DNA of 64,000 bases from an uncultured Verrucomicrobiota bacterium (lineage in GTDB: Bacteria > Verrucomicrobiota > Kiritimatiellia > CAIVKH01): the NCBI GenBank assembly GCA_937872895.1, contig CALMUP010000008.1:289613-353612 (forward strand), written 5' to 3'. A model generated the notes under the pieces. The model saw nothing but the letters and a program-made list of their open reading frames with translations. It ran no database searches and was not told the origin of the DNA. The translations under genes and the position numbers were made by a program. The stretch's first letter is position 1, and each line of letters opens with the position of its first letter. Positions 1 to 64,000 of the stretch are shown here, piece after piece.

Positions 1-591
1 TATGCGGCCGAGATGGGCTACCGCGTCAAGCTGCTGGCCGTGGTCAAGAAACACGGCCACGCGGTCAGCGTGCGGGTGCATCCGGCGATGGTCCCGGTAA
101 ACCACATGATCGCCTCGGTCAGCGGTGTCTTCAACGCGGTCATGGTGTCGGGCGACATCGTTGGCGACACGCTGTACTACGGCCGCGGGGCGGGTCGCCT
201 CCCGACCGCCAGTGCGGTGCTGAGCGATGTCACCTCCGTGGCCCAGCAGTTGGCCACCCAGTCGCACCACCACCTGCCGACCTTCATCCCGGAAGGGGCC
301 ACTCCGGCCATCGAGCCGGTTGATGCCATCACCTGCCGCTCCTACCTGCGCCTGACCGTGCAGGACAAGCCGGGCGTGCTGGCGCGCGTCGCGAAGATCC
401 TCGGCGACCACGGGGTCAGCATCGCCACGATGATCCAGAAGGATGTCGAGGGCAAACCGGGCATGGCCGAGATGATCATGATGACCCACACCGCCAAGGA
501 AAGCGATTGCCGGGCCGCGCTGGCCCAGCTTGATGCGCTGGACGTGGTCGGTGCACCAGCCGTGCGTTTCCGCGTCGAGGATTTCACCTGA
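1..591 (+). CDS. hom: Homoserine dehydrogenase, C-terminal part (5'-truncated)
   Basis: The frame is open from base 1, so the start lies left of the window; 196 codons are visible. The enzyme reduces aspartate semialdehyde to homoserine with NAD(P)H at the branch to threonine and methionine. The visible part starts near the end of the catalytic domain (YRVKLLAV, then GRGAGRLPTASAV, both typical of homoserine dehydrogenases). It finishes with a C-terminal ACT domain at about window positions 340-585 (LRLTVQDKPGVLARVAKIL), the usual allosteric domain for threonine inhibition. The stop at 589-591 is 4 nt before the GTG of the next gene, so hom, the ApgM-like gene and lysC look like one operon. 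The nucleotide-binding domain cannot be assessed. Confidence 0.95.
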   Translation, partial: YAAEMGYRVKLLAVVKKHGHAVSVRVHPAMVPVNHMIASVSGVFNAVMVSGDIVGDTLYYGRGAGRLPTASAVLSDVTSVAQQLATQSHHHLPTFIPEGATPAIEPVDAITCRSYLRLTVQDKPGVLARVAKILGDHGVSIATMIQKDVEGKPGMAEMIMMTHTAKESDCRAALAQLDALDVVGAPAVRFRVEDFT

Positions 592-595
592 CACC

Positions 596-1762
596 GTGAA
601 GCGCGTATTGGTCATCTACGAAGGCGCGGCCGGTGAGGCGTCGGACGAACTGGAAGGGGCGACGCCGCTGGCGCTGGCCCGTTCCATCCGCGCCTCCGCA
701 CTGGCGACGCGCGGGGTGACCGGGGCCTTGTTCTGGGGGCCGGAAACCGTCGCAGACCGCACCGAGGCGGCGCTGGCGGTCCTGCTCGGGGCCGACCCGG
801 TGGAGGCCCGGAACCTCCGGCGTGGACCGGTCGAGGCGGCCGCCGTGGCCGGGCCGGGCCCGGGCTGGACCTATGCCTACCGCGGCAATCTCGTCGCCAC
901 CGACGGCATCGAGGTGCGCGAGAGCCGCGTCGGCGGCCTCAGTCTCGACGAAACGAAATGGTTGGGCGAGGCTTTGTCGGAACCCATGCGCGAGGCGGGG
1001 GCCCGTGTGCTGGTCACCGATGCCGGGCGGCTAGTGGTGACGCTCGACCGGTTGACCGGAGCGGTCGATCCGGGGCCATTTCCTGAAGTCGGATCGATGC
1101 TGGAGCCACCGCACCAGCGCAAGCCTACCGACCGTCAGCGTCTGATGGCGCGAGCTGCCGAGGTGTTATCCGGGGCATCACTCAACGAGGTGCGCGTCGA
1201 TCTCGGAGAAAACCCGGCCAATGGATTGTGGCTGTGGTCGGGCGGGCCGCCGGTAAGCGTTGCGAAACCGTGGCCGGTATCGGTCGAGAAACCTGTGCTG
1301 GTAACCAACAGCCCGTTGGCCCGCGGGTTGGCCTCGCTGTGGGGGACGCCGGTCTTGCCGCTGGGTGATGTCTGGTCGGAGGCGGGAACACCGGAACTGA
1401 TCGGCGCGGAGGACCTGTTCCAGGCCCTGTTGCGGCACGACCTGGTGGTCGTGTACGTCGAGGCACCCTTCGAGGGCGGACGGTTTGGCGGTGGTGTGGA
1501 GCAGGTCAAGGCACTCGACCGGCTCGACATCCATGTGCTCGGCCGGGTGCTCGAGGTGCTCGATCGTTTGGGCGACAACCACCGGATCATGGTGGCAGCC
1601 CTGCCTTCGGATGGCGTTTGGCTGGAACACACACCGGTCGTGCTGGCCGGGCGCGGGATCACGCCCGACCCGGTGGCCCGATGGGAAGAAACAAGTTGCA
1701 TGGAAGGCGCGTTGGGCCGGGTATCGGCCCGCCGTTGCCTCGCACAGATTGCAGGAGACTAA
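596..1762 (+). CDS. ApgM-family phosphomutase-like protein, candidate homoserine kinase
   Basis: 388 residues from GTG at 596. This start is chosen because it begins the typical MKRVLVIYEG strand and follows hom by 4 nt; a longer reading would run inside hom. The protein resembles the cofactor-independent phosphoglycerate mutase (ApgM/alkaline phosphatase superfamily) relatives called 'proposed homoserine kinase'. Visible features are the N-terminal strand followed by a DELEGATPL segment, and a C-terminal metal-site-like stretch (VVVYVEAPFEGG, LDRLGDNHRIMVAALPSDG). Sitting between homoserine dehydrogenase and aspartokinase with no thrB in the window, it is a reasonable candidate for the homoserine phosphorylation step. 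Position is the main argument; some expected metal ligands look degenerate (a P-S-D-G where H-T-P-D is usual). A mutase activity or non-catalytic role remains possible. Confidence 0.75.
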   Translation: MKRVLVIYEGAAGEASDELEGATPLALARSIRASALATRGVTGALFWGPETVADRTEAALAVLLGADPVEARNLRRGPVEAAAVAGPGPGWTYAYRGNLVATDGIEVRESRVGGLSLDETKWLGEALSEPMREAGARVLVTDAGRLVVTLDRLTGAVDPGPFPEVGSMLEPPHQRKPTDRQRLMARAAEVLSGASLNEVRVDLGENPANGLWLWSGGPPVSVAKPWPVSVEKPVLVTNSPLARGLASLWGTPVLPLGDVWSEAGTPELIGAEDLFQALLRHDLVVVYVEAPFEGGRFGGGVEQVKALDRLDIHVLGRVLEVLDRLGDNHRIMVAALPSDGVWLEHTPVVLAGRGITPDPVARWEETSCMEGALGRVSARRCLAQIAGD

Positions 1763-1766
1763 ACGT

Positions 1767-3011
1767 ATGGCATTGATCGTACAGAAGTATGGAGGCAGTT
1801 CCGTCGCGGATGCGGACTGCATGCGGCGGGTGGCCCGGCGCATCTTGAACACCCGCGACCAGGGCAACCAGGTGGTGGTCGTCGTCAGCGCGATGGGGGA
1901 CACGACCGATGACCTGATCGCCCTGGCCAAGCAGATCACTCCGGAGCCAAACGAGCGCGAACTGGACATGCTGATGGCCAGCGGCGAGCAGATCTCGTCG
2001 GCCATCCTCGCCATGGCGCTGCATGCAGAGGGAGCCGAGGCCATCGCAATGAGCGGTCCGCAGGCCGGCATCTACACCGACGGCGTGCACACCAAGGCGA
2101 AGATCCGCGACATCAAGCCGAAACGGATCTTCCAGCAGCTCAAGCAGGGCAAGGTCGTCATCATCGCCGGCTTCCAGGGGCTCAATCCCAACGAGGACAT
2201 CGCCACGTTGGGCCGGGGTGGCTCCGACACCACCGCGGTGGCGCTGGCCGCCGCGCTGAAGGCCGACCGCTGCCAGATCCTCAAGGATGTCGAGGGCGTG
2301 TACACCGCGAATCCGCGCGTGGTGCCCGAGGCGGTCAAGCTGGACGAGATCGCCTACGACGAGATGCTGGAACTGGCCAGCCTCGGCTCGGAGGTGCTGC
2401 AGTCGCGTGCCGTCGAATTCGCCAAGAAATTCGGGGTCACGCTGGAAGTCATGTCGAGTTTTGTCGAGAAACCGGGAACATTGGTACGTGAAGAGGTGAA
2501 GAACATGGAAGATATCGTCGTTCGTGGAGTGGCCGCCGACAAGGGACAGGCCAAGGTGACCATCGCGGGCGTGCCCGACAAGCCGGGCGTGGCCGCCGAG
2601 GTGTTCAAGGAGCTGGCCGCGTCCAGCATCAACGTGGACATGATCGTCCAGAACGTCAGCGACAAGGGCGTGACCGACATCTCGTTCACCGTGCCCGCCG
2701 GCGAGGTCGGCAAGACCCGCAAGACGCTGACCAAGCTGGCCGGCCATCTCGGCGACCGCCAGCCGGACATCGACGAGGACATCGCGAAGATCAGCATCGT
2801 CGGCGTCGGCATGCGCAGCCACTCGGGCGTCGCGTTCCGGATGTTCGACGCGCTGGCCAAGGCCAAGATCAACATCAGCATGATCGCCACCTCCGAGATC
2901 AAGATCTCGGTGGTGATCAAGAAGGCGCACGCCGACAAGGCCGTGCAGACCCTGCACAAGGTGTTCGAGCTGGAGAAGCAGACCGCGAAAAAGGCGACCA
3001 GGAAAAAGTAG
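1767..3011 (+). CDS. lysC: Aspartate kinase with tandem ACT domains
   Basis: 414 residues. ATG at 1767 is preceded by GCAGGAG at 1751-1757 and by the stop of the previous gene 4 nt upstream; an in-frame extension to 1485 would run inside that gene. It phosphorylates aspartate, the first step to lysine, threonine, methionine and isoleucine. The amino-acid kinase domain occupies about residues 1-230 (KYGGSS near the N-terminus, MASGEQISS, GRGGSDTTAVALA). Two ACT domains follow at about 265-400 (AKVTIAGVPDKPGVAAEVF; KISIVGVGMRSHSGVAFRMF), as in the alpha subunit of bacterial lysine-sensitive aspartokinases. Length is normal for the monofunctional enzyme. An internal start for a separate beta subunit, known in other bacteria, is possible: GAAGAGGTGAAGAACATG near 2489-2506 has an SD-like run before an in-frame ATG. 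Confidence 0.96.
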   Translation: MALIVQKYGGSSVADADCMRRVARRILNTRDQGNQVVVVVSAMGDTTDDLIALAKQITPEPNERELDMLMASGEQISSAILAMALHAEGAEAIAMSGPQAGIYTDGVHTKAKIRDIKPKRIFQQLKQGKVVIIAGFQGLNPNEDIATLGRGGSDTTAVALAAALKADRCQILKDVEGVYTANPRVVPEAVKLDEIAYDEMLELASLGSEVLQSRAVEFAKKFGVTLEVMSSFVEKPGTLVREEVKNMEDIVVRGVAADKGQAKVTIAGVPDKPGVAAEVFKELAASSINVDMIVQNVSDKGVTDISFTVPAGEVGKTRKTLTKLAGHLGDRQPDIDEDIAKISIVGVGMRSHSGVAFRMFDALAKAKINISMIATSEIKISVVIKKAHADKAVQTLHKVFELEKQTAKKATRKK

Positions 3012-3018
3012 TGCTTAT

Positions 3019-3112
3019 AACCACGAATAGACACGAAGAAACACGAATGGTGCGGCGGGGCGAGCCGATGTCATGGGCTCAATTCGAGTTGATTGGTGTT
3101 TATTGGTGGTTG
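3019..3112. repeat. Extragenic inverted repeat of the 'CCACGAATAGACACGAA' type
   Basis: Left arm 3019-3050 is built from a repeated (A)CACGAAT-like unit (AACCACGAATAGACACGAAG and onward). The reverse complement of 3081-3112 (AACCACCAATAAACACCAAT and onward) matches it at roughly 26 of 32 positions. The arms flank about 30 bp of GC-rich DNA. The element fills most of the 132 bp gap between lysC and cimA and encodes nothing. I recall related CACGAAT repeats between genes in PVC and deltaproteobacterial genomes; that is from memory, not a search. Confidence 0.7.
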
Positions 3113-3143
3113 ATGTGAAACGCCGGTACGGAAGGACAAAGAA

Positions 3144-4730
3144 ATGAAGAAAATCGAGATCTACGACACGACCCTGCGCGATGGCGCACAGGGTGAGGGC
3201 ATTTCCTTTTCCGGTATCGGCAAGATCCGCGTCGCGAAGATCCTCGACGAGCTCGGCGTGGACTACATCGAGGGCGGTTACGCGGCCTCGAACCCGAAGG
3301 ACATGGAATTCTTCCGCGAGATCCGGAAGGAGTCGCTGAAGCATGCCCGGATCGCCGCGTTCGGCAGTACCCGCCGGGCCGGGGTCAAGGCGGCGGAGGA
3401 TGCCGGTTGCCGTGCGTTGATCGAGGCCGACACGCCGGTGGTCACCATCTTCGGCAAGAGCTGGGCCTTCCATGTCCACGAGGTCCTGCGCACCACCGAG
3501 GAGGAGAACCGCGCGATGATCGCCGACACCGTCCGTTTCCTGAAGGAGAACGGCCGCGAGGTGATCTATGACGCCGAGCACTTCTTCGACGGCTACAAGG
3601 ACTCGCCCGCCCATGCGCTGGCCACGTTGCGCGCGGCCAAGGAGGCGGGCGCGGACCGCCTCGTCCTGTGCGACACCAACGGGGGCACGCCGTACTTCGA
3701 GGTCGGCGACATCACCCGCGAGGTGCTCAGGCAGTTCGGCGCGAACATCGGCATCCACACCCACAACGATTCGGAACTCGGCGTGGCCAACTCGCTCGAG
3801 GCGATCCGCTGCGGCGCGATGCACGTGCAGGGCACGATCAACGGCTTCGGCGAACGCTGCGGCAATGCCAACCTCTGCTCGATCATCCCCAACCTCGGCC
3901 TCAAGATGGGCTACCAGGTCCTGGCCGCCCCGGAAAAACTCGGGCAGCTCAAGGCGGTGGCCGACTTCGTGTACGAGATGGCCAACGTGCGCCCGAACGA
4001 CAAGGCGGCCTTCGTCGGCCACAGCGCCTTCGCGCACAAGGCCGGCATGCACGTGGACGGCGTGAACAAGAACCCGCACAGCTTCGAGCACATCCGGCCC
4101 GAGCAGGTCGGCAACCAGCGCCGCGTGCTGATCTCGGAACTGTCCGGCACCAGCAACGTGTTCCTCAAGGCGGTGGAGATGGGCCTGAACCTCGACAAGA
4201 AATCGCCCGAGGTGAAGGACATCCTGAAGGAACTCGAGGTCATGGAGAAGAAGGGCTACGAGTTCGAGGCCGCCGAGGCCTCGTTCAAGCTGCTCATCCA
4301 GAAGGTGCTCAAGGCCCACAAGCCGTTCTTCTCGCTGGATGCCTTCCGGGTCATCGTCGAGAAGCGCGAAAAGGACCAGCCCTGCATCTCCGAGGCGACG
4401 GTCAAGCTCAGCGTCAACGGCAAGGTCCTGCACACCGTGGGCGAGGGGGATGGTCCGGTCGATGCGCTCAACAACGCGATGCGCAAGGCGCTGGCCGCCG
4501 AGTACCCGCGCATCGGCGAAGTCCAGCTCGTCGACTACCGTGTCCGTATCCTCGATCCGGAAACCGCGACCGCGGCCAAGACCCGCGTGCTCATCGAATC
4601 CAGCGACGGCGAACAGACCTGGGGCACGGTCGGCGTCTCGACCAACCTGATCGAAGCCTCGTGGGAAGCGCTGGTGGACAGCGTCGAGTACAAGCTGTTC
4701 CTGGACGAGTCGAAGAAGGGGATTAAGTAG
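3144..4730 (+). CDS. cimA: (R)-citramalate synthase
   Basis: 528 residues with ATG at 3144 after GGAAGGACAAAG. It condenses acetyl-CoA with pyruvate to citramalate, the first step of the threonine-independent route to 2-oxobutyrate and isoleucine. The HMGL-like TIM barrel has the family signature DTTLRDGAQGEG at residues 7-18, HTHNDSELGVANS and the GNANLCSI segment. The C-terminal LeuA-type regulatory domain covers about residues 395-525. The sequence reads as the long citramalate-synthase family (about 520-540 residues; FSLDAFRVIVEK, STNLIEASWEALVDS) rather than 2-isopropylmalate synthase or homocitrate synthase. Its place after hom and lysC groups the aspartate-family and isoleucine entry enzymes. 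It is separated from lysC by the 3019-3112 repeat, so it may have its own promoter. Confidence 0.95.
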   Translation: MKKIEIYDTTLRDGAQGEGISFSGIGKIRVAKILDELGVDYIEGGYAASNPKDMEFFREIRKESLKHARIAAFGSTRRAGVKAAEDAGCRALIEADTPVVTIFGKSWAFHVHEVLRTTEEENRAMIADTVRFLKENGREVIYDAEHFFDGYKDSPAHALATLRAAKEAGADRLVLCDTNGGTPYFEVGDITREVLRQFGANIGIHTHNDSELGVANSLEAIRCGAMHVQGTINGFGERCGNANLCSIIPNLGLKMGYQVLAAPEKLGQLKAVADFVYEMANVRPNDKAAFVGHSAFAHKAGMHVDGVNKNPHSFEHIRPEQVGNQRRVLISELSGTSNVFLKAVEMGLNLDKKSPEVKDILKELEVMEKKGYEFEAAEASFKLLIQKVLKAHKPFFSLDAFRVIVEKREKDQPCISEATVKLSVNGKVLHTVGEGDGPVDALNNAMRKALAAEYPRIGEVQLVDYRVRILDPETATAAKTRVLIESSDGEQTWGTVGVSTNLIEASWEALVDSVEYKLFLDESKKGIK

Positions 4731-4746
4731 TCCTAAATGCAAGCAG

Positions 4747-4770
4747 TACATGGTATTGCGCAATCATGTA
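4747..4770. promoter_or_regulatory. Palindrome upstream of vapB1, possible operator
   Basis: TACATG (4747-4752) and CATGTA (4765-4770) enclose a perfect 10-bp palindrome ATTGCGCAAT (4755-4764). It lies between the cimA stop and vapB1. VapB-type antitoxins usually repress their own operon through palindromes, so an operator is reasonable, but the site is about 65 bp upstream of the start codon. Its core TTGCGCAA also occurs at 6201-6208, on the other side of the toxin-antitoxin pair. Confidence 0.4.
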
Positions 4771-4813
4771 TGCAAATGTGGCTTGAGTTGTCATCATTAT
4801 GCTGCTAACTACA

Positions 4814-4826
4814 CCTCTCGAAGAGG
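4814..4826 (+). promoter_or_regulatory. Hairpin holding the vapB1 Shine-Dalgarno
   Basis: CCTCT-CGA-AGAGG is a perfect inverted repeat. Its right arm AGAGG (4822-4826) is also the only SD candidate, 9 nt before the vapB1 ATG at 4836. It could act as a translation-limiting hairpin in RNA or as a DNA operator half-site pair; the sequence does not decide between them. Confidence 0.45.
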
Positions 4827-4835
4827 ATCACCATC

Positions 4836-5060
4836 ATGCGTGTCACGGTTGATATTGATGAAAAAAGTCTGGCGACGGTCATGAAGCTGACCGGCGAAGG
4901 CAACAAGGGGCCGGCTCTGACCAAGGCCGTGCACGAATTCATTCGTCGACGCAAGTTGTCCGAATTTGGCCGGATGATTCGGGAAAGTGCTTTCGACTAT
5001 CCCGATGAGCGGGCGAACGATTCGATAACGAATCCCATACCACCCGCGCGCGAGCGTTGA
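4836..5060 (+). CDS. vapB: VapB-family antitoxin (module 1)
   Basis: 74 residues. The N-terminal strand MRVTVDIDEKSLATVMKLTG and the following helix with ALTKAVHEFIRRRKL are typical of the PF09957-type VapB antitoxins, which start with a ribbon-helix-helix-like DNA-binding segment. The C-terminal tail (FGRMIRESAFDYPDERAND) is the kind of flexible, acidic-basic segment that wraps the toxin. The adjacent downstream PIN-domain gene completes the module. The expected role is to neutralise VapC1 and repress the operon. The SD (AGAGG) lies in a perfect hairpin at 4814-4826. Confidence 0.88.
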   Translation: MRVTVDIDEKSLATVMKLTGEGNKGPALTKAVHEFIRRRKLSEFGRMIRESAFDYPDERANDSITNPIPPARER

Positions 5061-5065
5061 CACGC

Positions 5066-5479
5066 ATGGTGTTTGTGGATTCATCCGTCTGGATCGAGGC
5101 GTTGCGGCGCGAAGGGCGCATCGAGGTGAAACTGGCGATGGAAGCATTGCTGGAGGCGGATGCGGTGGTGATCTGCTCCCCGGTTCGGCTTGAGGTGCTG
5201 GGTGCCGCTTCTTCGCATGAGCGTCGGCGGATCAACACCTATCTTTCCGAGGTGATGCACCGATCCTGCCATCCTTCCGACTGGGAGAGGGCGCTTGCCT
5301 TATCATGGCGACTGCGTGACCGCGGTGTAATCGTGGCCTGGATGGATGTGTTGATCGCGTCCATGGCCCTGCATGACGGCGAGCCGATATACGCCATCGA
5401 CAACCATTTCGAGCTCATCGCGCGCGAAACCGGCTTGAATCTCTATCAGCCGGGGTATGGTGGTGCGTACCGTCGGTAA
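5066..5479 (+). CDS. vapC: VapC-family PIN-domain ribonuclease toxin (module 1)
   Basis: 137 residues from ATG at 5066. A TTG at 5057 that overlaps the vapB1 stop would add three residues (TR before MVFVDSS), but PIN domains normally begin almost directly with this strand. The PIN acidic residues are all present: D in VFVDSSVWIEAL, E in SPVRLEVLGA, D in VAWMDVLIASMAL and D in YAIDNHFELIA. VapC toxins are Mg-dependent RNases that cut tRNA or rRNA and stop translation. It is translationally coupled to the antitoxin. The toxin looks intact, not decayed. Confidence 0.9.
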   Translation: MVFVDSSVWIEALRREGRIEVKLAMEALLEADAVVICSPVRLEVLGAASSHERRRINTYLSEVMHRSCHPSDWERALALSWRLRDRGVIVAWMDVLIASMALHDGEPIYAIDNHFELIARETGLNLYQPGYGGAYRR

Positions 5480-5502
5480 TTCCCGGCGGCGTGAAGATAT
5501 TT

Positions 5503-5538
5503 TTGACACGGTTCACTCGTACATGTAAGTTTACATGT
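5503..5538 (+). promoter_or_regulatory. vapB2 promoter with overlapping palindromic operator
   Basis: A consensus -35 TTGACA (5503-5508) is followed by a 17-bp spacer and a weak -10 TAAGTT (5526-5531). A perfect inverted repeat ACATGTAA-GT-TTACATGT occupies 5521-5538, covering the -10, and ends at the base before the vapB2 ATG (5539). Predicted transcription would begin at about the start codon, giving a leaderless mRNA; no SD is visible. The geometry fits autorepression by steric occlusion. Confidence 0.6.
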
Positions 5539-5796
5539 ATGAGCATTAAAACGATTGCGGTTGATGCGAAGGTTTATGAGCGTTTGACCCGTTTGAAGCG
5601 GGAGGATGAGTCGTACTCCAAGGCGATGGATCGCCTGATGATGCAGGCTGCTGGCAACAAGACCGGTGCAGCGATTCACGATCGACTTTCTTCTCTGCGC
5701 GCGACGCCGCTGACCGACCGTGAAGCTGGTGCCATGCACAAGGTCGTCGAGGGACATCGCCGCAAGGAGTCGTGGCCACATCATGATATGCGTTGA
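5539..5796 (+). CDS. vapB: VapB-type antitoxin (COG1753/DUF217-like, module 2)
   Basis: 85 residues. ATG at 5539 is chosen because MSIKTIAVDAKVYERL is the normal N-terminus of this antitoxin family; a longer reading from GTG 5491 would cross the promoter and operator. The family has a short CopG-like DNA-binding start (VDAKVYERLTRLKREDESYSKAMDRLM) and a helical toxin-binding tail. It is not related to the module 1 antitoxin in sequence. Its 3' end overlaps the toxin gene by 14 bp, and the toxin SD (AAGGAG, 5764-5769) lies inside it, so translation is coupled. The 5' end looks leaderless. Confidence 0.85.
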   Translation: MSIKTIAVDAKVYERLTRLKREDESYSKAMDRLMMQAAGNKTGAAIHDRLSSLRATPLTDREAGAMHKVVEGHRRKESWPHHDMR

Positions 5797-6190
5797 TACG
5801 ACGGTGCTCGTTGATTTGTGGCGCGGCAAAGACCTTGCGGACAGCCGGGGGCGGGTGCTTTTGCAGCGCTTCGCCGGAGAGGTGTTTGCCATTCCATGCG
5901 CCGCTGCCGGGGAGTTCTTGGAGGGCGCGGCTTACCTGTCCGACCAGCGACTTCAGGAGGCTCTCCTGTTTCTGGAACTGATGGATGTGCTGCCTCAGTC
6001 GCGCGAGACGGCCATACACTTCGCAAGGGCGGTCGCATTCCTGCGGCGATCAGGCAAGCTGAAGGGTGCCTCGAAATTCGATCTCTGGAACGCCGCGACC
6101 GCCATGGAACATGGAGCACGGTTTCTCACGAGGAATCCCCGCGATTTCGAGGGCATTCCCGGTTTGCTTCTGGAAGGATACACCCTGTAG
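5783..6190 (+). CDS. vapC: VapC-family PIN-domain ribonuclease toxin (module 2)
   Basis: 135 residues from ATG at 5783 ([15 protein letters not shown]), 13 nt after AAGGAG and inside the end of vapB2. The PIN residues are present: D in VDTTVLVD, E in [11 protein letters not shown] in [12 protein letters not shown], and the family-typical [14 protein letters not shown] end. It is predicted to be a Mg-dependent RNase held inactive by VapB2. It diverges strongly from VapC1, so the two modules arrived separately and do not come from a local duplication. No rho-independent terminator follows, but a perfect palindrome lies at 6202-6218. Confidence 0.88.
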
Positions 6191-6201
6191 CAGTGCCTTC
6201 T

Positions 6202-6218
6202 TGCGCAACAGTTGCGCA
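6202..6218. promoter_or_regulatory. Perfect palindrome upstream of valS
   Basis: TGCGCAAC-A-GTTGCGCA, 8-bp arms around one base, sits 12 bp after the vapC2 stop and about 49 bp before the valS ATG. There is no T-run, so it is not a typical terminator. It may be an operator or an mRNA hairpin for valS. A -10-like TATATC (6238-6243) follows. Confidence 0.35.
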
Positions 6219-6266
6219 CCGGTGCCGCGTCTGGCACTATATCCCCTCACGAAACGGGAACCTGAC

Positions 6267-8924
6267 ATGACCGAGATACCGAAAAACTACGACCCGAAGG
6301 CGATCGAGGACAAGTGGACCCAGCGCTGGCTGGACGAGAAGACCTTCTCCCGCAAACCCGAGCAGGGGGGGGAACCCTTCACCATCGTGATCCCGCCGCC
6401 GAACGTAACCGGCTTCCTCCACATGGGCCACGCGCTGAACAACACGATCCAGGACATCCTGATCCGCTGGCGCAGCATGCAGGGGCGCAACAGCCTGTGG
6501 GTGCCGGGCACGGACCACGCCGGCATCGCCACCCAGAACGTGGTGGAGCGCGCGCTGAAGAAGGAAGGCAAGGGCCGCCGCGACCTCGGGCGCGAGAAGT
6601 TCGTCGAACGCGTGTGGGAGTGGAAAGAGGAATACGGCGGCACGATCAACCGCCAACTGAAACGCCTCGGCGCGGCCTGCGACTGGGACCGCGAGCGCTT
6701 CACCATGGACGAGGGGTTGAGCAACGCGGTGAAGGAAGTCTTCGTGCGCCTGTACGACAAGGGGCTGATCTACCGCGGCAAGTACATCATCAACTGGTGC
6801 CCGCGCTGCGAGACCGCGCTGTCCGACGAGGAGAGCGAACACCAGAGCGTGCAGGGCAAGCTGTACCACTTCCGCTATCCGGTGAAGGGCCAGCCCGGCC
6901 GGTTCGTGACCGTGGCCACGACGCGTCCGGAAACCTACCTGGGCGACACCGCGGTGGCGGTGAATCCGAAGGACGAACGCTACACCGACCTCGTGGGCAA
7001 ACTGCTGGTGCTGCCGGTGATCGGTCGCGAGATTCCGGTGATCGCCGACGATTTCGTCGATCCGAAATTCGGCACCGGCTGCGTGAAGGTGACCCCGGCG
7101 CACGATCCGAACGACTTCGGCATGGGCCAGCGCCACAACCTGCCGATGATCAACGTGATGACCGACGACGGCCACATGAACGAGGAGGCGGGTCCGTACC
7201 AGGGCATGGAACGCTTCGCCTGCCGCAAGAAGATCATGGACGACATGGCCGCGGCCGGACTGCTCGACAAGGTCGATGAGCATCCGCACGCCGTCGGGCA
7301 TTGCTACCGGTGCCACCAGGTGGTCGAGCCGCGCCTGTCCCCGCAGTGGTTCGTGAAGATGAAACCGCTGGCCGAACCGGCGATCCAGGCCGTGCGCGAT
7401 GGCCGCATCGTGTTCGTGCCCGAGCGCTGGAACAAGGTGTACCTCGAGTGGATGGAGAACATCCGCGACTGGTGCATCTCCCGCCAGATCTGGTGGGGCC
7501 ACCGCATCCCGGTGTTCTACTGCGACGACTGCGGACACCAGTGGGCCGATCGCGGGACGCCGACGAAATGTCCGAAATGCGGCTCGGCGAAGATCCGCCA
7601 GGACGAGGATGTGCTCGACACCTGGTTCTCCTCGTGGCTGTGGCCGTTCAGCGTGTTCGGCTGGCCGGACAGGAACAAGGACCTGTCGTTCTATTACCCG
7701 ACCCACTCGCTGGTGACCGCCTCGGAGATCCTGTTCTTCTGGGTCGCCCGCATGATCATGGCCGGCATGGAGTTCATGGGCGACATCCCGTTCCGCGAGG
7801 TGTACATCCACGGCACGGTACGCGACGACCAGGGCCGCAAGATGAGCAAGAGCCTCGGCAACTCGATCGACCCGCTCGACATCATCCGCGACTACAGCGC
7901 CGACGCGTTGCGCTTCAGCCTGATCATGCTGACCGCCACCGGCCAGGATGTCTATGTCTCGAAGGAGAAGTTCGAGATCGGCCGCAATTTCGGCACGAAG
8001 ATCTGGAATGCCGCCCGCTTCATGCAGATGAGCCTCCAGAAGGAGGGTCTCACCGCGGCCGACATGAAGCTCGATCCGTCGCTCTGGCGTCCGGACGACT
8101 GGCACATCGTCGCCCGCGTGCAGGACGCGGCCAAGGCCGCCGAGGACAACCTGAAACTGTACCGCCTGAACGATTACGCGAAGGTGATGTACGAGTTCAT
8201 GTGGCACGAGTTCTGCGACTGGTATCTGGAGTACGCGAAGGAGTGGTTGTACGGCGAGGACACCGCGCGCCGCCGCGAGGTGCTGCAGATCATGCTGCAC
8301 GTTTTCTCGCGCGCCCTGCGCCTGCTGCACCCGATCATGCCGTACCTGACCGAGGAACTGTGGCTGCTGATGGGCTACGGCGACGGCACCACCAGCATCC
8401 TGCGCGCCGAGTGGCCGCTCGACAACGAGAGCCCGCTGCGCAACCTGGCCGAGCCGTACGTGCAGTATGTCGACGGCAAGCACGAGCTGATCCGCGCCGG
8501 ACGCACCCTGCGCGGCGACTACAACATCAGTCCGGCGCAGAAGATGGACTTCATCTTCAAACCGACCTTCACCGAGGAGGTCGAGCTGTTCCGCCAGGAC
8601 GTGAACGGCATGGCCGCCTTGCTCAAGGCGGGTACGATCACCATCGACCCGGGCTTCACCCCGGCTGGCGCGATGCCGACCACCCTGTGCGCCCGCGGCG
8701 CGATCTACATGTCGATGGCCGGGGTGGACCGCGAGGCGGAGAAGAAACGGCTGGGTGACGAGCTCGCATTGTCCGAGACCAGCCTGACCAAAACCCGGGC
8801 CATGCTGGCCAACGAGAAGTTCATGGCCAAGGCCAAGCCCGAGGTGGTTGAACAGACCCGGGCGAACGAAGCCGGCCTCGTCGAGAAGATCAAGCGGCTG
8901 AAGGCGATGCTCGCGGCGATGTAG
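6267..8924 (+). CDS. valS: Valyl-tRNA synthetase
   Basis: 885 residues from ATG at 6267; the open frame extends upstream through vapC2, but [17 protein letters not shown] is the usual N-terminus. It charges tRNA-Val with valine in the cytoplasm. Class Ia signatures are the HIGH-type motif in [15 protein letters not shown] (about residue 40) and the KMSKS loop [11 protein letters not shown] (about 530). The editing domain carries [15 protein letters not shown], and a zinc-ribbon-like Cys cluster is visible (YCDDCGHQW and KCPKCGS). A short C-terminal coiled coil ends the protein ([16 protein letters not shown] to the end), giving a normal length. No T-box leader is seen in the short 5' region. 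Confidence 0.97.
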
Positions 8925-8945
8925 GGAAGAGGCCTCGTTGCAATC

Positions 8946-8975
8946 AAAAAGCCCCGCGTTTCCGCGGGGCTTTCT
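8946..8975. terminator. Bidirectional rho-independent terminator
   Basis: GCCCCGCG (8951-8958), loop TTTC, CGCGGGGC (8963-8970), with AAAAA before and TTTCTT after, so it can serve valS on the plus strand and the redoxin gene on the minus strand. A second inverted repeat, ATCATCGC-CGG-GCGATGAT, follows at about 8981-8999 directly beside the redoxin stop codon. Confidence 0.9.
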
Positions 8976-9001
8976 TCTGCATCATCGCCGGGCGATGATC
9001 G

Positions 9002-9607
9002 TTACTTGTACTTGACGCTGCAGCCGTAGGGCTGGGTGACCGACGTGGCGACCGGTTCACCGGCCAGGGCCGCGTTCAGCGCCGAGCGGACGTAGTTTTC
9101 CGAGGTGGCGATGTCTTCGGCGTCGGTCGACTTCTTGTCGTCGATCGCACCCTGGTAGATCAAGTTGCCCTCGGGATTGATGATGTACATGTGCGGGGTG
9201 ACCTTGGCGTTGTACAACTTGCCGACCGTGCCGTCCTCGTCGATCAGGGTGGCCGTCGAGGCGATGCCCTTCTCCGCGATGGCGGCGTTCCATTCGTCGT
9301 TGCTCATGTAGCCCTGCTTGCCTTCGGCCGAGGAGCAGACGGACAGCCAGACCACGCCCTTGTCGGTGAATTCCTTTTGCAGGCCCTGCATGTTGCCGCC
9401 CGAATAGTGTTTCACCACAAACGGACAGCCGTGGTTGACCCATTCGAGCACGACGAACTTGCCCTTGAAGTCACTCAGGTTGTGCGAGACGCCCTTGGTG
9501 TCGGTCAGGGTGAATTCCGGGGCGGCGGCGCCGATGGCGAGGTCTTCGGCGTAGGAGCCGATTCCGGTCAGCGCGGCGATCAGGGCGGTTGCGATGGCTT
9601 TCTTCAT
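9002..9607 (-). CDS. Secreted thioredoxin-fold redoxin (AhpC/TSA-like)
   Basis: 201 residues with a signal peptide (MKKAIATALIAALTGIGSYA, cleavage near SYA-ED). The thioredoxin-fold domain covers about residues 25-180: APEFTLTDTKGVSHNLSDFKGKFVVLEW, then NHGCPFVVKHY with a single cysteine where thioredoxins have CXXC, then VTPHMYIINPEGNLIYQGAIDD. A conserved-looking second cysteine lies near the C-terminus (YGCSVKY). This pattern fits a periplasmic peroxiredoxin-like subfamily, not a classic thioredoxin. SD GGAGGAATC precedes the ATG. It lies 67 bp downstream of the DsbD-like gene on the same strand, so it may receive electrons from it; that is inference. Confidence 0.88.
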   Translation of the reverse strand: MKKAIATALIAALTGIGSYAEDLAIGAAAPEFTLTDTKGVSHNLSDFKGKFVVLEWVNHGCPFVVKHYSGGNMQGLQKEFTDKGVVWLSVCSSAEGKQGYMSNDEWNAAIAEKGIASTATLIDEDGTVGKLYNAKVTPHMYIINPEGNLIYQGAIDDKKSTDAEDIATSENYVRSALNAALAGEPVATSVTQPYGCSVKYK

Positions 9608-9674
9608 GCTGATTCCTCCGTAGGGGTGGATGGTTCTTGGTTCCGTGGCTTCGACAACATGATCAATCTACCGT

Positions 9675-11783
9675 CTAATTCAGCGAATTCAACGCGTCGG
9701 TGACGATTTTCCGGGTGAGCAGCTCCGGCAGGATGATCGGCTCGGCGGCGGTGCCGTCGTACAGGACATACAAGGGCACGGACTGGCGTCCGTGGCGCGC
9801 GAGTTCGGCGGCGATGACCTCGTTCTCGTCGGTCCAGTCGGCGTAGAGCAAGGCCACGCCCCGGTCGCGGAAGGCCTGCATCATCTCCTCGGTCCGCAGC
9901 ACGGTCAGCTTGTTCACCTGGCAGGTCAGGCACCACTTGGCGGTGAAGTCGATGAAGACCGGTCGGCCCTCGGCGCGCAGGGCGGCCAGGCGCTCCGGCG
10001 AGAATGCCTCCCATTCACCGCCGGTTTCGGGCTCGTTCGCCGCGCGGTGGACATTGCCCAGCGCGGTGGCCGCGCCGAGGGCGATGAAGAGCAGGCCGAC
10101 CGAGCGGCCGATCCAGCGTTGGTGCGACGGGCGGGCGAGCACATCCCATTTCCCCAGCACCCAGGCCCCGATGCCCGCGAACAGGAAGGCGGCGAGGACC
10201 GCGGTCAGGGTGATGCTGTGCACCAGCGCGGAGAGCACCCAGAACAGCCACACCACGGTGGCCAGCAGGAAGAAGCCCATGACCTGCTTCATCGTCTCCA
10301 TCCACGCGCCGGGCCGTGGCAATTTCTTCAGCAGCGCCGGATACCGCGACAGCAGCAGGTAGGGGAACGCCATGCCGAGGGCGAGCGCAGTGAACACGGT
10401 GAACGCGACCACCGGCGGCTGGGTCAGGGCGTACCCGAGCGCGACGCCCATGAACGGCGCGGTGCAGGGCGTGGCAATGACGGTGGCGAGGAAGCCGCTG
10501 AAGAAGGATCCCGACCATCCTTGCTTCTGGGTGACGGAACCTCCCGCGGACGTGAGCGAAAGGCCGAACTCGAAGATGCCGAACAGGTTCAGCGCAAGCA
10601 CGAAAAACACCAGCGACAAGGTGATGAGTGCGGCGGGTGATTGGAGCTGGAAGCCCCAGCCGATGCCCGCGCCGGTGGCGCGCAAGGCGATGAGCAGGCC
10701 GGCGAGGATCCAGAAGGAGACGAGCACACCGGCCGCGAAGACGAGGCCGTGGTGCCAGACGGTGCGCGGATTTTCCCCGGCCTGGTTGACGAAGCCGAGG
10801 ATCTTCAGTGAGATCACCGGAAACACACACGGCATCAGGTTGAGGATCATGCCGCCGAGGAATGCCGACACGATGATGAAGCCGAGCGATCGCGGCACGC
10901 TGGTGGTGGCTGTCGTGGACGCCGCCGCGGGTGTGGCCGTTCCGGTGGCCGGGGTGGAAAACGGAACCGCGATGTCGAGGCCGGTGCGCGACGCATCGCG
11001 CGCAAGCGTGGGTTCGCCGACTAGCACGGCGGTGAAGGTGTCAGGAAGTGGATCCTCCGACACCTCGCGCTTTAGGGAGATCCGAATATTCGCGCCATCG
11101 CGCACCAGCGTCTGTTCGGCTGCGCTGGCCACGATGCCTTTTTCGCGGGAAAACACGTACAGGGAGGACAGGGCTTGGGCGCCGGCCGGGGGTGTCGCGG
11201 TTAGTTCTACGGTGCTATCCGTGGCATGTGCGGCGAAGGTCCAGTCGGTTTCGGTGGCCGGCAGGTTGCCGCGCGCGGCACGGAAGTCATCGGCGCGTCC
11301 GGGATTGATCACCGGCGTTTCGTTGACCGGCAGGGTGATGGTGAATGCGGCCCGTCCGGGCAGGCAGATTTCCTTGCACATCAGCCACGACACGTTCGCG
11401 GCGAGGTCCACCGTGGGCGATGCCAGTTCGGCAGGCGGGGTGATCTCGACCAGCAGCCAGGCGATGCCCTCGTAACCGTAGCTCATCAGCGGCGGCATAG
11501 GCAGGCGTTGCGGGGTGGGCCAGACAATCGGTCCGGCGGAGAAGCCCTCGGGCAGGGTCCAGCGGATTTTCGTCGGCAGCCCGGAATCGCCGTCGTTGAT
11601 CCAATAGGTGTGCCAGTGCTCCTCGTGAATTAGCTTCAGCGCGACCCAGAACGGCTGTCCGGGAGCGATTGCCGAGACCTCTGCCATCAGCTCCGCGGTG
11701 ACGTGCTTGTCCTTTATCGGCGCGGCGTTGACGCCAAGAGCCAACAGCAACAGCGCGCACATACTCAACAGCTTGCGAATCAT
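9675..11783 (-). CDS. dsbD: DsbD/ScsB-type thiol:disulfide interchange protein
   Basis: 702 residues from the third of three adjacent ATG codons (MIRKLL), which best fits the GGAGG at 11791-11795; starts at 11786 or 11789 are equally in frame. It moves electrons from cytoplasmic thioredoxin across the inner membrane to periplasmic thiol proteins. After a signal peptide come a periplasmic immunoglobulin-like DsbD-N domain (about 25-290), a multi-helix CcdA/DsbD membrane domain (about 310-590, with LMPCVFPVISLKIL and ATPCTAPFMGVALG, the two redox-cysteine helices) and a C-terminal thioredoxin domain with WCLTC at about residue 616. The membrane domain is longer than in E. coli DsbD and resembles ScsB. 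The redoxin encoded next is a likely partner. Confidence 0.94.
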   Translation of the reverse strand: MIRKLLSMCALLLLALGVNAAPIKDKHVTAELMAEVSAIAPGQPFWVALKLIHEEHWHTYWINDGDSGLPTKIRWTLPEGFSAGPIVWPTPQRLPMPPLMSYGYEGIAWLLVEITPPAELASPTVDLAANVSWLMCKEICLPGRAAFTITLPVNETPVINPGRADDFRAARGNLPATETDWTFAAHATDSTVELTATPPAGAQALSSLYVFSREKGIVASAAEQTLVRDGANIRISLKREVSEDPLPDTFTAVLVGEPTLARDASRTGLDIAVPFSTPATGTATPAAASTTATTSVPRSLGFIIVSAFLGGMILNLMPCVFPVISLKILGFVNQAGENPRTVWHHGLVFAAGVLVSFWILAGLLIALRATGAGIGWGFQLQSPAALITLSLVFFVLALNLFGIFEFGLSLTSAGGSVTQKQGWSGSFFSGFLATVIATPCTAPFMGVALGYALTQPPVVAFTVFTALALGMAFPYLLLSRYPALLKKLPRPGAWMETMKQVMGFFLLATVVWLFWVLSALVHSITLTAVLAAFLFAGIGAWVLGKWDVLARPSHQRWIGRSVGLLFIALGAATALGNVHRAANEPETGGEWEAFSPERLAALRAEGRPVFIDFTAKWCLTCQVNKLTVLRTEEMMQAFRDRGVALLYADWTDENEVIAAELARHGRQSVPLYVLYDGTAAEPIILPELLTRKIVTDALNSLN

Positions 11784-11873
11784 CATCATGCCTCCAGTGG
11801 ACATCCAACACGGTACCATCGTTCATTCGCGGTGGCCAGCGGCGCGGTTACAGAAATCGATGCGGCGGTCGTT

Positions 11874-12566
11874 TCAGCCGATCGCTGCAGCCACCGGTGC
11901 GCCCGCGGCAAGCAGGGACGCGCGGCTCATGGCGACGAGGTACGGGAATGCGATCACCGGGACCGGGGCGATGCGGCGGGTCAGTTCAATCAAGTTGTCG
12001 GCGCGGATCAGTTGGTCGGTGGCATCGCGTGGCGGGGTCGATGCGGCCAGCACCACCGCGGCCGGGATCAGGCCCTCGGCGGCCAGGGCGCGCAGGGTGA
12101 GCTGGGTATGGTTCAGGGTGCCGAGGTTGTCGCGGGCGACCACGACCGGGGTGGCGCGGAGCGCCTTGATCAGGTCGAGCATGGTTTCCGTCTCGTTCAG
12201 CGGCACGAGCAGGCCGCCCGCACCCTCGATGACCAGCGGATTCCAATCCTTGGACAATCGGTCCACCCGGCTTTCCAGGGATTGGATGGTCACGCGCTGC
12301 CCGGCCTCGCGGGCGGCGAGGTGGGGCGAGGTGGGCAGGGGAAGGCGGACCATGGTCAGGTCGGCATGTTGCGCGGCCGTGGGGGCGGGGTCGTACCAGC
12401 CTTCGCACCAGGTCGCATCGTCGTCGCCGTTCACCGCGCCGGTCTGCACCGGCTTGACCGACATGGCGTTCTCGCCGCGGGCGCGCAGGGCGAGGGTCAG
12501 GGCGGCGGTGACCACGGTCTTGCCGACCCCGGTGTCGGTGCCGGTGATGAAGAAACGCCGGTTCAT
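11874..12566 (-). CDS. bioD: Dethiobiotin synthetase
   Basis: 230 residues from ATG at 12566 (MNRRFFITGTDTGVGKT). It closes the ureido ring of dethiobiotin from 7,8-diaminopelargonate, CO2 and ATP. Visible motifs are the P-loop GTDTGVGKT, the KPVQTGAV segment with the catalytic lysine, VIEGAGGLLVPL, and LGTLNHTQLTLRAL. The start overlaps the stop of the VanZ-like gene (ATGA), so it is translationally coupled to a gene with no known link to biotin. No other bio genes are in the window. The end of the gene is 90 bp from the dsbD start. Confidence 0.95.
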   Translation of the reverse strand: MNRRFFITGTDTGVGKTVVTAALTLALRARGENAMSVKPVQTGAVNGDDDATWCEGWYDPAPTAAQHADLTMVRLPLPTSPHLAAREAGQRVTIQSLESRVDRLSKDWNPLVIEGAGGLLVPLNETETMLDLIKALRATPVVVARDNLGTLNHTQLTLRALAAEGLIPAAVVLAASTPPRDATDQLIRADNLIELTRRIAPVPVIAFPYLVAMSRASLLAAGAPVAAAIG

Positions 12567-12946
12567 GCCGGCACGCCTCCGCGGCGGCGCATGGCGAAGA
12601 CGCTGGCCGCGCCGACCGTGTCGGCCACCCAGTCGAGCACATCGGGCGAACGCCCGGGCACCGAACGCTGGTGCCATTCATCGATCGCGCCGTAGGTCGA
12701 GGCGCTGATGAACGCGATCAGCGCCGCCCGGTGCCACGGCACCCGTGAAAACAGCAAGGCCAGGCCGATCGCCCACGCCAGCACCGCGAACAACAGGGCA
12801 TGCACCAGCTTGTCGACGTGGGGCGGCATCCACCACGCGCCCGGTTCCGGCACATCGGAGCGGCTGCTCAACCCGAAGATCAGCAAGGCCCAGGCGACGG
12901 CCAGCGACCACCAGAAGCCCGGCCGGGTCATCCAGCGGCGGATCAT
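12563..12946 (-). CDS. VanZ-like membrane protein
   Basis: 127 residues. Three or four hydrophobic segments are visible (FWWSLAVAWALLIFGLSS; LVHALLFAVLAWAIGLALLF; AALIAFISASTYGAID). The VanZ signature follows: DEWHQRSVPGRSPDVLDWVADTVGA. The family is found near cell-envelope genes; its founder contributes to teicoplanin resistance, but its biochemical role is not established. It overlaps the upstream pseudopilin gene and downstream bioD by 4 bp each, so it is embedded in a coupled operon. Confidence 0.85.
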   Translation of the reverse strand: MIRRWMTRPGFWWSLAVAWALLIFGLSSRSDVPEPGAWWMPPHVDKLVHALLFAVLAWAIGLALLFSRVPWHRAALIAFISASTYGAIDEWHQRSVPGRSPDVLDWVADTVGAASVFAMRRRGGVPA

Positions 12947-13308
12947 GGCGCAGTGGCTCCCTGCAGGCAGAAGACGAGGCGGCGTTCCGTTCCGGCGCGC
13001 AGGGTGAAAACCTGCCAGTCGGGAACCTGTCCGTCGGCATCGCGGGTGATGGTCTCGCGTTCCGCGGCGGCCGCGTGCTGCGGCGGATCATCCACGATGA
13101 TGCCGAACGCCTCGGCCTGCAACCATTCGGCCTGGAGCAGGGCGTTGCGGTAGAACGCGCCGGCCACCGACGCGGAGCGCGCGGTCAGGATGGCGGTGCT
13201 GGCGGAGGCGACCAGCAGGGCGGTCAGGGCCACGGCGACGAGCACCTCGACGAGGCTGAAGCCCGCCGCCGCGCGGTCACAGGTCGGAACTGGAGATGTC
13301 CGCGGCAT
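12943..13308 (-). CDS. Minor type II pseudopilin-like protein
   Basis: 121 residues if it starts at ATG 13308 (MPRTSPVPTCDRAAAG before the cleavage site); ATG 13320 is an alternative. The class III prepilin signature G^FSLVEVLVAVALTALLVASAS is clear, so it should be cut by a prepilin peptidase and N-methylated. After the hydrophobic helix comes a short globular part (about 90 residues) in the size range of GspI/GspH-type minor pseudopilins. Type cannot be assigned with confidence. The start overlaps the end of the GspG-like gene by about 32 bp, and the stop overlaps the VanZ-like start by 4 bp. Confidence 0.8.
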   Translation of the reverse strand: MPRTSPVPTCDRAAAGFSLVEVLVAVALTALLVASASTAILTARSASVAGAFYRNALLQAEWLQAEAFGIIVDDPPQHAAAAERETITRDADGQVPDWQVFTLRAGTERRLVFCLQGATAP

Positions 13309-13741
13309 CGTTTTCGCCATTCGGCTGTCCGTCGCTGCCATAACTGATGATCTCGAAGGTCTCCCCGCGGCGGCCCGGCACGAGGTAGATGAAGTCGTTG
13401 TTCCAGCCATCGCGCGGCAGCGTCCTGGTGTCGAGGTAGCCATCGGCCGGATAGGTCGCGGGCACCGGCGGCACGGTCGGTTTCTCGATCAGCGCGGCCA
13501 GGCCCTGGGCGAGGCTGGGGGGCGTGCCGTGGTCGGTGCGGTAGAGGTTCACCGCCGTTTTCATCGCGCGCAACTGGGTGCGGGTCGCGGCGATCTTCGC
13601 CTCGGCCGGTTTGCCGACGATGTTCACCGCGACCACGCCGGCGAGGATCGAGATGATGGCGAGCACGACGAGAACTTCGATCAGGGTGAACCCGCGCGTT
13701 GCCTTGCGGGTACGAGGTTTGCTAGCATGGTGATCTTTCAT
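13277..13741 (-). CDS. gspG: Major type II pseudopilin (GspG-like)
   Basis: 154 residues from ATG 13741 (MKDHHASK); a start 21 bp upstream at 13762 (MGDTATAMKDHH) is in frame. The prepilin leader ends at G before FTLIEVLVVLAIISILAGVVAV. The rest is strongly GspG-like: KIAATRTQLRAMKTAVNLYRTDHGTPPSLAQGLAALIEKP, then DGWNNDFIYLVPG, and a C-terminal calcium-loop-like SDGQPNGENDAADI. GspG forms the shaft of the type II secretion pseudopilus. Only this gene and one minor pseudopilin are here; no GspD, GspE or GspF is in the window. A promoter with its -10 9 nt before the 13741 ATG suggests a leaderless operon start. Confidence 0.9.
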   Translation of the reverse strand: MKDHHASKPRTRKATRGFTLIEVLVVLAIISILAGVVAVNIVGKPAEAKIAATRTQLRAMKTAVNLYRTDHGTPPSLAQGLAALIEKPTVPPVPATYPADGYLDTRTLPRDGWNNDFIYLVPGRRGETFEIISYGSDGQPNGENDAADISSSDL

Positions 13742-13750
13742 GGCCGTTGC

Positions 13751-13779
13751 AGTATCACCCATGCCCTGTTGCCTGTCAT
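13751..13779 (-). promoter_or_regulatory. Promoter of the gspG-to-redoxin operon, leaderless geometry
   Basis: On the minus strand: -35 ATGACA (13774-13779), 17-bp spacer, -10 GATACT (13751-13756), then 9 nt to the ATG at 13741. Transcription would start 1-3 nt before the ATG. No SD precedes it. Confidence 0.5.
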
Positions 13780-13843
13780 CTGTTTTTGCTCATGGTCCCG
13801 CATATCGGACGCGCTTCCGGCTCATCGACCCGCTCCCCGTCGC

Positions 13844-13914
13844 GGCTCGGCCGGAGCCTCGCCCTCCCGTGGGTCGACCGAATACAGCTGGGTGGGCGAA
13901 GCTCCCGCCGAGCC
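13844..13914. repeat. Extragenic inverted repeat, 25-bp arms
   Basis: Arm 1 (13844-13868, starting GGCTCGGCCGGAGCCTCGCC) and the reverse complement of arm 2 (13890-13914, starting GGCTCGGCGGGAGCTTCGCC) match at 22 of 25 positions, with a 21-bp loop. It sits in the gap between the divergent gspG operon and dinG. In translation it yields GSAGASPS/GEAPAEP-type strings that I recall from spurious ORFs in planctomycete and verrucomicrobial genomes. Confidence 0.75.
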
Positions 13915-13951
13915 GGGGTTTTGGAAACGACGTTGTTCCCGGAGAGCCCGG

Positions 13952-15973
13952 ATGATTGCCCCGTTCAACGAAGACGAGAGCGATGCCGAAGTACCGGTGC
14001 GTCCGGAGATACGCGACGAGGTGAACGCCTTTTTCGCGCCGGGCGGACCGCTCGCTTCCGACGCCGCCTTCGGCTATGAGCCGCGGCCGCAGCAGGCGGA
14101 GATGGCCGGGCTGGTCGCGCAGGCCATCGAGCAGGGCACCCACCTCGCCGTCGAGGCCGGCACCGGCGTCGGCAAATCGCTGGCCTACCTGGTCCCGGCG
14201 CTGAAGGCCGCGCTCCAGCTCAACATCCAGGTCGTGGTCTCCACCTACACCATCAGCCTGCAGGAACAGTTGATGAAGAAGGACCTGCCGCTGATCCAAC
14301 GGATCCTCGGCAAGCCGTTCAAGGCGGTGTTGGCCAAGGGCCGTTCGAACTACCTGTGCCTGCGGCGGCTGTCGCGCGCAAAGCGGATGGAGCGCGACCT
14401 GTTCCGCCCCGAGGACATGCTGGAGATCGAACGGATCGAGGCGTGGTCGGACCAGACGCCGGACGGCAGTTTGCAGGGCATGGACTTCCAGCCGTCCCCC
14501 GAGGTCTGGTCCTCGGTGCAGGTCGAGGCCGGCAACTGCATGTGGCAGCGCTGCCCCGAATACCAGCGCTGTTTCTACATGCAGGCGCGCAAGGAAATCC
14601 GCAATGCCCACCTCGTCGTGGTCAACCACTCGCTGTTTTTCGCCGACCTCGCGCTGAAGGGGCAGGGCGCCACCCTGCTGCCCGATTACCGGATCGCCCT
14701 GCTCGACGAGGCCCACCAGCTCGAGAACGTGGCCAGCCAGCACCTTGGCATCCGCCTCTCGCAGGCCGGGGTCGAATACTGGTTGCGGCGGCTGTACTCG
14801 CCCGACGGTTCGCGCGGCCTGCTGGTCGCGCTGCGGCAGGGCCGTGCCGCCCAGTACGTCACGGACATCCGGTTCGCCCTGCAGGAATTCATCGCCGAAC
14901 TGGAGACTTGGGCACAGTACGACACGCTCGGGGCCACGCGGGTGGTTCCCGCCCCGCTCGGCATCCCGACCACCCTGCCGCAACGCATCGCCGCGCTGAC
15001 CGAGGAACTGCGGATCATCCACGACGAGTCCGACAACATCGACGTGCGCGCCGAGCTAAGCGCCGCCCGGCGGCGCGGCGCGGAGATCCGGATGATGATC
15101 GACACCTTCCTCAACCAGGGACTCGAGGACCAGGTGTACTGGCTGGCCCGCGAAGGATCGCGCCGCAAGCAGACCGTGCTGCATTCCGCGCCGATCGAGG
15201 TCGGCCCGCACCTCCAGCGCATGCTGTTCCCGACCGACCGGTCCATCGTCATGACCAGCGCCACCCTTGCCGTCAACAACAGCCTCGACTACTTCACCAA
15301 GCGCATCGGCGCCGAGGGCATCCCGGCCGCCTCGGTCGGATCACCCTTCGACTACCCGCGGCAGATGACCGTGCACATCCCGAAGAACATGCCCGATCCC
15401 GGGGCGGGGGAGGCCTACCTCGCGGCCAGCGCCGAGGCGGTGGTCCGCTACACCGAACGGTCCCGTGCCCGCGCCTTCATCCTCTGCACCAACGCCAAGT
15501 TCATGCGCGACCTGCACGCCCGCACGGTGCGCCCGCTCACCGACGCCGGGTACGCGGTCATGGCCCAGCACGAGGGCCTGCCGCGCCACGCCATGGTCGA
15601 GCGGTTCAAGGAGGAGCCGGCCGGGGTCCTGTTCGGGCTCGACAGCTTCTGGATGGGCGTCGATGTCCGGGGCGAGGCGCTCAGCAACGTCATCATCACC
15701 CGCCTGCCCTTCGCCGTTCCCGACGAACCGGTGGTCAAGGCGCGCATGGACCGGATCACCGAACGGGGCGGCGACCCGTTCAAGGAATACTCCCTGCCCG
15801 AGGCCATCCTCAAGTTCCGCCAGGGGGTGGGGCGGCTCATCCGGTCCGCCACCGACACCGGCATCGTCGTCATCCTCGACCCGCGCATCCACACCAAGTG
15901 GTACGGCCGCTATTTCCTCCGCTCCCTCCCCGACGTCCCGGTCATCTGGGACGAGGAAACCACCGCCCCTTGA
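13952..15973 (+). CDS. dinG: DinG/XPD-family ATP-dependent DNA helicase
   Basis: 673 residues from ATG 13952 with SD GGAGAG at 13941-13946. It is a superfamily 2 iron-sulfur 5'-3' helicase of the DinG/YoaA type, acting on structured DNA or R-loops. Motifs in order: Q-motif-like YEPRPQQAEM, Walker A EAGTGVGKSLAYL (about residue 55), and an Fe-S cluster cysteine set (YLCLRRLS, then NCMWQRCPEYQRCFY). Then come NAHLVVVNHSLFFAD, the DEAH box LLDEAHQLENVA, and C-terminal motifs with FGLDSFWMGVDVRGE and RQGVGRLIRS. No N-terminal exonuclease domain is present, unlike Firmicute DinG. An upstream in-frame extension crosses the 13844-13914 repeat and is not credible. Confidence 0.94.
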   Translation: MIAPFNEDESDAEVPVRPEIRDEVNAFFAPGGPLASDAAFGYEPRPQQAEMAGLVAQAIEQGTHLAVEAGTGVGKSLAYLVPALKAALQLNIQVVVSTYTISLQEQLMKKDLPLIQRILGKPFKAVLAKGRSNYLCLRRLSRAKRMERDLFRPEDMLEIERIEAWSDQTPDGSLQGMDFQPSPEVWSSVQVEAGNCMWQRCPEYQRCFYMQARKEIRNAHLVVVNHSLFFADLALKGQGATLLPDYRIALLDEAHQLENVASQHLGIRLSQAGVEYWLRRLYSPDGSRGLLVALRQGRAAQYVTDIRFALQEFIAELETWAQYDTLGATRVVPAPLGIPTTLPQRIAALTEELRIIHDESDNIDVRAELSAARRRGAEIRMMIDTFLNQGLEDQVYWLAREGSRRKQTVLHSAPIEVGPHLQRMLFPTDRSIVMTSATLAVNNSLDYFTKRIGAEGIPAASVGSPFDYPRQMTVHIPKNMPDPGAGEAYLAASAEAVVRYTERSRARAFILCTNAKFMRDLHARTVRPLTDAGYAVMAQHEGLPRHAMVERFKEEPAGVLFGLDSFWMGVDVRGEALSNVIITRLPFAVPDEPVVKARMDRITERGGDPFKEYSLPEAILKFRQGVGRLIRSATDTGIVVILDPRIHTKWYGRYFLRSLPDVPVIWDEETTAP

Positions 15974-15981
15974 ATGGGTGT

Positions 15982-16010
15982 TTGCTTCAAGCCGGTCGAA
16001 TCCGTATGAT
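15982..16010 (+). promoter_or_regulatory. Promoter of the beta-propeller/TSP3 gene, leaderless geometry
   Basis: -35 TTGCTT (15982-15987), 17-bp spacer, -10 TATGAT (16005-16010), and 6 nt later the GTG start codon at 16017. The predicted first transcribed base is at or next to the GTG. No SD is present. Confidence 0.5.
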
Positions 16011-16016
16011 TACGCG

Positions 16017-18404
16017 GTGATTCGAGGAACTCCATCCGTTTTGCTGCTCGTTGCGTTTATGGGAATAGCTCCTACCCGGGCAGCACTCATACTCCGGACG
16101 ACGGCGATGGCCGTCGATCAAGCGGTCGTGGGAGTCGATTGGTCGCACGATGGTCAGTTTTTGGCATCGGCCAACCTCTTCGAGAGCGGTGGCAACGCCG
16201 TGCATGTGTACCGGTGGATGACCTCGTCGGTATCGTTTGTAAACAGTATCAAGACAACCAACCAGATCGGGAATGCCGTCGCATGGTCACGGAACTCACT
16301 CCATCTGGCCTATGGACTCGAAGGTGGCAACCGTCCTGAATTGGCCATCCATCAGGTCGTGCCGACCAGTGGTGTATTCGCCACCACAAATGTCTTTATC
16401 ACCAACAGTGACGTCACATCCATTGCCTGGCGTCCAGGACTGAATCAATTGGCCTTCGGCATCGGAAGCGGAAGTGGCAATACGGCAGAGGTCCGCATCA
16501 TCAGCCTTACCGGCACCAACCTCGCCTTCCTCCATACCAATAACATAACCGGCAACAATCCGGTTCAGACAAACACGCTGGTCTGGCACCCGGATGGCAA
16601 ACGCTACGCCGTTGCCATGGCAGCCGGAACCACTTACGACATCAACGTGTACTCCAACACGACCGGCAACAGTTATATTTCCGGACCTAGTCTTGAGTTT
16701 GTCGTATCGGCCAGAACGGAAGCGATCGGATGGAATGCTACCGGTTCCCTGTTCGCGGTCGGATTTCGCTCGCTCACGGAGCCAAACCGGTTGCGCGTTT
16801 ACCGGGTCTTGCCCAATCAGACCTTCTCGTTTCTAAGCAATGCCGTCATGGCGGAAACATCCTTGAATGTGTTTGCTCTCGCCTGGGGCACGATCGACAA
16901 CCTCCTGGCGGTGGGGGTGCAAGGGGCATCAACAACCGCCGCGTTGCGGGTTTACCGCGTGGTCAATGAGGGGCTTGGCTCCCTCGAATTGATTTACCAG
17001 GAAATCCTGCCGAACAACAGTGCAGATGTCACATCCCTGGCCTGGTCGAAAGACGGAAAATACCTGGCTGCTGGCATCGAAAATTCCACCTTGAGCGGGA
17101 ATGTTCGTCTGTACGAGCTGCTTTGGTCGGACCTCGCCGTGCGCAAAACCAACAACCCGGCTATTGCGCGACCCGGCAGCAACATCGTGTACACCATCAC
17201 CGTGACCAATGCCGGACCGGACCGGGCTCCGGGTGAAATCCGCGTGGTCGACCTCCTGCCAAACGGGGTCACGCATCAATCCAGTACCAGCACCTACAAT
17301 GGCGTCATGTCCGTTGACGGGCAGGCGATCACCGCGACCTTCACCTCCTTCAACGCCCGTACATCAGCCACGATCACCATTACCGCGTCCGTTGACTCGA
17401 ATCTTCGGACCATCCTGACCAACCGAGTCGCGATCGAAGGATTTTTCGCCGACCCGAATCGAGCCAACAACACCAACCTGCTCCTGACCTATACGGACTT
17501 TGATGGCGATGGCTTCGTGGACGTGCTCGATTTCTGTCCGGAACTGGCTACGCTCACCAACCTGGATAGCGACGGCGACATGATCGGCAACGAGTGCGAT
17601 AATTGCCCGTCGGTAACCAATGCCAGTCAGTCCGACCTGGATTCCGATCTGGTGGGTGATGCCTGTGACAATTGTCCAGTTGTGGCCAACACGGATCAAG
17701 CCGACGCGGACCTGGATGGCATCGGCGATGTTTGCGATGCATGTCCCTTCTTGCCGGGGAATGGCGATGGGATCGATGACGACCTGGACGGCATCGATGA
17801 TGCCTGCGACAACTGCCCCGCCTTGGCCAACAGCAACCAGGTGGACACGGATGGTGACGGCGTGGGAAATGCCTGCGACAATTGCCCCGAGCATGTGAAT
17901 CCCGGGCAGCAGGATGACGACGGGGATGGAATCGGAAACGTCTGTGACGCCTGTCCCCAGAATGTCAATTCCGGTGCCGACTCGGATGGTGACGGGATTG
18001 ATGATGCCTGTGACCCGGATCGTGACGGCGATCTTCTCCCCAATGACTGGGAAATCCTTTACGGATTCAATCCCGACGGAAATGATCTGGTCGATTTCGA
18101 GACGTATCTCGATCCCGACCAGGACGGCTACACAAACCTCGATGAATACATCGCCGGAAGCGACCCCACCGACGCCCAGTCCATGCCCGCCGTGTCCAGC
18201 ATCGCGCACGGCGGCGGGGTGACCGTCGGTTGGTCCAGCCTGACCGGCCGCATCTACGACCTGTATGTCTCCACCAACCTGATGCACCCTTCCTGGTGGC
18301 TGCTAACGGGAGGCGTGGCCGGAACCGGTGGCGAACTGCTGATCACGTCAACCAATCCGGCTTCTCCCTACCACTTCCGTTACGGCGTGAAACTGGCGCC
18401 ATGA
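16017..18404 (+). CDS. Secreted beta-propeller / DUF11 / thrombospondin type-3 repeat protein
   Basis: 795 residues from GTG 16017, chosen because it begins a signal peptide (MIRGTPSVLLLVAFMGIAPTRA). Residues 30-360 are WD40-like propeller blades (VVGVDWSHDGQFLASANLF, AVAWSRNSLHLAYGLE, TSLAWSKDGKYLAAGIE). Residues about 371-480 are a DUF11 repeat domain (DLAVRKTNNPAIARPGSNIV). Residues about 497-685 hold thrombospondin type-3 calcium repeats (DSDGDMIGNECDNCPSVTN and related units) with paired cysteines. A C-terminal module of about 60 residues (TVGWSSLTGRIYDLYVSTNL, W-x-L) resembles the C-terminus of the giant subtilase. It is likely exported and calcium-stabilised; a role in adhesion or matrix is inference. 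It starts the secreted-protein island. Confidence 0.85.
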   Translation: MIRGTPSVLLLVAFMGIAPTRAALILRTTAMAVDQAVVGVDWSHDGQFLASANLFESGGNAVHVYRWMTSSVSFVNSIKTTNQIGNAVAWSRNSLHLAYGLEGGNRPELAIHQVVPTSGVFATTNVFITNSDVTSIAWRPGLNQLAFGIGSGSGNTAEVRIISLTGTNLAFLHTNNITGNNPVQTNTLVWHPDGKRYAVAMAAGTTYDINVYSNTTGNSYISGPSLEFVVSARTEAIGWNATGSLFAVGFRSLTEPNRLRVYRVLPNQTFSFLSNAVMAETSLNVFALAWGTIDNLLAVGVQGASTTAALRVYRVVNEGLGSLELIYQEILPNNSADVTSLAWSKDGKYLAAGIENSTLSGNVRLYELLWSDLAVRKTNNPAIARPGSNIVYTITVTNAGPDRAPGEIRVVDLLPNGVTHQSSTSTYNGVMSVDGQAITATFTSFNARTSATITITASVDSNLRTILTNRVAIEGFFADPNRANNTNLLLTYTDFDGDGFVDVLDFCPELATLTNLDSDGDMIGNECDNCPSVTNASQSDLDSDLVGDACDNCPVVANTDQADADLDGIGDVCDACPFLPGNGDGIDDDLDGIDDACDNCPALANSNQVDTDGDGVGNACDNCPEHVNPGQQDDDGDGIGNVCDACPQNVNSGADSDGDGIDDACDPDRDGDLLPNDWEILYGFNPDGNDLVDFETYLDPDQDGYTNLDEYIAGSDPTDAQSMPAVSSIAHGGGVTVGWSSLTGRIYDLYVSTNLMHPSWWLLTGGVAGTGGELLITSTNPASPYHFRYGVKLAP
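17509..18060 (+). repeat. Thrombospondin type-3 calcium-binding repeats (coding)
   Basis: At the DNA level, units near GATGCCTGTGACAATTGTCC recur at about 17650-18015 (GATGCCTGCGACAACTGCCC, AATGCCTGCGACAATTGCCC and variants), spaced by 36 bp or longer. They encode D-x-D-G-D-G-x-G and C-D-N-C-P motifs. Such near-identical units can recombine, so copy number may vary between strains. Confidence 0.8.
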
Positions 18405-18489
18405 AATCCTTGACTGAAGGAAACCGTCATCGAACATCGCTCGCCGTTCATGGTCTTACCGATCAGCCAACCTTACAGGACACACCTAC

Positions 18490-19224
18490 ATGAACCCATG
18501 GAAACCCCTTGCTCACCTGCTTCTTCTCGCCATCGCCTTCTCCACGGTCCCGGCGCAGGCGGAAACCGACGTTGCGGATGAATTGGCCAGGGTCGATCAA
18601 CGGATCCAGTTTATCGAAGCAAACCTGATCAAGATGCAAGGGGAGCGATTCCGGGCCCGCCATGAGATGGAGTACGGCGACGCCGAACTATCGCCAAAAT
18701 ACCAGGATGCGAAGGCAAGGGAAAAACAGCTCATCGAGAAGCGCAAGCAGGTTGATGTACACCTGCTGGCGACCAACCCAACCGTTGCCACCCTGGAGAC
18801 CAACGTCAAGGAACTCAACGCCCGGTTACGGGAGATGCGACTCCTTGATGATGCCATTGGACGCGAGATATCCTCGGCCGGGAATTCCGGTGATCTAAGC
18901 CGACAGGCCGACTTGGAGGCGGAAAAACAGCAATCCGCCCAAGACATTCGCGCGCTGGAAGGATCGTTGCAGGAAGCGATTGCCGCGCTGACGGAGAAGC
19001 GTCGCACCATCACGGAAGCTGATCCGGAAACCGCACGTCTCGTCCAGGAGCTGATAACCCTGGAGCAGGAACACCAACAAGCCATGGATGAAGTCAAGCG
19101 ATTGGCTGATTCCAGCGATCCCATCAAGGCGCTGGATGCCCAACGCCAGGAATTGGCAACCGAACTGCAGAACCTCCGCACCGAGCGAAAACGACTGCTC
19201 GAATCCACCATCGTTCCGCCATAA
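18490..19224 (+). CDS. Secreted coiled-coil protein of unknown function
   Basis: 244 residues. A signal peptide (MNPWKPLAHLLLLAIAFSTVPAQA) is followed by an almost fully helical, charged protein with heptad-like patterns: VADELARVDQRIQFIEANL, VKELNARLREMRLLDD, DIRALEGSLQEAIAALTEKRRTI and TELQNLRTERKRLL. There are no cysteines after the signal peptide, no lipobox and no domain that I recognise. It lies 85 bp after the TSP3 protein and 198 bp before the giant subtilase, on the same strand. It may be a periplasmic scaffold or chaperone for its neighbours; this is only a guess from position. Confidence 0.75.
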   Translation: MNPWKPLAHLLLLAIAFSTVPAQAETDVADELARVDQRIQFIEANLIKMQGERFRARHEMEYGDAELSPKYQDAKAREKQLIEKRKQVDVHLLATNPTVATLETNVKELNARLREMRLLDDAIGREISSAGNSGDLSRQADLEAEKQQSAQDIRALEGSLQEAIAALTEKRRTITEADPETARLVQELITLEQEHQQAMDEVKRLADSSDPIKALDAQRQELATELQNLRTERKRLLESTIVPP

Positions 19225-19311
19225 CCGGGATCGCGTAAAAATTGTTTTCCCTCTCGCTTTCGCGAATATGAGTAGCGGTTTCTCCGCACTTTATTTGCCC
19301 CGGCAAAACGA

Positions 19312-19339
19312 TTGACGCTTGCCGCCGCGTCCTGATAGT
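19312..19339 (+). promoter_or_regulatory. Probable promoter of the giant subtilase gene
   Basis: -35 TTGACG (19312-19317), 16-bp spacer, -10 GATAGT (19334-19339). This gives a 5' leader of about 75 nt that contains an SD, AAGAGGTG, at 19411-19418. It differs from the leaderless promoters elsewhere in the window. Confidence 0.4.
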
Positions 19340-19422
19340 TTTCCTTAACGCTTTGCACGCCCATGTTTATTATTACGCTAGCTTTGGATTCTCGCCACTA
19401 CTGTCTGCTCAAGAGGTGAACC

Positions 19423-22400
19423 GTGCCATATACAGCCAACGCCCGCCGCCGCTTTGTTTTCACTGCATGTTTCTTGTTCGCGATGGGGTGGGTAGCCGAC
19501 CCGACATGGGCCTCCATTCCTGAATCTTCGGATGCCGAGTCCATTCGGTATTCAACCGGGGAAGATGGTCGCATCACGCTGGTCTCGCACGGCGCGACCT
19601 TGCAGCAAATCACCGCGCGCATCACCGAGCAGACCGGCATCACCTTTGACGTGGATCCACGCATTGCCGCCACTCCGCTTGATCTCCAACTTGAGGTTGA
19701 AAACGTAGAGGCGTTGATCCGTTCGTTGTCCGGCAGCACGGCCATTGTCTTCGAGCGCGGCGAGGATGGCGAAAAACTGCTTTCCGCCCGGATCACGGCA
19801 CAACTCGACGAAGTCCTGCCGGAGGCCCTGCAGCAGGTCTTGGTGCCGCCGCGCGAGGGTGTATCCGCCATCCGCGAGCCCTGGGTGTTGAGCAATGCCG
19901 ATCGTCCCGATGCCTACTGGCAGAACCGCCAGACCCGTGCATTGATGCTCCAGAATGCATGGATCGATACCGAGTCCCTGGTCGAGCAGGGGCAAGCCCT
20001 GGAAGTGCCCGCCGAGTGGGCCGCTGACCCAACCACCGAAAACCACATCGTGCAGTTCTCCGGACTGATTGGTGACGCCGAACGCGCCGCCATCGAGTCC
20101 ACCGGCGCCTCCATTTCGCATTACGTTCCGCACCGCGCCCTGGCCGTGAAGGCCACCGCCGAGCAACTGGCCGCTATTCGCGCCCTCGACACCGTATACC
20201 ATGTCGAACCCTATCACCCGTATTTCAAGCTCAGCCACGATATCGTACGCGCCGTTACCGGCCACGCCGATAGCGATGTGGAATCCCGCATGAAACGCGG
20301 TCACTTCAACATTGTGACCTTTGCCGGTGATGTAGCCCGTGCGGATCTCGAAGCACGCGGATACGCCATCGTCACCGAACAGCCCGCCGGCGACCGGGTT
20401 GTTTACTCGGTAACCGGTCAAGCGTCGGACATCGCCTCGGTCGCTCACCTCGACACCGTGCAGTGGGTTGAAACAACGCCGAAATTGAAGGCGATGAACG
20501 ACCTGGCCAACAAACGGGTGCGCGCCAGATCCTTCAAGGCATTGCTCCCCGGCGTTCAGGGCGAGGGTGTGATCGTCGCGGTGACCGACTCCGGTATCGA
20601 TTTCAACCACCCCGCCTTTGCGGTCAATCCCGCCATTCCGACCTCCACCAACGCCAATACGCGTATCGTTTATTACGACCAACGACCCAGCTTCACCACC
20701 GACGGCGTTCCCGGCGACAACGACGGTCACGGTACCCATGTCTCCGGATCGATCCTCGGTAACGGGGCGCTGTCAGCCTCCGTGGTCAGTGCCCCCGGCT
20801 CCGGCAATCCACCGTTCAATTCCTCCCAGTTCGCCGGTATCGCCCCGAAGGCACGTATCGTCGCCATCGAGGACTTCAACAGCTTTACCGACAACGAACA
20901 GGCCAGTATTTCGTGGACGCGTGGTGCCCGCATCTCGAACAATAGCTGGGGTAACTCGGCCTACGAATACGGCGCGCTTAGCCTGCTGTGGGATACGCTC
21001 GTCCGCGATGCCGTTGCCGACCTGGCCGGTCAGCAGGAACTGATCGCCTTTTTCGCGGCCGGAAATGATGGTAACGGAAACAATGACGGCACGGGTGCCC
21101 TGGCTGGCACCATCGGTCAGCCCGGCAATGCCAAGAATGTCATCACCGTCGGCGCGGTTGAATTGCCCCGCCGGGCCAACAATTTCCCTAACGCGCAGGT
21201 TGAGACCGACACCGACTGGCAGATAGCGTCCTACAGCTCTCGCGGTCCGGTGACCGCAACCGACCGCCGCGTCAAACCCGACATCGTCGCTCCCGGCTCG
21301 TACGTGTTGTCCGTCCAGTCGAAGGACGTGAACACGGATGAACTGATCGATCCTTTCCTGCCCAGCCGCGACTACCGGGCCGGCAACATCAATTCCGGGA
21401 CGAATTACGCCTTTTACAGCGGCACGTCGATGGCGACTCCGATTGCTGCCGGTGCCGGTGCGTTGTTCTATCAGTACTACACGAACACGTTCCAGGCCGC
21501 ACCCAGCCCCGCCATGATGAAGGCCGCGCTGGTCGCCGGTGCCCGCATGATCAACTCGCTCCTGTACGAACTGCCTTCGTATCTCGTCCAATCCAACATC
21601 ATCTACGAGCAGGGGTGGGGATTGGTTGATATCAATCGTTCCGCGTTGGGACCGCGGATTCAGGCTACCGACAAAGTCGTGTTCTTCGACCAGAGCCAGA
21701 ACACCCCGGTCGCCACGGGACAGTACGTCACCCGCCAGGTCACGGTTCAACCCGGCCAGGGCAGCCTGAAGATCGTTCTCGCCTGGACGGATCCCGCCGG
21801 TGCCGGCGGTAATGCCGTCCAACTGATCAACGACCTTGATCTCATCGTCCTCCCGCCCGGCGGCGGCGGTTACCTGGGTAACCGTTTCAGCCGTGACGGC
21901 GTACATTCTTACCGCTATCCGATTCCTGATCCGATCTTCGGTGACGCCTTCAACAACGTGGAAGTCATCACCATCAAGGACCCTCCGACCGGCACCTATT
22001 CCATCCAGGTATTCGGCTACCAGGTTCCCGTCGGTCCGCAGAACTTCGCCATGGTCATCCAGCAGGGTATCGGCATCGAGGGCCGCACCGAAGGTGATTC
22101 GCCCGCCATCGCGCTCGACAACAATGACCAACCGGTGATCGCTTATTCGGACCTCGATGAGGCCGGATTCCGGCAGATTTTCGTCAAGCGCTGGGTGGGT
22201 GAAGCTGGCGATCTTTCGGAAATCGGCGAATGGAAACGCCTGGACGATCAGTGGTTCGGCCTTCGCCGCTCCGCGTCGGACACCGGTGTGAGCTTGTCCA
22301 TCGAGGACGCTCGTCGTCCGTCGATCGCCGTCGGCCCGAGCAACAGCATCTTCGTAGCCTGGGAACATTACGGAAACGGCGGAACCAATATCTACCTCCG

Positions 22401-25400
22401 CAAATGGGATGGTTCACAGTGGACGGAACTCGGTGATTCCGCCCGCAACCTCGGCATCAGCGGCCAGTCGTTGCGCCCGGCATTGCAGCCGGTAGTCCGT
22501 GCCGGCTCCGACGGCCTGCCCGTCGTCGCCTGGCGGCAGAGCACCGGCGGCGGCACCACCCGCGTGTTCGTCGTCAAGTGGAACGGCTCCGCGTGGATCG
22601 GTCTCGACAACAGCCATACCAACGGTGTCGGCAACGGCATCAATGCCAACAATCCGACCTTGACCATCAACAGCTCGGGAAATCCCGTTGTCGCCTGGCA
22701 GGACTCCAGTTCCCTGCAGGTGCATGTCTGGCAGTACAACGGTGCCACCTGGGTCAACCTGGGGAACCAGGGCACCGCCTTGGCCAATCAGCCCGATCTC
22801 GCATCCGGACCTGGCGGTGATTTGTACCTGACCTGGTTGCAGGCACCGTTTGGCACAAACATCAACTCGCAGGTTTTCGCGTTGCGGCGGACTGGCGGGT
22901 CCTGGGTGGATATGGGTGGTTCCTCCATCGTGCCCGGTATCAGCTCGGCCACCGGTGGCGTCTCGCGTCCAGCCGCCCCCAAGATCGCCTATGCCGCCCA
23001 GCCATCACCACGCGTCGTGGTGGCCTGGCTGGCTGGTACGAACAACGCCCATTCCGTTTTGCTCCGTCAGCATAACTTTTCCGGCGGCTGGACCGGGGTA
23101 GGGGGCGCCGGAGACGTGCCGGGTATCGCCCGCCTGCGTGGTTCATCGACCAATCTCGGGTTCGCCCTCAGCTCCAAGGGGGTTCCCAGCGTCGTTTTCG
23201 AAAACAACGAAACGGGCTTGTCGGAAGTCCAGGTTTACCAGCAGGTGCTGGATATCAGCCCGCCGAGTTTTGCCGGTCTGCAATCCGCCGTCGGTGGCAC
23301 CAACAACAATGTGGTGCTCGCCTGGCAACCTGCCATCGATAATTTCTCAACCTCGATCGTCTATCGCATTTACCGTGGCACCTCCGTTTACAACTGCTTT
23401 GACATTCCAATGTGCTCCACGTCGGATGTCTTCGGCAACCTGATCGCCACAGTCACCAATGTGACCTCCTTCACCGTGACCGGAATGAGCAACTACCAGT
23501 TGCGCTGCTATGCCGTGCGTGCCGTGGACGCTTCCGGGTTCGCGGATGCCAACACCGTCATGCAGTATGCTGCGCCCAAGCAGTCGGGAGTGGAATGCGA
23601 TCAGGTTGACTCGGACGGAGATGGCATGCCCGACTGGTGGGAATTCATCCACTTTGGCTCGATCACCGGCGCCGCACCCGGCGCCGATCCGGATGCCGAT
23701 GGCCTCACCAACCTGCAGGAATTCCAAATCGGCACCGACCCGCTGAATGCCGATAGCGATGGCGATGGCCTGACCGATGGGGATGAAGTCAACATCCACC
23801 AGACCAACCCGGCCCGTGCCGATAGCGATGGCGACGGCCTGGATGATGCGTTTGAACTCGCCATCGGTTCGGATCCGCGCCTGGCTGATTCCAACAACAA
23901 CGGCTTGAGCGATGGGGATGTGTATCAACTTGGATACAACAATCCGGCCGCCGCGGTGACCAATCTTGGACGCCTGCTCGTCGAGACCTTCGAATCGACG
24001 TCAACGACCCGCACCAACTGGACCAAGGTGGTCCCGAATGCGTTCCTGCCCCTGAACTACTGGCACCTGTCCACGGCGGAACCCGTCACCCGCTCCAACA
24101 GCATTTTCCTGATCACGGATCGTTCCACCAACACCGCCTACCGGTTTGCCAACGACCTTTCGACGACCAATCCGGCAGCCACCTACAATGGTGGATTGCC
24201 CATCGTCGCCGGCCTCGACAGTCCGCGCATCGATGCAACAGGAGCCGTCAACCTGTTCGTGGCGTGGAAGGAGTTCCATGCCACCGAGCCGAACACGGAC
24301 TTCATGTCGGTCCAGGCCCGCAGCGCCCAGCAGACCAACTGGGTCGTCGTCAGTACCGCCGTGAGCGGCCTGAACAACGGATGGTCGGCACGTACCGCCA
24401 ACCTTACCGCATTTGCTGGCAACACCAACGTGCAGGTTCGTTTCCTGTTCACCGCCAACAGCATCAACAACGACTTTGCCGGCTGGTACATCGACGATGT
24501 GGTGATTTACCAGGGTGTGACCATCTCCGGCTGGGTCCGCAACGTGAACGGCGAAGCGATTGTTGGTGCGGAAATTACCGCCATCGGCCGCGGCGGCGTG
24601 ACCAATGTCATCAACGGACACCGTGTCGTTGCTCCCGGCAAGGTCTTTGGCCGGGCGGTTTCGGCCAATGATGGATCCTATCAGTTGGTCGGCCTCCCCA
24701 TGGGCTCGTACTATGTCAAATCGGACGAGGCGAGCTACCGCTCCGAGTTCTACAACGGCGTGCTGTTCTCGCCCACCTACGGTTTTGGCAACCAGCTGAA
24801 CGCCGGCGTCTTCAGTATCGCCGACGTCGGAGCCAACGGGTACATCAGTCTGGTCAATGCCGGTAGCTCAACCAACGTTCACTTCGAGCTTGAATTGGGC
24901 GAAAGCCGCTCAAGCCTTGGCGTCGCGCATACCGGAGCCGGAACGAACCGGTTCCCGGTCAACGTGAATGGCCGCACGGCTCGCATCTGGAACGGATCAA
25001 CCAATACGCCGGCATTCATCAACTACCAGACCGCAACCAATTTCAACATCGCCATCAACCACCCCGACTGGCTTACCAACGCGGTCGCACCGACGTACTT
25101 CTCCGCCGTCAGCCCCGGTCCGCATCAGGTCGGCGTCACCACGAACAACAGCCGTTTGACCCGTCCGCTGGTTGAAGTGCGCGAAGGCGAATACACCTCA
25201 GTAAACATCGTGACCAACAACGGTCAGGGTTTCGTGTACGTGGCCTCCCTCGATGGGATTCGGCACCCGATCTACCTGAACGGGATTCCCACCGGTTCCA
25301 ATGCCCCGGCCCTGCTGAAGGTTCAGGCTGGCGAACATATGGTCAGCCTTGTTCCCGCCAACAACAAGAAGATCGCGCCCCAATATGTTCAGGTCCCGGT

Positions 25401-28400
25401 TGGCGGCCGCACCAACGTCGGTTTCTCCGCCTTCTCGATCAATACCGCATCCTCGAGTCTCCTGATCGAAGCCCGCGATGTGTTCGGCAACGCCATCACC
25501 GGGGCGAATGTGGTGTTGAACGGCTTGGTCATCACCACCAATGACCTGGAAGTGGGGGCGTCGGCCACAACTCCGGTAACGCTGACCGAACTCCGCCCGG
25601 GTGTTCACCGGGTGTCGATCTTCCTGGAAGGCTACCGCCAGTCATCGACCCGCTACCTCACGGTCTCGACCGGAACCGTCGGGTACCTGCAATTTGCCCT
25701 GCGCCAGGCGGATGAGGACTTTGATCGGGTGGGGGACGCCACGGAAATATCCGGATACACGAACATCTTCCTGTTTAACCGGAACGACGACCCGGATAAC
25801 GACGGTTTGACCAACTACCAGGAATTCGAGTTGTTCCGAAACTTTGGCCTCGTGCTCAATCCATTCTCCAGCGATACCGATGGGGACGGGATGCGTGATG
25901 GCGATGAAGTTGGCTATGACGGGGGTTTGGTGATCGGCGACCATGTCCTTTACGCCCAATCGCGCCTGGCGACCAACGCCGTTCAGTATGCGCCGAGCAT
26001 CAATGTCTTCTTCCGCGGTCGCTACCTCGAGGGTATCGCGAATTTTGCCGGCACAACACAGTTTGTTGCCTCCATTGATGGCGACCGGTTCGTGGCCACG
26101 GCTATTTCCCATTCGGCGCCACCGGTGCCTACGCCCAACAAGGTGTTGACCACCCTTTCCGGCATCAACTCCAATGTCGCCTTGCGCTCCATCTCGTTCG
26201 GGCACCAGCTGAATGCCAAGGTGTTTGGCGATACCGATCCCGTCGTGGTTGATACGGATGGTGACGGCATGTGGGACGGCTTTGAATTCACCTTCCGGTT
26301 CCTGACCAACGCCAACAGCCAGGTCAGCCAGATCCTCGATCCGATCGGGGCCGGAGAAAACGAGTTTGATCCCGATTTTGATGGCTTGAGCAACGAACGG
26401 GAGTTCCTCGGCTTCAACAACATCGCCGATATCCTGGATTGGTCCAATCCGGCCAGCAGTGATTCGGATGGCGATCAGATGCCGGATGGGTGGGAATACC
26501 AGTACGGGCTCAATCCCGTCGACCCGTCGGATGCATTCCTCGATGCCGACTTTGACAACCTGCCCAACTACCTCGAGTACCTCGTCGGATCGAATCCATT
26601 GCTGATCGATACCGATGCGGACGGCGTCTCGGATGGCGACGAGGTACTTGTTCATGGCACCGATCCGACCAATCCGGACACCGACGGCGATGGCCTGTTT
26701 GATGGTCTGGAAATCGAATTGGGTACCAACCCGAATGCCATCGACACCGACGGCGATGGTATGCCCGATGGATTTGAAGTGCTCGATGCGTTTGGCAACC
26801 TCCGCCCGATTGGTCAACGGCTCAATCCGCTGGATCCGACTGATGCCGACGAAGACTACGACGGGGACGGGCTGACCAACCTCCAGGAATACTTCGTCCG
26901 CGATGCCCTGACCGGCAACCATCCCTCCAGCTACGGCATGTTCACCAACATGTGGTACAACTATGCGCCGGTCGGCTGGAATTTCAGCCTGGGCCGTCCG
27001 TTCACCTATGAATTCCCGGTGTGGGATTACTATACCGACCCGTTTAATGCCGATAGCGATGGCGACGGCATTCCCGATGGCTATGAGGTGAACTTCGGTC
27101 TTCATCCAATGGATCCGATTCCGTTAAGTGACAACAGCACCTTGACCCGCTATCCGCCATTAAGCACCTCGGGCGACCTGGATCTCGACGGTTTGTGGAA
27201 CGAACGCGAATTCAAGATCCGGTTTGCCCTCGATGGATCGGCCTCCACAAACTCCGCCTTTGGTGCCAGTACGGATCCGTGGAATCCAGATACCGATGGC
27301 GATGGCCTGGTTGATGGATTCGAACACCATTCCCTATTCGGGAATCCGACCCTCCAGGACACCGACGGGGATCGGCTCATGGATGGCGTAGGCGTTCCCG
27401 GCAAATTCGGCGAGGTCATGTCGGAAAGGAAATTCGAGTTCGAACTGGTTCCATGCCCGACCGGATGCACCTGGCTTACCGCTTTCGCTCTGGCTCAATC
27501 GATCACACACCCCGTCCAGACCGGTGTTCGCGGTCATTTGGCAGTCATTACCGATGCCCAGGAATACAGTAAAGCCGTTTCCTTGCTGACCGGTTCGGAA
27601 ACCAGCATCGCCCTGGGTTTTGCCGACTTGAATGGAGATGGGATCATTGAGTTCTCCACGACCAGCGAACCGTTCCTGTTCCATAACTTCGCCACGAATG
27701 AGCCCAACACCATCACCGGGGCCATCAATTTCGTCTATATGACCGGTGATAGCCGGTATGCCGTGGCGGACGAGCTATTCGTTTTCGATTATTTCCTGGT
27801 CGAGTTCCCGGCCACGTCCGTGACCAATCATTACGACCAGGCCACCAATGACATGTGGCAGTTGGTATGGCCGGTGGCTGATACCATATCCCGCCCTTAC
27901 TGGGTGCCCGTTCCGTACAGCACAAACAGCATTGCGCCGCCGCCCCGGTGGGGTCATGCCATGGTGTACAATCCTGCATTCGAGCGAAAGGCCCGCTCGT
28001 TCAACGGTGAGGATGGCTCGGTTGATCGTTACAACTACGAATCGACGATTGTCCTCGATAACCGCAAGCTCGTGGTCATCGGCGGTGCAGATGGCGTCGA
28101 TCGCTACAGCGACATCTGGGAATTCAGCATCCGGTCCAACGAATGGCGTCGCAGCGTGCAGAGCACCCTCACCCCTGCGGCAGTGCGGCCCAATTCCCAG
28201 GGATTGCACTCCGGGGTGAGCGATCTTGGTGCCGTGCTGTTCATGGGATACCTGAACACCAAGTCGGATGATTGCGATTGCATCAACCAGCCTTGGAACT
28301 GCGACGGGGAGGCATTTGGTGAACCGAAGAACCGGCCGTGGAATTACGGTTTCAAGGATTCCAGCTTTGATCAGACCTACATCATCGGTGGTTGGAATGA

Positions 28401-31400
28401 GCAGAATGAATACCTCCTGCCCGAGCCGATGGCGACCCTCACCTACAAGTCCACGGATGATCCCGATCCGGTCGCAGAATTAAATGATGTCAACGACGAC
28501 CAGTCTGCCTTCTCGGCCGCCTACGGGCTGACCGTGACCAAGTTCTCAAACAATGTTCCCTCGGTGACCGTCAGCAGCGGCATTCACGGGTTTGGACAAT
28601 TGGCCGTAGATGACGACCAGGTGCCTGTGGGCAATTACACCCGCACCTATACAGCGGTTGAAAACCCCGGCCCGGAGAGAACGGAGCGCAGCTTGGTTAT
28701 TTCCAACCTGGCAGCCGGAATTCGTTTCGCGAAATTCCCGTTTGTTCCTGATTGCGATATCATCGCATACGCCGGTTTGCGCCTGGATGTGAGCCGCAAG
28801 CCGGACGCGGCGACCGTGTTCACCATCATCGCCGAATTCGATGAGGTACCGAGAACCTCGCGTGAATATTCGGATGGTGGCGAATTGCTGATCGAGAACA
28901 CCGTAAGAGTCGAGTTCCATCATCCCTGGACGCGACTCAATCGGCCATTCAACTCCGCTCCATTGGACACCGTGTTCACGAACTATGTCGACACGGACGT
29001 CCTTGGCAACATAACCCCAAATGCCGGCTCATCGATCCTCGAGCTGGATGTGACATCGATCGTCAACGAACTGATTACCAACGGGAATTGGTCCGGTCAG
29101 GCGATTGGTTTCATCATTCTTCAAACAAATGGTACACCGGATTATGCCCTCATTCGGGACAATCAGTCGCGGCTGCATGCCAATTGGCTGCCGAGCTACA
29201 AGGTTCCACCGCAATGGCGGCGCGCTCGTACCGTACAGACTGAAAACGCGGAAATTCCGAGTAAGCGCAAGTCATTCGGCTTGGCCTACGCCCACGTGCA
29301 AAACCGCCTCGTGTTGTTTGGCGGCATCAATGGAAACCAGGTTTTTGGAGACACCTACGAAGCTCGTATCCGCTCCGAGGATGAAAATTCCGAAGATGGC
29401 GAGGATCTTGATACGGGCAGCGGAGGTCCCCGCAGCCTGGTCGGTTTGATCTCATGGACCAAGATTCAGACCGTCGGCGCGCCTCCCGCCCGGTGGGGTC
29501 ATTCCATGGTCTATGAAGGTGAACGCGATGAAGACAATGCCGTCACCGGCGGCGGCCGCGTGTTGATGTTCGGCGGCTTCGACGTCAACAACCAGCCGCT
29601 GAATGACTTGTGGGAATACGATGTCGATAACGATACCTGGACGGAAATCGTCTCGTTCCAGGACAACGAGCGCCCAAGTCCCCGCGGTGGTGCCATGATG
29701 GCGTACTATGGTGGTGAGTTCTACAAGCGAAATGCTGGCGATAGCTACCGGTCCGCCAAACGTCGCCGGGTTGTCCTCTTCGGTGGTACCGATGGAAAGA
29801 ATTACTACAACGACACGTGGGTATTCTATCGTGACTACAACAACTTCATTATTCCGGATGCCGTCACCGGGAACCGGTGGACGCTGGTTGATCCGGGTGG
29901 CGAACAATCCATCGGCCCGAGTCCGCGCGCGTTCGGCGTGATGGCGTATGCGCAAAACGGTTTGCTGCGTCCGGATCCTTCCGGTCTCAATACCTATGCA
30001 ACCCGCAAACCGACCGGCTTCCCTCAACCGCAAGCCTATCCTTCCATCTACTTGTTCGGCGGCCGAACCGGCACCTTACCCAAGGGACCGGATACCGACA
30101 AGGACCTGGTGCCGGACGGCATGGAACACGAAATCGGCGGGCCGGCGGCCGGCCGTGATCCGCGCGTGAATGCGCTGGTCAACCCGGATGGCGTGGAAAC
30201 CGTTCCGTTCAATATCAAGAAGTTCGGCGCCTACCAGGGTGCCATCTCCTGGCTGTCCCGCTCGCACCTGGCCGACCTCGAAGTCGTTTCGTACAATGAA
30301 CGCAACGAAGCCTGGCGCTCCCAGTTGTTTACCTGGCAAGGCTGGCCGATCGAGACGTCGTTGGATGGCCAGAGCTACATCATCGCCGATGAGACCCAGA
30401 TCCCGTTCGAGACGCCGTACACCGACCGCGTGGTCTTCGTGACCGGTGTCGACGCCTTGTCACCCGACTGGGTGAACATGTGGTATCACCGCCACGGCGA
30501 AGGGGATCCCAATGACGAGCGCGATGTATGGGAGCTTGGTGTGCCGGATGCGCGCTCGCAAGGCGCCCAAGCTGCGCCGCCTTATGCCCGTAGCGGACGA
30601 TGGGTCTATGGTACCGGGTTGCGCAGTTCGTACCCGAACAACGCCCGCATGGAGTTGTTTACACCCAAGTTCGATCTGACCCTTCCGGTCACCGAGGCGT
30701 TTACCAACGATAACGCGAACAGCTTCTTCCTCGTCTTCCATGAGTGGCTGAACCTGGCCGATCCGAATGACGTGGTCCGTGTCGAAGTGATCCGCCCAAG
30801 CACTCCGGCCGACATCAACACCCGGGTAACCGGACAGGACAAGCAGACGCTTACCCTGGTTCCTAGCCGCAATAACAGCCACAACACTACCGGTGATTGG
30901 CGCCGGGTAATCGTTCCTTTGAACATCGTCGGCAACGAGACGAACCTGTACATCCGGTTCACGTTGCAATCTGATAACCAGGGTGTAGCCGGTGGCTGGT
31001 ACCTCGACGATATCGCCATCCTCCAGGGTGCCGAAATTGTCGGCACCAACCTGTTGGGTGGGGAAATGGTGACCCTGCTGGGCGTGAACAGCGACATCGC
31101 ACTCACCAATACGATGAGCGATGCCAACGGGCTGTACATGTTCGGCTTGCTGCCGCTTGGCCAGTACCAGGTCGTTTCGGGGTCCGGTGTGGTCAATCCG
31201 ATTGTGCTCGGCCCCGGCTCCTACAACGCCGGTGCCAACATCGGGGTGGCGGTGGTGTTCAACCTGGTCAACTTTACGGTCAATGCGAATACCGTGACCT
31301 GGGATGCCATTGTCGGGGAGGATTACCAGGTACAGTACAACGATACGTTATTCGGGCCCTGGACGGACCTCGGCGCCTCGGTGACGGCAGCCAGCGCGAC

Positions 31401-31473
31401 CGAATCGATTGTTGACCCCGGCCCGATACCCCTGATGCGCTTCTACCGGGTATTGCTGCTGAATCAACCCTGA
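19423..31473 (+). CDS. Giant secreted multidomain subtilase (4016 aa)
   Basis: 4016 residues from GTG 19423; the SD GAGG lies 6 nt upstream. The order below is read from motifs. Signal peptide 1-31; an STN-like fold at about 50-128 (LQQITARITEQTGITFDVDPRI); two propeptide-like folds at about 207-275 and 294-360; an S8 subtilase domain at about 380-720 with D389 (VTDSGID), H436 (DGHGTHVSG), N548 and S669 (GTSMATP). Then a P-domain-like stretch and propeller-like repeats (900-1280), TSP3 repeats (1396-1500), a jelly-roll domain, carboxypeptidase-regulatory-like domains (1700-2095), TSP3 repeats again (2098-2656) and a C-type-lectin-like domain (2671-2797). It ends with kelch repeats (2839-2940 and 3260-3548) around a DNRLRE-like region, a second jelly-roll (about 3725-3871) and a C-terminal module (3946-4016). 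The triad is intact, so it is probably an active extracellular protease and adhesin. No LPXTG or PEP-CTERM tail is seen. The frame is unbroken over 12 kb. Confidence 0.9.
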   Translation: MPYTANARRRFVFTACFLFAMGWVADPTWASIPESSDAESIRYSTGEDGRITLVSHGATLQQITARITEQTGITFDVDPRIAATPLDLQLEVENVEALIRSLSGSTAIVFERGEDGEKLLSARITAQLDEVLPEALQQVLVPPREGVSAIREPWVLSNADRPDAYWQNRQTRALMLQNAWIDTESLVEQGQALEVPAEWAADPTTENHIVQFSGLIGDAERAAIESTGASISHYVPHRALAVKATAEQLAAIRALDTVYHVEPYHPYFKLSHDIVRAVTGHADSDVESRMKRGHFNIVTFAGDVARADLEARGYAIVTEQPAGDRVVYSVTGQASDIASVAHLDTVQWVETTPKLKAMNDLANKRVRARSFKALLPGVQGEGVIVAVTDSGIDFNHPAFAVNPAIPTSTNANTRIVYYDQRPSFTTDGVPGDNDGHGTHVSGSILGNGALSASVVSAPGSGNPPFNSSQFAGIAPKARIVAIEDFNSFTDNEQASISWTRGARISNNSWGNSAYEYGALSLLWDTLVRDAVADLAGQQELIAFFAAGNDGNGNNDGTGALAGTIGQPGNAKNVITVGAVELPRRANNFPNAQVETDTDWQIASYSSRGPVTATDRRVKPDIVAPGSYVLSVQSKDVNTDELIDPFLPSRDYRAGNINSGTNYAFYSGTSMATPIAAGAGALFYQYYTNTFQAAPSPAMMKAALVAGARMINSLLYELPSYLVQSNIIYEQGWGLVDINRSALGPRIQATDKVVFFDQSQNTPVATGQYVTRQVTVQPGQGSLKIVLAWTDPAGAGGNAVQLINDLDLIVLPPGGGGYLGNRFSRDGVHSYRYPIPDPIFGDAFNNVEVITIKDPPTGTYSIQVFGYQVPVGPQNFAMVIQQGIGIEGRTEGDSPAIALDNNDQPVIAYSDLDEAGFRQIFVKRWVGEAGDLSEIGEWKRLDDQWFGLRRSASDTGVSLSIEDARRPSIAVGPSNSIFVAWEHYGNGGTNIYLRKWDGSQWTELGDSARNLGISGQSLRPALQPVVRAGSDGLPVVAWRQSTGGGTTRVFVVKWNGSAWIGLDNSHTNGVGNGINANNPTLTINSSGNPVVAWQDSSSLQVHVWQYNGATWVNLGNQGTALANQPDLASGPGGDLYLTWLQAPFGTNINSQVFALRRTGGSWVDMGGSSIVPGISSATGGVSRPAAPKIAYAAQPSPRVVVAWLAGTNNAHSVLLRQHNFSGGWTGVGGAGDVPGIARLRGSSTNLGFALSSKGVPSVVFENNETGLSEVQVYQQVLDISPPSFAGLQSAVGGTNNNVVLAWQPAIDNFSTSIVYRIYRGTSVYNCFDIPMCSTSDVFGNLIATVTNVTSFTVTGMSNYQLRCYAVRAVDASGFADANTVMQYAAPKQSGVECDQVDSDGDGMPDWWEFIHFGSITGAAPGADPDADGLTNLQEFQIGTDPLNADSDGDGLTDGDEVNIHQTNPARADSDGDGLDDAFELAIGSDPRLADSNNNGLSDGDVYQLGYNNPAAAVTNLGRLLVETFESTSTTRTNWTKVVPNAFLPLNYWHLSTAEPVTRSNSIFLITDRSTNTAYRFANDLSTTNPAATYNGGLPIVAGLDSPRIDATGAVNLFVAWKEFHATEPNTDFMSVQARSAQQTNWVVVSTAVSGLNNGWSARTANLTAFAGNTNVQVRFLFTANSINNDFAGWYIDDVVIYQGVTISGWVRNVNGEAIVGAEITAIGRGGVTNVINGHRVVAPGKVFGRAVSANDGSYQLVGLPMGSYYVKSDEASYRSEFYNGVLFSPTYGFGNQLNAGVFSIADVGANGYISLVNAGSSTNVHFELELGESRSSLGVAHTGAGTNRFPVNVNGRTARIWNGSTNTPAFINYQTATNFNIAINHPDWLTNAVAPTYFSAVSPGPHQVGVTTNNSRLTRPLVEVREGEYTSVNIVTNNGQGFVYVASLDGIRHPIYLNGIPTGSNAPALLKVQAGEHMVSLVPANNKKIAPQYVQVPVGGRTNVGFSAFSINTASSSLLIEARDVFGNAITGANVVLNGLVITTNDLEVGASATTPVTLTELRPGVHRVSIFLEGYRQSSTRYLTVSTGTVGYLQFALRQADEDFDRVGDATEISGYTNIFLFNRNDDPDNDGLTNYQEFELFRNFGLVLNPFSSDTDGDGMRDGDEVGYDGGLVIGDHVLYAQSRLATNAVQYAPSINVFFRGRYLEGIANFAGTTQFVASIDGDRFVATAISHSAPPVPTPNKVLTTLSGINSNVALRSISFGHQLNAKVFGDTDPVVVDTDGDGMWDGFEFTFRFLTNANSQVSQILDPIGAGENEFDPDFDGLSNEREFLGFNNIADILDWSNPASSDSDGDQMPDGWEYQYGLNPVDPSDAFLDADFDNLPNYLEYLVGSNPLLIDTDADGVSDGDEVLVHGTDPTNPDTDGDGLFDGLEIELGTNPNAIDTDGDGMPDGFEVLDAFGNLRPIGQRLNPLDPTDADEDYDGDGLTNLQEYFVRDALTGNHPSSYGMFTNMWYNYAPVGWNFSLGRPFTYEFPVWDYYTDPFNADSDGDGIPDGYEVNFGLHPMDPIPLSDNSTLTRYPPLSTSGDLDLDGLWNEREFKIRFALDGSASTNSAFGASTDPWNPDTDGDGLVDGFEHHSLFGNPTLQDTDGDRLMDGVGVPGKFGEVMSERKFEFELVPCPTGCTWLTAFALAQSITHPVQTGVRGHLAVITDAQEYSKAVSLLTGSETSIALGFADLNGDGIIEFSTTSEPFLFHNFATNEPNTITGAINFVYMTGDSRYAVADELFVFDYFLVEFPATSVTNHYDQATNDMWQLVWPVADTISRPYWVPVPYSTNSIAPPPRWGHAMVYNPAFERKARSFNGEDGSVDRYNYESTIVLDNRKLVVIGGADGVDRYSDIWEFSIRSNEWRRSVQSTLTPAAVRPNSQGLHSGVSDLGAVLFMGYLNTKSDDCDCINQPWNCDGEAFGEPKNRPWNYGFKDSSFDQTYIIGGWNEQNEYLLPEPMATLTYKSTDDPDPVAELNDVNDDQSAFSAAYGLTVTKFSNNVPSVTVSSGIHGFGQLAVDDDQVPVGNYTRTYTAVENPGPERTERSLVISNLAAGIRFAKFPFVPDCDIIAYAGLRLDVSRKPDAATVFTIIAEFDEVPRTSREYSDGGELLIENTVRVEFHHPWTRLNRPFNSAPLDTVFTNYVDTDVLGNITPNAGSSILELDVTSIVNELITNGNWSGQAIGFIILQTNGTPDYALIRDNQSRLHANWLPSYKVPPQWRRARTVQTENAEIPSKRKSFGLAYAHVQNRLVLFGGINGNQVFGDTYEARIRSEDENSEDGEDLDTGSGGPRSLVGLISWTKIQTVGAPPARWGHSMVYEGERDEDNAVTGGGRVLMFGGFDVNNQPLNDLWEYDVDNDTWTEIVSFQDNERPSPRGGAMMAYYGGEFYKRNAGDSYRSAKRRRVVLFGGTDGKNYYNDTWVFYRDYNNFIIPDAVTGNRWTLVDPGGEQSIGPSPRAFGVMAYAQNGLLRPDPSGLNTYATRKPTGFPQPQAYPSIYLFGGRTGTLPKGPDTDKDLVPDGMEHEIGGPAAGRDPRVNALVNPDGVETVPFNIKKFGAYQGAISWLSRSHLADLEVVSYNERNEAWRSQLFTWQGWPIETSLDGQSYIIADETQIPFETPYTDRVVFVTGVDALSPDWVNMWYHRHGEGDPNDERDVWELGVPDARSQGAQAAPPYARSGRWVYGTGLRSSYPNNARMELFTPKFDLTLPVTEAFTNDNANSFFLVFHEWLNLADPNDVVRVEVIRPSTPADINTRVTGQDKQTLTLVPSRNNSHNTTGDWRRVIVPLNIVGNETNLYIRFTLQSDNQGVAGGWYLDDIAILQGAEIVGTNLLGGEMVTLLGVNSDIALTNTMSDANGLYMFGLLPLGQYQVVSGSGVVNPIVLGPGSYNAGANIGVAVVFNLVNFTVNANTVTWDAIVGEDYQVQYNDTLFGPWTDLGASVTAASATESIVDPGPIPLMRFYRVLLLNQP
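23608..23925 (+). repeat. First TSP3-like repeat block of the giant subtilase (coding)
   Basis: Consecutive D-S-D-G-D-G units (DSDGDGMPDWWEF, ADSDGDGLTDGDEV, ADSDGDGLDDAFEL). The underlying DNA reuses GCCGATAGCGATGGCGA at about 23748, 23817 and again at 27050, which allows slippage or recombination. Confidence 0.75.
25714..27390 (+). repeat. Second, long TSP3-like repeat block of the giant subtilase (coding)
   Basis: About ten calcium-loop units with the pattern DTDGDGMxDGxE, often followed by G-x-x-P-x-N/D, plus the recurring N-P-x-D-x-D-x-D spacing (for example SDTDGDGMRDGDEV, NPDTDGDGLFDGLE, IDTDGDGMPDGFEV). It forms an extended calcium-rigidified stalk between the protease-proximal half and the lectin/kelch half. 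Confidence 0.75.
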
Positions 31474-31481
31474 TGCCGGTC

Positions 31482-31509
31482 GGGCCGGCCGGAAGCTCCC
31501 GGCTGGCCC
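31482..31509 (+). terminator. GC-rich hairpin after the giant subtilase
   Basis: GGGCCGGCCGG (31482-31492), loop AAGCTC, CCGGCTGGCCC (31499-31509) with one G-T pair, followed by GTAATTT. The T-run is weak, so termination may be partial. Confidence 0.55.
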
Positions 31510-31531
31510 GTAATTTGGCCGGATATAGGCA

Positions 31532-31561
31532 TTGACGCAGGGAAGTCGGTTTTTTTATGGT
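31532..31561 (+). promoter_or_regulatory. Probable promoter of the TP-repeat lipoprotein gene
   Basis: -35 TTGACG (31532-31537), 18-bp spacer, -10 TATGGT (31556-31561). The leader of about 30 nt includes AGAGGAG at 31586-31592 before ATG 31599. The -35 is identical to that of the giant subtilase gene. Confidence 0.45.
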
Positions 31562-31598
31562 GTTACGAGTTAGACGTTTATCCGCAGAGGAGAATTGA

Positions 31599-32516
31599 AT
31601 GAACAAGTTTGCGTCCGCAATGTTGGCCGGTTCGGTCGCCGGTCTGGTGCTTCTGACAAATGCCGGTTGTGACTGGTCCAGCGGTGGGGGTACCAATGCA
31701 TTCAATACGTCCCAAGGCGCTGGTGTATCCCTGAATTTCTCCGGTGTGTACCGCGGCGAATTGAACAGTGGCCGGGCCGTCGAGAAGACCTCGGGCGGCA
31801 ATATCCAGACCCTGACCATTTCCATGGTCGGCAACAGCGTAACCGTGGTGGACAACCAGGGCTCGACCTACCGCGGTTCGGTCGGTGCTCCCGGCCTGCT
31901 GGCCCTCCCGGACGGAACCATTCCCGCCGGTGCGGAATTCGTCCAGAGCCAGATCAGCTTCTCCGGCAAGGACGGTGTATCCGCCCGCGACATCGAGTTC
32001 GTGGGGATCCTGCATGCCGTGTCCGTGCGCGACATTCAGGGCAAGACCACCGAGAAGATCGAAAGCAGCGGTTCGGGTTCTGGAAGCACCAACTTCAACA
32101 ACAGCGGTTCGTCGTCGGGCACGCAGAACACGACGACGCGTACAACGAATAACGGCACGACAACGGAACGCGTGACCGTTACCACCGTCAACGAGGGCGA
32201 TACGGTGATCACCCGCACCGAGACCATCGTGACCGACAATCAGACCGGCCAGGAAATCAGCCGCAATGTCACGACGACCCGCAGCCAGGGTTCGGGTTCA
32301 GGCTCCTCCAACAACCGCTCCTCCTCTTCGACCGTGCGAACCTTCACGGACTTCCAGATCACCGAGGCGAATACCCAGTACCGCCTCGAAGGCACCTGGA
32401 TCGAACAGGGCGGCTTCACCTCGCCGGTGAAAGCCCGTTCACCCGGTTCTTCGGGTACCATTCAAACGTCGGAAACGACGACGACACCGACACCGACACC
32501 GACGCCTACACCGTAA
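31599..32516 (+). CDS. Low-complexity outer-surface lipoprotein
   Basis: 305 residues. The signal peptide ends in a lipobox, LTNAGC, with acylated cysteine at residue 24; the next residues are DW, where D at +2 would be an inner-membrane retention signal by the E. coli rule. A folded part (about 45-150: GVYRGELNSGRAVEKTSGGN, TLTISMVGNSVTVVDNQGSTYRG) is followed by a Ser/Thr/Asn/Gly-rich linker with a TTTRTTNNGTTTERVTVTTV stretch, a second short folded part (FTDFQITEANTQYRLEGTWIE) and a tail of TP dipeptides. The two folded parts appear to be one beta domain split by the linker. I do not recognise the family. It is the last gene of the secreted-protein island and is followed by a strong terminator. 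Confidence 0.8.
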   Translation: MNKFASAMLAGSVAGLVLLTNAGCDWSSGGGTNAFNTSQGAGVSLNFSGVYRGELNSGRAVEKTSGGNIQTLTISMVGNSVTVVDNQGSTYRGSVGAPGLLALPDGTIPAGAEFVQSQISFSGKDGVSARDIEFVGILHAVSVRDIQGKTTEKIESSGSGSGSTNFNNSGSSSGTQNTTTRTTNNGTTTERVTVTTVNEGDTVITRTETIVTDNQTGQEISRNVTTTRSQGSGSGSSNNRSSSSTVRTFTDFQITEANTQYRLEGTWIEQGGFTSPVKARSPGSSGTIQTSETTTTPTPTPTPTP

Positions 32517-32540
32517 GGAAATACGGGTTGTGCGATGAAA

Positions 32541-32566
32541 GGCCGGGCACTTAGCCCGGCCTTTTT
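32541..32566 (+). terminator. Rho-independent terminator after the lipoprotein
   Basis: GGCCGGGC, loop ACTTA, GCCCGGCC (32554-32561), then TTTTT, preceded by AAA. This is a strong, canonical terminator that closes the secreted-protein island. Confidence 0.92.
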
Positions 32567-32659
32567 CATTGGAACGACTCGCATCGGCCTCCGGACGCGT
32601 TAACGAACTTGTAAAACGTCTAACCTCGGCCGGTATTCGTTTTTCACTTTTTTACCTGC

Positions 32660-32673
32660 ATACTCTGGAGTAT
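32660..32673. promoter_or_regulatory. Palindrome upstream of glgC
   Basis: ATACTC-TG-GAGTAT, a perfect inverted repeat 29 bp before the glgC ATG. It may be an operator or overlap a -10 (CATACT at 32659-32664). No clear -35 pairs with it. Confidence 0.35.
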
Positions 32674-32702
32674 CGTGCGAAGCAATCCATGAGGTCGCTA
32701 CT

Positions 32703-33953
32703 ATGAGCCAGTTGCATGCGAAAAACGCCGTTGCCGTCATCCTCGGTGGCGGTCAGGGTACCCGGTTGCTTCCCTTGACGCGCGACCGTTCCAAGCCGGC
32801 CGTACCGATCGCCGGCAAGTACCGTTTGATCGATGTCCCTGTCTCGAACTGCATCAATAGCTCGATCCGACGCATCTATGTGCTGACCCAGTTCAACAGC
32901 GAGTCGCTGCACCGCCACATCCACAGCACCTATACCTTCGATAATTTTTCGCAGGGTTTCGTACGCATCCTCGCCGCCCAGCAGACCCCGAGCTCCGAGT
33001 CGTGGTTCCAGGGCACGGCCGATGCGGTACGTCAGAGCATGCGGTTCTTCCTCGAGGATGCACCGGAGTATGTGGTCATCCTGTCGGGCGACCAGTTGTA
33101 CCGCATGGACTTCGCCGAGGTGATCCAGCAGCACGTGGCCAACAAGGCCGATGTCACCATCTGCACGAAGCCGGTGGACCGCAAGGAATCCTATGCGCTC
33201 GGCATCATGAAGACCGATGAGCAGCAGCGGATCGTGCGCTTCGTCGAAAAACCGGGAAACACGCCGGTGCTCGATGAATTGCGCGCACCGCAGTATCCGC
33301 AGGAACGCTACCTCGCCAGCATGGGCATCTACGTGTTCAACACGTCGGTGCTGCGCGAATTGCTGGCCGGCAACGAGGTGGACTTCGGCAAGCACATCAT
33401 TCCCGGATCGATCAAGAACAAGAATGTCTTCAGCTACATCTACGAGGGCTACTGGAAGGACATCGGAACGTTGCATTCGTTCTGGGAGGCCAACCTGGGT
33501 CTGACCGACGTCGTACCGGAGTTCAGCTTCTACGATCCGCGTGCGCCGATCTACACCGACATGCGCTACCTGCCGCCGTCGAAGATCAACCGGTGCGACC
33601 TGAACCGCTGCCTGCTGTCGGAAGGCTGCATCGTCTCGGGACACCGCCTGCTGCATTCGGTCGTCGGTATCCGAGCGATCATCGGCGATGGTACAGTGAT
33701 CGAGCACTCGGTGATCATGGGCGCTGATTTCTATGAACAGGGCGAGCCGCCGCCGGGCACCCCGCGGATCGGCATCGGCAAGGATTGCTACATCAAGAAC
33801 GCGATCATCGACAAGAACGCGCGCATCGGCGATGGGGTGTACCTCTCACCCGATGGTAAAAAGGACGGTACCACCACCGACTTTTACACCGTACAGGATG
33901 GGGTGATCGTCGTCCCGAAAAACGCCGTGATTCCATCCGGTACCAAGGTCTGA
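32703..33953 (+). CDS. glgC: Glucose-1-phosphate adenylyltransferase (ADP-glucose pyrophosphorylase)
   Basis: 416 residues with GAGG 9 nt before the ATG. It makes ADP-glucose from glucose-1-phosphate and ATP for glycogen or starch-like storage polymer. Motifs are the nucleotide-binding GGGQGTRLLPLTRDRSKPAVPIAGKYRLIDVPVSNC, WFQGTADAVRQS, the SGDQLYRMD metal site, the sugar-phosphate region (VEKPGNTP, EGYWKDIGT) and a C-terminal left-handed beta-helix (SVVGIRAIIGDGTVIEHSVIMGADFYE, NAIIDKNARIGDGV). It resembles plant/cyanobacterial-type subunits in the C-terminus. No other glg gene is in the window. Confidence 0.96.
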   Translation: MSQLHAKNAVAVILGGGQGTRLLPLTRDRSKPAVPIAGKYRLIDVPVSNCINSSIRRIYVLTQFNSESLHRHIHSTYTFDNFSQGFVRILAAQQTPSSESWFQGTADAVRQSMRFFLEDAPEYVVILSGDQLYRMDFAEVIQQHVANKADVTICTKPVDRKESYALGIMKTDEQQRIVRFVEKPGNTPVLDELRAPQYPQERYLASMGIYVFNTSVLRELLAGNEVDFGKHIIPGSIKNKNVFSYIYEGYWKDIGTLHSFWEANLGLTDVVPEFSFYDPRAPIYTDMRYLPPSKINRCDLNRCLLSEGCIVSGHRLLHSVVGIRAIIGDGTVIEHSVIMGADFYEQGEPPPGTPRIGIGKDCYIKNAIIDKNARIGDGVYLSPDGKKDGTTTDFYTVQDGVIVVPKNAVIPSGTKV

Positions 33954-33994
33954 TCCGACGACGGCGGGTTGATCGACGACGAATTCAGAAGTTG

Positions 33995-34468
33995 GAACCG
34001 CAGATGTCGCGGATGGGGAGGCGTTGCGACGTATCTGCCGTTCCGGATGGTCGAGATCGTTCTTCCCGCAACCCCAAGCCATCCGCAGGTAAATCTATGC
34101 ATGGTGGAAGACTGTGGCAGGCACCAGGCATTGTCTGTAGCTCCGGCGATATTCGCCGGAGGGAGACAAGGGCTGGGTCGTGAACCGGGAACCGTACGGA
34201 TAAGAAGTGAACCGCGGGGAATACCGAGTACACGGAGGGAGTGGCGACTACGAAAGACGCGACGTTCGCGAAAGGGGTGCTTGCGGAGTTCGATGACGGA
34301 ACCTGCGGAAAGAACCCGGATACGGTCATTGGAACTGCGGATAACGTCGATTCCGCTGATTCGCGGGCGTTATGAAGTATCTGCACATCAAGGTTGGTGT
34401 ATAAAAGATCCGTGGACGATACCGTGCCGCGCATATTGATCCGCGTACATCCGCGCAATGAGCGGTTA
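33995..34468. repeat. Intergenic block of degenerate extragenic repeats and a hairpin
   Basis: This covers nearly all of the 532-bp gap (33954-34485) between convergent glgC and the acyltransferase. No credible coding frame is seen. Repeat-like units: 33995-34017 (GAACCGCAGATGTCGCGGAT), 34209-34240 (GAACCGCGGGGAATACCGAG), 34331-34368 (GGAACTGCGGATAACGTCGA) and, inverted, 34438-34468 (TGATCCGCGTACATCCGCGC, ending in GCGGTTA). A perfect hairpin CTCCGGCGA-TAT-TCGCCGGAG lies at 34141-34161 without a T-run. All resemble decayed members of the AACCGC-GA family of repeats. Confidence 0.6.
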
Positions 34469-34485
34469 GATTTCCTGAATTCGGG

Positions 34486-35430
34486 TCAAATCGCGTTGCG
34501 GCGGTAATACGGGAAGCGGGCCGGGTCATCGCCCGGCGGAACGTATTTCCAACGCTTGTAGGTCCAGAGCCAGTGGTCCGGCTTGACACGCAGAATGGAT
34601 TCCAGTTCCGCCGTGATCCGTTCGGTAAGCGTGCGCACGGCGACCGAGGTGTCTCCGGTCTGGTACGGCGTGATGTCCAACTCCAAACCATGCTCCCCGA
34701 TATAGGAGCCATCGGGTTGCGGGGTCAACATGCCTATAAAGATGTTCGCGCCGGTTTTCAGTGCCAGGCCGGCCGGAGCGGTTGAAACCGGAACGGGCAG
34801 ACCGAAGAACGGCGTGAAGATTCCGCCCTCGGCGAGTTTGGTGTTCTGGTCGAGCACCAGGGCGATCTTCCCTTGTTGCTGGAGGATGCGCAGCAGGGTA
34901 CGGACCGCTCCTTCGCGCCGAACAATCTTCTGTCCGTTCTTGTGGCGTGCCTCGATGAACATTGCGTCCACTTCGGGGTTTTTAAGCGGCTTGGCCACGC
35001 TATGCAGCGGGTACCCCCGGGCCGTCACGGCCATACCGAGCACCTCCCAGTTTCCGTAGTGGGCGGTTACGCAGATGTGCGGCCGCGGGTTGAACAGCAC
35101 ATCAAAGGATTGGTCAAAGGTAACCCAGCGTGCGATGCGCTCCTCGGTCCGGTGCGAAAACCAGAAGGCATCCAGCAGTACGAGGGAAAACGAGCGGAAC
35201 GAGGAACGCAGGATCCGTTGTTTTTCCGCGCGGGTTTTGCTGGTGCCGAACGCGAGGTCGAGATTGGTTTCGCCGATACGGCGCACCGTGCGACTGAACC
35301 GGTAGCCAAGCGTGCCGAACACGTTGGCGAGGGCGACCACGCCTCGCCGGGGCAGGTGGGGTATGATCCGGAACCCGAGACGGGTCAACGCGGTTTCCGC
35401 GCGGGCGCGTATGGGATAACGTCGGTTCAT
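34486..35430 (-). CDS. lpxL: LpxL/HtrB-family lipid A acyltransferase
   Basis: 314 residues. It belongs to the lysophospholipid/lipid A acyltransferase family that adds a secondary acyl chain to Kdo-lipid A at the inner membrane. Visible are the N-terminal hydrophobic region, the HX4E catalytic motif in TAHYGNWEVLG, the RREGAVRTLLRIL and VLDQNTKLAEGGIFTPFFG segments, and the end WLWTYKRWKYVP typical of the family. Which acyl chain or position it serves cannot be told. The start ATG (35430) lies 19 nt after the tRNA-Lys CCA end and has no SD, so the message may come from tRNA processing. Confidence 0.88.
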   Translation of the reverse strand: MNRRYPIRARAETALTRLGFRIIPHLPRRGVVALANVFGTLGYRFSRTVRRIGETNLDLAFGTSKTRAEKQRILRSSFRSFSLVLLDAFWFSHRTEERIARWVTFDQSFDVLFNPRPHICVTAHYGNWEVLGMAVTARGYPLHSVAKPLKNPEVDAMFIEARHKNGQKIVRREGAVRTLLRILQQQGKIALVLDQNTKLAEGGIFTPFFGLPVPVSTAPAGLALKTGANIFIGMLTPQPDGSYIGEHGLELDITPYQTGDTSVAVRTLTERITAELESILRVKPDHWLWTYKRWKYVPPGDDPARFPYYRRNAI

Positions 35431-35449
35431 GGGGTAACGCTACCGATGG

Positions 35450-35525
35450 TGGTGAGCCGGGCGGGGCTCGAACCCGCGACCACAAGATTAAAAGTCTCGT
35501 GCTCTACCAACTGAGCTACCGGCCC
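35450..35525 (-). tRNA. tRNA-Lys (anticodon TTT)
   Basis: Full cloverleaf on the minus strand: acceptor GGGCCGG / CCGGCTC with one G-T pair, D arm GTAGCTCAGTTGGTAGAGC, anticodon loop CTTTTAA, T arm CGCGGGTTCGAGCCCCGC-like, encoded discriminator A and CCA. 76 nt. It is followed 19 nt later by the acyltransferase ATG. Confidence 0.97.
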
Positions 35526-35551
35526 GGCAGCGAGGAAAACAAGAGCGTGCA

Positions 35552-35580
35552 AAGCTATTAAACAGATCAACGTTTGTCAA
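35552..35580 (-). promoter_or_regulatory. tRNA-Lys promoter
   Basis: On the minus strand: consensus -35 TTGACA (35575-35580), 17-bp spacer, -10 TAGCTT (35552-35557), with the tRNA 5' end 26 nt beyond the -10. The -35 bases are shared with the divergent rhomboid promoter. Confidence 0.65.
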
Positions 35581-35602
35581 AAACCTTTCTCAAACCTATA
35601 CT
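35574..35602 (+). promoter_or_regulatory. Rhomboid gene promoter, leaderless geometry
   Basis: -35 TTGTCA (35574-35579), 17-bp spacer, -10 TATACT (35597-35602), then 9 nt to the ATG at 35612, so the transcript should begin 1-3 nt before the start codon. No SD. The -35 overlaps the tRNA-Lys -35 on the other strand by five bases. Confidence 0.65.
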
Positions 35603-35611
35603 AGCCACCGT

Positions 35612-36400
35612 ATGCGATTCAACCATGGAATCTTCCAGGCCGGTCAGTTGACCCGGGGTGTAGCCTTGCTGCTCGGGGCGTGTGGCGGCGTGTTTGCGTT
35701 GCAGGTGATCCTTCCGACGGCGATGGAGAATGAATTCGTACGATTGTTTGGTCTCAGCGTGGATGGGATCAAGCAAGGCTGGTGGTGGCAGGTCATGACG
35801 TACGGGTTGTTGCATGGAAACCTGCTGCATATCCTCCTGAACATGCTCGGGCTGTATTTCCTTGGTCCCGAGCTGGAGCGGCACATGGGTTTCCCGGCGT
35901 TTCTGGTCATGTTCGGATGTTGCGTGGTCCTCGGTGGGCTGGGGTGGCTGGCCATGATGTATCCGACCGAGGGGGTGTGTGTCGGGGCTTCCGGAGGTAT
36001 CTTCGGGTTGATCGGAGCGTTTGCCGGATTCTTCCCGCGACGGCAGATCACCTTGCTTGTCTTCTTTGTCTTGCCGGTGACCATGCCGGCCTGGTTGATG
36101 GGGGCTTTGTTCGGTTTGGTTCAGTTGGCTTACCTCTTTGATCCCGGGCCATCGGGTATAGCGTATGCCGCCCACCTGGCTGGTGGCATCGCCGGGTATG
36201 TCTTTGCGCGTTTGGCGATGCGGCCACGTACCGCCATGCGCTATGATGTGCAGCGTCGTTCCATGTTTGCGGCGGACAGCCCGAGTTCGGAAGAGATCGA
36301 TCGAATTCTCGACAAGATTTCCCGCGAAGGCATCCACACCTTGACGCCTCGCGAGCGGGATCAGTTGCAGCGGGCCGGGAAACGCAGCCGGGGGTGGTAA
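35612..36400 (+). CDS. Rhomboid intramembrane serine protease
   Basis: 262 residues. It cleaves transmembrane helices of substrate proteins within the inner membrane. Features are a first helix after VALLLGACGGVFALQVIL, the L1 loop (WWWQVMTYGLLHGNLLHILLNMLGLYFLG, containing the family H-x-x-x-H-x-x-x-N pattern), the catalytic GASGGIFGLIGAF (Ser in TM4), and the catalytic His in YAAHLAGGIAGYVFARL (TM6). A soluble C-terminal tail of about 60 residues (EEIDRILDKISREGIHTLTPRERDQL) is the short helical motif seen at the end of many bacterial rhomboids. The substrate is unknown. Confidence 0.93.
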   Translation: MRFNHGIFQAGQLTRGVALLLGACGGVFALQVILPTAMENEFVRLFGLSVDGIKQGWWWQVMTYGLLHGNLLHILLNMLGLYFLGPELERHMGFPAFLVMFGCCVVLGGLGWLAMMYPTEGVCVGASGGIFGLIGAFAGFFPRRQITLLVFFVLPVTMPAWLMGALFGLVQLAYLFDPGPSGIAYAAHLAGGIAGYVFARLAMRPRTAMRYDVQRRSMFAADSPSSEEIDRILDKISREGIHTLTPRERDQLQRAGKRSRGW

Positions 36401-36423
36401 CGACGCGTCGTGCGGGAAAATCC

Positions 36424-36452
36424 TTTTCACCCGGACCGCTGCGCCCTACTGT
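36424..36452 (+). promoter_or_regulatory. Possible tRNA-Leu promoter
   Basis: TTTTCA (36424-36429), 17-bp spacer, TACTGT (36447-36452), with the tRNA 5' end 15 nt later. The match to consensus is weak; the tRNA may instead be read from the rhomboid promoter. Confidence 0.3.
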
Positions 36453-36467
36453 AGCAGCCGCCTCTTC

Positions 36468-36553
36468 GCCCGGGTGGTGAAATGGCAGACACAAAGGACT
36501 TAAAATCCTTTGACCGCAAGGTCGTGCGGGTTCGAGCCCCGCCCCGGGCACCA
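36468..36553 (+). tRNA. tRNA-Leu (anticodon TAA)
   Basis: 86-nt class II tRNA: acceptor GCCCGGG / CCCGGGC, anticodon stem AAGGA-CTTAAAA-TCCTT, long variable arm TGACCGCAAGGTCGT, T arm GCGGG-TTCGAGC-CCCGC, discriminator A and encoded CCA. An amidase ATG begins 5 nt after the CCA. Confidence 0.97.
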
Positions 36554-36558
36554 TCACC

Positions 36559-37557
36559 ATGACATTATCGCCCGTAATCAAAAGCATGCGTTACGCCTTG
36601 GCCCTCCTGGGTCTATGGTGCTGCTCCACGGCGGCCAACGCAGGCATCAAGCCTTTCGTGCATGAGGGCGTGCGTTATGTCCGGCTGGAAGAGCTTGCCA
36701 CGTTTTATGGCGGAGTGATGGAACCGGTGCCCAACGGGGGGATATGGGTCAAGAACGCCTTCGCCGATCTGTTGTTCCGTCCGGACAGCCGGGAGTTGCG
36801 GGTCGCCAATGTCATGGTGTGGTTGCATGAACCGATGACCAGGGTTCGGGGGCATTGGGCGATCCGTGAGGGCGATGCCTTGTTCGTGGTGGATCCAATC
36901 GTTCGCCCGGGTGAATACTTGAGGCGCGCGGGTTCACGGGTCATCATGCTGGATCCCGGCCATGGTGGTCAGGATACCGGTGCCAAAGGCAAACGCGGGG
37001 TCGAGGAGAAGCGGGCGGTACTCGACATCGCCCGAAGGGTCCGGGCCCATCTACAGGCAGCTGGGCTCACCGTGCACATGACCCGGGAGGGCGACCGGTT
37101 CGTCGAACTGGAAGAGCGGGCCCGCATCGCCAAACGAGCCGGTGCTGATCTCCTGGTCAGCATTCATCTCAACTCGGCGGCGAGCACCATGGCCCAAGGG
37201 GTTGAAACTTTTGTCCTTGCCGCACCAGGCTTCTCCTCCACGGCGGGTGGATCGAAGAGCGGGGCGCAGCCGGGGAATCAACATGGTCCCGCCAGTGCAC
37301 AACTCGGATTCCAGATCCAGCGGGCCTTGGTGGAGATACCCGGGGTGGTCGATCGCGGTATCAAACGGGCCAGGTTTATCGTTTTACGAAATGCCCCGTG
37401 CGCGGCGGTGCTGGTTGAGTGCGGGTTTTTATCCCATGCCGAGGAAGAGCGGCGGTTTTTGCAGGAGTCTTACCGGGAGGAAGTTGCACGCGGCATTGCC
37501 AAGGGGATCATGAATTATGTACGCTTATCCCGACAATCGCAAAGGGTAACACCATGA
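36559..37557 (+). CDS. N-acetylmuramoyl-L-alanine amidase (Amidase_3)
   Basis: 332 residues from ATG 36559; ATG 36586 (MRYALALLGLWCC) is an alternative that leaves a more typical signal peptide. It cleaves the amide bond between MurNAc and the stem peptide in the periplasm, usually for daughter-cell separation. After a signal peptide ending near AANA comes a copper-amine-oxidase-N-like or AMIN-like segment (about 30-125), then the zinc amidase domain with VIMLDPGHGGQDTGAKG, E in GVEEKRAVLDIA, SIHLNSA and the final catalytic VLVECGFLSHAEE. The start is 5 nt behind the tRNA-Leu CCA and has no SD. The stop overlaps the next gene start (ATGA). Confidence 0.92.
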   Translation: MTLSPVIKSMRYALALLGLWCCSTAANAGIKPFVHEGVRYVRLEELATFYGGVMEPVPNGGIWVKNAFADLLFRPDSRELRVANVMVWLHEPMTRVRGHWAIREGDALFVVDPIVRPGEYLRRAGSRVIMLDPGHGGQDTGAKGKRGVEEKRAVLDIARRVRAHLQAAGLTVHMTREGDRFVELEERARIAKRAGADLLVSIHLNSAASTMAQGVETFVLAAPGFSSTAGGSKSGAQPGNQHGPASAQLGFQIQRALVEIPGVVDRGIKRARFIVLRNAPCAAVLVECGFLSHAEEERRFLQESYREEVARGIAKGIMNYVRLSRQSQRVTP

Positions 37558-38465
37558 CCGGTAAATCGTCGGATCCTGCGGGGATCAAGTCACCGTCGGA
37601 CATCAAACTCGAACTCAAGTACTACATGTTCGATTGGGATGACAACATCCTGCACATGCCGACCCGGATCCATCTCGAGCGGAAGGTGGGTGAAGGATGG
37701 GAGCCCTACGATGTATCCACCGCCGAGTTCGCCCGGATTCGCCGTGATACGGTCAATTACCGGCCCCGGGAAGGTGATTGGGACAAGGCGTTCATCGACT
37801 TCTACGATGTGGGTGTACGCGGTGAGGATGTTTTTCTTGAAGATACCATGATCGCCCTGGCCCCGGTAATCGCTGGGCATGAGCAGGGAGCCCCTAGTTT
37901 CGAGTCGTTCCGGCAAGCACTGATCGAGGGGCGGCTGTTTGCGATCATTACGGCCCGCTCCCACAGTTCGCGGGGCATTCGCAAGGGCGTGGAGTATTTC
38001 ATTCAGCACGTCCTGTCAGCTGCGGAACGGGCGACGATGGTGGCGAACCTGCGCGCCTATATTGAACGGTTCGATGGGCGTCCGGCCACGATGTCGGACG
38101 AGGAAGTCATCGCAAACTACCTGAGCTTGAACCGGTACCACGGAGTCACCTCACCCGAGTTCGAGAAGAAAATGGGCCGCAAGGTCGGTGGATCGGAAAG
38201 TCCGGAACACGCCAAGCAGGTGGCCATCAAGGATTTCGTTCAACACGTGATCGCCCTGATCCGCGGGACGGGTGTGCGGGAACCGATCAGTATTGGATTT
38301 TCCGATGACGACCGGAAGAATGTGCAGGCGGTACAGGAGTTCATCGCCGAGGAACTCAAGAAGGAGTTCCCGCACATCAAGTTCGTGGTCTATGACACCT
38401 CGGATCCAGGCCGACCAAATGGCCACAAGGTGGTCATCGAGGACGGACAGCCGCACGGCGTGTGA
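37554..38465 (+). CDS. HAD-like hydrolase of unknown substrate
   Basis: 303 residues from ATG 37554, overlapping the amidase stop by 4 bp; an upstream extension would run inside the amidase. HAD phosphohydrolase features are motif I FDWDDNILHMPTRI (D-x-D), motif II-like AIITARSHSSRGIRKG, and motif IV-like ISIGFSDDDRKNVQAVQEF. Between these is a large cap or insertion (about 60-210) that I do not recognise. It has no signal peptide, so it should be cytoplasmic. Coupling to a peptidoglycan amidase may hint at a cell-wall or sugar-phosphate substrate, but nothing in the sequence proves it. Confidence 0.7.
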   Translation: MTGKSSDPAGIKSPSDIKLELKYYMFDWDDNILHMPTRIHLERKVGEGWEPYDVSTAEFARIRRDTVNYRPREGDWDKAFIDFYDVGVRGEDVFLEDTMIALAPVIAGHEQGAPSFESFRQALIEGRLFAIITARSHSSRGIRKGVEYFIQHVLSAAERATMVANLRAYIERFDGRPATMSDEEVIANYLSLNRYHGVTSPEFEKKMGRKVGGSESPEHAKQVAIKDFVQHVIALIRGTGVREPISIGFSDDDRKNVQAVQEFIAEELKKEFPHIKFVVYDTSDPGRPNGHKVVIEDGQPHGV

Positions 38466-38481
38466 CCGTGCCGGCAGATGG

Positions 38482-39387
38482 TCAAGGCGCGTCCGCAGGC
38501 GCGGCGAGGGGTATGGTCACGAACACGGCATTGTGGTCGCTGACCTCGCGTGGCACGGCGATCAGGGTTGCTTCCGGTTCACCGAAGCCACGGGTCAGGA
38601 CGTAATCCAAGGTGCCGGGCCGGAACCGGTCGTTGCCCTTCCAGGTCGGGCGGGCTTCCGGCGGGGTGTTTTTCCACGAATTCCAGAATCCGGCTTCTTC
38701 CAACAGGGCGATGACGTTATCCCCGAAATGCCCATCGTGGTTGGTATTGATATCGCCGCCCACGACCCAGCCTTCGATGGTTGCATCGCTGAAGCGCTCC
38801 TCCATGGCCTTCATGTGGTCGATCAGTTGACGCGTCGAGGCATCACGGATGTCGTAGTTGATCTGGGCTTCCTCGGGGGTGTTTCCCCGGTTGCTTTTCA
38901 GGTGAAGGGCATAGACCATGATCAGGCCATCGGTGGCGGGATTCTTCAACGCAGCAAAGGCGAACCCGCGACGGTGTTGCTCCGCCGTGGGAACCCAGGC
39001 TTCGGCCCAGGCGGCCACGGCAGGTAACCGGGAGATGATGGCAATCTGCTGGTTCCGGCGGTCCGCACCTTCGTCGACATCGGTAAAATTCGAAATCACA
39101 TGCAGTTCCGCATCGGGAATGGAGGCCGCGACGACGTCGCGTAGCGCCGCCTCATCGCAGACTTCCGTGATCAACATGATATCGGCGGCAACATCGGCAA
39201 AACTGGACTTGGTAATGGCCAGATGATTGGCCACCTCTTCAGCCGTCGGTTGGGGGCGGCGACCGGGAAACCACTCCAGGTTCAACGCGGTAATACTCGC
39301 CGCCGGGGCCGATCCTGGCAGCAACAACACGGCCATGATTCCCGCCCTGAACCAACGCACGATCGAACCGGATTTTGTTAATTGCAT
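38482..39387 (-). CDS. Secreted endonuclease/exonuclease/phosphatase-fold protein
   Basis: 301 residues, signal peptide ending near SAPAASITA; SD AGGA 7 nt before ATG 39387. The EEP fold is shown by the start ITALNLEWFPG, E in DIMLITEVCDEAAL, ALHLKSN, the metal/catalytic GGDINTNHDGHFGD and the end SDHNAVFVTI. EEP proteins cut nucleic acids or phosphoesters, with Mg. Export suggests an extracellular or periplasmic nuclease or phosphodiesterase. It converges on the HAD gene with a 16-bp gap, and no strong terminator is visible there. Confidence 0.82.
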   Translation of the reverse strand: MQLTKSGSIVRWFRAGIMAVLLLPGSAPAASITALNLEWFPGRRPQPTAEEVANHLAITKSSFADVAADIMLITEVCDEAALRDVVAASIPDAELHVISNFTDVDEGADRRNQQIAIISRLPAVAAWAEAWVPTAEQHRRGFAFAALKNPATDGLIMVYALHLKSNRGNTPEEAQINYDIRDASTRQLIDHMKAMEERFSDATIEGWVVGGDINTNHDGHFGDNVIALLEEAGFWNSWKNTPPEARPTWKGNDRFRPGTLDYVLTRGFGEPEATLIAVPREVSDHNAVFVTIPLAAPADAP

Positions 39388-39473
39388 ATTCAGTTCCTGC
39401 TAGCCTGTTTTAACGACAAGGGACCATATTCGTTCATAAATGCCCCCAAGGGAAGAAAAAGCGTCAAATCGGG

Positions 39474-39502
39474 ATGACAGATGGACGGTCAGGAATTACT
39501 GT
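39474..39502 (+). promoter_or_regulatory. Possible men operon promoter
   Basis: ATGACA (39474-39479), 17-bp spacer, TACTGT (39497-39502), then 8 nt to ATG 39511. The geometry is like the leaderless promoters, but the -10 is weak and lies inside a possible 10-codon N-terminal extension of menG (ATG 39481). Confidence 0.3.
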
Positions 39503-39510
39503 TGGGCACT

Positions 39511-40260
39511 ATGACGTCCGATTACCAGCATCAAACCGGTCTCCCTGATGAACCATCCCGCCAGAAGGTCTGGCACATGTTTGACCGGATTGCCCCCCGG
39601 TATGACCTGTTGAACCGCTTGTTATCTTTCCGGCAGGATGTGGCTTGGCGGCGGAGGATGGCTCGTCAAGTCCAGGCGAAGACCGGACTGGTCTTGCTCG
39701 ACATTGCCACCGGAACGGCGGACCAGATCATCTCGCTGATGCGTGGTAACAACCGGATTACCAGCGCGGTCGGAGTGGACATGTCGGAAGGGATGCTCGG
39801 GTTCGGCCGGGAGAAGATCCGCAAGCTGAACTGGGCGGACCGGGTGGTACTGAAAACCGGGGATGCCATGAAGATTCCTGAACCCGATGCGACGTTTGAT
39901 GTGGCGACCATGTCGTTTGGCATCCGGAATGTCCTGAACGTCACCGAGGCATTGCGCGAAGTGCACCGGGTCTTGAAGCCGGGTGGACGGGCACTGATCC
40001 TCGAATTCTCGACCCCGGGCAACCGGCTGTTCCGTCCTTTGTACTTTTTCTATTTGCGCCATGTATTGCCGGTGCTCGGGGGAATCTTGTCGGGTGATCG
40101 CTCGGCGTACCGTTACCTGAACCGCACCATCGAGACATTTCCGAGCGGGCGTGAATTTTGTGCGATCATGGAGGCGGCCGGATTCGAGCGGGTGCAGGCC
40201 ATTCCGTTGACCTTCGGAATTGCCAGCATTTACCAAGGTGACCGTCCGGCCGGCTCATGA
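39511..40260 (+). CDS. menG: Demethylmenaquinone methyltransferase (UbiE/MenG)
   Basis: 249 residues from ATG 39511; ATG 39481 would add ten residues (MDGQELLLGT). It methylates demethylmenaquinone with SAM, the last step of menaquinone synthesis. UbiE/COQ5 signatures are VWHMFDRIAPRYDLLNRLLSF, the SAM motif VLLDIATGTADQI, VGVDMSEGML, and TMSFGIRNVLNVTEALREVHRVLKPGG. It comes first in a men cluster and overlaps menF by 4 bp, so menaquinone rather than ubiquinone is the likely product. Confidence 0.94.
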   Translation: MTSDYQHQTGLPDEPSRQKVWHMFDRIAPRYDLLNRLLSFRQDVAWRRRMARQVQAKTGLVLLDIATGTADQIISLMRGNNRITSAVGVDMSEGMLGFGREKIRKLNWADRVVLKTGDAMKIPEPDATFDVATMSFGIRNVLNVTEALREVHRVLKPGGRALILEFSTPGNRLFRPLYFFYLRHVLPVLGGILSGDRSAYRYLNRTIETFPSGREFCAIMEAAGFERVQAIPLTFGIASIYQGDRPAGS

Positions 40261-41645
40261 ATCGACGGTTCCATCTCGGTACCGCCTCCTCCATCGAACA
40301 GGGGGCGACACGTCTTCTGGAAGGATTGCGGGCGACCTCGCTGACCGGGCTTGCCCCGGGTGAAGGATTGCGGTGGGAGGTCGAAGTACCCGACACCGAT
40401 CCGTTGGCCTGGTTGAATCACCACGACAACCTGGTTCGTATGTATTGCAGCAACCGGGAACGGCGCTTGCAGATCGCAGCCCTGGGTGTGGCCGACATGT
40501 TGCGGTACAACGAGGGGGAACACCGCCTGCACGAGGCGCTGGCCGGAGTCTTTGACCGGTTGCACCGTTTGCCGCACGGCATGCGTTACTACGGGGGCAT
40601 GCGGTTCAGTGAAGACCTGGTGCCGGGCGATTCATTGTGGCAGCGGTTCGGTCAGGTGCGTTTTGTCCTGCCCATGGCCGAGTTGATCCGTGACGAGGTA
40701 TCCACACGCCTGAGCCTGAACCTGATTGTCACCCCGGATGGTGCGCGTGACCTGGCCGTGCGCGCTGCGTTGCTCGGTTCGTTGCAGACGCCGCCATCAC
40801 TCAGCGCCGCGCACCTTCCGCTGCCGGTGCGGCGGGTCAACCATCCCGACCGCGAGACCTGGGAGGTCATGGTGCGACAGGCCCGGCACCACATGGCGGG
40901 AGGCGCATTGGCCAAGGTAGTCTTGGCCCGACGTTGCCAGTTTGATTTCGCCGAACCTCTTCATCCCATGGCCCTGCTGCAACGTCTTCATGAAGCTACG
41001 CCGGACAGTTTCCATTTCTGTTTCAATTACGGGAATGAAATCGCCTTCATCGGAGCCACGCCGGAACGTTTGTACCAGCGTCGCGGTCACCAGATCCTGA
41101 GCGAAGCGCTGGCCGGTACGCGGCCGCGCGGAGCATCGGAGGAGGATGACCAGTGGCTGGAGTCCGAACTGATGGCGAGTGCGAAGGAGCGACGCGAGCA
41201 TCAGTTGGTGGCGGACGCGGTGGTATCGATTCTCAACCGGTTCTGCACCGATGTGCACGCGGATGCCGCGCCGGAAATATTGAAGCTCAGGTATGTGCAG
41301 CATTTACGGACGGTGATCCGTGGGACCTTGAAGCCTGGCAGCACCGATGCGGACTTGCTGATGGCCCTTCATCCCACTCCGGCGGTAGGAGGCTGGCCAC
41401 GGGAGGCCGCGCTTCCGGTCATCGCTGCGCTGGAGTCGTGTGACCGCGGCTGGTATTCCGCGCCGATCGGCTGGATCACCACCGAGGAGTCTGAATTCGC
41501 GGTGGCCATCCGGTGCGCCCTGGTCGAGGGATCGCGCTTGGCCTTGTTTTCCGGCGCGGGCATCATGCCCGAGTCGGACACCGAACAGGAGTGGCGGGAG
41601 ATCGAAAGCAAGATCGGGAACTTTCTGCGGATTTTCACGACATGA
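40257..41645 (+). CDS. menF: Isochorismate synthase (MenF)
   Basis: 462 residues. It turns chorismate into isochorismate, the first committed step of menaquinone synthesis. The chorismate-binding domain is in the C-terminal two thirds: GGALAKVVLARRCQFDF (general-base lysine in AKVVLAR), FIGATPERLYQRRG, ALAGTRPRGASEEDD, SAKERREHQLV, LHPTPAVGGWPREAA, and a GAGIMPESDTEQEWREIESKI end that binds Mg. The N-terminal third is divergent, as is usual. Its start overlaps the menG stop and its stop overlaps the menD start, both ATGA. Confidence 0.94.
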   Translation: MNRRFHLGTASSIEQGATRLLEGLRATSLTGLAPGEGLRWEVEVPDTDPLAWLNHHDNLVRMYCSNRERRLQIAALGVADMLRYNEGEHRLHEALAGVFDRLHRLPHGMRYYGGMRFSEDLVPGDSLWQRFGQVRFVLPMAELIRDEVSTRLSLNLIVTPDGARDLAVRAALLGSLQTPPSLSAAHLPLPVRRVNHPDRETWEVMVRQARHHMAGGALAKVVLARRCQFDFAEPLHPMALLQRLHEATPDSFHFCFNYGNEIAFIGATPERLYQRRGHQILSEALAGTRPRGASEEDDQWLESELMASAKERREHQLVADAVVSILNRFCTDVHADAAPEILKLRYVQHLRTVIRGTLKPGSTDADLLMALHPTPAVGGWPREAALPVIAALESCDRGWYSAPIGWITTEESEFAVAIRCALVEGSRLALFSGAGIMPESDTEQEWREIESKIGNFLRIFTT

Positions 41646-43399
41646 CAACACGGAAACCGGCGAACCTCAACATGGCCTGGTCAGAGCTGATGGTGCGTGA
41701 ACTCACGCGTCTGGGCGCAGGACGGTTTTTCATAGCCCCGGGGTCTCGGTCGAGTCCACTCGCCTTGGCTGCCGCAGATCACGCCGCCGCAATCACCGTG
41801 CACCATGATGAACGTGGTCTGGGCTTCGCCGCCCTGGGCTGGGCACGGGCAACCGGCCGGCCGGCCGTGGTGATCACCACCTCCGGTTCGGCGGTGGCGA
41901 ACCTGTGGCCTTCGGTATGCGAAGCCCATTTGGACGGCATTCCGCTGATTCTGCTCACCGCGGATCGTCCGCCCGAATTGCGGGACACCGGAGCGAACCA
42001 GACCATGCCGCAACCCGGCTTGTTCGGCCACTACGTCCGATGGCAGATGGACCTGCCGTGTCCCGACGTGAAGGTGCCAGCATCCTATCTGCTTTCCACG
42101 ATCGATGAGGCATACGCGCGTGCGGTGGGTGAGCCGGCTGGTCCGGTCCATCTGAACCAGATGTTTCGCGAACCGCTCGCTCCGGTGCGCGTGCGCGACG
42201 GTTCGGCGGCATGGCAACAAACGGTTGCTCGTTGGTGGCGGCAGGATACATCGTGGCAGATTCGGGTGGTCGGGAAACGCAGCCCTGAACGTAGAGCGGT
42301 GAACGATGTCGCGGCATGGGCGAAACGTCGCGGGATCATCGTGGCCGGATCGCTGGCTTTATCCGATGACCGCGCGGCAGTGTGCCAACTCGGAGATGCC
42401 TGGGGTTGGCCGGTATTGCCGGATGTGCGTTCCGGACTGCGCCTGGATATGGAAAAGCACGGCGTTGTTTCCATGATTGATCAGCTCCTGTTGGGTGATC
42501 ATGCGACGAATCAGCTCCGGCCCGACTGCATTGTTCATGTCGGAGGCCGGCTTTCCTCCAAGCGTCTGAACTCGTGGCTCGCCGAGGCGAAGGTTCCGTA
42601 TCTTCACCTTTCGGATCATCCGGATCGTTTGGATCCGTATGGCGTGGTGACGGATCGTTGGGTGGTGTCGCCGGCCAAGGCGATTGCTTCGCTGATCAAG
42701 GCTTCGGGCAAAGGGAAAGCGCCAGCCGGATGGAGAAAACGATGGATGGAGCTGCACCACCGCCTGGAAACGGCGTGGCGCGAACTACTGGCTGAATCGG
42801 ATGGCTTGACCGAACCGGCCGTTGCGGCCTCCGTCTCCGATCTGATTCCTGCGGGTCACGGTCTTTTTGTCGCCAGTAGCATGCCGGTACGCGATCTCGA
42901 CATGTATGGACTTTCGCGCCGTTCCCCCCCCGAGGTGGTGGCCAACCGCGGGGTCAGCGGGATCGATGGCAACCTGGCAACCGCGTGCGGATTCGCGCTG
43001 GGACGCGCGGCACCGGTCACGGTAGTGATCGGTGATGTCGCCCTGTTGCATGATCTCAACAGCCTCGGACTGGTCGCCATGACTGGAGTGCCAGTGGTGG
43101 TTGTGGTCATCAACAACGACGGTGGTGGCATATTTTCCTTCCTGCCCGTTTCGAAAACTCCACGCCATTTCGAGACCTGCTTTGGAACACCGCACGGCCG
43201 CTCGTTCCGACATGCCGCGGCTTTGTATGACCTGCCGTACATGAACCCGGAAACCGCTGCGGCGTTCCGCGAGGCCTACTACGAAGCGGTGCAACGTGGC
43301 GTGTCATGCATCATTGAAGTTCGCACGGAACGTGCGGCAAATCTTCGCGAGCATCGACGCATCCAGAATCGGCTTGCCGCGGTGATCAACCATGCTTGA
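41642..43399 (+). CDS. menD: 2-succinyl-5-enolpyruvyl-6-hydroxy-3-cyclohexene-1-carboxylate synthase
   Basis: 585 residues from ATG 41642; the frame stays open back to 41513 but inside menF. MenD is a thiamine-diphosphate enzyme that joins 2-oxoglutarate to isochorismate. Seen are FFIAPGSRSSPLALAAAD, the cofactor-activating glutamate in HHDERGLGFAALGWA, VVITTSGSAVANLWPSVCEA, a central domain with CIVHVGGRLSSKRLNSWL, and the ThDP-binding GDVALLHDLNSLGL followed by NNDGGGIFSFLPV. Length is typical. It overlaps menF by 4 bp and menH by 8 bp, so the genes are tightly coupled. Confidence 0.96.
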   Translation: MTTRKPANLNMAWSELMVRELTRLGAGRFFIAPGSRSSPLALAAADHAAAITVHHDERGLGFAALGWARATGRPAVVITTSGSAVANLWPSVCEAHLDGIPLILLTADRPPELRDTGANQTMPQPGLFGHYVRWQMDLPCPDVKVPASYLLSTIDEAYARAVGEPAGPVHLNQMFREPLAPVRVRDGSAAWQQTVARWWRQDTSWQIRVVGKRSPERRAVNDVAAWAKRRGIIVAGSLALSDDRAAVCQLGDAWGWPVLPDVRSGLRLDMEKHGVVSMIDQLLLGDHATNQLRPDCIVHVGGRLSSKRLNSWLAEAKVPYLHLSDHPDRLDPYGVVTDRWVVSPAKAIASLIKASGKGKAPAGWRKRWMELHHRLETAWRELLAESDGLTEPAVAASVSDLIPAGHGLFVASSMPVRDLDMYGLSRRSPPEVVANRGVSGIDGNLATACGFALGRAAPVTVVIGDVALLHDLNSLGLVAMTGVPVVVVVINNDGGGIFSFLPVSKTPRHFETCFGTPHGRSFRHAAALYDLPYMNPETAAAFREAYYEAVQRGVSCIIEVRTERAANLREHRRIQNRLAAVINHA

Positions 43400-44213
43400 T
43401 GATCCGTCCACCTGGCCGTTGTCGCGCGGGGGATCGAATGGCACACCGGTTCTATTCCTCCATGGGTGGCTCGGGCATCGCGGTGATTGGAACGATGTCG
43501 CGACGGCCCTGCCTGGCGATCGGGCCTGGATGGCCGTGGACTTGCCGGGGCATGGCGAGAACACCGACGGGGATGCACTGCCCGAATTACCGGATGTGCT
43601 GACCGGGTTGGAACGCCTGCGTGTCGCTCAAGGAATCCCACGATGGCACGTGGCCGGATACTCGATGGGTGGCCGCCTGGCGCTGGCCTTTGCGATGGTA
43701 TTCCCGGAGCATATCGCCTCCTTAACCATGATCGCGGCATCGCCGGGGGTGGATGGTGCCGAGGCCAGGCAAACCCGCCGTAATCAGGACATCGCATGGG
43801 CTGCCCGATTCCGCGAACAACCGGCACGGGATGTGGTGGCGGCGTGGTATCAGCAACCGGTATTCGCCTCGCTGGCCAGTCAGCCGGATTTGCTGGCGAC
43901 CATCATCCAGCAGCGAAGCGTGGCCTGTTCACCGCTCACGGCGGATGCCCTGGTCTTGTGGGGGCAGGGCGTGTTGCCGTCACAGTGGGGTCGGCTTGAG
44001 CAATTAACCGTTCCTGTTTGTCACATCAGCGGCGCGCTGGACCCTTCGTACGTTGCGGTAGGCGAGCGGATGATGGAGCAAAACGGTTCGATTGAACGGC
44101 GGGTCATCCAAGGGGTGGGCCACACGGTTCATCTTGAGCGGCCGGTGGAGTTGGGCCATAGTATCGGGCAGTTTTTATCAGACGTGGAACGACGGGAAGC
44201 GAGGAATAGATGA
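43392..44213 (+). CDS. menH: 2-succinyl-6-hydroxy-2,4-cyclohexadiene-1-carboxylate synthase (MenH)
   Basis: 273 residues. It is an alpha/beta-hydrolase fold enzyme that eliminates pyruvate from the MenD product. The oxyanion strand is [14 protein letters not shown], the nucleophile elbow is [13 protein letters not shown], and the acid and base residues fit in ISGALDPSY and [14 protein letters not shown]. General alpha/beta hydrolases look alike, so the assignment depends on the location between menD and menB. It overlaps both neighbours (8 bp and 4 bp). Confidence 0.9.
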
Positions 44214-45031
44214 GTATGGTGAACTGGAAGATTGCGGGGACTTTTACCGATATCAAGTACGAGAAGGCGGATGGCATCGCCAAGATTACCATCAACCGGC
44301 CGGAAGTGCGGAATGCATTCCGGCCACTGACCGTGCAGGAGATGATGAAGGCGCTGGAGGATGCGCGTGAGGATTCCGGCATCGGGGTGATCATCCTGAC
44401 CGGAGAGGGCGAAAAGGCTTTCTGCTCGGGCGGGGACCAGAAGATTCGCGGTGATGCCGGTTACGATGACGGGACGGGGGTCAACCGGCTCAACGTGCTC
44501 GATTTTCAGCGGCAGATTCGCACCTGTCCCAAACCGGTGATTGCCATGGTGGCCGGTTATGCCATCGGTGGCGGGCATGTCCTGCATGTCGTGTGCGATC
44601 TGACCATCGCCGCCGACAATGCGATCTTCGGGCAGACCGGACCGAAGGTAGGCTCGTTTGATGGCGGTTTTGGATCATCCTACCTGAGCCGGATGGTCGG
44701 ACAGAAGAAGGCCCGTGAAATCTGGTTCCTGTGCCGCCAGTACAACGCCCAGGAGGCGCTCGCCATGGGCCTGGTCAACACCGTGGTCCCGCTGGCCCGG
44801 CTCGAGGAGGAGACGGTGCAGTGGTGCCGGGAGATTCTTGAGAAATCCCCACTGGCCCTGCGTTGCCTCAAGGCCGCCCTGAATGCCGATTGCGATGGGC
44901 AGACCGGATTGCAGGAACTGGCGGGCAACGCCACGCTGCTCTACTACATGTCCGAGGAGGCGCAGGAAGGCAAAAAAGCCTTCGTGGAAAAACGCAAGCC
45001 GGACTTCTCCAAGTTTCCGCGCCACCCCTGA
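44210..45031 (+). CDS. menB: 1,4-dihydroxy-2-naphthoyl-CoA synthase (MenB)
   Basis: 273 residues. It closes the second ring of the naphthoate from o-succinylbenzoyl-CoA. Crotonase fold with MenB-specific motifs: [92 protein letters not shown], and the C-terminal [24 protein letters not shown]. Length is normal. menC, menE and menA are not in the window, so the pathway must be completed elsewhere. The stop is followed 9 nt later by the transporter gene. Confidence 0.97.
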
Positions 45032-45040
45032 CGAGGTCCT

Positions 45041-46084
45041 TTGGAACGCACCGATTACTTCATCCGACGCCTGCTACTGATCATTCCGACCTTCATCGGA
45101 ATCACCCTGGTATGTTTCGGCATGGTGCAGTTGGTACCGGGCGGGCCAGTTGAGCAGATGATGCTGCGGATGCGCGGCATGGGCGAGGGGGAATCGCGGC
45201 CCGCCCAGGGTGGTGAGGTGGCGTCGGTCAGCGCGGAATACCGCGCCCAGCTTGAAAAGCACTTTGGTTTCGATCGGCCGTGGTGGGAACGCTACCTGCA
45301 GTGGCTGGTGCATGACCGGCTGGGGCTGGACACGCCCTCCTACAAGTATCCGGACAAGTCGGCCTGGCAGGTGATCAGTCAACGGTTCGAGGTATCGTTG
45401 ATCTTTGGCATCACCGGGTTTGTCCTGACCTACTTTGTCTGCATTCCGCTCGGCATCGCCAAGGCTTTGCGCCAGGGCAGTCCTTTTGATGTAGCGACAA
45501 GCGCCCTGGTCTTTGCCGGGTATGCCATGCCGGCCTTTGCGCTGGGCATGCTGCTCAAGATGTTGTTCTGCGGCACGGTAGATCATTTCTGGTCGTGGTT
45601 CCCGGTGGCGGGATTCGAATCGGACCACTATGCCGCGATGGGCTTTGCGGAGAAGGTCGCCGACCGGATCCAGCACATGTTCCTGCCATTGGTGTGTTAT
45701 GTGGCGGGCAATTTCGCCGTGTTGACAGTGCTGATGAAGAATTCGTTGCTCGATCAGATTGGCAGTGACTACATACGCACGGTGCTGGCGCGGGGCGGCA
45801 GCTTCCGCCGGGCGGTCTGGGGTCATGCCTTTCGCAACGCCCTGATCCCGATTGCCACCGGTTTCGGCTCGGTGCTGACCCTGATGTTTGCCGGTTCGGT
45901 GGTGATCGAAACGGTGTTCGAGATTCCCGGCATGGGCCGTTTGAGCCTCGAGTCGATGGTCGGCCGGGACTATCCGGTATTCCTCGGGGCCGTTTCCATC
46001 ACGGCCTTGCTGGGTTTGCTGGGTAATGTGATATCCGATCTGTGTTACGTGCTGATCGATCCGCGCATCAACTTCCGCAAATGA
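45041..46084 (+). CDS. yejB: Peptide ABC transporter permease (YejB/OppB type)
   Basis: 347 residues from a TTG start at 45041, behind GAGG at 45033-45036. An inner-membrane permease of the oligopeptide family with six predicted helices (first: YFIRRLLLIIPTFIGITLVCFGMVQLVPGGPVEQ). The periplasmic loop includes AEYRAQLEKHFGFDRPWWERYLQWL, and the EAA-type coupling loop is TVLARGGSFRRAVWGHAFRNALIPI. The long first loop and the KYPDKSAWQVISQRFEVSL segment match YejB, whose E. coli homologue imports microcin C-like peptides. It begins 9 nt after menB, so the men and yej genes may share a transcript. Confidence 0.92.
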   Translation: MERTDYFIRRLLLIIPTFIGITLVCFGMVQLVPGGPVEQMMLRMRGMGEGESRPAQGGEVASVSAEYRAQLEKHFGFDRPWWERYLQWLVHDRLGLDTPSYKYPDKSAWQVISQRFEVSLIFGITGFVLTYFVCIPLGIAKALRQGSPFDVATSALVFAGYAMPAFALGMLLKMLFCGTVDHFWSWFPVAGFESDHYAAMGFAEKVADRIQHMFLPLVCYVAGNFAVLTVLMKNSLLDQIGSDYIRTVLARGGSFRRAVWGHAFRNALIPIATGFGSVLTLMFAGSVVIETVFEIPGMGRLSLESMVGRDYPVFLGAVSITALLGLLGNVISDLCYVLIDPRINFRK

Positions 46085-46087
46085 TTC

Positions 46088-47698
46088 ATGACGACCACCT
46101 CCACCATACCGCCGCGCAGGCGAATGCCGAACCCGGTGGCTCGCCAACGGTGGGTGCGGTTCCGCCGCAACCGGCGTGGCTTCGTATCGCTCGTCCTGCT
46201 CGTTACCTTGTATGCACTCAGCCTGGTTGCCGAGTTGATCAGCAACGATCGGCCGCTGATCGTGAACCATCAAGGATCCTGGTATTTTCCCGTCCTGTTC
46301 TTCTATCCCGAAGACACGTTCACCGGTAGCGGGGTCATGACCCGCGCCAACTACAAACGGCTCGCGGCGTCACCGAGCTTCGCCCCGGAATCGGGGAACT
46401 GGATGATGTTCCCGCCTGTTCCATACGGACCGAACGAGATCATCAATCCGGATTCACTGCGCGGCGAGGAACGGGTAACCTTGTCGTTGCGCAACCAGCC
46501 GCGTGTGGGCACGGTACAGCTTGATGCGACGGGTTCGGTCGTGCGAGCACAGGCGGCGGAGTCATTCCTCGCCCATCGTGAGGATGAGACGCTTGCGGAA
46601 ACCTGGCGTTTTCCGGATTTGTTCCGTGACAGCATGGCGGCGCGGTTTGCCAACCGGGCACAAGCGGCCATGCGCTCGGTAGTGACCAACCAGCACGGGC
46701 TGGTTGCCGAGGTCAGCCTGACCGCCTACACCCCGCGCAGCCAGCCTCCACGCGATATCCGCATTACATTCCGTGAACTACTGACAAACCGCGAGTCCGT
46801 CCGAACCCTGGTCTTCGCGCGGGACCTGACGCTGGTCGCCGGAACCGGAAAAGGGGACTGGTGGGCGGTCTTGTCCGGGGAAGAGCAGGAACGGCTTACC
46901 GGTTATGCTCGCCAGGCGTTCAACGGGGTGCTGGTGCCGCGCAGCGAAGCGCTGGCCGGTACTTCCTTTACCGTTGATGTCCGGCGCAACGATGTACAAT
47001 GGCCATTCCGGCCGAATCCTCGCCATTGGCTTGGCCTGGACAACGCAGGTCGGGATGTGTTCGCTCGTATCCTGTATGGTTTGCGGACCTCGATGACCTT
47101 CGGCTTGCTGCTGGTTGTTTTCTCGATGGCTTTCGGCACCTTGATGGGGGCCATGCAGGGATACTTCGGGGGACGGGTCGATCTGGTGGCGCAGCGGCTG
47201 ATCGAAATCTGGAGCACGATCCCTTTCCTGTATGTGATGATCTGGCTCGGTTCGCTCTACGGGCGCAGTTTCTCTTTACTGCTTTTTTGTTACGGAATAT
47301 TCAACTGGATCGGTATTTCCTCGTATGTGCGGGCGGAATTCCTGCGGTTGCGCCGGATGCCTTTCGTCGATGCGGCGCGGTGCCTTGGTTTGTCCAACGG
47401 GGCGATCATGTTCCGGCACATCCTGCCCAATGCGTTGACTCCGATCATCACGTTTTTCCCGTTTTCACTGGTTGGGGCGATTGGATCGCTGGCCATGCTC
47501 GATTACCTCGGGTTTGGACTTCCGCCCCCAACTCCGAGCTGGGGTGAATTGCTGCAGCAGGCGCAATTCTTCCGCTGGGCGTGGTGGCTGATCCTGTATC
47601 CGTCGGTCGCGTTGTTCGCGGTGATCCTGATGGGTGTGTTCATTGGTGAGGCCGTGCGTGATGCCTATGACCCCAAACCGGTGATGAAGATGGCATGA
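46088..47698 (+). CDS. yejE: Peptide ABC transporter permease (YejE type) with extra periplasmic domain
   Basis: 536 residues, against about 340 in E. coli YejE. The first helix (GFVSLVLLVTLYALSLVAELI) and the following YejE-like loop (GSWYFPVLFFYPEDTFTG) are normal. The core restarts at NPRHWLGLDNAGRDVFARILYGLRTSMTFGLLL and continues with YVRAEFLRLRRMPFVDAARCLGLSNGAIMFRHILPNAL (coupling loop) to the end. Between them, about residues 120-300, is an added beta-rich stretch (RVTLSLRNQPRVGTVQLDAT, LTAYTPRSQPPRDIRITFRE) that should lie in the periplasm. It precedes the ATPase genes with a 4-bp overlap. Confidence 0.9.
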   Translation: MTTTSTIPPRRRMPNPVARQRWVRFRRNRRGFVSLVLLVTLYALSLVAELISNDRPLIVNHQGSWYFPVLFFYPEDTFTGSGVMTRANYKRLAASPSFAPESGNWMMFPPVPYGPNEIINPDSLRGEERVTLSLRNQPRVGTVQLDATGSVVRAQAAESFLAHREDETLAETWRFPDLFRDSMAARFANRAQAAMRSVVTNQHGLVAEVSLTAYTPRSQPPRDIRITFRELLTNRESVRTLVFARDLTLVAGTGKGDWWAVLSGEEQERLTGYARQAFNGVLVPRSEALAGTSFTVDVRRNDVQWPFRPNPRHWLGLDNAGRDVFARILYGLRTSMTFGLLLVVFSMAFGTLMGAMQGYFGGRVDLVAQRLIEIWSTIPFLYVMIWLGSLYGRSFSLLLFCYGIFNWIGISSYVRAEFLRLRRMPFVDAARCLGLSNGAIMFRHILPNALTPIITFFPFSLVGAIGSLAMLDYLGFGLPPPTPSWGELLQQAQFFRWAWWLILYPSVALFAVILMGVFIGEAVRDAYDPKPVMKMA

Positions 47699-48720
47699 AC
47701 GACATGAAGGCCAGCGCAAACAGGATGGCGATCGAACCGTTGTTGCGGGTCGAGGATCTGGTGGTCTCGTTCAACACCGAGGCGGGAACTGCTCGTGCCG
47801 TGGATGGCGTGTCGTTCTCGGTCATGCCGGGCGAGATCCTGGGCGTGGTGGGTGAGTCGGGATGCGGCAAGTCGGTGACTGCGATGAGTCTGTTGCGATT
47901 GATTCCACACCCGCCCGGCCGGATCGAGCAAGGCCGGGTCTGGTTCCGAGGACGCGACCTGTTGGCCATGTCGATCAGCGACTTGCGGCGGGTACGCGGT
48001 CGTGAAATCGGTATGATCTTCCAGGAACCGATGACCGCCTTGTCGCCGTTGCACCGCGTTGGCCAGCAACTGGTCGAAGCGCAGCGATTCCATGGCGATA
48101 TCAACCGTGATGAGGCCTGGACCCACGCGGTTCGTTGGATGGAGAAGGTCGGCATACCGGATGCGCCTGAACGGATGTACGCATACCCGCATGAGCTTTC
48201 CGGCGGCATGCGGCAGCGGGTGATGATCGCTTCGGTCCTGATGATGGAGCCGGCATTGATCATCGCGGACGAGCCGACGACCGCATTGGATGTAACCATC
48301 CAGGCGCAGATCCTGCGATTGCTTATGGAGGCAAAGAACCGGGAAACGGCAGTGCTTTTCATTAGCCACAATCTCGGGGTGATCTGGGAAACCTGCTCGC
48401 GGTTGATCGTGATGTATGCATCCGAGATCGTGGAACAAGGTCCGGTGGAGGCCGTCTTCGCCCGCCCGCGGCATCCCTACACACGGGCATTGCTCAAGGC
48501 CAATCCGGCCTTGGCCACCCGGGGGGAGCGTTTGGAAACCATTCCGGGACAGGTGCCGTCGCTGTTGAAGCGCACGGCGGGCTGTCGCTTCGCTGATCGT
48601 TGTCCGATGGTTCAGGAGCAGTGCCGGCAGGCCCCGGTCGCGCTGACGCCGGAAGGATTGCGCTCGGTGCGGTGCGTGCGGGCGGATGAAGTCAGTCCGG
48701 GTGGGGAGGGTTCACCATGA
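47695..48720 (+). CDS. Peptide ABC transporter ATPase (OppD/DppD type)
   Basis: 341 residues. The start may be the third Met (MAIEPLLRVEDLVVSF). Walker A GESGCGKSVTAMSLL, Q-loop IFQEPMTALSPLHRV, ABC signature ELSGGMRQRVMIAS, Walker B ALIIADEPTTALDV, switch His in LFISHNLGVI. The C-terminal oligo-HPY region carries a four-cysteine set (GCRFADRCPMVQEQC and later SVRCVR) that may bind an Fe-S cluster, as in peptide transporter ATPases. In E. coli YejF both ATPase domains are fused; here they are two genes that overlap by 4 bp. Confidence 0.93.
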   Translation: MNDMKASANRMAIEPLLRVEDLVVSFNTEAGTARAVDGVSFSVMPGEILGVVGESGCGKSVTAMSLLRLIPHPPGRIEQGRVWFRGRDLLAMSISDLRRVRGREIGMIFQEPMTALSPLHRVGQQLVEAQRFHGDINRDEAWTHAVRWMEKVGIPDAPERMYAYPHELSGGMRQRVMIASVLMMEPALIIADEPTTALDVTIQAQILRLLMEAKNRETAVLFISHNLGVIWETCSRLIVMYASEIVEQGPVEAVFARPRHPYTRALLKANPALATRGERLETIPGQVPSLLKRTAGCRFADRCPMVQEQCRQAPVALTPEGLRSVRCVRADEVSPGGEGSP

Positions 48721-49685
48721 GTACGCAACCCTTGCTGAGCGTGGACCGCGTCAATGTCTGGTTCCCGATCCGTCGCGGTGTGTTTTCGCGGGTACGTGGC
48801 CATATCCGGGCGGTACAGGACGTTTCGCTCTCCGTGAAGGCCGGGGAAGTGCTGGGACTGGTCGGCGAGTCGGGATGTGGAAAATCCACGTTGGCTCGAT
48901 CGATCTTGATGCTTCAACCGCCGGTTAGCGGAACGATACGGTGGCAGGGCCGCGATGTGTATGGACTTGGCGGGGACGAAGCCAGGCAGGTGCGTCGGCA
49001 GATCCAGATCGTCTTCCAGGATCCTTATGCCTCCCTCAATCCGCGGCTTCCGGTGGCACAGATTGTCACCGAGGGATTGGTGGCGCATCGAATGATCCGG
49101 GCGGATCAGGCGGCCGACCGGGCAGCAGCGCTGCTTGCCGATGTCGGATTGGGTACGGATGCCCTGTACCGCTATCCCCACGAATTCTCCGGAGGACAAC
49201 GCCAACGGATCAGCATCGCCCGTGCGCTTTCGATGAATCCAAAACTGATTGTCTGCGACGAGGCGGTCAGTGCGCTGGATGTCTCGATCCAGGCTCAAGT
49301 CATCAATCTGTTGATGGAACTGAAGGCAAAGTATGGCTTGTCCTATCTTTTCATTTCCCACGACTTGAGTGTGGTCAAGCTGATGGCGGACCGCGTGGCG
49401 GTGATGTACCTGGGGCGCGTGGTGGAAGAGGGACCTACGGACCAGGTCATGGCCAAGCCCGTGCATCCCTATACGGAGGCCTTGTTGGCGGTGGTACCCG
49501 AGGTCGGGCGTCCACGCGGTCGGTTACCGGTCTTGGCGGGCGAGATTCCCTCGGTCGCGAAGCCGCCCCCGGGTTGTGCGTTCCATACGCGGTGTCCGTT
49601 GGCAACGGAGCGTTGCCGTTCGGAGCGACCTGAACTGACCGGCGAAAAAGAACACAAGGCCAGTTGCCATATCCGGAGCGCTTGA
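48717..49685 (+). CDS. Peptide ABC transporter ATPase (OppF/DppF type)
   Basis: 322 residues. Walker A GESGCGKSTLARSIL, Q-loop VFQDPYASLNPRLPV, signature EFSGGQRQRISIARAL, Walker B LIVCDEAVSALDVS (A-V-S in place of P-T-S after DE), and switch H in LFISHDLSVVK. The C-terminal oligo-HPY domain has HPYTEALLAVVPEV and a cysteine set (GCAFHTRCPLATERC). It should pair with the 47695 ATPase to power the YejB/YejE permeases. The variant DEAVSALD is common in this subfamily. Confidence 0.93.
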   Translation: MSTQPLLSVDRVNVWFPIRRGVFSRVRGHIRAVQDVSLSVKAGEVLGLVGESGCGKSTLARSILMLQPPVSGTIRWQGRDVYGLGGDEARQVRRQIQIVFQDPYASLNPRLPVAQIVTEGLVAHRMIRADQAADRAAALLADVGLGTDALYRYPHEFSGGQRQRISIARALSMNPKLIVCDEAVSALDVSIQAQVINLLMELKAKYGLSYLFISHDLSVVKLMADRVAVMYLGRVVEEGPTDQVMAKPVHPYTEALLAVVPEVGRPRGRLPVLAGEIPSVAKPPPGCAFHTRCPLATERCRSERPELTGEKEHKASCHIRSA

Positions 49686-49745
49686 CTAGACTGGCCCTAT
49701 CGAAGGGGCGAGCATGGTCCATCACCGCAAACCTGGAGGTGCGTT

Positions 49746-50234
49746 ATGAGCAAGCCGATACTGGTGCGTGAATTCATGGCGACGGGGTTGGTGACATTGC
49801 AACCGGCCACACCCATATTCCAGGCGATCACCTTGTTGTTGAAGAACCGGGTTTCCGGCGCGCCGGTGGTGGATGAAACGGGAACATTGGTCGGTGTGCT
49901 CTCGGAGAAGGATTGTTTGCGGGTCTTCGCGAACGAGGCGTTTTTCTCCCAGAGCGCAGGCGGTCCGGTGTCTGACTACATGACCACAAACATGAAGACC
50001 GTTGATCCGGATGACGACGTGTTCAAGGCAGCAGACCTGTTTCTCAAGCACTCTTTCCGGCGATTGCCGGTGGTCGAGGACGGTCGGCTGGTCGGCCAGA
50101 TCAGCCGGCGCGATGTGCTCAAGGCCAGTCTCAAACTCGTGCAAGACTCGCCGATCAAGAAGGAATGGACGGACGCCAAGTATATCACCGATGAAATCAA
50201 GGCGGTGTTGGCGGATCGACCGCACAACGATTGA
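49746..50234 (+). CDS. Tandem CBS-domain protein
   Basis: 162 residues with GGAGG at 49735-49739. Two CBS motifs cover nearly all of it: VREFMATGLVTLQPATPIFQAITLLLKNRVSGAPVVDETGTLVGVLSEKDCL and VSDYMTTNMKTVDPDDDVFKAADLFLKHSFRRLPVVEDGRLVGQISRRDVLKA. CBS pairs bind adenosine nucleotides and control a partner. It is a stand-alone module with a short C-terminal extension. It lies 60 bp after the ATPase gene, and its partner is not evident here. Confidence 0.92.
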   Translation: MSKPILVREFMATGLVTLQPATPIFQAITLLLKNRVSGAPVVDETGTLVGVLSEKDCLRVFANEAFFSQSAGGPVSDYMTTNMKTVDPDDDVFKAADLFLKHSFRRLPVVEDGRLVGQISRRDVLKASLKLVQDSPIKKEWTDAKYITDEIKAVLADRPHND

Positions 50235-50285
50235 CGACCGATCGACGCGAGATGGATCGCGTTGGTTGGGCCGGTTCCGGATTGC

Positions 50286-51512
50286 TCAGGGGCCGGGGTG
50301 AATGACCATACCGCCAGCTTGACGGTAGGCGGCCAGTTGGTCCGGGTCCCATCCATCGAACAGGGGATGACCCGCGACGATGATTGCGCGGATGCCACGC
50401 TGGCTGGCTTCGGCCCAGGAGATCAACGGGATTCCAATGTCCTGATCGAGACGTGTGCGGCCATGCGCATCGATCACCGCCTCAACCGCCTTGCTCCACC
50501 CACCGGCATGTATCAAGGACAGGACGGCTGGAATGGCCCCGAAAACGGCCACGCCCTGACCTCGATCGGCATAGGCTTTCACCTGTTTATTCAGCGTGCT
50601 GATGGACTGCTGGACTTCCGACTCCATCGCTGACAAAGACGATGGAGAAAGGATACCCCGCAGTTTCTCCTGATGGTTCAGCTCGGCCACCGAGGGATCC
50701 CTTGGTCGCGGTCCACCGTGGTGCTGGACCACGCCATGCCAAATCGCGGCAGGTTGATCGATGGTGCTCACCTGGATCAGATCCAGCAATACGGATGGGA
50801 AAAATGCAGCGGCCGCAGTGGTCGTGAACAGCGAGACCCGGTCATGGTGAATGATGCCGGGCAGGGTTTGTCCGTTCAGGTTCATCACCGATGGCTCGAA
50901 GACATGAAACAGCCCGTTGCGTGCCAGCACATGACGAACACCCGAGGCGATAGCATGCAGGTTGTCGACGGAACCGAGGGTGAAGGACGCGGTGATCGCA
51001 GCGGCAGGGCCGTGGTCTTTCAGGATTTTCGCGGCGAGCGAACCGGTAAATTCCTCGGCGCAATGCAGCATACCAGCCTGCTTGAATAAAGCAGCGGATG
51101 CCGGAGAGGGGTCCACACCAATCACCTTCATGCCAAGATCACGCATGGCACTGGCCAGCGCGCCATTGCCGCAACCAATATCGACAACCAAAGCATCCTT
51201 GGCTAGATCGCCACGGCGTACCACATCAATCGCCATGGCACGATAGAAGGTGCGTTGTTGATCTGAAATGGGCGAGCAGGAGCGGAGAGCGGGTAGGCCA
51301 CCAGGCTTGATCACATCAAGCAACTGAAGGTGCTGGCAGCTACCACAGAGGGAGAGGGTGACCGGGACGGCGGCTTCGGGGGAGGTAAGTTTCTTGAGCA
51401 ACTCCGGATCGCTGTACGCTCGGGCGGGAACGGCCCCCAAGGTGGCCACGGGACGCACTTGGCGGCTGTTGCAGCATCGGCAGGACTTTCGGTGCGACCA
51501 GGTTTTTGCCAT
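50286..51512 (-). CDS. Sugar C-methyltransferase-like SAM enzyme
   Basis: 408 residues. The N-terminal putative zinc-binding domain has CRCCNSRQVRPV and LCGSCQHLQLLDV. Next is a Rossmann SAM domain (about 90-220) with motif I LVVDIGCGNGALASAM and GVDPSPAS. The C-terminal domain (about 270-405; AVFGAIPAVLSLIHAGGW, then GIPLISWAEASQRGIRAIIVAGHPLFDG) resembles the Methyltransf_14 part of TylC3/NovU-type enzymes. These methylate carbon 3 or 5 of nucleotide-linked keto sugars, so it may act with the downstream glycan genes. SD AAGGAG is 12 nt upstream of the ATG, a long spacing. It is divergent from the GT2 gene. Confidence 0.8.
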   Translation of the reverse strand: MAKTWSHRKSCRCCNSRQVRPVATLGAVPARAYSDPELLKKLTSPEAAVPVTLSLCGSCQHLQLLDVIKPGGLPALRSCSPISDQQRTFYRAMAIDVVRRGDLAKDALVVDIGCGNGALASAMRDLGMKVIGVDPSPASAALFKQAGMLHCAEEFTGSLAAKILKDHGPAAAITASFTLGSVDNLHAIASGVRHVLARNGLFHVFEPSVMNLNGQTLPGIIHHDRVSLFTTTAAAAFFPSVLLDLIQVSTIDQPAAIWHGVVQHHGGPRPRDPSVAELNHQEKLRGILSPSSLSAMESEVQQSISTLNKQVKAYADRGQGVAVFGAIPAVLSLIHAGGWSKAVEAVIDAHGRTRLDQDIGIPLISWAEASQRGIRAIIVAGHPLFDGWDPDQLAAYRQAGGMVIHPGP

Positions 51513-51538
51513 CTCGGAAGACGCTCCTTCGTGGTTTC

Positions 51539-51568
51539 ATGATACGTCATGGCATGGGCAGGTGTAAA
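51539..51568 (-). promoter_or_regulatory. Promoter of the methyltransferase gene
   Basis: On the minus strand: -35 TTTACA (51563-51568), 18-bp spacer, -10 TATCAT (51539-51544), followed by a leader of about 20 nt with AAGGAG. This is an ordinary SD-led promoter back-to-back with a leaderless-type promoter. Confidence 0.6.
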
Positions 51569-51611
51569 GTGAACAGCACTCGATTTGGTGTTTTCGGCGC
51601 GGCAAAAAGAC

Positions 51612-51641
51612 TTGAGATTGCAACGGTTTACGCGCTTTACT
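51612..51641 (+). promoter_or_regulatory. Promoter of the GT2 gene, leaderless geometry
   Basis: -35 TTGAGA (51612-51617), 18-bp spacer, -10 TTTACT (51636-51641), and 6 nt later the ATG at 51648. No SD is visible. The predicted transcript begins at about the start codon. Confidence 0.5.
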
Positions 51642-51647
51642 GGACCA

Positions 51648-52688
51648 ATGTCATCCTCTGTACCGAGCCCGTTGGCCATTGTCATTCCCACGATGGGGCG
51701 TTCGATCCTGCTTCGAACCCTCGATTCGTTGCTCCTGAATCCGGGAATTGAGCGGTGCGAAATCGTGGTGGTCGGAGTTATTCCCGATCAGGAGGTGGCG
51801 CAAGCACTGGCGAGGAAGGTGACCGCCCATCCGTTTATCCGCCATCTCTCCATCCGCTACGAGAAGGGGGATGCCAGCTTGAAGCGGAACACGGGAGCGG
51901 CCGAAACCTGTGCACCCATCCTGGCGTTCCTCGACGACGACGTGCATGTGCCGCCAACCTGGCTGGATGCGATGTGCCGTTGTTTTGATGATCCATCGGT
52001 TGCCTTGGTGAGTGGTCCTTCGCTGGTGCCGGACGACATCCCTCCATTGGCCCGGTTGGCTGGTATGGCGTTATCCTCTCGCGCCGCAGGCGATGTGTCG
52101 TTGCGGTACCTGGGGGGCGGGGATGAGCCACGGGCAATCAAATGGTCGGGTATCATCGGGTGCAACATGTTGTTCAGGCGGTGTGTTTTTGAACAACTGG
52201 GCGGGTTCGACCCGGAGTTTTATCCCGGCGAGGAGATGAAGGCGTCCTACCTGACCTCTCGCATGGGCTACCAATTGCTCTTCAATCCCAAAGCACCGGT
52301 TTACCACTATCCCAAACAGACCTTCCGCGGTTTCTGGCGGCAGATCTACCGTTATGGGGCCACGCGCATCCGCTTGATTCGAGCTGGCGTCGAAGTGGAG
52401 TGGGGGCCACTGGTTCCAGGCGTCTGGCTGCTGTCGTTGGTCGTGCTGGGGGCAGCGTCGGTGGTGTCTGATTGGGCTTGGCGCTTGCTGGTGCTCGAAC
52501 TTGCCTTGTACGCCATGGTGATTGTCTGGTTTACCCTGGAGGTAGTGCGGCAAACGCGGCGGGCGATCGACCTTTTACTGGTGTTCATGCAGCCATTCAT
52601 GCACCTCAGCTACGGGGTCGGGATCTGGACCGAGTTATTCCGGCCGGACAAGGACTTGAGTGACCAACTGGGCAAGCCGACCGATTAA
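51648..52688 (+). CDS. Family 2 glycosyltransferase with C-terminal membrane segments
   Basis: 346 residues from ATG 51648 (MSSSVPSPLAIVIPTMGRS); a start at 51585 would cross the promoter and adds a segment with no family resemblance. The GT-A domain has AIVIPTMGRSILLRTLDSLL, SLKRNTGAAETCAPILAFLDDDVHVPPTWLDAM (DDD metal site) and GCNMLFRRCVFEQLGGFDPEFYPGEEMKASY. Two or three C-terminal hydrophobic helices (LVPGVWLLSLVVLGAASVV; LLVLELALYAMVIVWF) anchor it to the inner membrane. The acceptor and sugar are unknown; it likely belongs to surface glycan assembly with the convergent operon. Confidence 0.88.
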   Translation: MSSSVPSPLAIVIPTMGRSILLRTLDSLLLNPGIERCEIVVVGVIPDQEVAQALARKVTAHPFIRHLSIRYEKGDASLKRNTGAAETCAPILAFLDDDVHVPPTWLDAMCRCFDDPSVALVSGPSLVPDDIPPLARLAGMALSSRAAGDVSLRYLGGGDEPRAIKWSGIIGCNMLFRRCVFEQLGGFDPEFYPGEEMKASYLTSRMGYQLLFNPKAPVYHYPKQTFRGFWRQIYRYGATRIRLIRAGVEVEWGPLVPGVWLLSLVVLGAASVVSDWAWRLLVLELALYAMVIVWFTLEVVRQTRRAIDLLLVFMQPFMHLSYGVGIWTELFRPDKDLSDQLGKPTD

Positions 52689-52693
52689 TCGGT
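52680..52693. other. 14-bp palindrome containing the GT2 stop codon and touching the GH172-family stop
   Basis: ACCGATTAATCGGT is a perfect palindrome. It holds the TAA of the plus-strand GT2 gene (52686-52688), and its last base begins the minus-strand stop (52693-52695). There are no T-runs, so it is not a standard terminator. Confidence 0.5.
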
Positions 52694-55041
52694 TATCGGG
52701 TCAGCCCGGTCATGGTCCGGTGGAAGTCGGGTTTGTTCGAGATGGGCAGGGCCACATCCTCGCGAAAATAGGCATTGCCGCGGTAGTAACTCCAGTTCAG
52801 TGCAGTCACGGGATACGACTTCGATTGCAGCAATACAAACGCATTGGCCACGCCCCCGATGTACGGGGCATCGGGCACACCGCGCGGAATTTCCCGGATT
52901 CCGACACGATGCCAGTCCGTGAGCGTATTCAAATCGGCCGTGGCCCAATCGGAGTGCGGCTGAAGCGTGGCCGCAGTGCCGGGACCGGTGCCGCCTACAC
53001 CGTCGCGCGTGCGCACGCCGGCTTGCAGCCACGGATCACCGCGCATCCACTCAACCTGCGCGGACAATTTCAAGGTATCGGAGGGTTGCGTTTCGATCCC
53101 GGCGACAAACAGGTTGAAGGGATGGTCGCCACCCAATACCGGATTGCCGTTGATGGCCAGGCGGGCTCGGCCGTTGGCATAGAGTCCCACCAGGGCGCGG
53201 TGCTCGCCGGAGTAGAACCAGTCCAGCAGCTTGGCCTGCTCCTGTGCCTGCGGGCCGTACTCACCGGCGAGAAACGGGGCGAGGGCGTCGGCGGCGATCG
53301 ACTCGCCGAGCAGGCGTCGGTATTCCAGGGCGCGCAGGCGGTAGAGGGCGATGTCATCGGCCTCGGGATACCGCTCGGGGTAACGTTCCGTGGCGGCGAG
53401 GGCGGCTTCGATGTCGTTGGCTCGTTCCAGTTCAGTTAGTTGTAGCATGAAAGTCGCCTGATCGTTGGGAAAGGCGATGCGAGGCCGATCGGCGAACAGG
53501 AGCGGTTGGGGAGTCGCCGTGGACGGGCGATCCTGGTACCAGTAGGCAACACTCTCGAAGAATCCGGATACGGGCGCACCGGTCTGTTCGTCGTTCATGC
53601 GTTCGAATTCCATGTGGAAGAGCGAGGAGAAGGTCACCGGATCGCTCATGTGGTGACGGAACTGTCCGACACGGAACGGAGCTCGATCAAAGTTCCCGCT
53701 AAAGGCACCGAAAACGGAACCGCGGTAGTACCAACCGCCATTGAAATAGTCTTCCAGGCCGGTGCCATGCCAGTCCGGGGCGGTTGCCGTATCGACCCAG
53801 ATCCGCTCATCGCCTTCCAGAATCCACCACGACTTGCCCAGACCGGTAACGCCGAGGAAACAACCGAGGTACTTGCCGCGACCTTCGACCCGGGTGATCA
53901 GATGGTTGCCCTTATCCGGTCCGGAGCGACGGTATTCGGCGTGTAGATAGCCATCCTGTTCGCGGCGTTGGTCGTGATGCACAGGGGAGAAGTGGACGGT
54001 GACCGGGGCGGCAGCGCGGTTGTGGAGGGAAATCCGGATACTACGGGCGAAGGGCATGGGTAGTCGGCAAGCATAGCCAGCGGGACCACTCGTCATCCAC
54101 GCCGCGCCGAAGGCCCGCCGGTCCCAGGCGTTGGCGAAGAATGCACCGAGGGGAACATCGATGCTGTCCGTGGTTGCATCGTCGTAGCGGATGCGCAGCA
54201 GGAGGGCATTGATGAGATCGCCTTCCTGCTCACGGGTCCAGGCGGCGCGTTCAGCCGGTTCAACCTGGAGGGAGAAGGAAGCAAGGGTACCGGATCCGGT
54301 GTGTTCCCAGACGATACCGGTTGTTCCGGGTTCGATGGTGGAGGTAACGGCGGGTGGTTCGGTAAACGTGGCGCGGTTTTCGATCCATCCAGTCAGCCGG
54401 GCCGCAACGTGCTCAATCGCTTCAGATTGCCCGGCGGAGAAGGTTGCAGGGAACGATTCGACGGATTTACCCTCAGGGAAACGTTCGGCCGCAATCTGGT
54501 AGAATATGCGGCGAGGGCCCCACAGTGGATGGGTGTTCGGTTCCTTGATCTCGATACGGATCGAAGACTGGTAGGTAAGCGGAACATACGAGTAGTAACA
54601 CATATTTACGTACTGGGAGAGGGGAGGTATCCAGGGTCCGGCACCGGAAAACAGGGCATCCACGGTGGTGTCAAAACGGGGTTTGCGCTCACCATCGATG
54701 TAGATGCGGATGGGATGACCAGGGTCGGTTCCGGTCATCCAGAACCGCCGGATGCAACCAGGGCCTTTCACGTCGGCCATGACAAACCAGCCAGGTTCGG
54801 TACCCTGACCGGTGAAATTATTGAAGTCGTTGTTCCCGCCACGCCGGTCAAACGAGGTGATCATGGTCAGGTTGACGGGATCAAGGGCGGGCAGGCGAGC
54901 AAGGTCGGTGAGTTCCTCGAGGCATTGCTGCCAGGTGATATCGGGCGGGCGTTGTGGCTCGCGTTGCCCGCAGGAGGTGATCAACACGACAACAAGAAGT
55001 ATGGGCAGCCGGTAGAGTACGTGGCTCGGAAAAGTGGACAT
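52693..55041 (-). CDS. DUF2961/GH172-family lipoprotein
   Basis: 782 residues from ATG 55041; upstream frame is inside hddC. A signal peptide with lipobox LITSC puts the acylated Cys at about residue 24. Family resemblance covers about residues 60-400: TSFDRRGGNNDFNNF, KGPGCIRRFWMTGTDPGHPIRIYIDGERKP, FYQIAAERFPEG, LEDYFNGGWYYRGSVFGAFSGNFDRAPF. GH172 members with known activity act on fructofuranose or D-arabinofuranose linkages. A C-terminal all-helical and beta region (about 560-780) follows. It is the last gene of the operon, 14 nt after hddC. The substrate is unknown; a surface or periplasmic glycan-trimming role is inferred. Confidence 0.86.
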   Translation of the reverse strand: MSTFPSHVLYRLPILLVVVLITSCGQREPQRPPDITWQQCLEELTDLARLPALDPVNLTMITSFDRRGGNNDFNNFTGQGTEPGWFVMADVKGPGCIRRFWMTGTDPGHPIRIYIDGERKPRFDTTVDALFSGAGPWIPPLSQYVNMCYYSYVPLTYQSSIRIEIKEPNTHPLWGPRRIFYQIAAERFPEGKSVESFPATFSAGQSEAIEHVAARLTGWIENRATFTEPPAVTSTIEPGTTGIVWEHTGSGTLASFSLQVEPAERAAWTREQEGDLINALLLRIRYDDATTDSIDVPLGAFFANAWDRRAFGAAWMTSGPAGYACRLPMPFARSIRISLHNRAAAPVTVHFSPVHHDQRREQDGYLHAEYRRSGPDKGNHLITRVEGRGKYLGCFLGVTGLGKSWWILEGDERIWVDTATAPDWHGTGLEDYFNGGWYYRGSVFGAFSGNFDRAPFRVGQFRHHMSDPVTFSSLFHMEFERMNDEQTGAPVSGFFESVAYWYQDRPSTATPQPLLFADRPRIAFPNDQATFMLQLTELERANDIEAALAATERYPERYPEADDIALYRLRALEYRRLLGESIAADALAPFLAGEYGPQAQEQAKLLDWFYSGEHRALVGLYANGRARLAINGNPVLGGDHPFNLFVAGIETQPSDTLKLSAQVEWMRGDPWLQAGVRTRDGVGGTGPGTAATLQPHSDWATADLNTLTDWHRVGIREIPRGVPDAPYIGGVANAFVLLQSKSYPVTALNWSYYRGNAYFREDVALPISNKPDFHRTMTGLTR

Positions 55042-55055
55042 GGCGGTTCCTGGTT

Positions 55056-55781
55056 TCAGGGGTGTTCGCGTCGGGTCATGAAGTCGGTCATGGCGGCATG
55101 GCCGTCGGGGGTTCCCATGTCGAGCAGCGGTGGTTCGGTCACGGTGCAGCGGATGCCTCGCTCGGCGACGAGGGTGGGAAACCAGGTCTTCTCGAGCGAG
55201 CAGGATTCGCCGGCCGGAATGCGATCGATTAGCGCGCGCCGGATGGCGTACACCCCGCCATTGACCACGCCGGGACGGATCTCTGGCGACTTCTCGCGGA
55301 AAGCCAGGGCGCACCCGTCGCGGTCAACCTCCACCATGCCGTACCGCGAGGCGTCCGGAATGGAGGTGACGGCCATGGTCAAGGTGTGGGTTCCGGCAAG
55401 GTGGGCTTTGATGATCGCGCCAAGGTTGAGATTCGGCAAGAGCGTGTCACCGTTCATGACGAGGTAGTGAACCCGGGGCGGCAAGGCATCGGCGGCGAAT
55501 CGGATGGCGCCGCCGGTCCCGAGTGGGGCGGGTTCACGGCTGAAGGTCACGGACACGGGAAGCGAAGGCGCTGATCGGTACCAAGCCTCGATTTGTTCAG
55601 CGCGGAAGCCGGCGGCGATGTGCACGGCGGTGACGCCGAGGGAGTGAAGCCAGGCGATCTGCCACTCGATAAAGGGTTTGCCGGCGATGGGTGCGAGGGC
55701 TTTCGGCAGCTCGGGGAACAGGCCCTGCAGGCGGGTGCCGAGTCCGCCGCTCAGCAGGATGACCTGATCAAGTCCATTCAT
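55056..55781 (-). CDS. hddC: Nucleotidyltransferase, probable heptose-1-phosphate guanylyltransferase (HddC-like)
   Basis: 241 residues from ATG 55781, with SD AAGGAG 8 nt before it. The glucose-1-phosphate nucleotidyltransferase fold shows QVILLSGGLGTRLQGLFPELPKALAPIAGKPFIEWQI at the start, then YLVMNGDTLLPNL for the metal and sugar, and VNGGVYAIRRALIDRIP. It is close to HddC, which makes GDP-D-glycero-alpha-D-manno-heptose; together with the HddA-like kinase in the operon, this is the favoured activity. Glucose or mannose nucleotide synthesis cannot be excluded. It overlaps the acyltransferase stop by 14 bp. Confidence 0.82.
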   Translation of the reverse strand: MNGLDQVILLSGGLGTRLQGLFPELPKALAPIAGKPFIEWQIAWLHSLGVTAVHIAAGFRAEQIEAWYRSAPSLPVSVTFSREPAPLGTGGAIRFAADALPPRVHYLVMNGDTLLPNLNLGAIIKAHLAGTHTLTMAVTSIPDASRYGMVEVDRDGCALAFREKSPEIRPGVVNGGVYAIRRALIDRIPAGESCSLEKTWFPTLVAERGIRCTVTEPPLLDMGTPDGHAAMTDFMTRREHP

Positions 55782-56352
55782 CGGAACGCTCCTTCTTGAG
55801 GCGCTCCGCTGCGGCACGCATGGCCTCGCCGGTGCGGGACCGGAGCGGCTTGGCGGGAACACCGGCATAGAGGGTCCATGGCGCCAGGGACATCTTGGCA
55901 TGGACCAGGGAACAGGCGCCGATGGCCACGCCCTCGGGCAGGGACACGCCGGGCAGGATGACCACGTTGGTGCCGAGCAGGACATGATCGGCAATGTGGA
56001 TTTCCGAGGTGATGGACGCGCCGGCGTACTCGGGGGGGATGGTCGGTCCGACGAGTCCATCGCATGCAAAGTCGTTCGAGGCGGCAATCAGGCGGCAACC
56101 GGGGGCGATGTTCACGAAGTCGCCGATGGTCACGCGGGCATCGCCCCCGATGACCACTCCGTTGGCGCCGATGTGGGTGTACCGGCCGACCTTGAGGGCG
56201 CAGGACACGTAAGTGAAATCATCGATGATGCTACCTGCGCCGATGTGTACGCGTTCGGGTTTGCGCAGGCGGACGGTACGGCCAACGATGGCGGAGGGAT
56301 GCAGGAAGGCGACCTTTTCGAGGTCAATAAACAGGTTGGGGGGACTTTTCAT
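55768..56352 (-). CDS. Left-handed beta-helix acyltransferase
   Basis: 194 residues. The hexapeptide repeat region spans about residues 18-165 (SAIVGRTVRLRKPERVHIGAGSIIDDFTYVSCALKVGRYTHIGANGVVIGG, then IADHVLLGTNVVILPGVSLPEGVAIGACSLVHA). The family ending is SLAPWTLYAGVPAKPLRSR. These enzymes acetylate sugars, here perhaps the aminated or heptose sugar made by the operon. The start overlaps the GT4 stop by 4 bp (ATGA) and the end overlaps hddC by 14 bp. Confidence 0.88.
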   Translation of the reverse strand: MKSPPNLFIDLEKVAFLHPSAIVGRTVRLRKPERVHIGAGSIIDDFTYVSCALKVGRYTHIGANGVVIGGDARVTIGDFVNIAPGCRLIAASNDFACDGLVGPTIPPEYAGASITSEIHIADHVLLGTNVVILPGVSLPEGVAIGACSLVHAKMSLAPWTLYAGVPAKPLRSRTGEAMRAAAERLKKERSDEWT

Positions 56353-57563
56353 CGACCGACCTCCACAGTGGCAAAGTGCAGGATCGCATCAGCATACTGG
56401 CGGGCGGCGCCTTCCACACTGAAACGGGCATGGATATCGGCCTCGGCGTTGGCAGCCACGCGGGACCAGTCGTTCCGGTGCGCGGCGAGCTCACGGATCA
56501 GGGTGCAGAACGAAGCCTGGTCGTCGGCGGTGAAGACGTATCCATTCTCGCCGTGGCGGATGACTTCGCGAATGCCGGCGAGGTCCGGACCGAGCACGAC
56601 CTTGCGGCAGGCCATCGAGTGGAGCAGGGCGCCGGGGATGATGTGGACATTGGATTCGGCGCCGGTGCGCATGGCGATGCAAATATCGGCGGCGTTGCAG
56701 TAGTGGCCAACTTCGTGGATGGTCTTCAGCCAGCCGGTGAAGTGGACGCGGTCGGCGATGCCGCACGAGGCGGCCAGATCGCGGAGGTATGGCAGCTCGG
56801 GCCCTGAACCGACGAGGATGAGCCCGATGGAGGGATTCTCGCGGTGCAGCTCGGCGGTCCAACGCAGAAGGTCGTCGAGCCCTTTGCCCTGGTGCATCAC
56901 CCCGTGGTACAGCAACACGACGTCATCGGGTGAGAATCCACAGGATGCGCGTAGTTCGCGTTGATCCTGCGGGAAAAAAGCGGCGAGGTCGGGTGCATCG
57001 AAGACCACGCGGATGTTGGATGGATGGACGCCCCACGCGGCCAGCCGATCCCTGGCGGCGGTGGCGCGGCAGAACATGCCCTCGAGGCGGCGGGCCTCGA
57101 AGCGTTCGAGGAATTCCGCGAAGGCGAGGAAAGGTTTGATCCACCACTTGCGGCCGAGGAAGTTGTGGACGTGCCAGTCTCCATAGGCGGTGCCGACGTG
57201 GCACCGGCAGGTCCATTTCAGGAACAGGCCGACCAGCGGAAGGATTTCCGACACGAAGATCATATCCACCTTGTGACGGCGGATTTTCCACGCGGCGAGG
57301 GGCAGCATCGCGTACATCAGGAGGGATTTGATGATCACGTCGCGCGGGCGGTTTCGATCGACGCGCAGCGGAATCTCCTCGAGGACAAGGCCGGTGGGAA
57401 TGGAGGCGGGAGGTCGGTCGTTACGGAAGCTGACGTGGATGACCTCGTGCTCGCGGACGAGTGTTTCGAGCATCGGGCGGAACTCAGCCGCCAGATCGAA
57501 CTGCTCGCCCAGTTGGTAGCGGGAGAAGATGGCGATTCGTTTCTTGTCGGGTGTCCGGGTCAT
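56349..57563 (-). CDS. Family 4 glycosyltransferase
   Basis: 404 residues from ATG 57563; an upstream TTG at 57587 would add eight residues inside the aminotransferase gene. GT-B fold with a first strand KRIAIFSRYQLGEQFDLAAEFRPMLETL, and in the C-terminal domain FSPDDVVLLYHGVMHQGKGLDDLLRW, LILVGSGPELPYLRDLAA, VHFTGWLKTIHEVGHYCNAADICIAM and GADLAG-like donor site with SNVHIIPGALLHSMACRKVVLG. It is predicted to add a sugar on the cytoplasmic face during assembly of the surface glycan. Donor and acceptor are unknown. Confidence 0.88.
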   Translation of the reverse strand: MTRTPDKKRIAIFSRYQLGEQFDLAAEFRPMLETLVREHEVIHVSFRNDRPPASIPTGLVLEEIPLRVDRNRPRDVIIKSLLMYAMLPLAAWKIRRHKVDMIFVSEILPLVGLFLKWTCRCHVGTAYGDWHVHNFLGRKWWIKPFLAFAEFLERFEARRLEGMFCRATAARDRLAAWGVHPSNIRVVFDAPDLAAFFPQDQRELRASCGFSPDDVVLLYHGVMHQGKGLDDLLRWTAELHRENPSIGLILVGSGPELPYLRDLAASCGIADRVHFTGWLKTIHEVGHYCNAADICIAMRTGAESNVHIIPGALLHSMACRKVVLGPDLAGIREVIRHGENGYVFTADDQASFCTLIRELAAHRNDWSRVAANAEADIHARFSVEGAARQYADAILHFATVEVGR

Positions 57564-57570
57564 GCGCGGG

Positions 57571-58653
57571 TCATCCGAGGGCGTCAATCATGGTGCGGCA
57601 GACGCGGCGGATCTCGTCATCGGTGATGGCCGGGGAGCAGGGCAGCCAGCTTGCGGTGCGGCACACCGTTTCCGCGCCGGGCAGAGAGGTTCCGGTCGCG
57701 TAGGCCGGTTGCTGGTGGATGGGGGGCCAGTACGGACGGAGGTGGATGCCGGCGACTTTGGCGGCATCAACAAGGGCGTCGCGGTGTTCGGAGACGAAGT
57801 CGGGCCACATCAGGTAACCTTGTTCGGGGCGCGCGGTAAAGCGGATCGCGGGGTGGCCGGCGAGTTCAGCCCGGTATAGGGCATCGATGTCCTTCGCGCG
57901 TCGAATGCGGGTATCGAGCTTGCGCCACTGCGACCGCGCGAGGCCGGCCTGCATGTCGGTGACCTTGAAGTTGAACCCGGTGACCGGGTGGACATCGCTC
58001 GAGCGGGAAAGGCGGCCGTGGTCGCGCAGCCGGATCAGGTTGTCGCGCACGTCCTCGCGGCGGGTCAGGACGAACCCGCCCTGGCCGGAGGTGATGATCT
58101 TGGTGGGCGCGAGCGAAAAGCACCCGGCATCGGATTGTGCTCCCAGCCAGCCGTCGGAGTTGCAAGACCCGGTCGCTTCGGCGGCATCCTCGATTACCGC
58201 GAGGTTGTATTCCCTAGCCAGGGCACGAATGGCGGCCATATCGGCGGAGCGGCCGGTCAGGTGCACGGGAATGATGGCCTTGACGTGAGGTTTCATCTTT
58301 CGGCGTGCGTCGGCGACATCGATGGTGAAGCTCTCGGTGTCGACGTCGACGAGGATCACTTCGGCCCCGGCGAGGCGGACGGCGCTGGCGGTGCCGATAA
58401 AGGTCACAGCGGGAACCAGCACGGCGTGGCCGGGGCCGATGCCGAGGGCCATCACGGACAGCGCGAGGGCCATGGTGCAACTCGGGGTGGTCACCGCGAA
58501 AGGAACACCGAAGTACGCGCAAAGATCCTTTTCAAAAGCGCGGTTTTCCGGACCTTCGTTGACAAAGCCGGAGGCGACGACGCGACGAACAGCCTCGACA
58601 TCGTCCGCGTCGAGCCATGGTTCAAACCACGGGATGGAGGTGGGTGCGTTCAT
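57571..58653 (-). CDS. DegT/DnrJ/EryC1-family sugar aminotransferase
   Basis: 360 residues from ATG 58653; a longer frame reaches into hddA. PLP-dependent fold with IPWFEPWLDADDVEAVRRVV at the N-terminus, FAVTTPSCTMALALSVMALGIGPGHAVLVPAVTFIGTASAV, AVIEDAAEATGS, and the PLP lysine in CFSLAPTKIITSGQGGFVLT. Members such as perosamine synthase transfer an amino group to a keto sugar bound to a nucleotide. Given the heptose activation genes, an amino-heptose or other aminosugar on GDP is possible. This is inference; other DegT proteins are only dehydratases or oxidases. Confidence 0.9.
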   Translation of the reverse strand: MNAPTSIPWFEPWLDADDVEAVRRVVASGFVNEGPENRAFEKDLCAYFGVPFAVTTPSCTMALALSVMALGIGPGHAVLVPAVTFIGTASAVRLAGAEVILVDVDTESFTIDVADARRKMKPHVKAIIPVHLTGRSADMAAIRALAREYNLAVIEDAAEATGSCNSDGWLGAQSDAGCFSLAPTKIITSGQGGFVLTRREDVRDNLIRLRDHGRLSRSSDVHPVTGFNFKVTDMQAGLARSQWRKLDTRIRRAKDIDALYRAELAGHPAIRFTARPEQGYLMWPDFVSEHRDALVDAAKVAGIHLRPYWPPIHQQPAYATGTSLPGAETVCRTASWLPCSPAITDDEIRRVCRTMIDALG

Positions 58654-58661
58654 CGAAGATT

Positions 58662-59648
58662 TCACTCGTCGCGGGCGAAGATGATCTTGCTGCCTTCGGG
58701 GCTGAACTTGAAATCGACTTCTACGAGGTCTCCCAGCTTTGAGCGGATACCGGAATGGCAATCCGGTTCGGCATACACGAGAAGGAAGCCACGGCCACCG
58801 GCCCCGAGCAGTTTGCCGCCGCGGGCTCCAGCATCGCGAGCCTTCGCGTAAGCATCGTCAATGGTCGTATTGGAGATGCCACTGGCCAGGGACTTCTTGC
58901 GCATCCAGGACTGGTGCAGCAGATCGCCGAAGGCGGAGAGCGGGGTTTCCCCGGACAGGATGTTTTCCGCCTGGTCGACCATGGAATACATCTCCTGGAG
59001 CTGGGCGATGTTCTGGCCGATCTTGCTTTTCTGTTCAGTGAGGATGGTTTCAGCGGACTGTTCGACGCCGGTGTAGAAAATCATCAGCCGGTCCTGCAGT
59101 TCAGTCAGTCGGTGGGCGGGAAGGGGAAGCTGGCGCACGGTGATACGGCCGTCGGTACGGAAGTCCACTCGGATAAATCCGCCATACGCTGCAGCATACT
59201 GGTCCTGATGGCCGCCGGTGTCCTTCACGCGTTCGCGTTCCACGGTGATCGCTTCGCGGGCGAGGTCCTCCGGGCTGACCGGATCACCGTGCAGGTGGTG
59301 CAGGGCATGGAGCAGGCCCACGGTGAACGACGAGGAGGAACCGATGCCGGTGCGACCGGGTAGGTCGGCGATGTGGCCGATTTCCAGGCTTTTCGTGCAA
59401 TCGAGCATCATCAGGCTTTCGCGGATCAGGGGGTGCTGGATGTCGCGGGCATGGTCCACGGCTTCGGTGCGCGAGTAGTTGGCCTTGATGCGGTACTTGA
59501 AGAACGGGCCGAGGCCGTGGATCGAGATGTAGCAATACTTGTCGATGGTGGTCAGGATGACCGCCCCGCCGTGTTCGCGGTAATAGTCGGGGAAGTCGGT
59601 TCCTCCACCGAAAAAGCTGATGCGGAAAGGCGTCTGGGAAATGATCAT
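58662..59648 (-). CDS. hddA: GHMP kinase, probable heptose-7-phosphate kinase (HddA-like)
   Basis: 328 residues. GHMP fold with N-terminal TPFRISFFGGGTDFPDYYREHGGAVI, the ATP loop LPGRTGIGSSSSFTVGLLHAL, and the third motif GARGGKLLGAGGRGFLLVYAE. The sequence agrees with HddA-type D-glycero-alpha-D-manno-heptose-7-phosphate 1-kinases (VKDTGGHQDQYAAAYGGF). Together with hddC it would give GDP-heptose. The isomerase (gmhA) and phosphatase (gmhB) steps are not in the window. It follows the SDR gene at 4 nt and is followed by the aminotransferase at 8 nt. Confidence 0.87.
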   Translation of the reverse strand: MIISQTPFRISFFGGGTDFPDYYREHGGAVILTTIDKYCYISIHGLGPFFKYRIKANYSRTEAVDHARDIQHPLIRESLMMLDCTKSLEIGHIADLPGRTGIGSSSSFTVGLLHALHHLHGDPVSPEDLAREAITVERERVKDTGGHQDQYAAAYGGFIRVDFRTDGRITVRQLPLPAHRLTELQDRLMIFYTGVEQSAETILTEQKSKIGQNIAQLQEMYSMVDQAENILSGETPLSAFGDLLHQSWMRKKSLASGISNTTIDDAYAKARDAGARGGKLLGAGGRGFLLVYAEPDCHSGIRSKLGDLVEVDFKFSPEGSKIIFARDE

Positions 59649-59652
59649 CGGA

Positions 59653-60612
59653 TTACAGCCTCACGGTACGGTTCTTGCGAGCCTCCTCGAACCAGAGGGC
59701 CGTCCGGCGCAATCCCTCGCGGAGCGGGGTGTCGCAGCGGAGGCCGATCGCATGGAGGCGTGTCACATCGAAGATCTTGTCCATCTGGCCGTCGGGTTTG
59801 CTGGTATCCCAGACGATGTCGCCCTGGTAACCGGTGGCTTCCTTGATCGATTCGGCCAGTTCGCGGATCGAGGTGCGTGTTCCGGAGGAGATATTCACCG
59901 GTTCGCTCTGGTTGTAGTGTTCAAGGAACCAGGGCAGGGTTGCGGCAACGTCACCGGCATAGACGAAGTCGCGGGTCGGCTTGCCGGTGCCGAGGGCGAT
60001 GACTTCCGGTTGGCCGGCATCGCGGGCCTCGATGTACTTCCGGATCAGGGCCGGGATGACATGGGACTGTTCGTGGTTGAAGTTGTCCCACTCGCCGTAG
60101 AGGTTTCCGGGGATCAGCACCACGGAGTTGAAGCCATGCTGGACGCGGTAGGCCCAGGACTGGACGAGGTTCATCTTCTTGGCTGCGGAATAACCGGCGC
60201 TTTCGATCTGCGGGAAGCCGTTCCACATCTGGTCCTCGCCGATGGGCGAGGTCGCCTTGGCGGGGTAGGAGCAACCGCCCATCAGGGTCAGGAACTTCGC
60301 AACCCCGGCGGTGAAGGCGGCGTGGAACACCTGGGTGTTCATGGCCATGTTCTCGTAATAGTAGTCGGCGGGTCGCTTCTTGTTGTCCACGATGCCGCCG
60401 GATTTGGCGGCCAAATGGATCACCGCGTCGGGTTGGACCTCGCGGATCATCCGGTCGGCCGCACCCGGCTGGAGCAGGTCGTAGTCAGCGCGACTCACGG
60501 GAACAATTTCCGCAGCGAAGGTCGCATGGAGGTGCGGCAACAGGTGATGACCGACGAAACCATGGGCCCCGGTGACCAGGATCCTCTTGAAGGTGGTGCT
60601 TTTCATGGTCAT
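59653..60612 (-). CDS. NAD(P)-dependent SDR, GDP-fucose-synthase-like
   Basis: 319 residues from ATG 60612; ATG 60606 (MKSTTF) is possible. Extended SDR with ILVTGAHGFVGHHLLPHL, VIHLAAKSGGI, the active-site serine region LTLMGGCSYPAKATSPIGE, and YSAAKKMN (Y-x-x-x-K). It shows the fucose-synthase-like NMAMNTQVFHAA, VVLIPGNLYGEWDNF and GTGKPTRDFVYAGDVA. E. coli Fcl makes GDP-fucose; here it may be the epimerase-reductase of a GDP-heptose or GDP-deoxyhexose path. It lies 5 nt after the SDR upstream and 4 nt before hddA. Confidence 0.88.
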   Translation of the reverse strand: MTMKSTTFKRILVTGAHGFVGHHLLPHLHATFAAEIVPVSRADYDLLQPGAADRMIREVQPDAVIHLAAKSGGIVDNKKRPADYYYENMAMNTQVFHAAFTAGVAKFLTLMGGCSYPAKATSPIGEDQMWNGFPQIESAGYSAAKKMNLVQSWAYRVQHGFNSVVLIPGNLYGEWDNFNHEQSHVIPALIRKYIEARDAGQPEVIALGTGKPTRDFVYAGDVAATLPWFLEHYNQSEPVNISSGTRTSIRELAESIKEATGYQGDIVWDTSKPDGQMDKIFDVTRLHAIGLRCDTPLREGLRRTALWFEEARKNRTVRL

Positions 60613-60617
60613 GCGGA

Positions 60618-61565
60618 CTAGATGTTCGCGTACTGGTTCCGGCGGATGATCTGGTAGGCCTTGATCAACTCGGCGATGCCGGCGGTCAGGCTGACGGCAG
60701 GCTGGAAGCCGGTCTTCTCGATCTTCTCGTTGCTGACAATGTAGTTGCGCTGGTCGGGGTCCTTGCCGATCTCGGACTCCATGATGGTAAACGAGGGAAT
60801 CTGTTTCTTGATCTCCAGGCACAGCTCCATCTTCGAGAGGTTCGCATCGCTCAGGCCGACATTGTAGGCCTGGGCCTTCATGGTATCCCAGTGGGCGAGG
60901 CCGTGGATGAACGCGCGCCCGACATCGCGGACATGGATGTAGTTGCGCTTGAAGTGCGACTCGAACAGCACGACGAAGCGGTCATTCACCGCGCGGTAGG
61001 TGAAGTCATTGACCAGCAGGTCCACGCGCATGCGTGGGCTCACGCCGAACGCGGTGGCCAGCCGGAACGAGATGGCGCGACCGGAGTCGAGCAGGTGTTT
61101 CTCGAGTTCAACCTTCAGCACGCCGTAGAGGGATACCGGGCGCAGCGGGGTCTCCTCGGTGCAATAGATACCGTCCTCGCCGACACCGTATCCGCTGTTC
61201 GTGGTCGGGGAGAGGAAACGTTGTTCGCGGCTTGAGTGGTCGATCAGCATCTTGATGGCTTCGAGGTTGATCGAGCGAGCCTCGAGGGGACGCTGCGCGC
61301 AGATCGGTGCCCCGACCAGGCAGGCCAGTGGCACGATCACATCGGCTTTGGCCAGCAGTTTCTTCATTAGCGATTCATCGCGTACATCGCCGCGCACCGC
61401 CTGAAAGCCTTCGTGGCGGCAGCAGTCAAGCAGGGAGGACTGGCCGAAGGAGAAATTGTCGACAACGGTAACCCGATGGCCCAGCGCAAGTAACTCGGGG
61501 ACCAGCACCGATCCGATGTAGCCCGCCCCGCCGGTCACCAGAATGTGGTAAGACGTTTGATTCAT
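60618..61565 (-). CDS. NAD-dependent epimerase/dehydratase (extended SDR)
   Basis: 315 residues from ATG 61565; an upstream TTG at 61574 would add three residues and overlap the -10. Rossmann start HILVTGGAGYIGSVLVPELLALGHRVTVVDNFSFGQSS; VIVPLACLVGAP; YGVLKVELEKHLLDSG with the catalytic Y-G-V-L-K; substrate loop and RNYIHVRDVGRAFIHGLAHW. The active-site STT is PTTNSGYG. The sugar substrate is not clear, but an NDP-sugar is expected. It is the first gene of the eight-gene operon; a leaderless promoter lies directly upstream. Confidence 0.88.
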   Translation of the reverse strand: MNQTSYHILVTGGAGYIGSVLVPELLALGHRVTVVDNFSFGQSSLLDCCRHEGFQAVRGDVRDESLMKKLLAKADVIVPLACLVGAPICAQRPLEARSINLEAIKMLIDHSSREQRFLSPTTNSGYGVGEDGIYCTEETPLRPVSLYGVLKVELEKHLLDSGRAISFRLATAFGVSPRMRVDLLVNDFTYRAVNDRFVVLFESHFKRNYIHVRDVGRAFIHGLAHWDTMKAQAYNVGLSDANLSKMELCLEIKKQIPSFTIMESEIGKDPDQRNYIVSNEKIEKTGFQPAVSLTAGIAELIKAYQIIRRNQYANI

Positions 61566-61573
61566 GGGTCGCA

Positions 61574-63348
<1,775 letters not shown>

Positions 63349-63421
63349 TCCGGTGGGCGTGCGTCGTTGGCTTCCGGCTGCAGACAGGGTAGGTTGACCC
63401 GTGATAAGGAGCAGACGCGTA

Positions 63422-64000
63422 ATGAAACTTCGACAAGCAGGTTGGGTGGTGGCGGTGGTCGCCGCCGCGTCGTGGGCCATGGCCGCCGAGGAATTCCCCC
63501 GCGACACGTGGAAGGACGAGCCGAGTCCGCTCGCCAGTTCCTTCGCCGTTCCCGGCGGGTTGGTGAACATCTATGCCCACCAGTACCCGCAGAGCTTCAA
63601 CTACTACCTCGACAACAATGTGTTGAGCGGCGAGCTGTTCGGCAACATGTTCGAGTCGCTGCTCGGCATCGACGGCATGACCGCGGAATACGTGCCGGGC
63701 CTGGCCGAACGCTGGACGATCTCCGACGACAAGCGGACCATCACCTTCACCCTGGATGAGCGCGCCCGCTGGAGCGATGGCACGCCGGTGACCGCCCACG
63801 ATGTGGTCTTCACCTTCAACACCGTGCTCGCCCCGGAAAACCTCACCGGTCCGCACAAGGTCGGCCTCGACAACTTCGAGACCCCGGTGGCGCTGGATGA
63901 CCGGACGGTGAAGTTCGTGGCGAAGGAGGTGCACTGGCGCAACCTGGGCACGGCCGGTGGCCTGCTGATCCTGCCCAAGCACGCGATGGAGGGGAAGGAC
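63422..64000 (+). CDS. Peptide-binding protein of ABC transporter (YejA-like), N-terminal part
   Basis: The frame is open to the window edge; 193 codons are seen from ATG 63422 with AAGGAG at 63406-63411. A signal peptide (MKLRQAGWVVAVVAAASWAMAAE) is followed by EEFPRDTWKDEPSPLASSFAVPGGLVNIYAHQYPQSFNYYLDNNVLSGELFGNMFESLLG, the typical start of the microcin-C/YejA-like family 5 solute-binding proteins. Then comes the family pattern LAERWTISDDKRTITFTLDERARWSDGTPVTAHDVVFTFNTVL. It is a likely partner of the YejB/YejE permeases at 45041-47698, which have no binding protein next to them. The rest of the gene lies outside the window. Confidence 0.9.
   Translation, partial: MKLRQAGWVVAVVAAASWAMAAEEFPRDTWKDEPSPLASSFAVPGGLVNIYAHQYPQSFNYYLDNNVLSGELFGNMFESLLGIDGMTAEYVPGLAERWTISDDKRTITFTLDERARWSDGTPVTAHDVVFTFNTVLAPENLTGPHKVGLDNFETPVALDDRTVKFVAKEVHWRNLGTAGGLLILPKHAMEGKD

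Follow-up and report, generated by a model that had tools for sequence, protein, structure and literature searches.

A Recurrent tRNA-Lys(UUU)-lpxL Gene Pair in the Kiritimatiellia and Its Possible Expression as a tRNA-mRNA Operon with a Short-Leader Message

Within the class Kiritimatiellia, the gene lpxL, which codes for an LpxL/HtrB-family lipid A acyltransferase, lies behind a tRNA gene in many genomes: of the 137 lpxL loci scored, 51, distributed over 22 families, have a same-strand tRNA no more than 700 nt upstream, and in all 51 this tRNA is tRNA-Lys(UUU). The best explanation, for which we estimate a probability of roughly 0.6, is that lpxL is the second cistron, behind tRNA-Lys(UUU), of a two-cistron tRNA-mRNA operon, whose transcript would be processed to an lpxL message with a short leader that is translated independently of an SD sequence. 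Judged from the upstream sequences of the linked loci, lpxL is very likely co-transcribed with tRNA-Lys from the tRNA promoter, and tRNA processing and SD-independent initiation at lpxL are further steps that we infer.

Organization of the Two tRNA-Gene Junctions

The window analyzed is a stretch of 64,000 nt from an uncultured Verrucomicrobiota bacterium (genome G000, 3.87 Mb in 51 contigs), which contains two tRNA genes closely followed by protein genes (Table 1). A previous sequence-only reading had placed lpxL 19 nt behind the CCA of tRNA-Lys and an amidase gene 5 nt behind that of tRNA-Leu; ARAGORN, Rfam and the ORFs agree with both distances, although the second would become 32 nt with the alternative amidase start. 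The absence of an SD from either gap, also noted then, is borne out by the sequence of both: inspection of the two junctions revealed no SD, terminator hairpin or T-run in CCATCGGTAGCGTTACCCC or in TCACC.

The start of lpxL is fixed by its homologues, whose N-termini lie at most a few codons away from the ATG at 35430. The protein contains the Lip_A_acyltrans domain (PF03279) but scores under the NCBIfam equivalog cut-offs that would assign an exact acyl specificity. The gene beyond lpxL is convergent in this genome, and the unit therefore consists of the tRNA and lpxL alone. The putative promoter of the unit ends 26 nt upstream of tRNA-Lys.

Table 1. Features of the two tRNA-gene junctions, in window coordinates.
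Feature	Position	Strand	Basis or remark
LpxL/HtrB-family lipid A acyltransferase, 314 aa	34486..35430	-	Pfam PF03279, E=1.3e-37; start backed by homologues
19-nt trailer/leader CCATCGGTAGCGTTACCCC, tRNA-Lys CCA to lpxL ATG	35431..35449	-	without SD, without terminator
tRNA-Lys(UUU), encoded CCA, first cistron of the unit with lpxL	35450..35525	-	ARAGORN (ttt); Rfam RF00005, 72.4 bits
Putative promoter (sigma70 type) of tRNA-Lys and lpxL, TTGACA-N17-TAGCTT, 9 of 12	35552..35580	-	equivalents ahead of tRNA-Lys in most linked relatives
Rhomboid-family gene, between both tRNA genes	35612..36400	+	domain match
Putative tRNA-Leu promoter, TTTTCA-N17-TACTGT	36427..36455	+	read from sequence; congener has TTTTCT-N17-TACTCT
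tRNA-Leu(UAA), encoded CCA	36468..36553	+	ARAGORN (taa); Rfam RF00005, 58.2 bits
5-nt gap TCACC, tRNA-Leu CCA to first amidase ATG	36554..36558	+	sequence
N-acetylmuramoyl-L-alanine amidase (Amidase_3), 332 aa counted from first ATG	36559..37557	+	Pfam PF01520, E=8.4e-51
Alternative amidase start (ATG), gap would become 32 nt	36586..36588	+	in-frame ATG

Conservation of the tRNA-Lys-lpxL Pair in the Class

An lpxL orthologue (E≤1e-50) was detected in 136 of 193 genomes of the class, a few genomes contributing two copies. The tRNA is missing in 86 of the 137 loci; a tRNA-like sequence upstream of lpxL in one genome (G003) was accepted by neither ARAGORN nor Rfam and was counted as unlinked. When the linked state is placed on the lpxL tree (121 rows), it requires 15 changes, versus 35 with shuffled labels. 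Because it is always the same isoacceptor that is involved, common ancestry followed by repeated loss appears likelier from these sequences than repeated gain of the link, and the pairing is probably ancient in the class. Long flanks were available for 18 linked loci. In these, the rhomboid neighbour upstream recurs only within the family of the window, and three families have the gene beyond lpxL in common; the flanking genes thus change between families and the tRNA-Lys-lpxL pair outlasts its surroundings.

Conservation of the distance between tRNA and coding sequence in relatives had been proposed as a check of the original idea, and for this pair the adjacency is kept but the spacing is not. 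In the 49 linked loci with a scorable start, the smallest gaps are 5, 7, 7, 8, 9, 10 (four times) and 12 nt; the gap does not exceed 30 nt in 28 loci or 50 nt in 39, most loci fall between 5 and 46 nt, and the maximum is 443 nt. A fixed spacing is therefore ruled out as a conserved feature, and the lack of conservation in gap length implies that there is no fixed processing geometry, which, like the absence of the tRNA from most lpxL loci of the class, counts against the explanation that we prefer.

Promoter Position and Co-Transcription

The 80-nt stretches ahead of tRNA-Lys and ahead of the lpxL start were scanned for TTGACA-N16-18-TAnnnT, with a maximum score of 12, in the 40 linked loci with gaps of up to 60 nt. 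Sites scoring at least 9 were found ahead of the tRNA in 28 loci from 15 families, and ahead of the lpxL start in none of the 40, in agreement with the earlier statement that lpxL lacks its own promoter in the gap, as far as the sigma70-type consensus is concerned. The mean score was 8.45 before tRNA-Lys, 4.7 before lpxL and 5.8 in shuffled upstream sequence (Wilcoxon p=4e-8 and 2e-7 for the comparisons). The presence of a promoter ahead of the tRNA and of none ahead of lpxL makes it very likely that the tRNA promoter also serves lpxL. The pair thus presents, at the sequence level, what is expected from a tRNA-mRNA operon: adjacency on the same strand, no terminator between tRNA-Lys and lpxL, and a promoter before the tRNA with none of sigma70 type in between.

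SD Usage, Leader Length and Folding of the Start Region

As the G000 assembly yielded no 16S rRNA, a canonical anti-SD (CCUCC core) was assumed; this core has been reported for Kiritimatiellae (PMC10783764). Among 306 genes called in about 464 kb of G000 by a mechanical procedure (ORFs scored by codon use), an SD core precedes 41% of the starts versus 18% of internal ATGs. SD sequences are thus in use in this genome, although the majority of starts (59%) go without, so that the lack of an SD at the two genes is unremarkable by itself. A survey of tRNA-to-CDS distances, covering the tRNA loci plus the same 464 kb or so, showed that 7 of 41 tRNA genes have a same-strand CDS at most 34 nt away. 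Besides the two junctions described above, short gaps occur behind tRNA-Gln(UUG), followed after 11 nt by prs (assigned by Pfam) without SD; behind tRNA-Gly(CCC) (21 nt, with SD); and behind tRNA-Pro(GGG) and tRNA-Ser(CGA) (20 and 28 nt), each followed by an unassigned gene.

Across the class, an SD of at least 4 nt was found at 3 of 28 lpxL starts with gaps of up to 30 nt (all three weak, reading GTGA, and all from one family, f2), at 13 of 21 starts with longer gaps and at 26 of 86 lpxL genes without the tRNA. Fisher tests gave p=2e-4 for short versus long gaps and p=0.047 for short gaps versus unlinked genes. The deficit at short gaps is partly due to lack of room.

For archaea, a leaderless mRNA has been defined as one with a 5' UTR under 8 nt (PMC10783764). 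The lpxL leader, if cut at the CCA, would have 19 nt, above this limit, although a deeper cut of the trailer is possible; the near-leaderless message originally suggested for lpxL would thus be a short-leader one. Gaps of 5-7 nt do occur in some relatives. By the same limit, the amidase leader would have 5 nt from the first start and 32 nt from the second. The predicted mRNA structure at linked lpxL starts is weaker than at unlinked ones, but not significantly (p=0.055), and folding revealed no consistent effect of the tRNA on the accessibility of the start codon, which is often similar with and without it. These predictions speak neither for nor against cleavage as a precondition for translation.

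Proposed Processing and Its Alternatives

In the explanation that we favour, a single sigma70-type promoter ahead of tRNA-Lys would drive both tRNA and lpxL. The 5' end of the tRNA would be freed by RNase P. At the 3' side an endonuclease, for which the RNase E/G homologue is the likeliest candidate, would cut the short trailer, after which the tRNA would be trimmed to the CCA. The released lpxL mRNA would begin with a 5'-monophosphate and have a leader that does not exceed the gap (at most 19 nt here), and it would be translated by SD-independent short-leader initiation, mainly once the tRNA has been removed, because there is little or no room for an SD and a folded tRNA would sit beside the start codon. 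The release of such a message by tRNA 3' processing is our best inference from the sequences. G000 encodes an RNase E/G homologue (474 bits, above cut-off), and no RNase Z was found over the cut-off. The 19 relatives searched gave the same picture, except that in the congener G001 no RNase E/G match was found, possibly through incompleteness of that genome. If it has the required specificity in this class, RNase E/G is the most likely candidate for cutting the trailer.

The same comparative evidence of co-transcription would fit a plain tRNA-mRNA operon, in which ordinary SD-independent initiation takes place on the RNA whether it is uncut or trimmed to various extents, and removal of the tRNA is incidental to lpxL expression. 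We consider this unlikely, but it agrees with how common SD-less starts are in G000 and with the often similar accessibility of the start codon with and without the tRNA. It is more difficult to reconcile with gaps of 5-10 nt, at which the folded tRNA would fall inside the usual footprint of the ribosome (established knowledge), and with the higher frequency of SD at long-gap loci than at unlinked ones, which suggests that short gaps work differently. A promoter of lpxL located inside the tRNA gene, for instance with the AT-rich anticodon loop serving as its -10 element, and independent of tRNA transcription, seems quite improbable. At tRNA-Leu in the window the anticodon loop does overlap a weak match of this kind (GTGAAA-N18-TAAAAT, 9 of 12), and the loop of tRNA-Lys(UUU) is also AT-rich, but the region before lpxL scores even below shuffled sequence and none of the 40 loci has there a sigma70-type site reaching 9, leaving an independent internal promoter unsupported. 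Processing of a co-transcript to a short-leader message is the reading that we favour for lpxL.

The tRNA-Leu-Amidase Junction

The amidase gene does not share this history. Thirty amidase loci were scanned, that of G000 and 29 from relatives, with flanks that reach 1.5 kb in most of them, and no tRNA was found near the amidase in any of the 29; among these loci the pairing is specific to G000. The proposal that envelope genes are tied to tRNA transcription is supported for lpxL, with its many families and its promoter before the tRNA, and is weak for the amidase. In the congener G001, tRNA-Leu is followed after 44 nt by a gene coding for 873 aa with partial, below-cut-off similarity to PEP synthases, and then by the amidase, whose GTG start overlaps the stop of that gene; both genomes have TTTTCW-N17-TACTST before tRNA-Leu. 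A homologue of the 873-aa gene (74% identical) is present in G000 on another contig (C20), which suggests that the gene moved or that one copy was lost, and that the amidase came to lie immediately after tRNA-Leu in this way. The junction has the geometry of the lpxL one but is, by gene order, apparently recent and would have arisen once the separating gene was gone, the ancestral order being taken from G001 as the single comparison.

We lean slightly towards regarding this junction as accidental, the result of a gene having recently been lost or relocated, with the real start at ATG 36586, a leader of about 32 nt and no near-leaderless message. The second ATG opens a compact signal peptide (MRYALALLGLWCCSTAANA) and the nine codons between both starts (36559-36585) fit the codon use of G000 poorly, so that the gap may be 32 nt and not 5 nt. 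On the other hand, the N-terminus counted from 36559 has about the length of that of the congener (40 versus 39 aa before VRLE), and in the released message the AUG at 36559 is predicted to be less paired than that at 36586 (unpaired 0.86 versus 0.49). The part concerning recent loss and the part concerning the start codon can hold or fail separately.

Significance and Comparison with Known Systems

If the proposed processing is true, the pair would be a bacterial case replicated by nature in 22 families: the 5' end of an envelope-gene mRNA would be set by a stable-RNA promoter together with tRNA maturation, and lipid A acylation would be coupled to tRNA supply. Since the gap of the same gene varies from 5 to more than 100 nt, with and without SD, these loci also offer a natural series on the minimal processed leader and on the need for an SD. 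More tentatively, and with more doubt than belief, it could be proposed that excision of tRNAs serves this class as a regular way of producing SD-independent mRNAs with short leaders for chosen housekeeping genes (lpxL with tRNA-Lys and, in some lineages, prs with tRNA-Gln). Translation of the lipid enzyme would then be gated by tRNA maturation, following the growth-rate control of stable RNA.

The thrU-tyrU-glyT-thrT-tufB operon of Escherichia coli is a tRNA-mRNA operon with one promoter, whose mRNA is freed by tRNA processing. The pair described here is alike in that a single promoter would serve a tRNA and a protein gene of the same strand, but differs in its partner, a lipid A acyltransferase, in having a single tRNA, and in its gap, mostly 5-46 nt and mostly without SD when short; in G000 it is tRNA-Thr(GGT)-tuf (56 nt, with SD; tuf assigned by Pfam) that resembles the E. 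coli type. In mitochondrial tRNA punctuation, tRNA excision sets the 5' end of messages with little or no leader; here, in contrast, one gene pair is involved and not the whole genome, gaps are usually not zero, the ribosomes are bacterial, and RNase E/G would probably act instead of RNase Z. The order tRNA-Gln-prs is known from other bacteria, and tRNA-Gln(UUG)-prs was found in 29 of 29 readable loci of the class; compared with tRNA-Lys-lpxL, its gap varies more (10-112 nt) and SD matches are frequent. In ICEKp1 of Klebsiella, the tRNA promoter drives transcription of tRNA-Asn together with int, and RNase E cuts the joined RNA (PMC13023037), which provides a precedent for the processing proposed for lpxL. 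Both cases have a downstream gene behind a tRNA promoter, but in ICEKp1, where the RNase E cut is known, tRNA and gene are about 200 bp apart and the gene codes for the integrase of a mobile element, whereas here a chromosomal housekeeping pair is found in many families and neither tRNA is followed by an integrase gene, the downstream genes being an acyltransferase and an amidase. No published tRNA-Lys-lpxL operon was found in the open-access literature. tRNA-mRNA operons as such are already known, and what is new here is lpxL as the partner, its spread over families and the tight, SD-less spacing.

tRNA-Gln(UUG) and prs

Across loci L373-L402 and the corresponding locus of the window's genome (L091), prs lies immediately 3' of tRNA-Gln(UUG) in every class locus that could be read (29 of 29), with a gap ranging from 10 to 112 nt, which in the window's genome is 11 nt and contains no Shine-Dalgarno sequence.

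Coordinates of the loci described (G000, the window's genome; G003 and G007, relatives)
Feature	Locus	Position
tRNA-Gln(UUG)-prs, G000	L091	G000:C28:166011-167037
tRNA-like sequence upstream of lpxL, G003	L037	1370-1470
873-aa protein gene, G000	L244	G000:C20:89413-91986
873-aa protein gene, second locus	L101	308-2929
Tandem array 3' of tRNA-Leu(UAA), G007	L103, L118	G007:C2:287837-290576

Sequences at the tRNA-Lys and tRNA-Leu positions

A tRNA-like stretch, accepted as a tRNA by neither ARAGORN nor Rfam, occupies the tRNA-Lys position upstream of lpxL in G003 and is possibly a decayed tRNA-Lys. A gene for an 873-aa protein, partially similar to PEP synthase, stands between tRNA-Leu and the amidase gene in the congener and elsewhere in the window's genome. 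In G007, tRNA-Leu(UAA) is itself intact and is followed by about seven tandem units of 379 bp (99% alike), each of which carries a small GIY-YIG nuclease ORF (PF01541, E=3e-11) together with a GGCAGG hairpin and a further copy of the tRNA-Leu 3' part. The arrangement has the appearance of a small mobile element by which the 3' half of the tRNA is duplicated.
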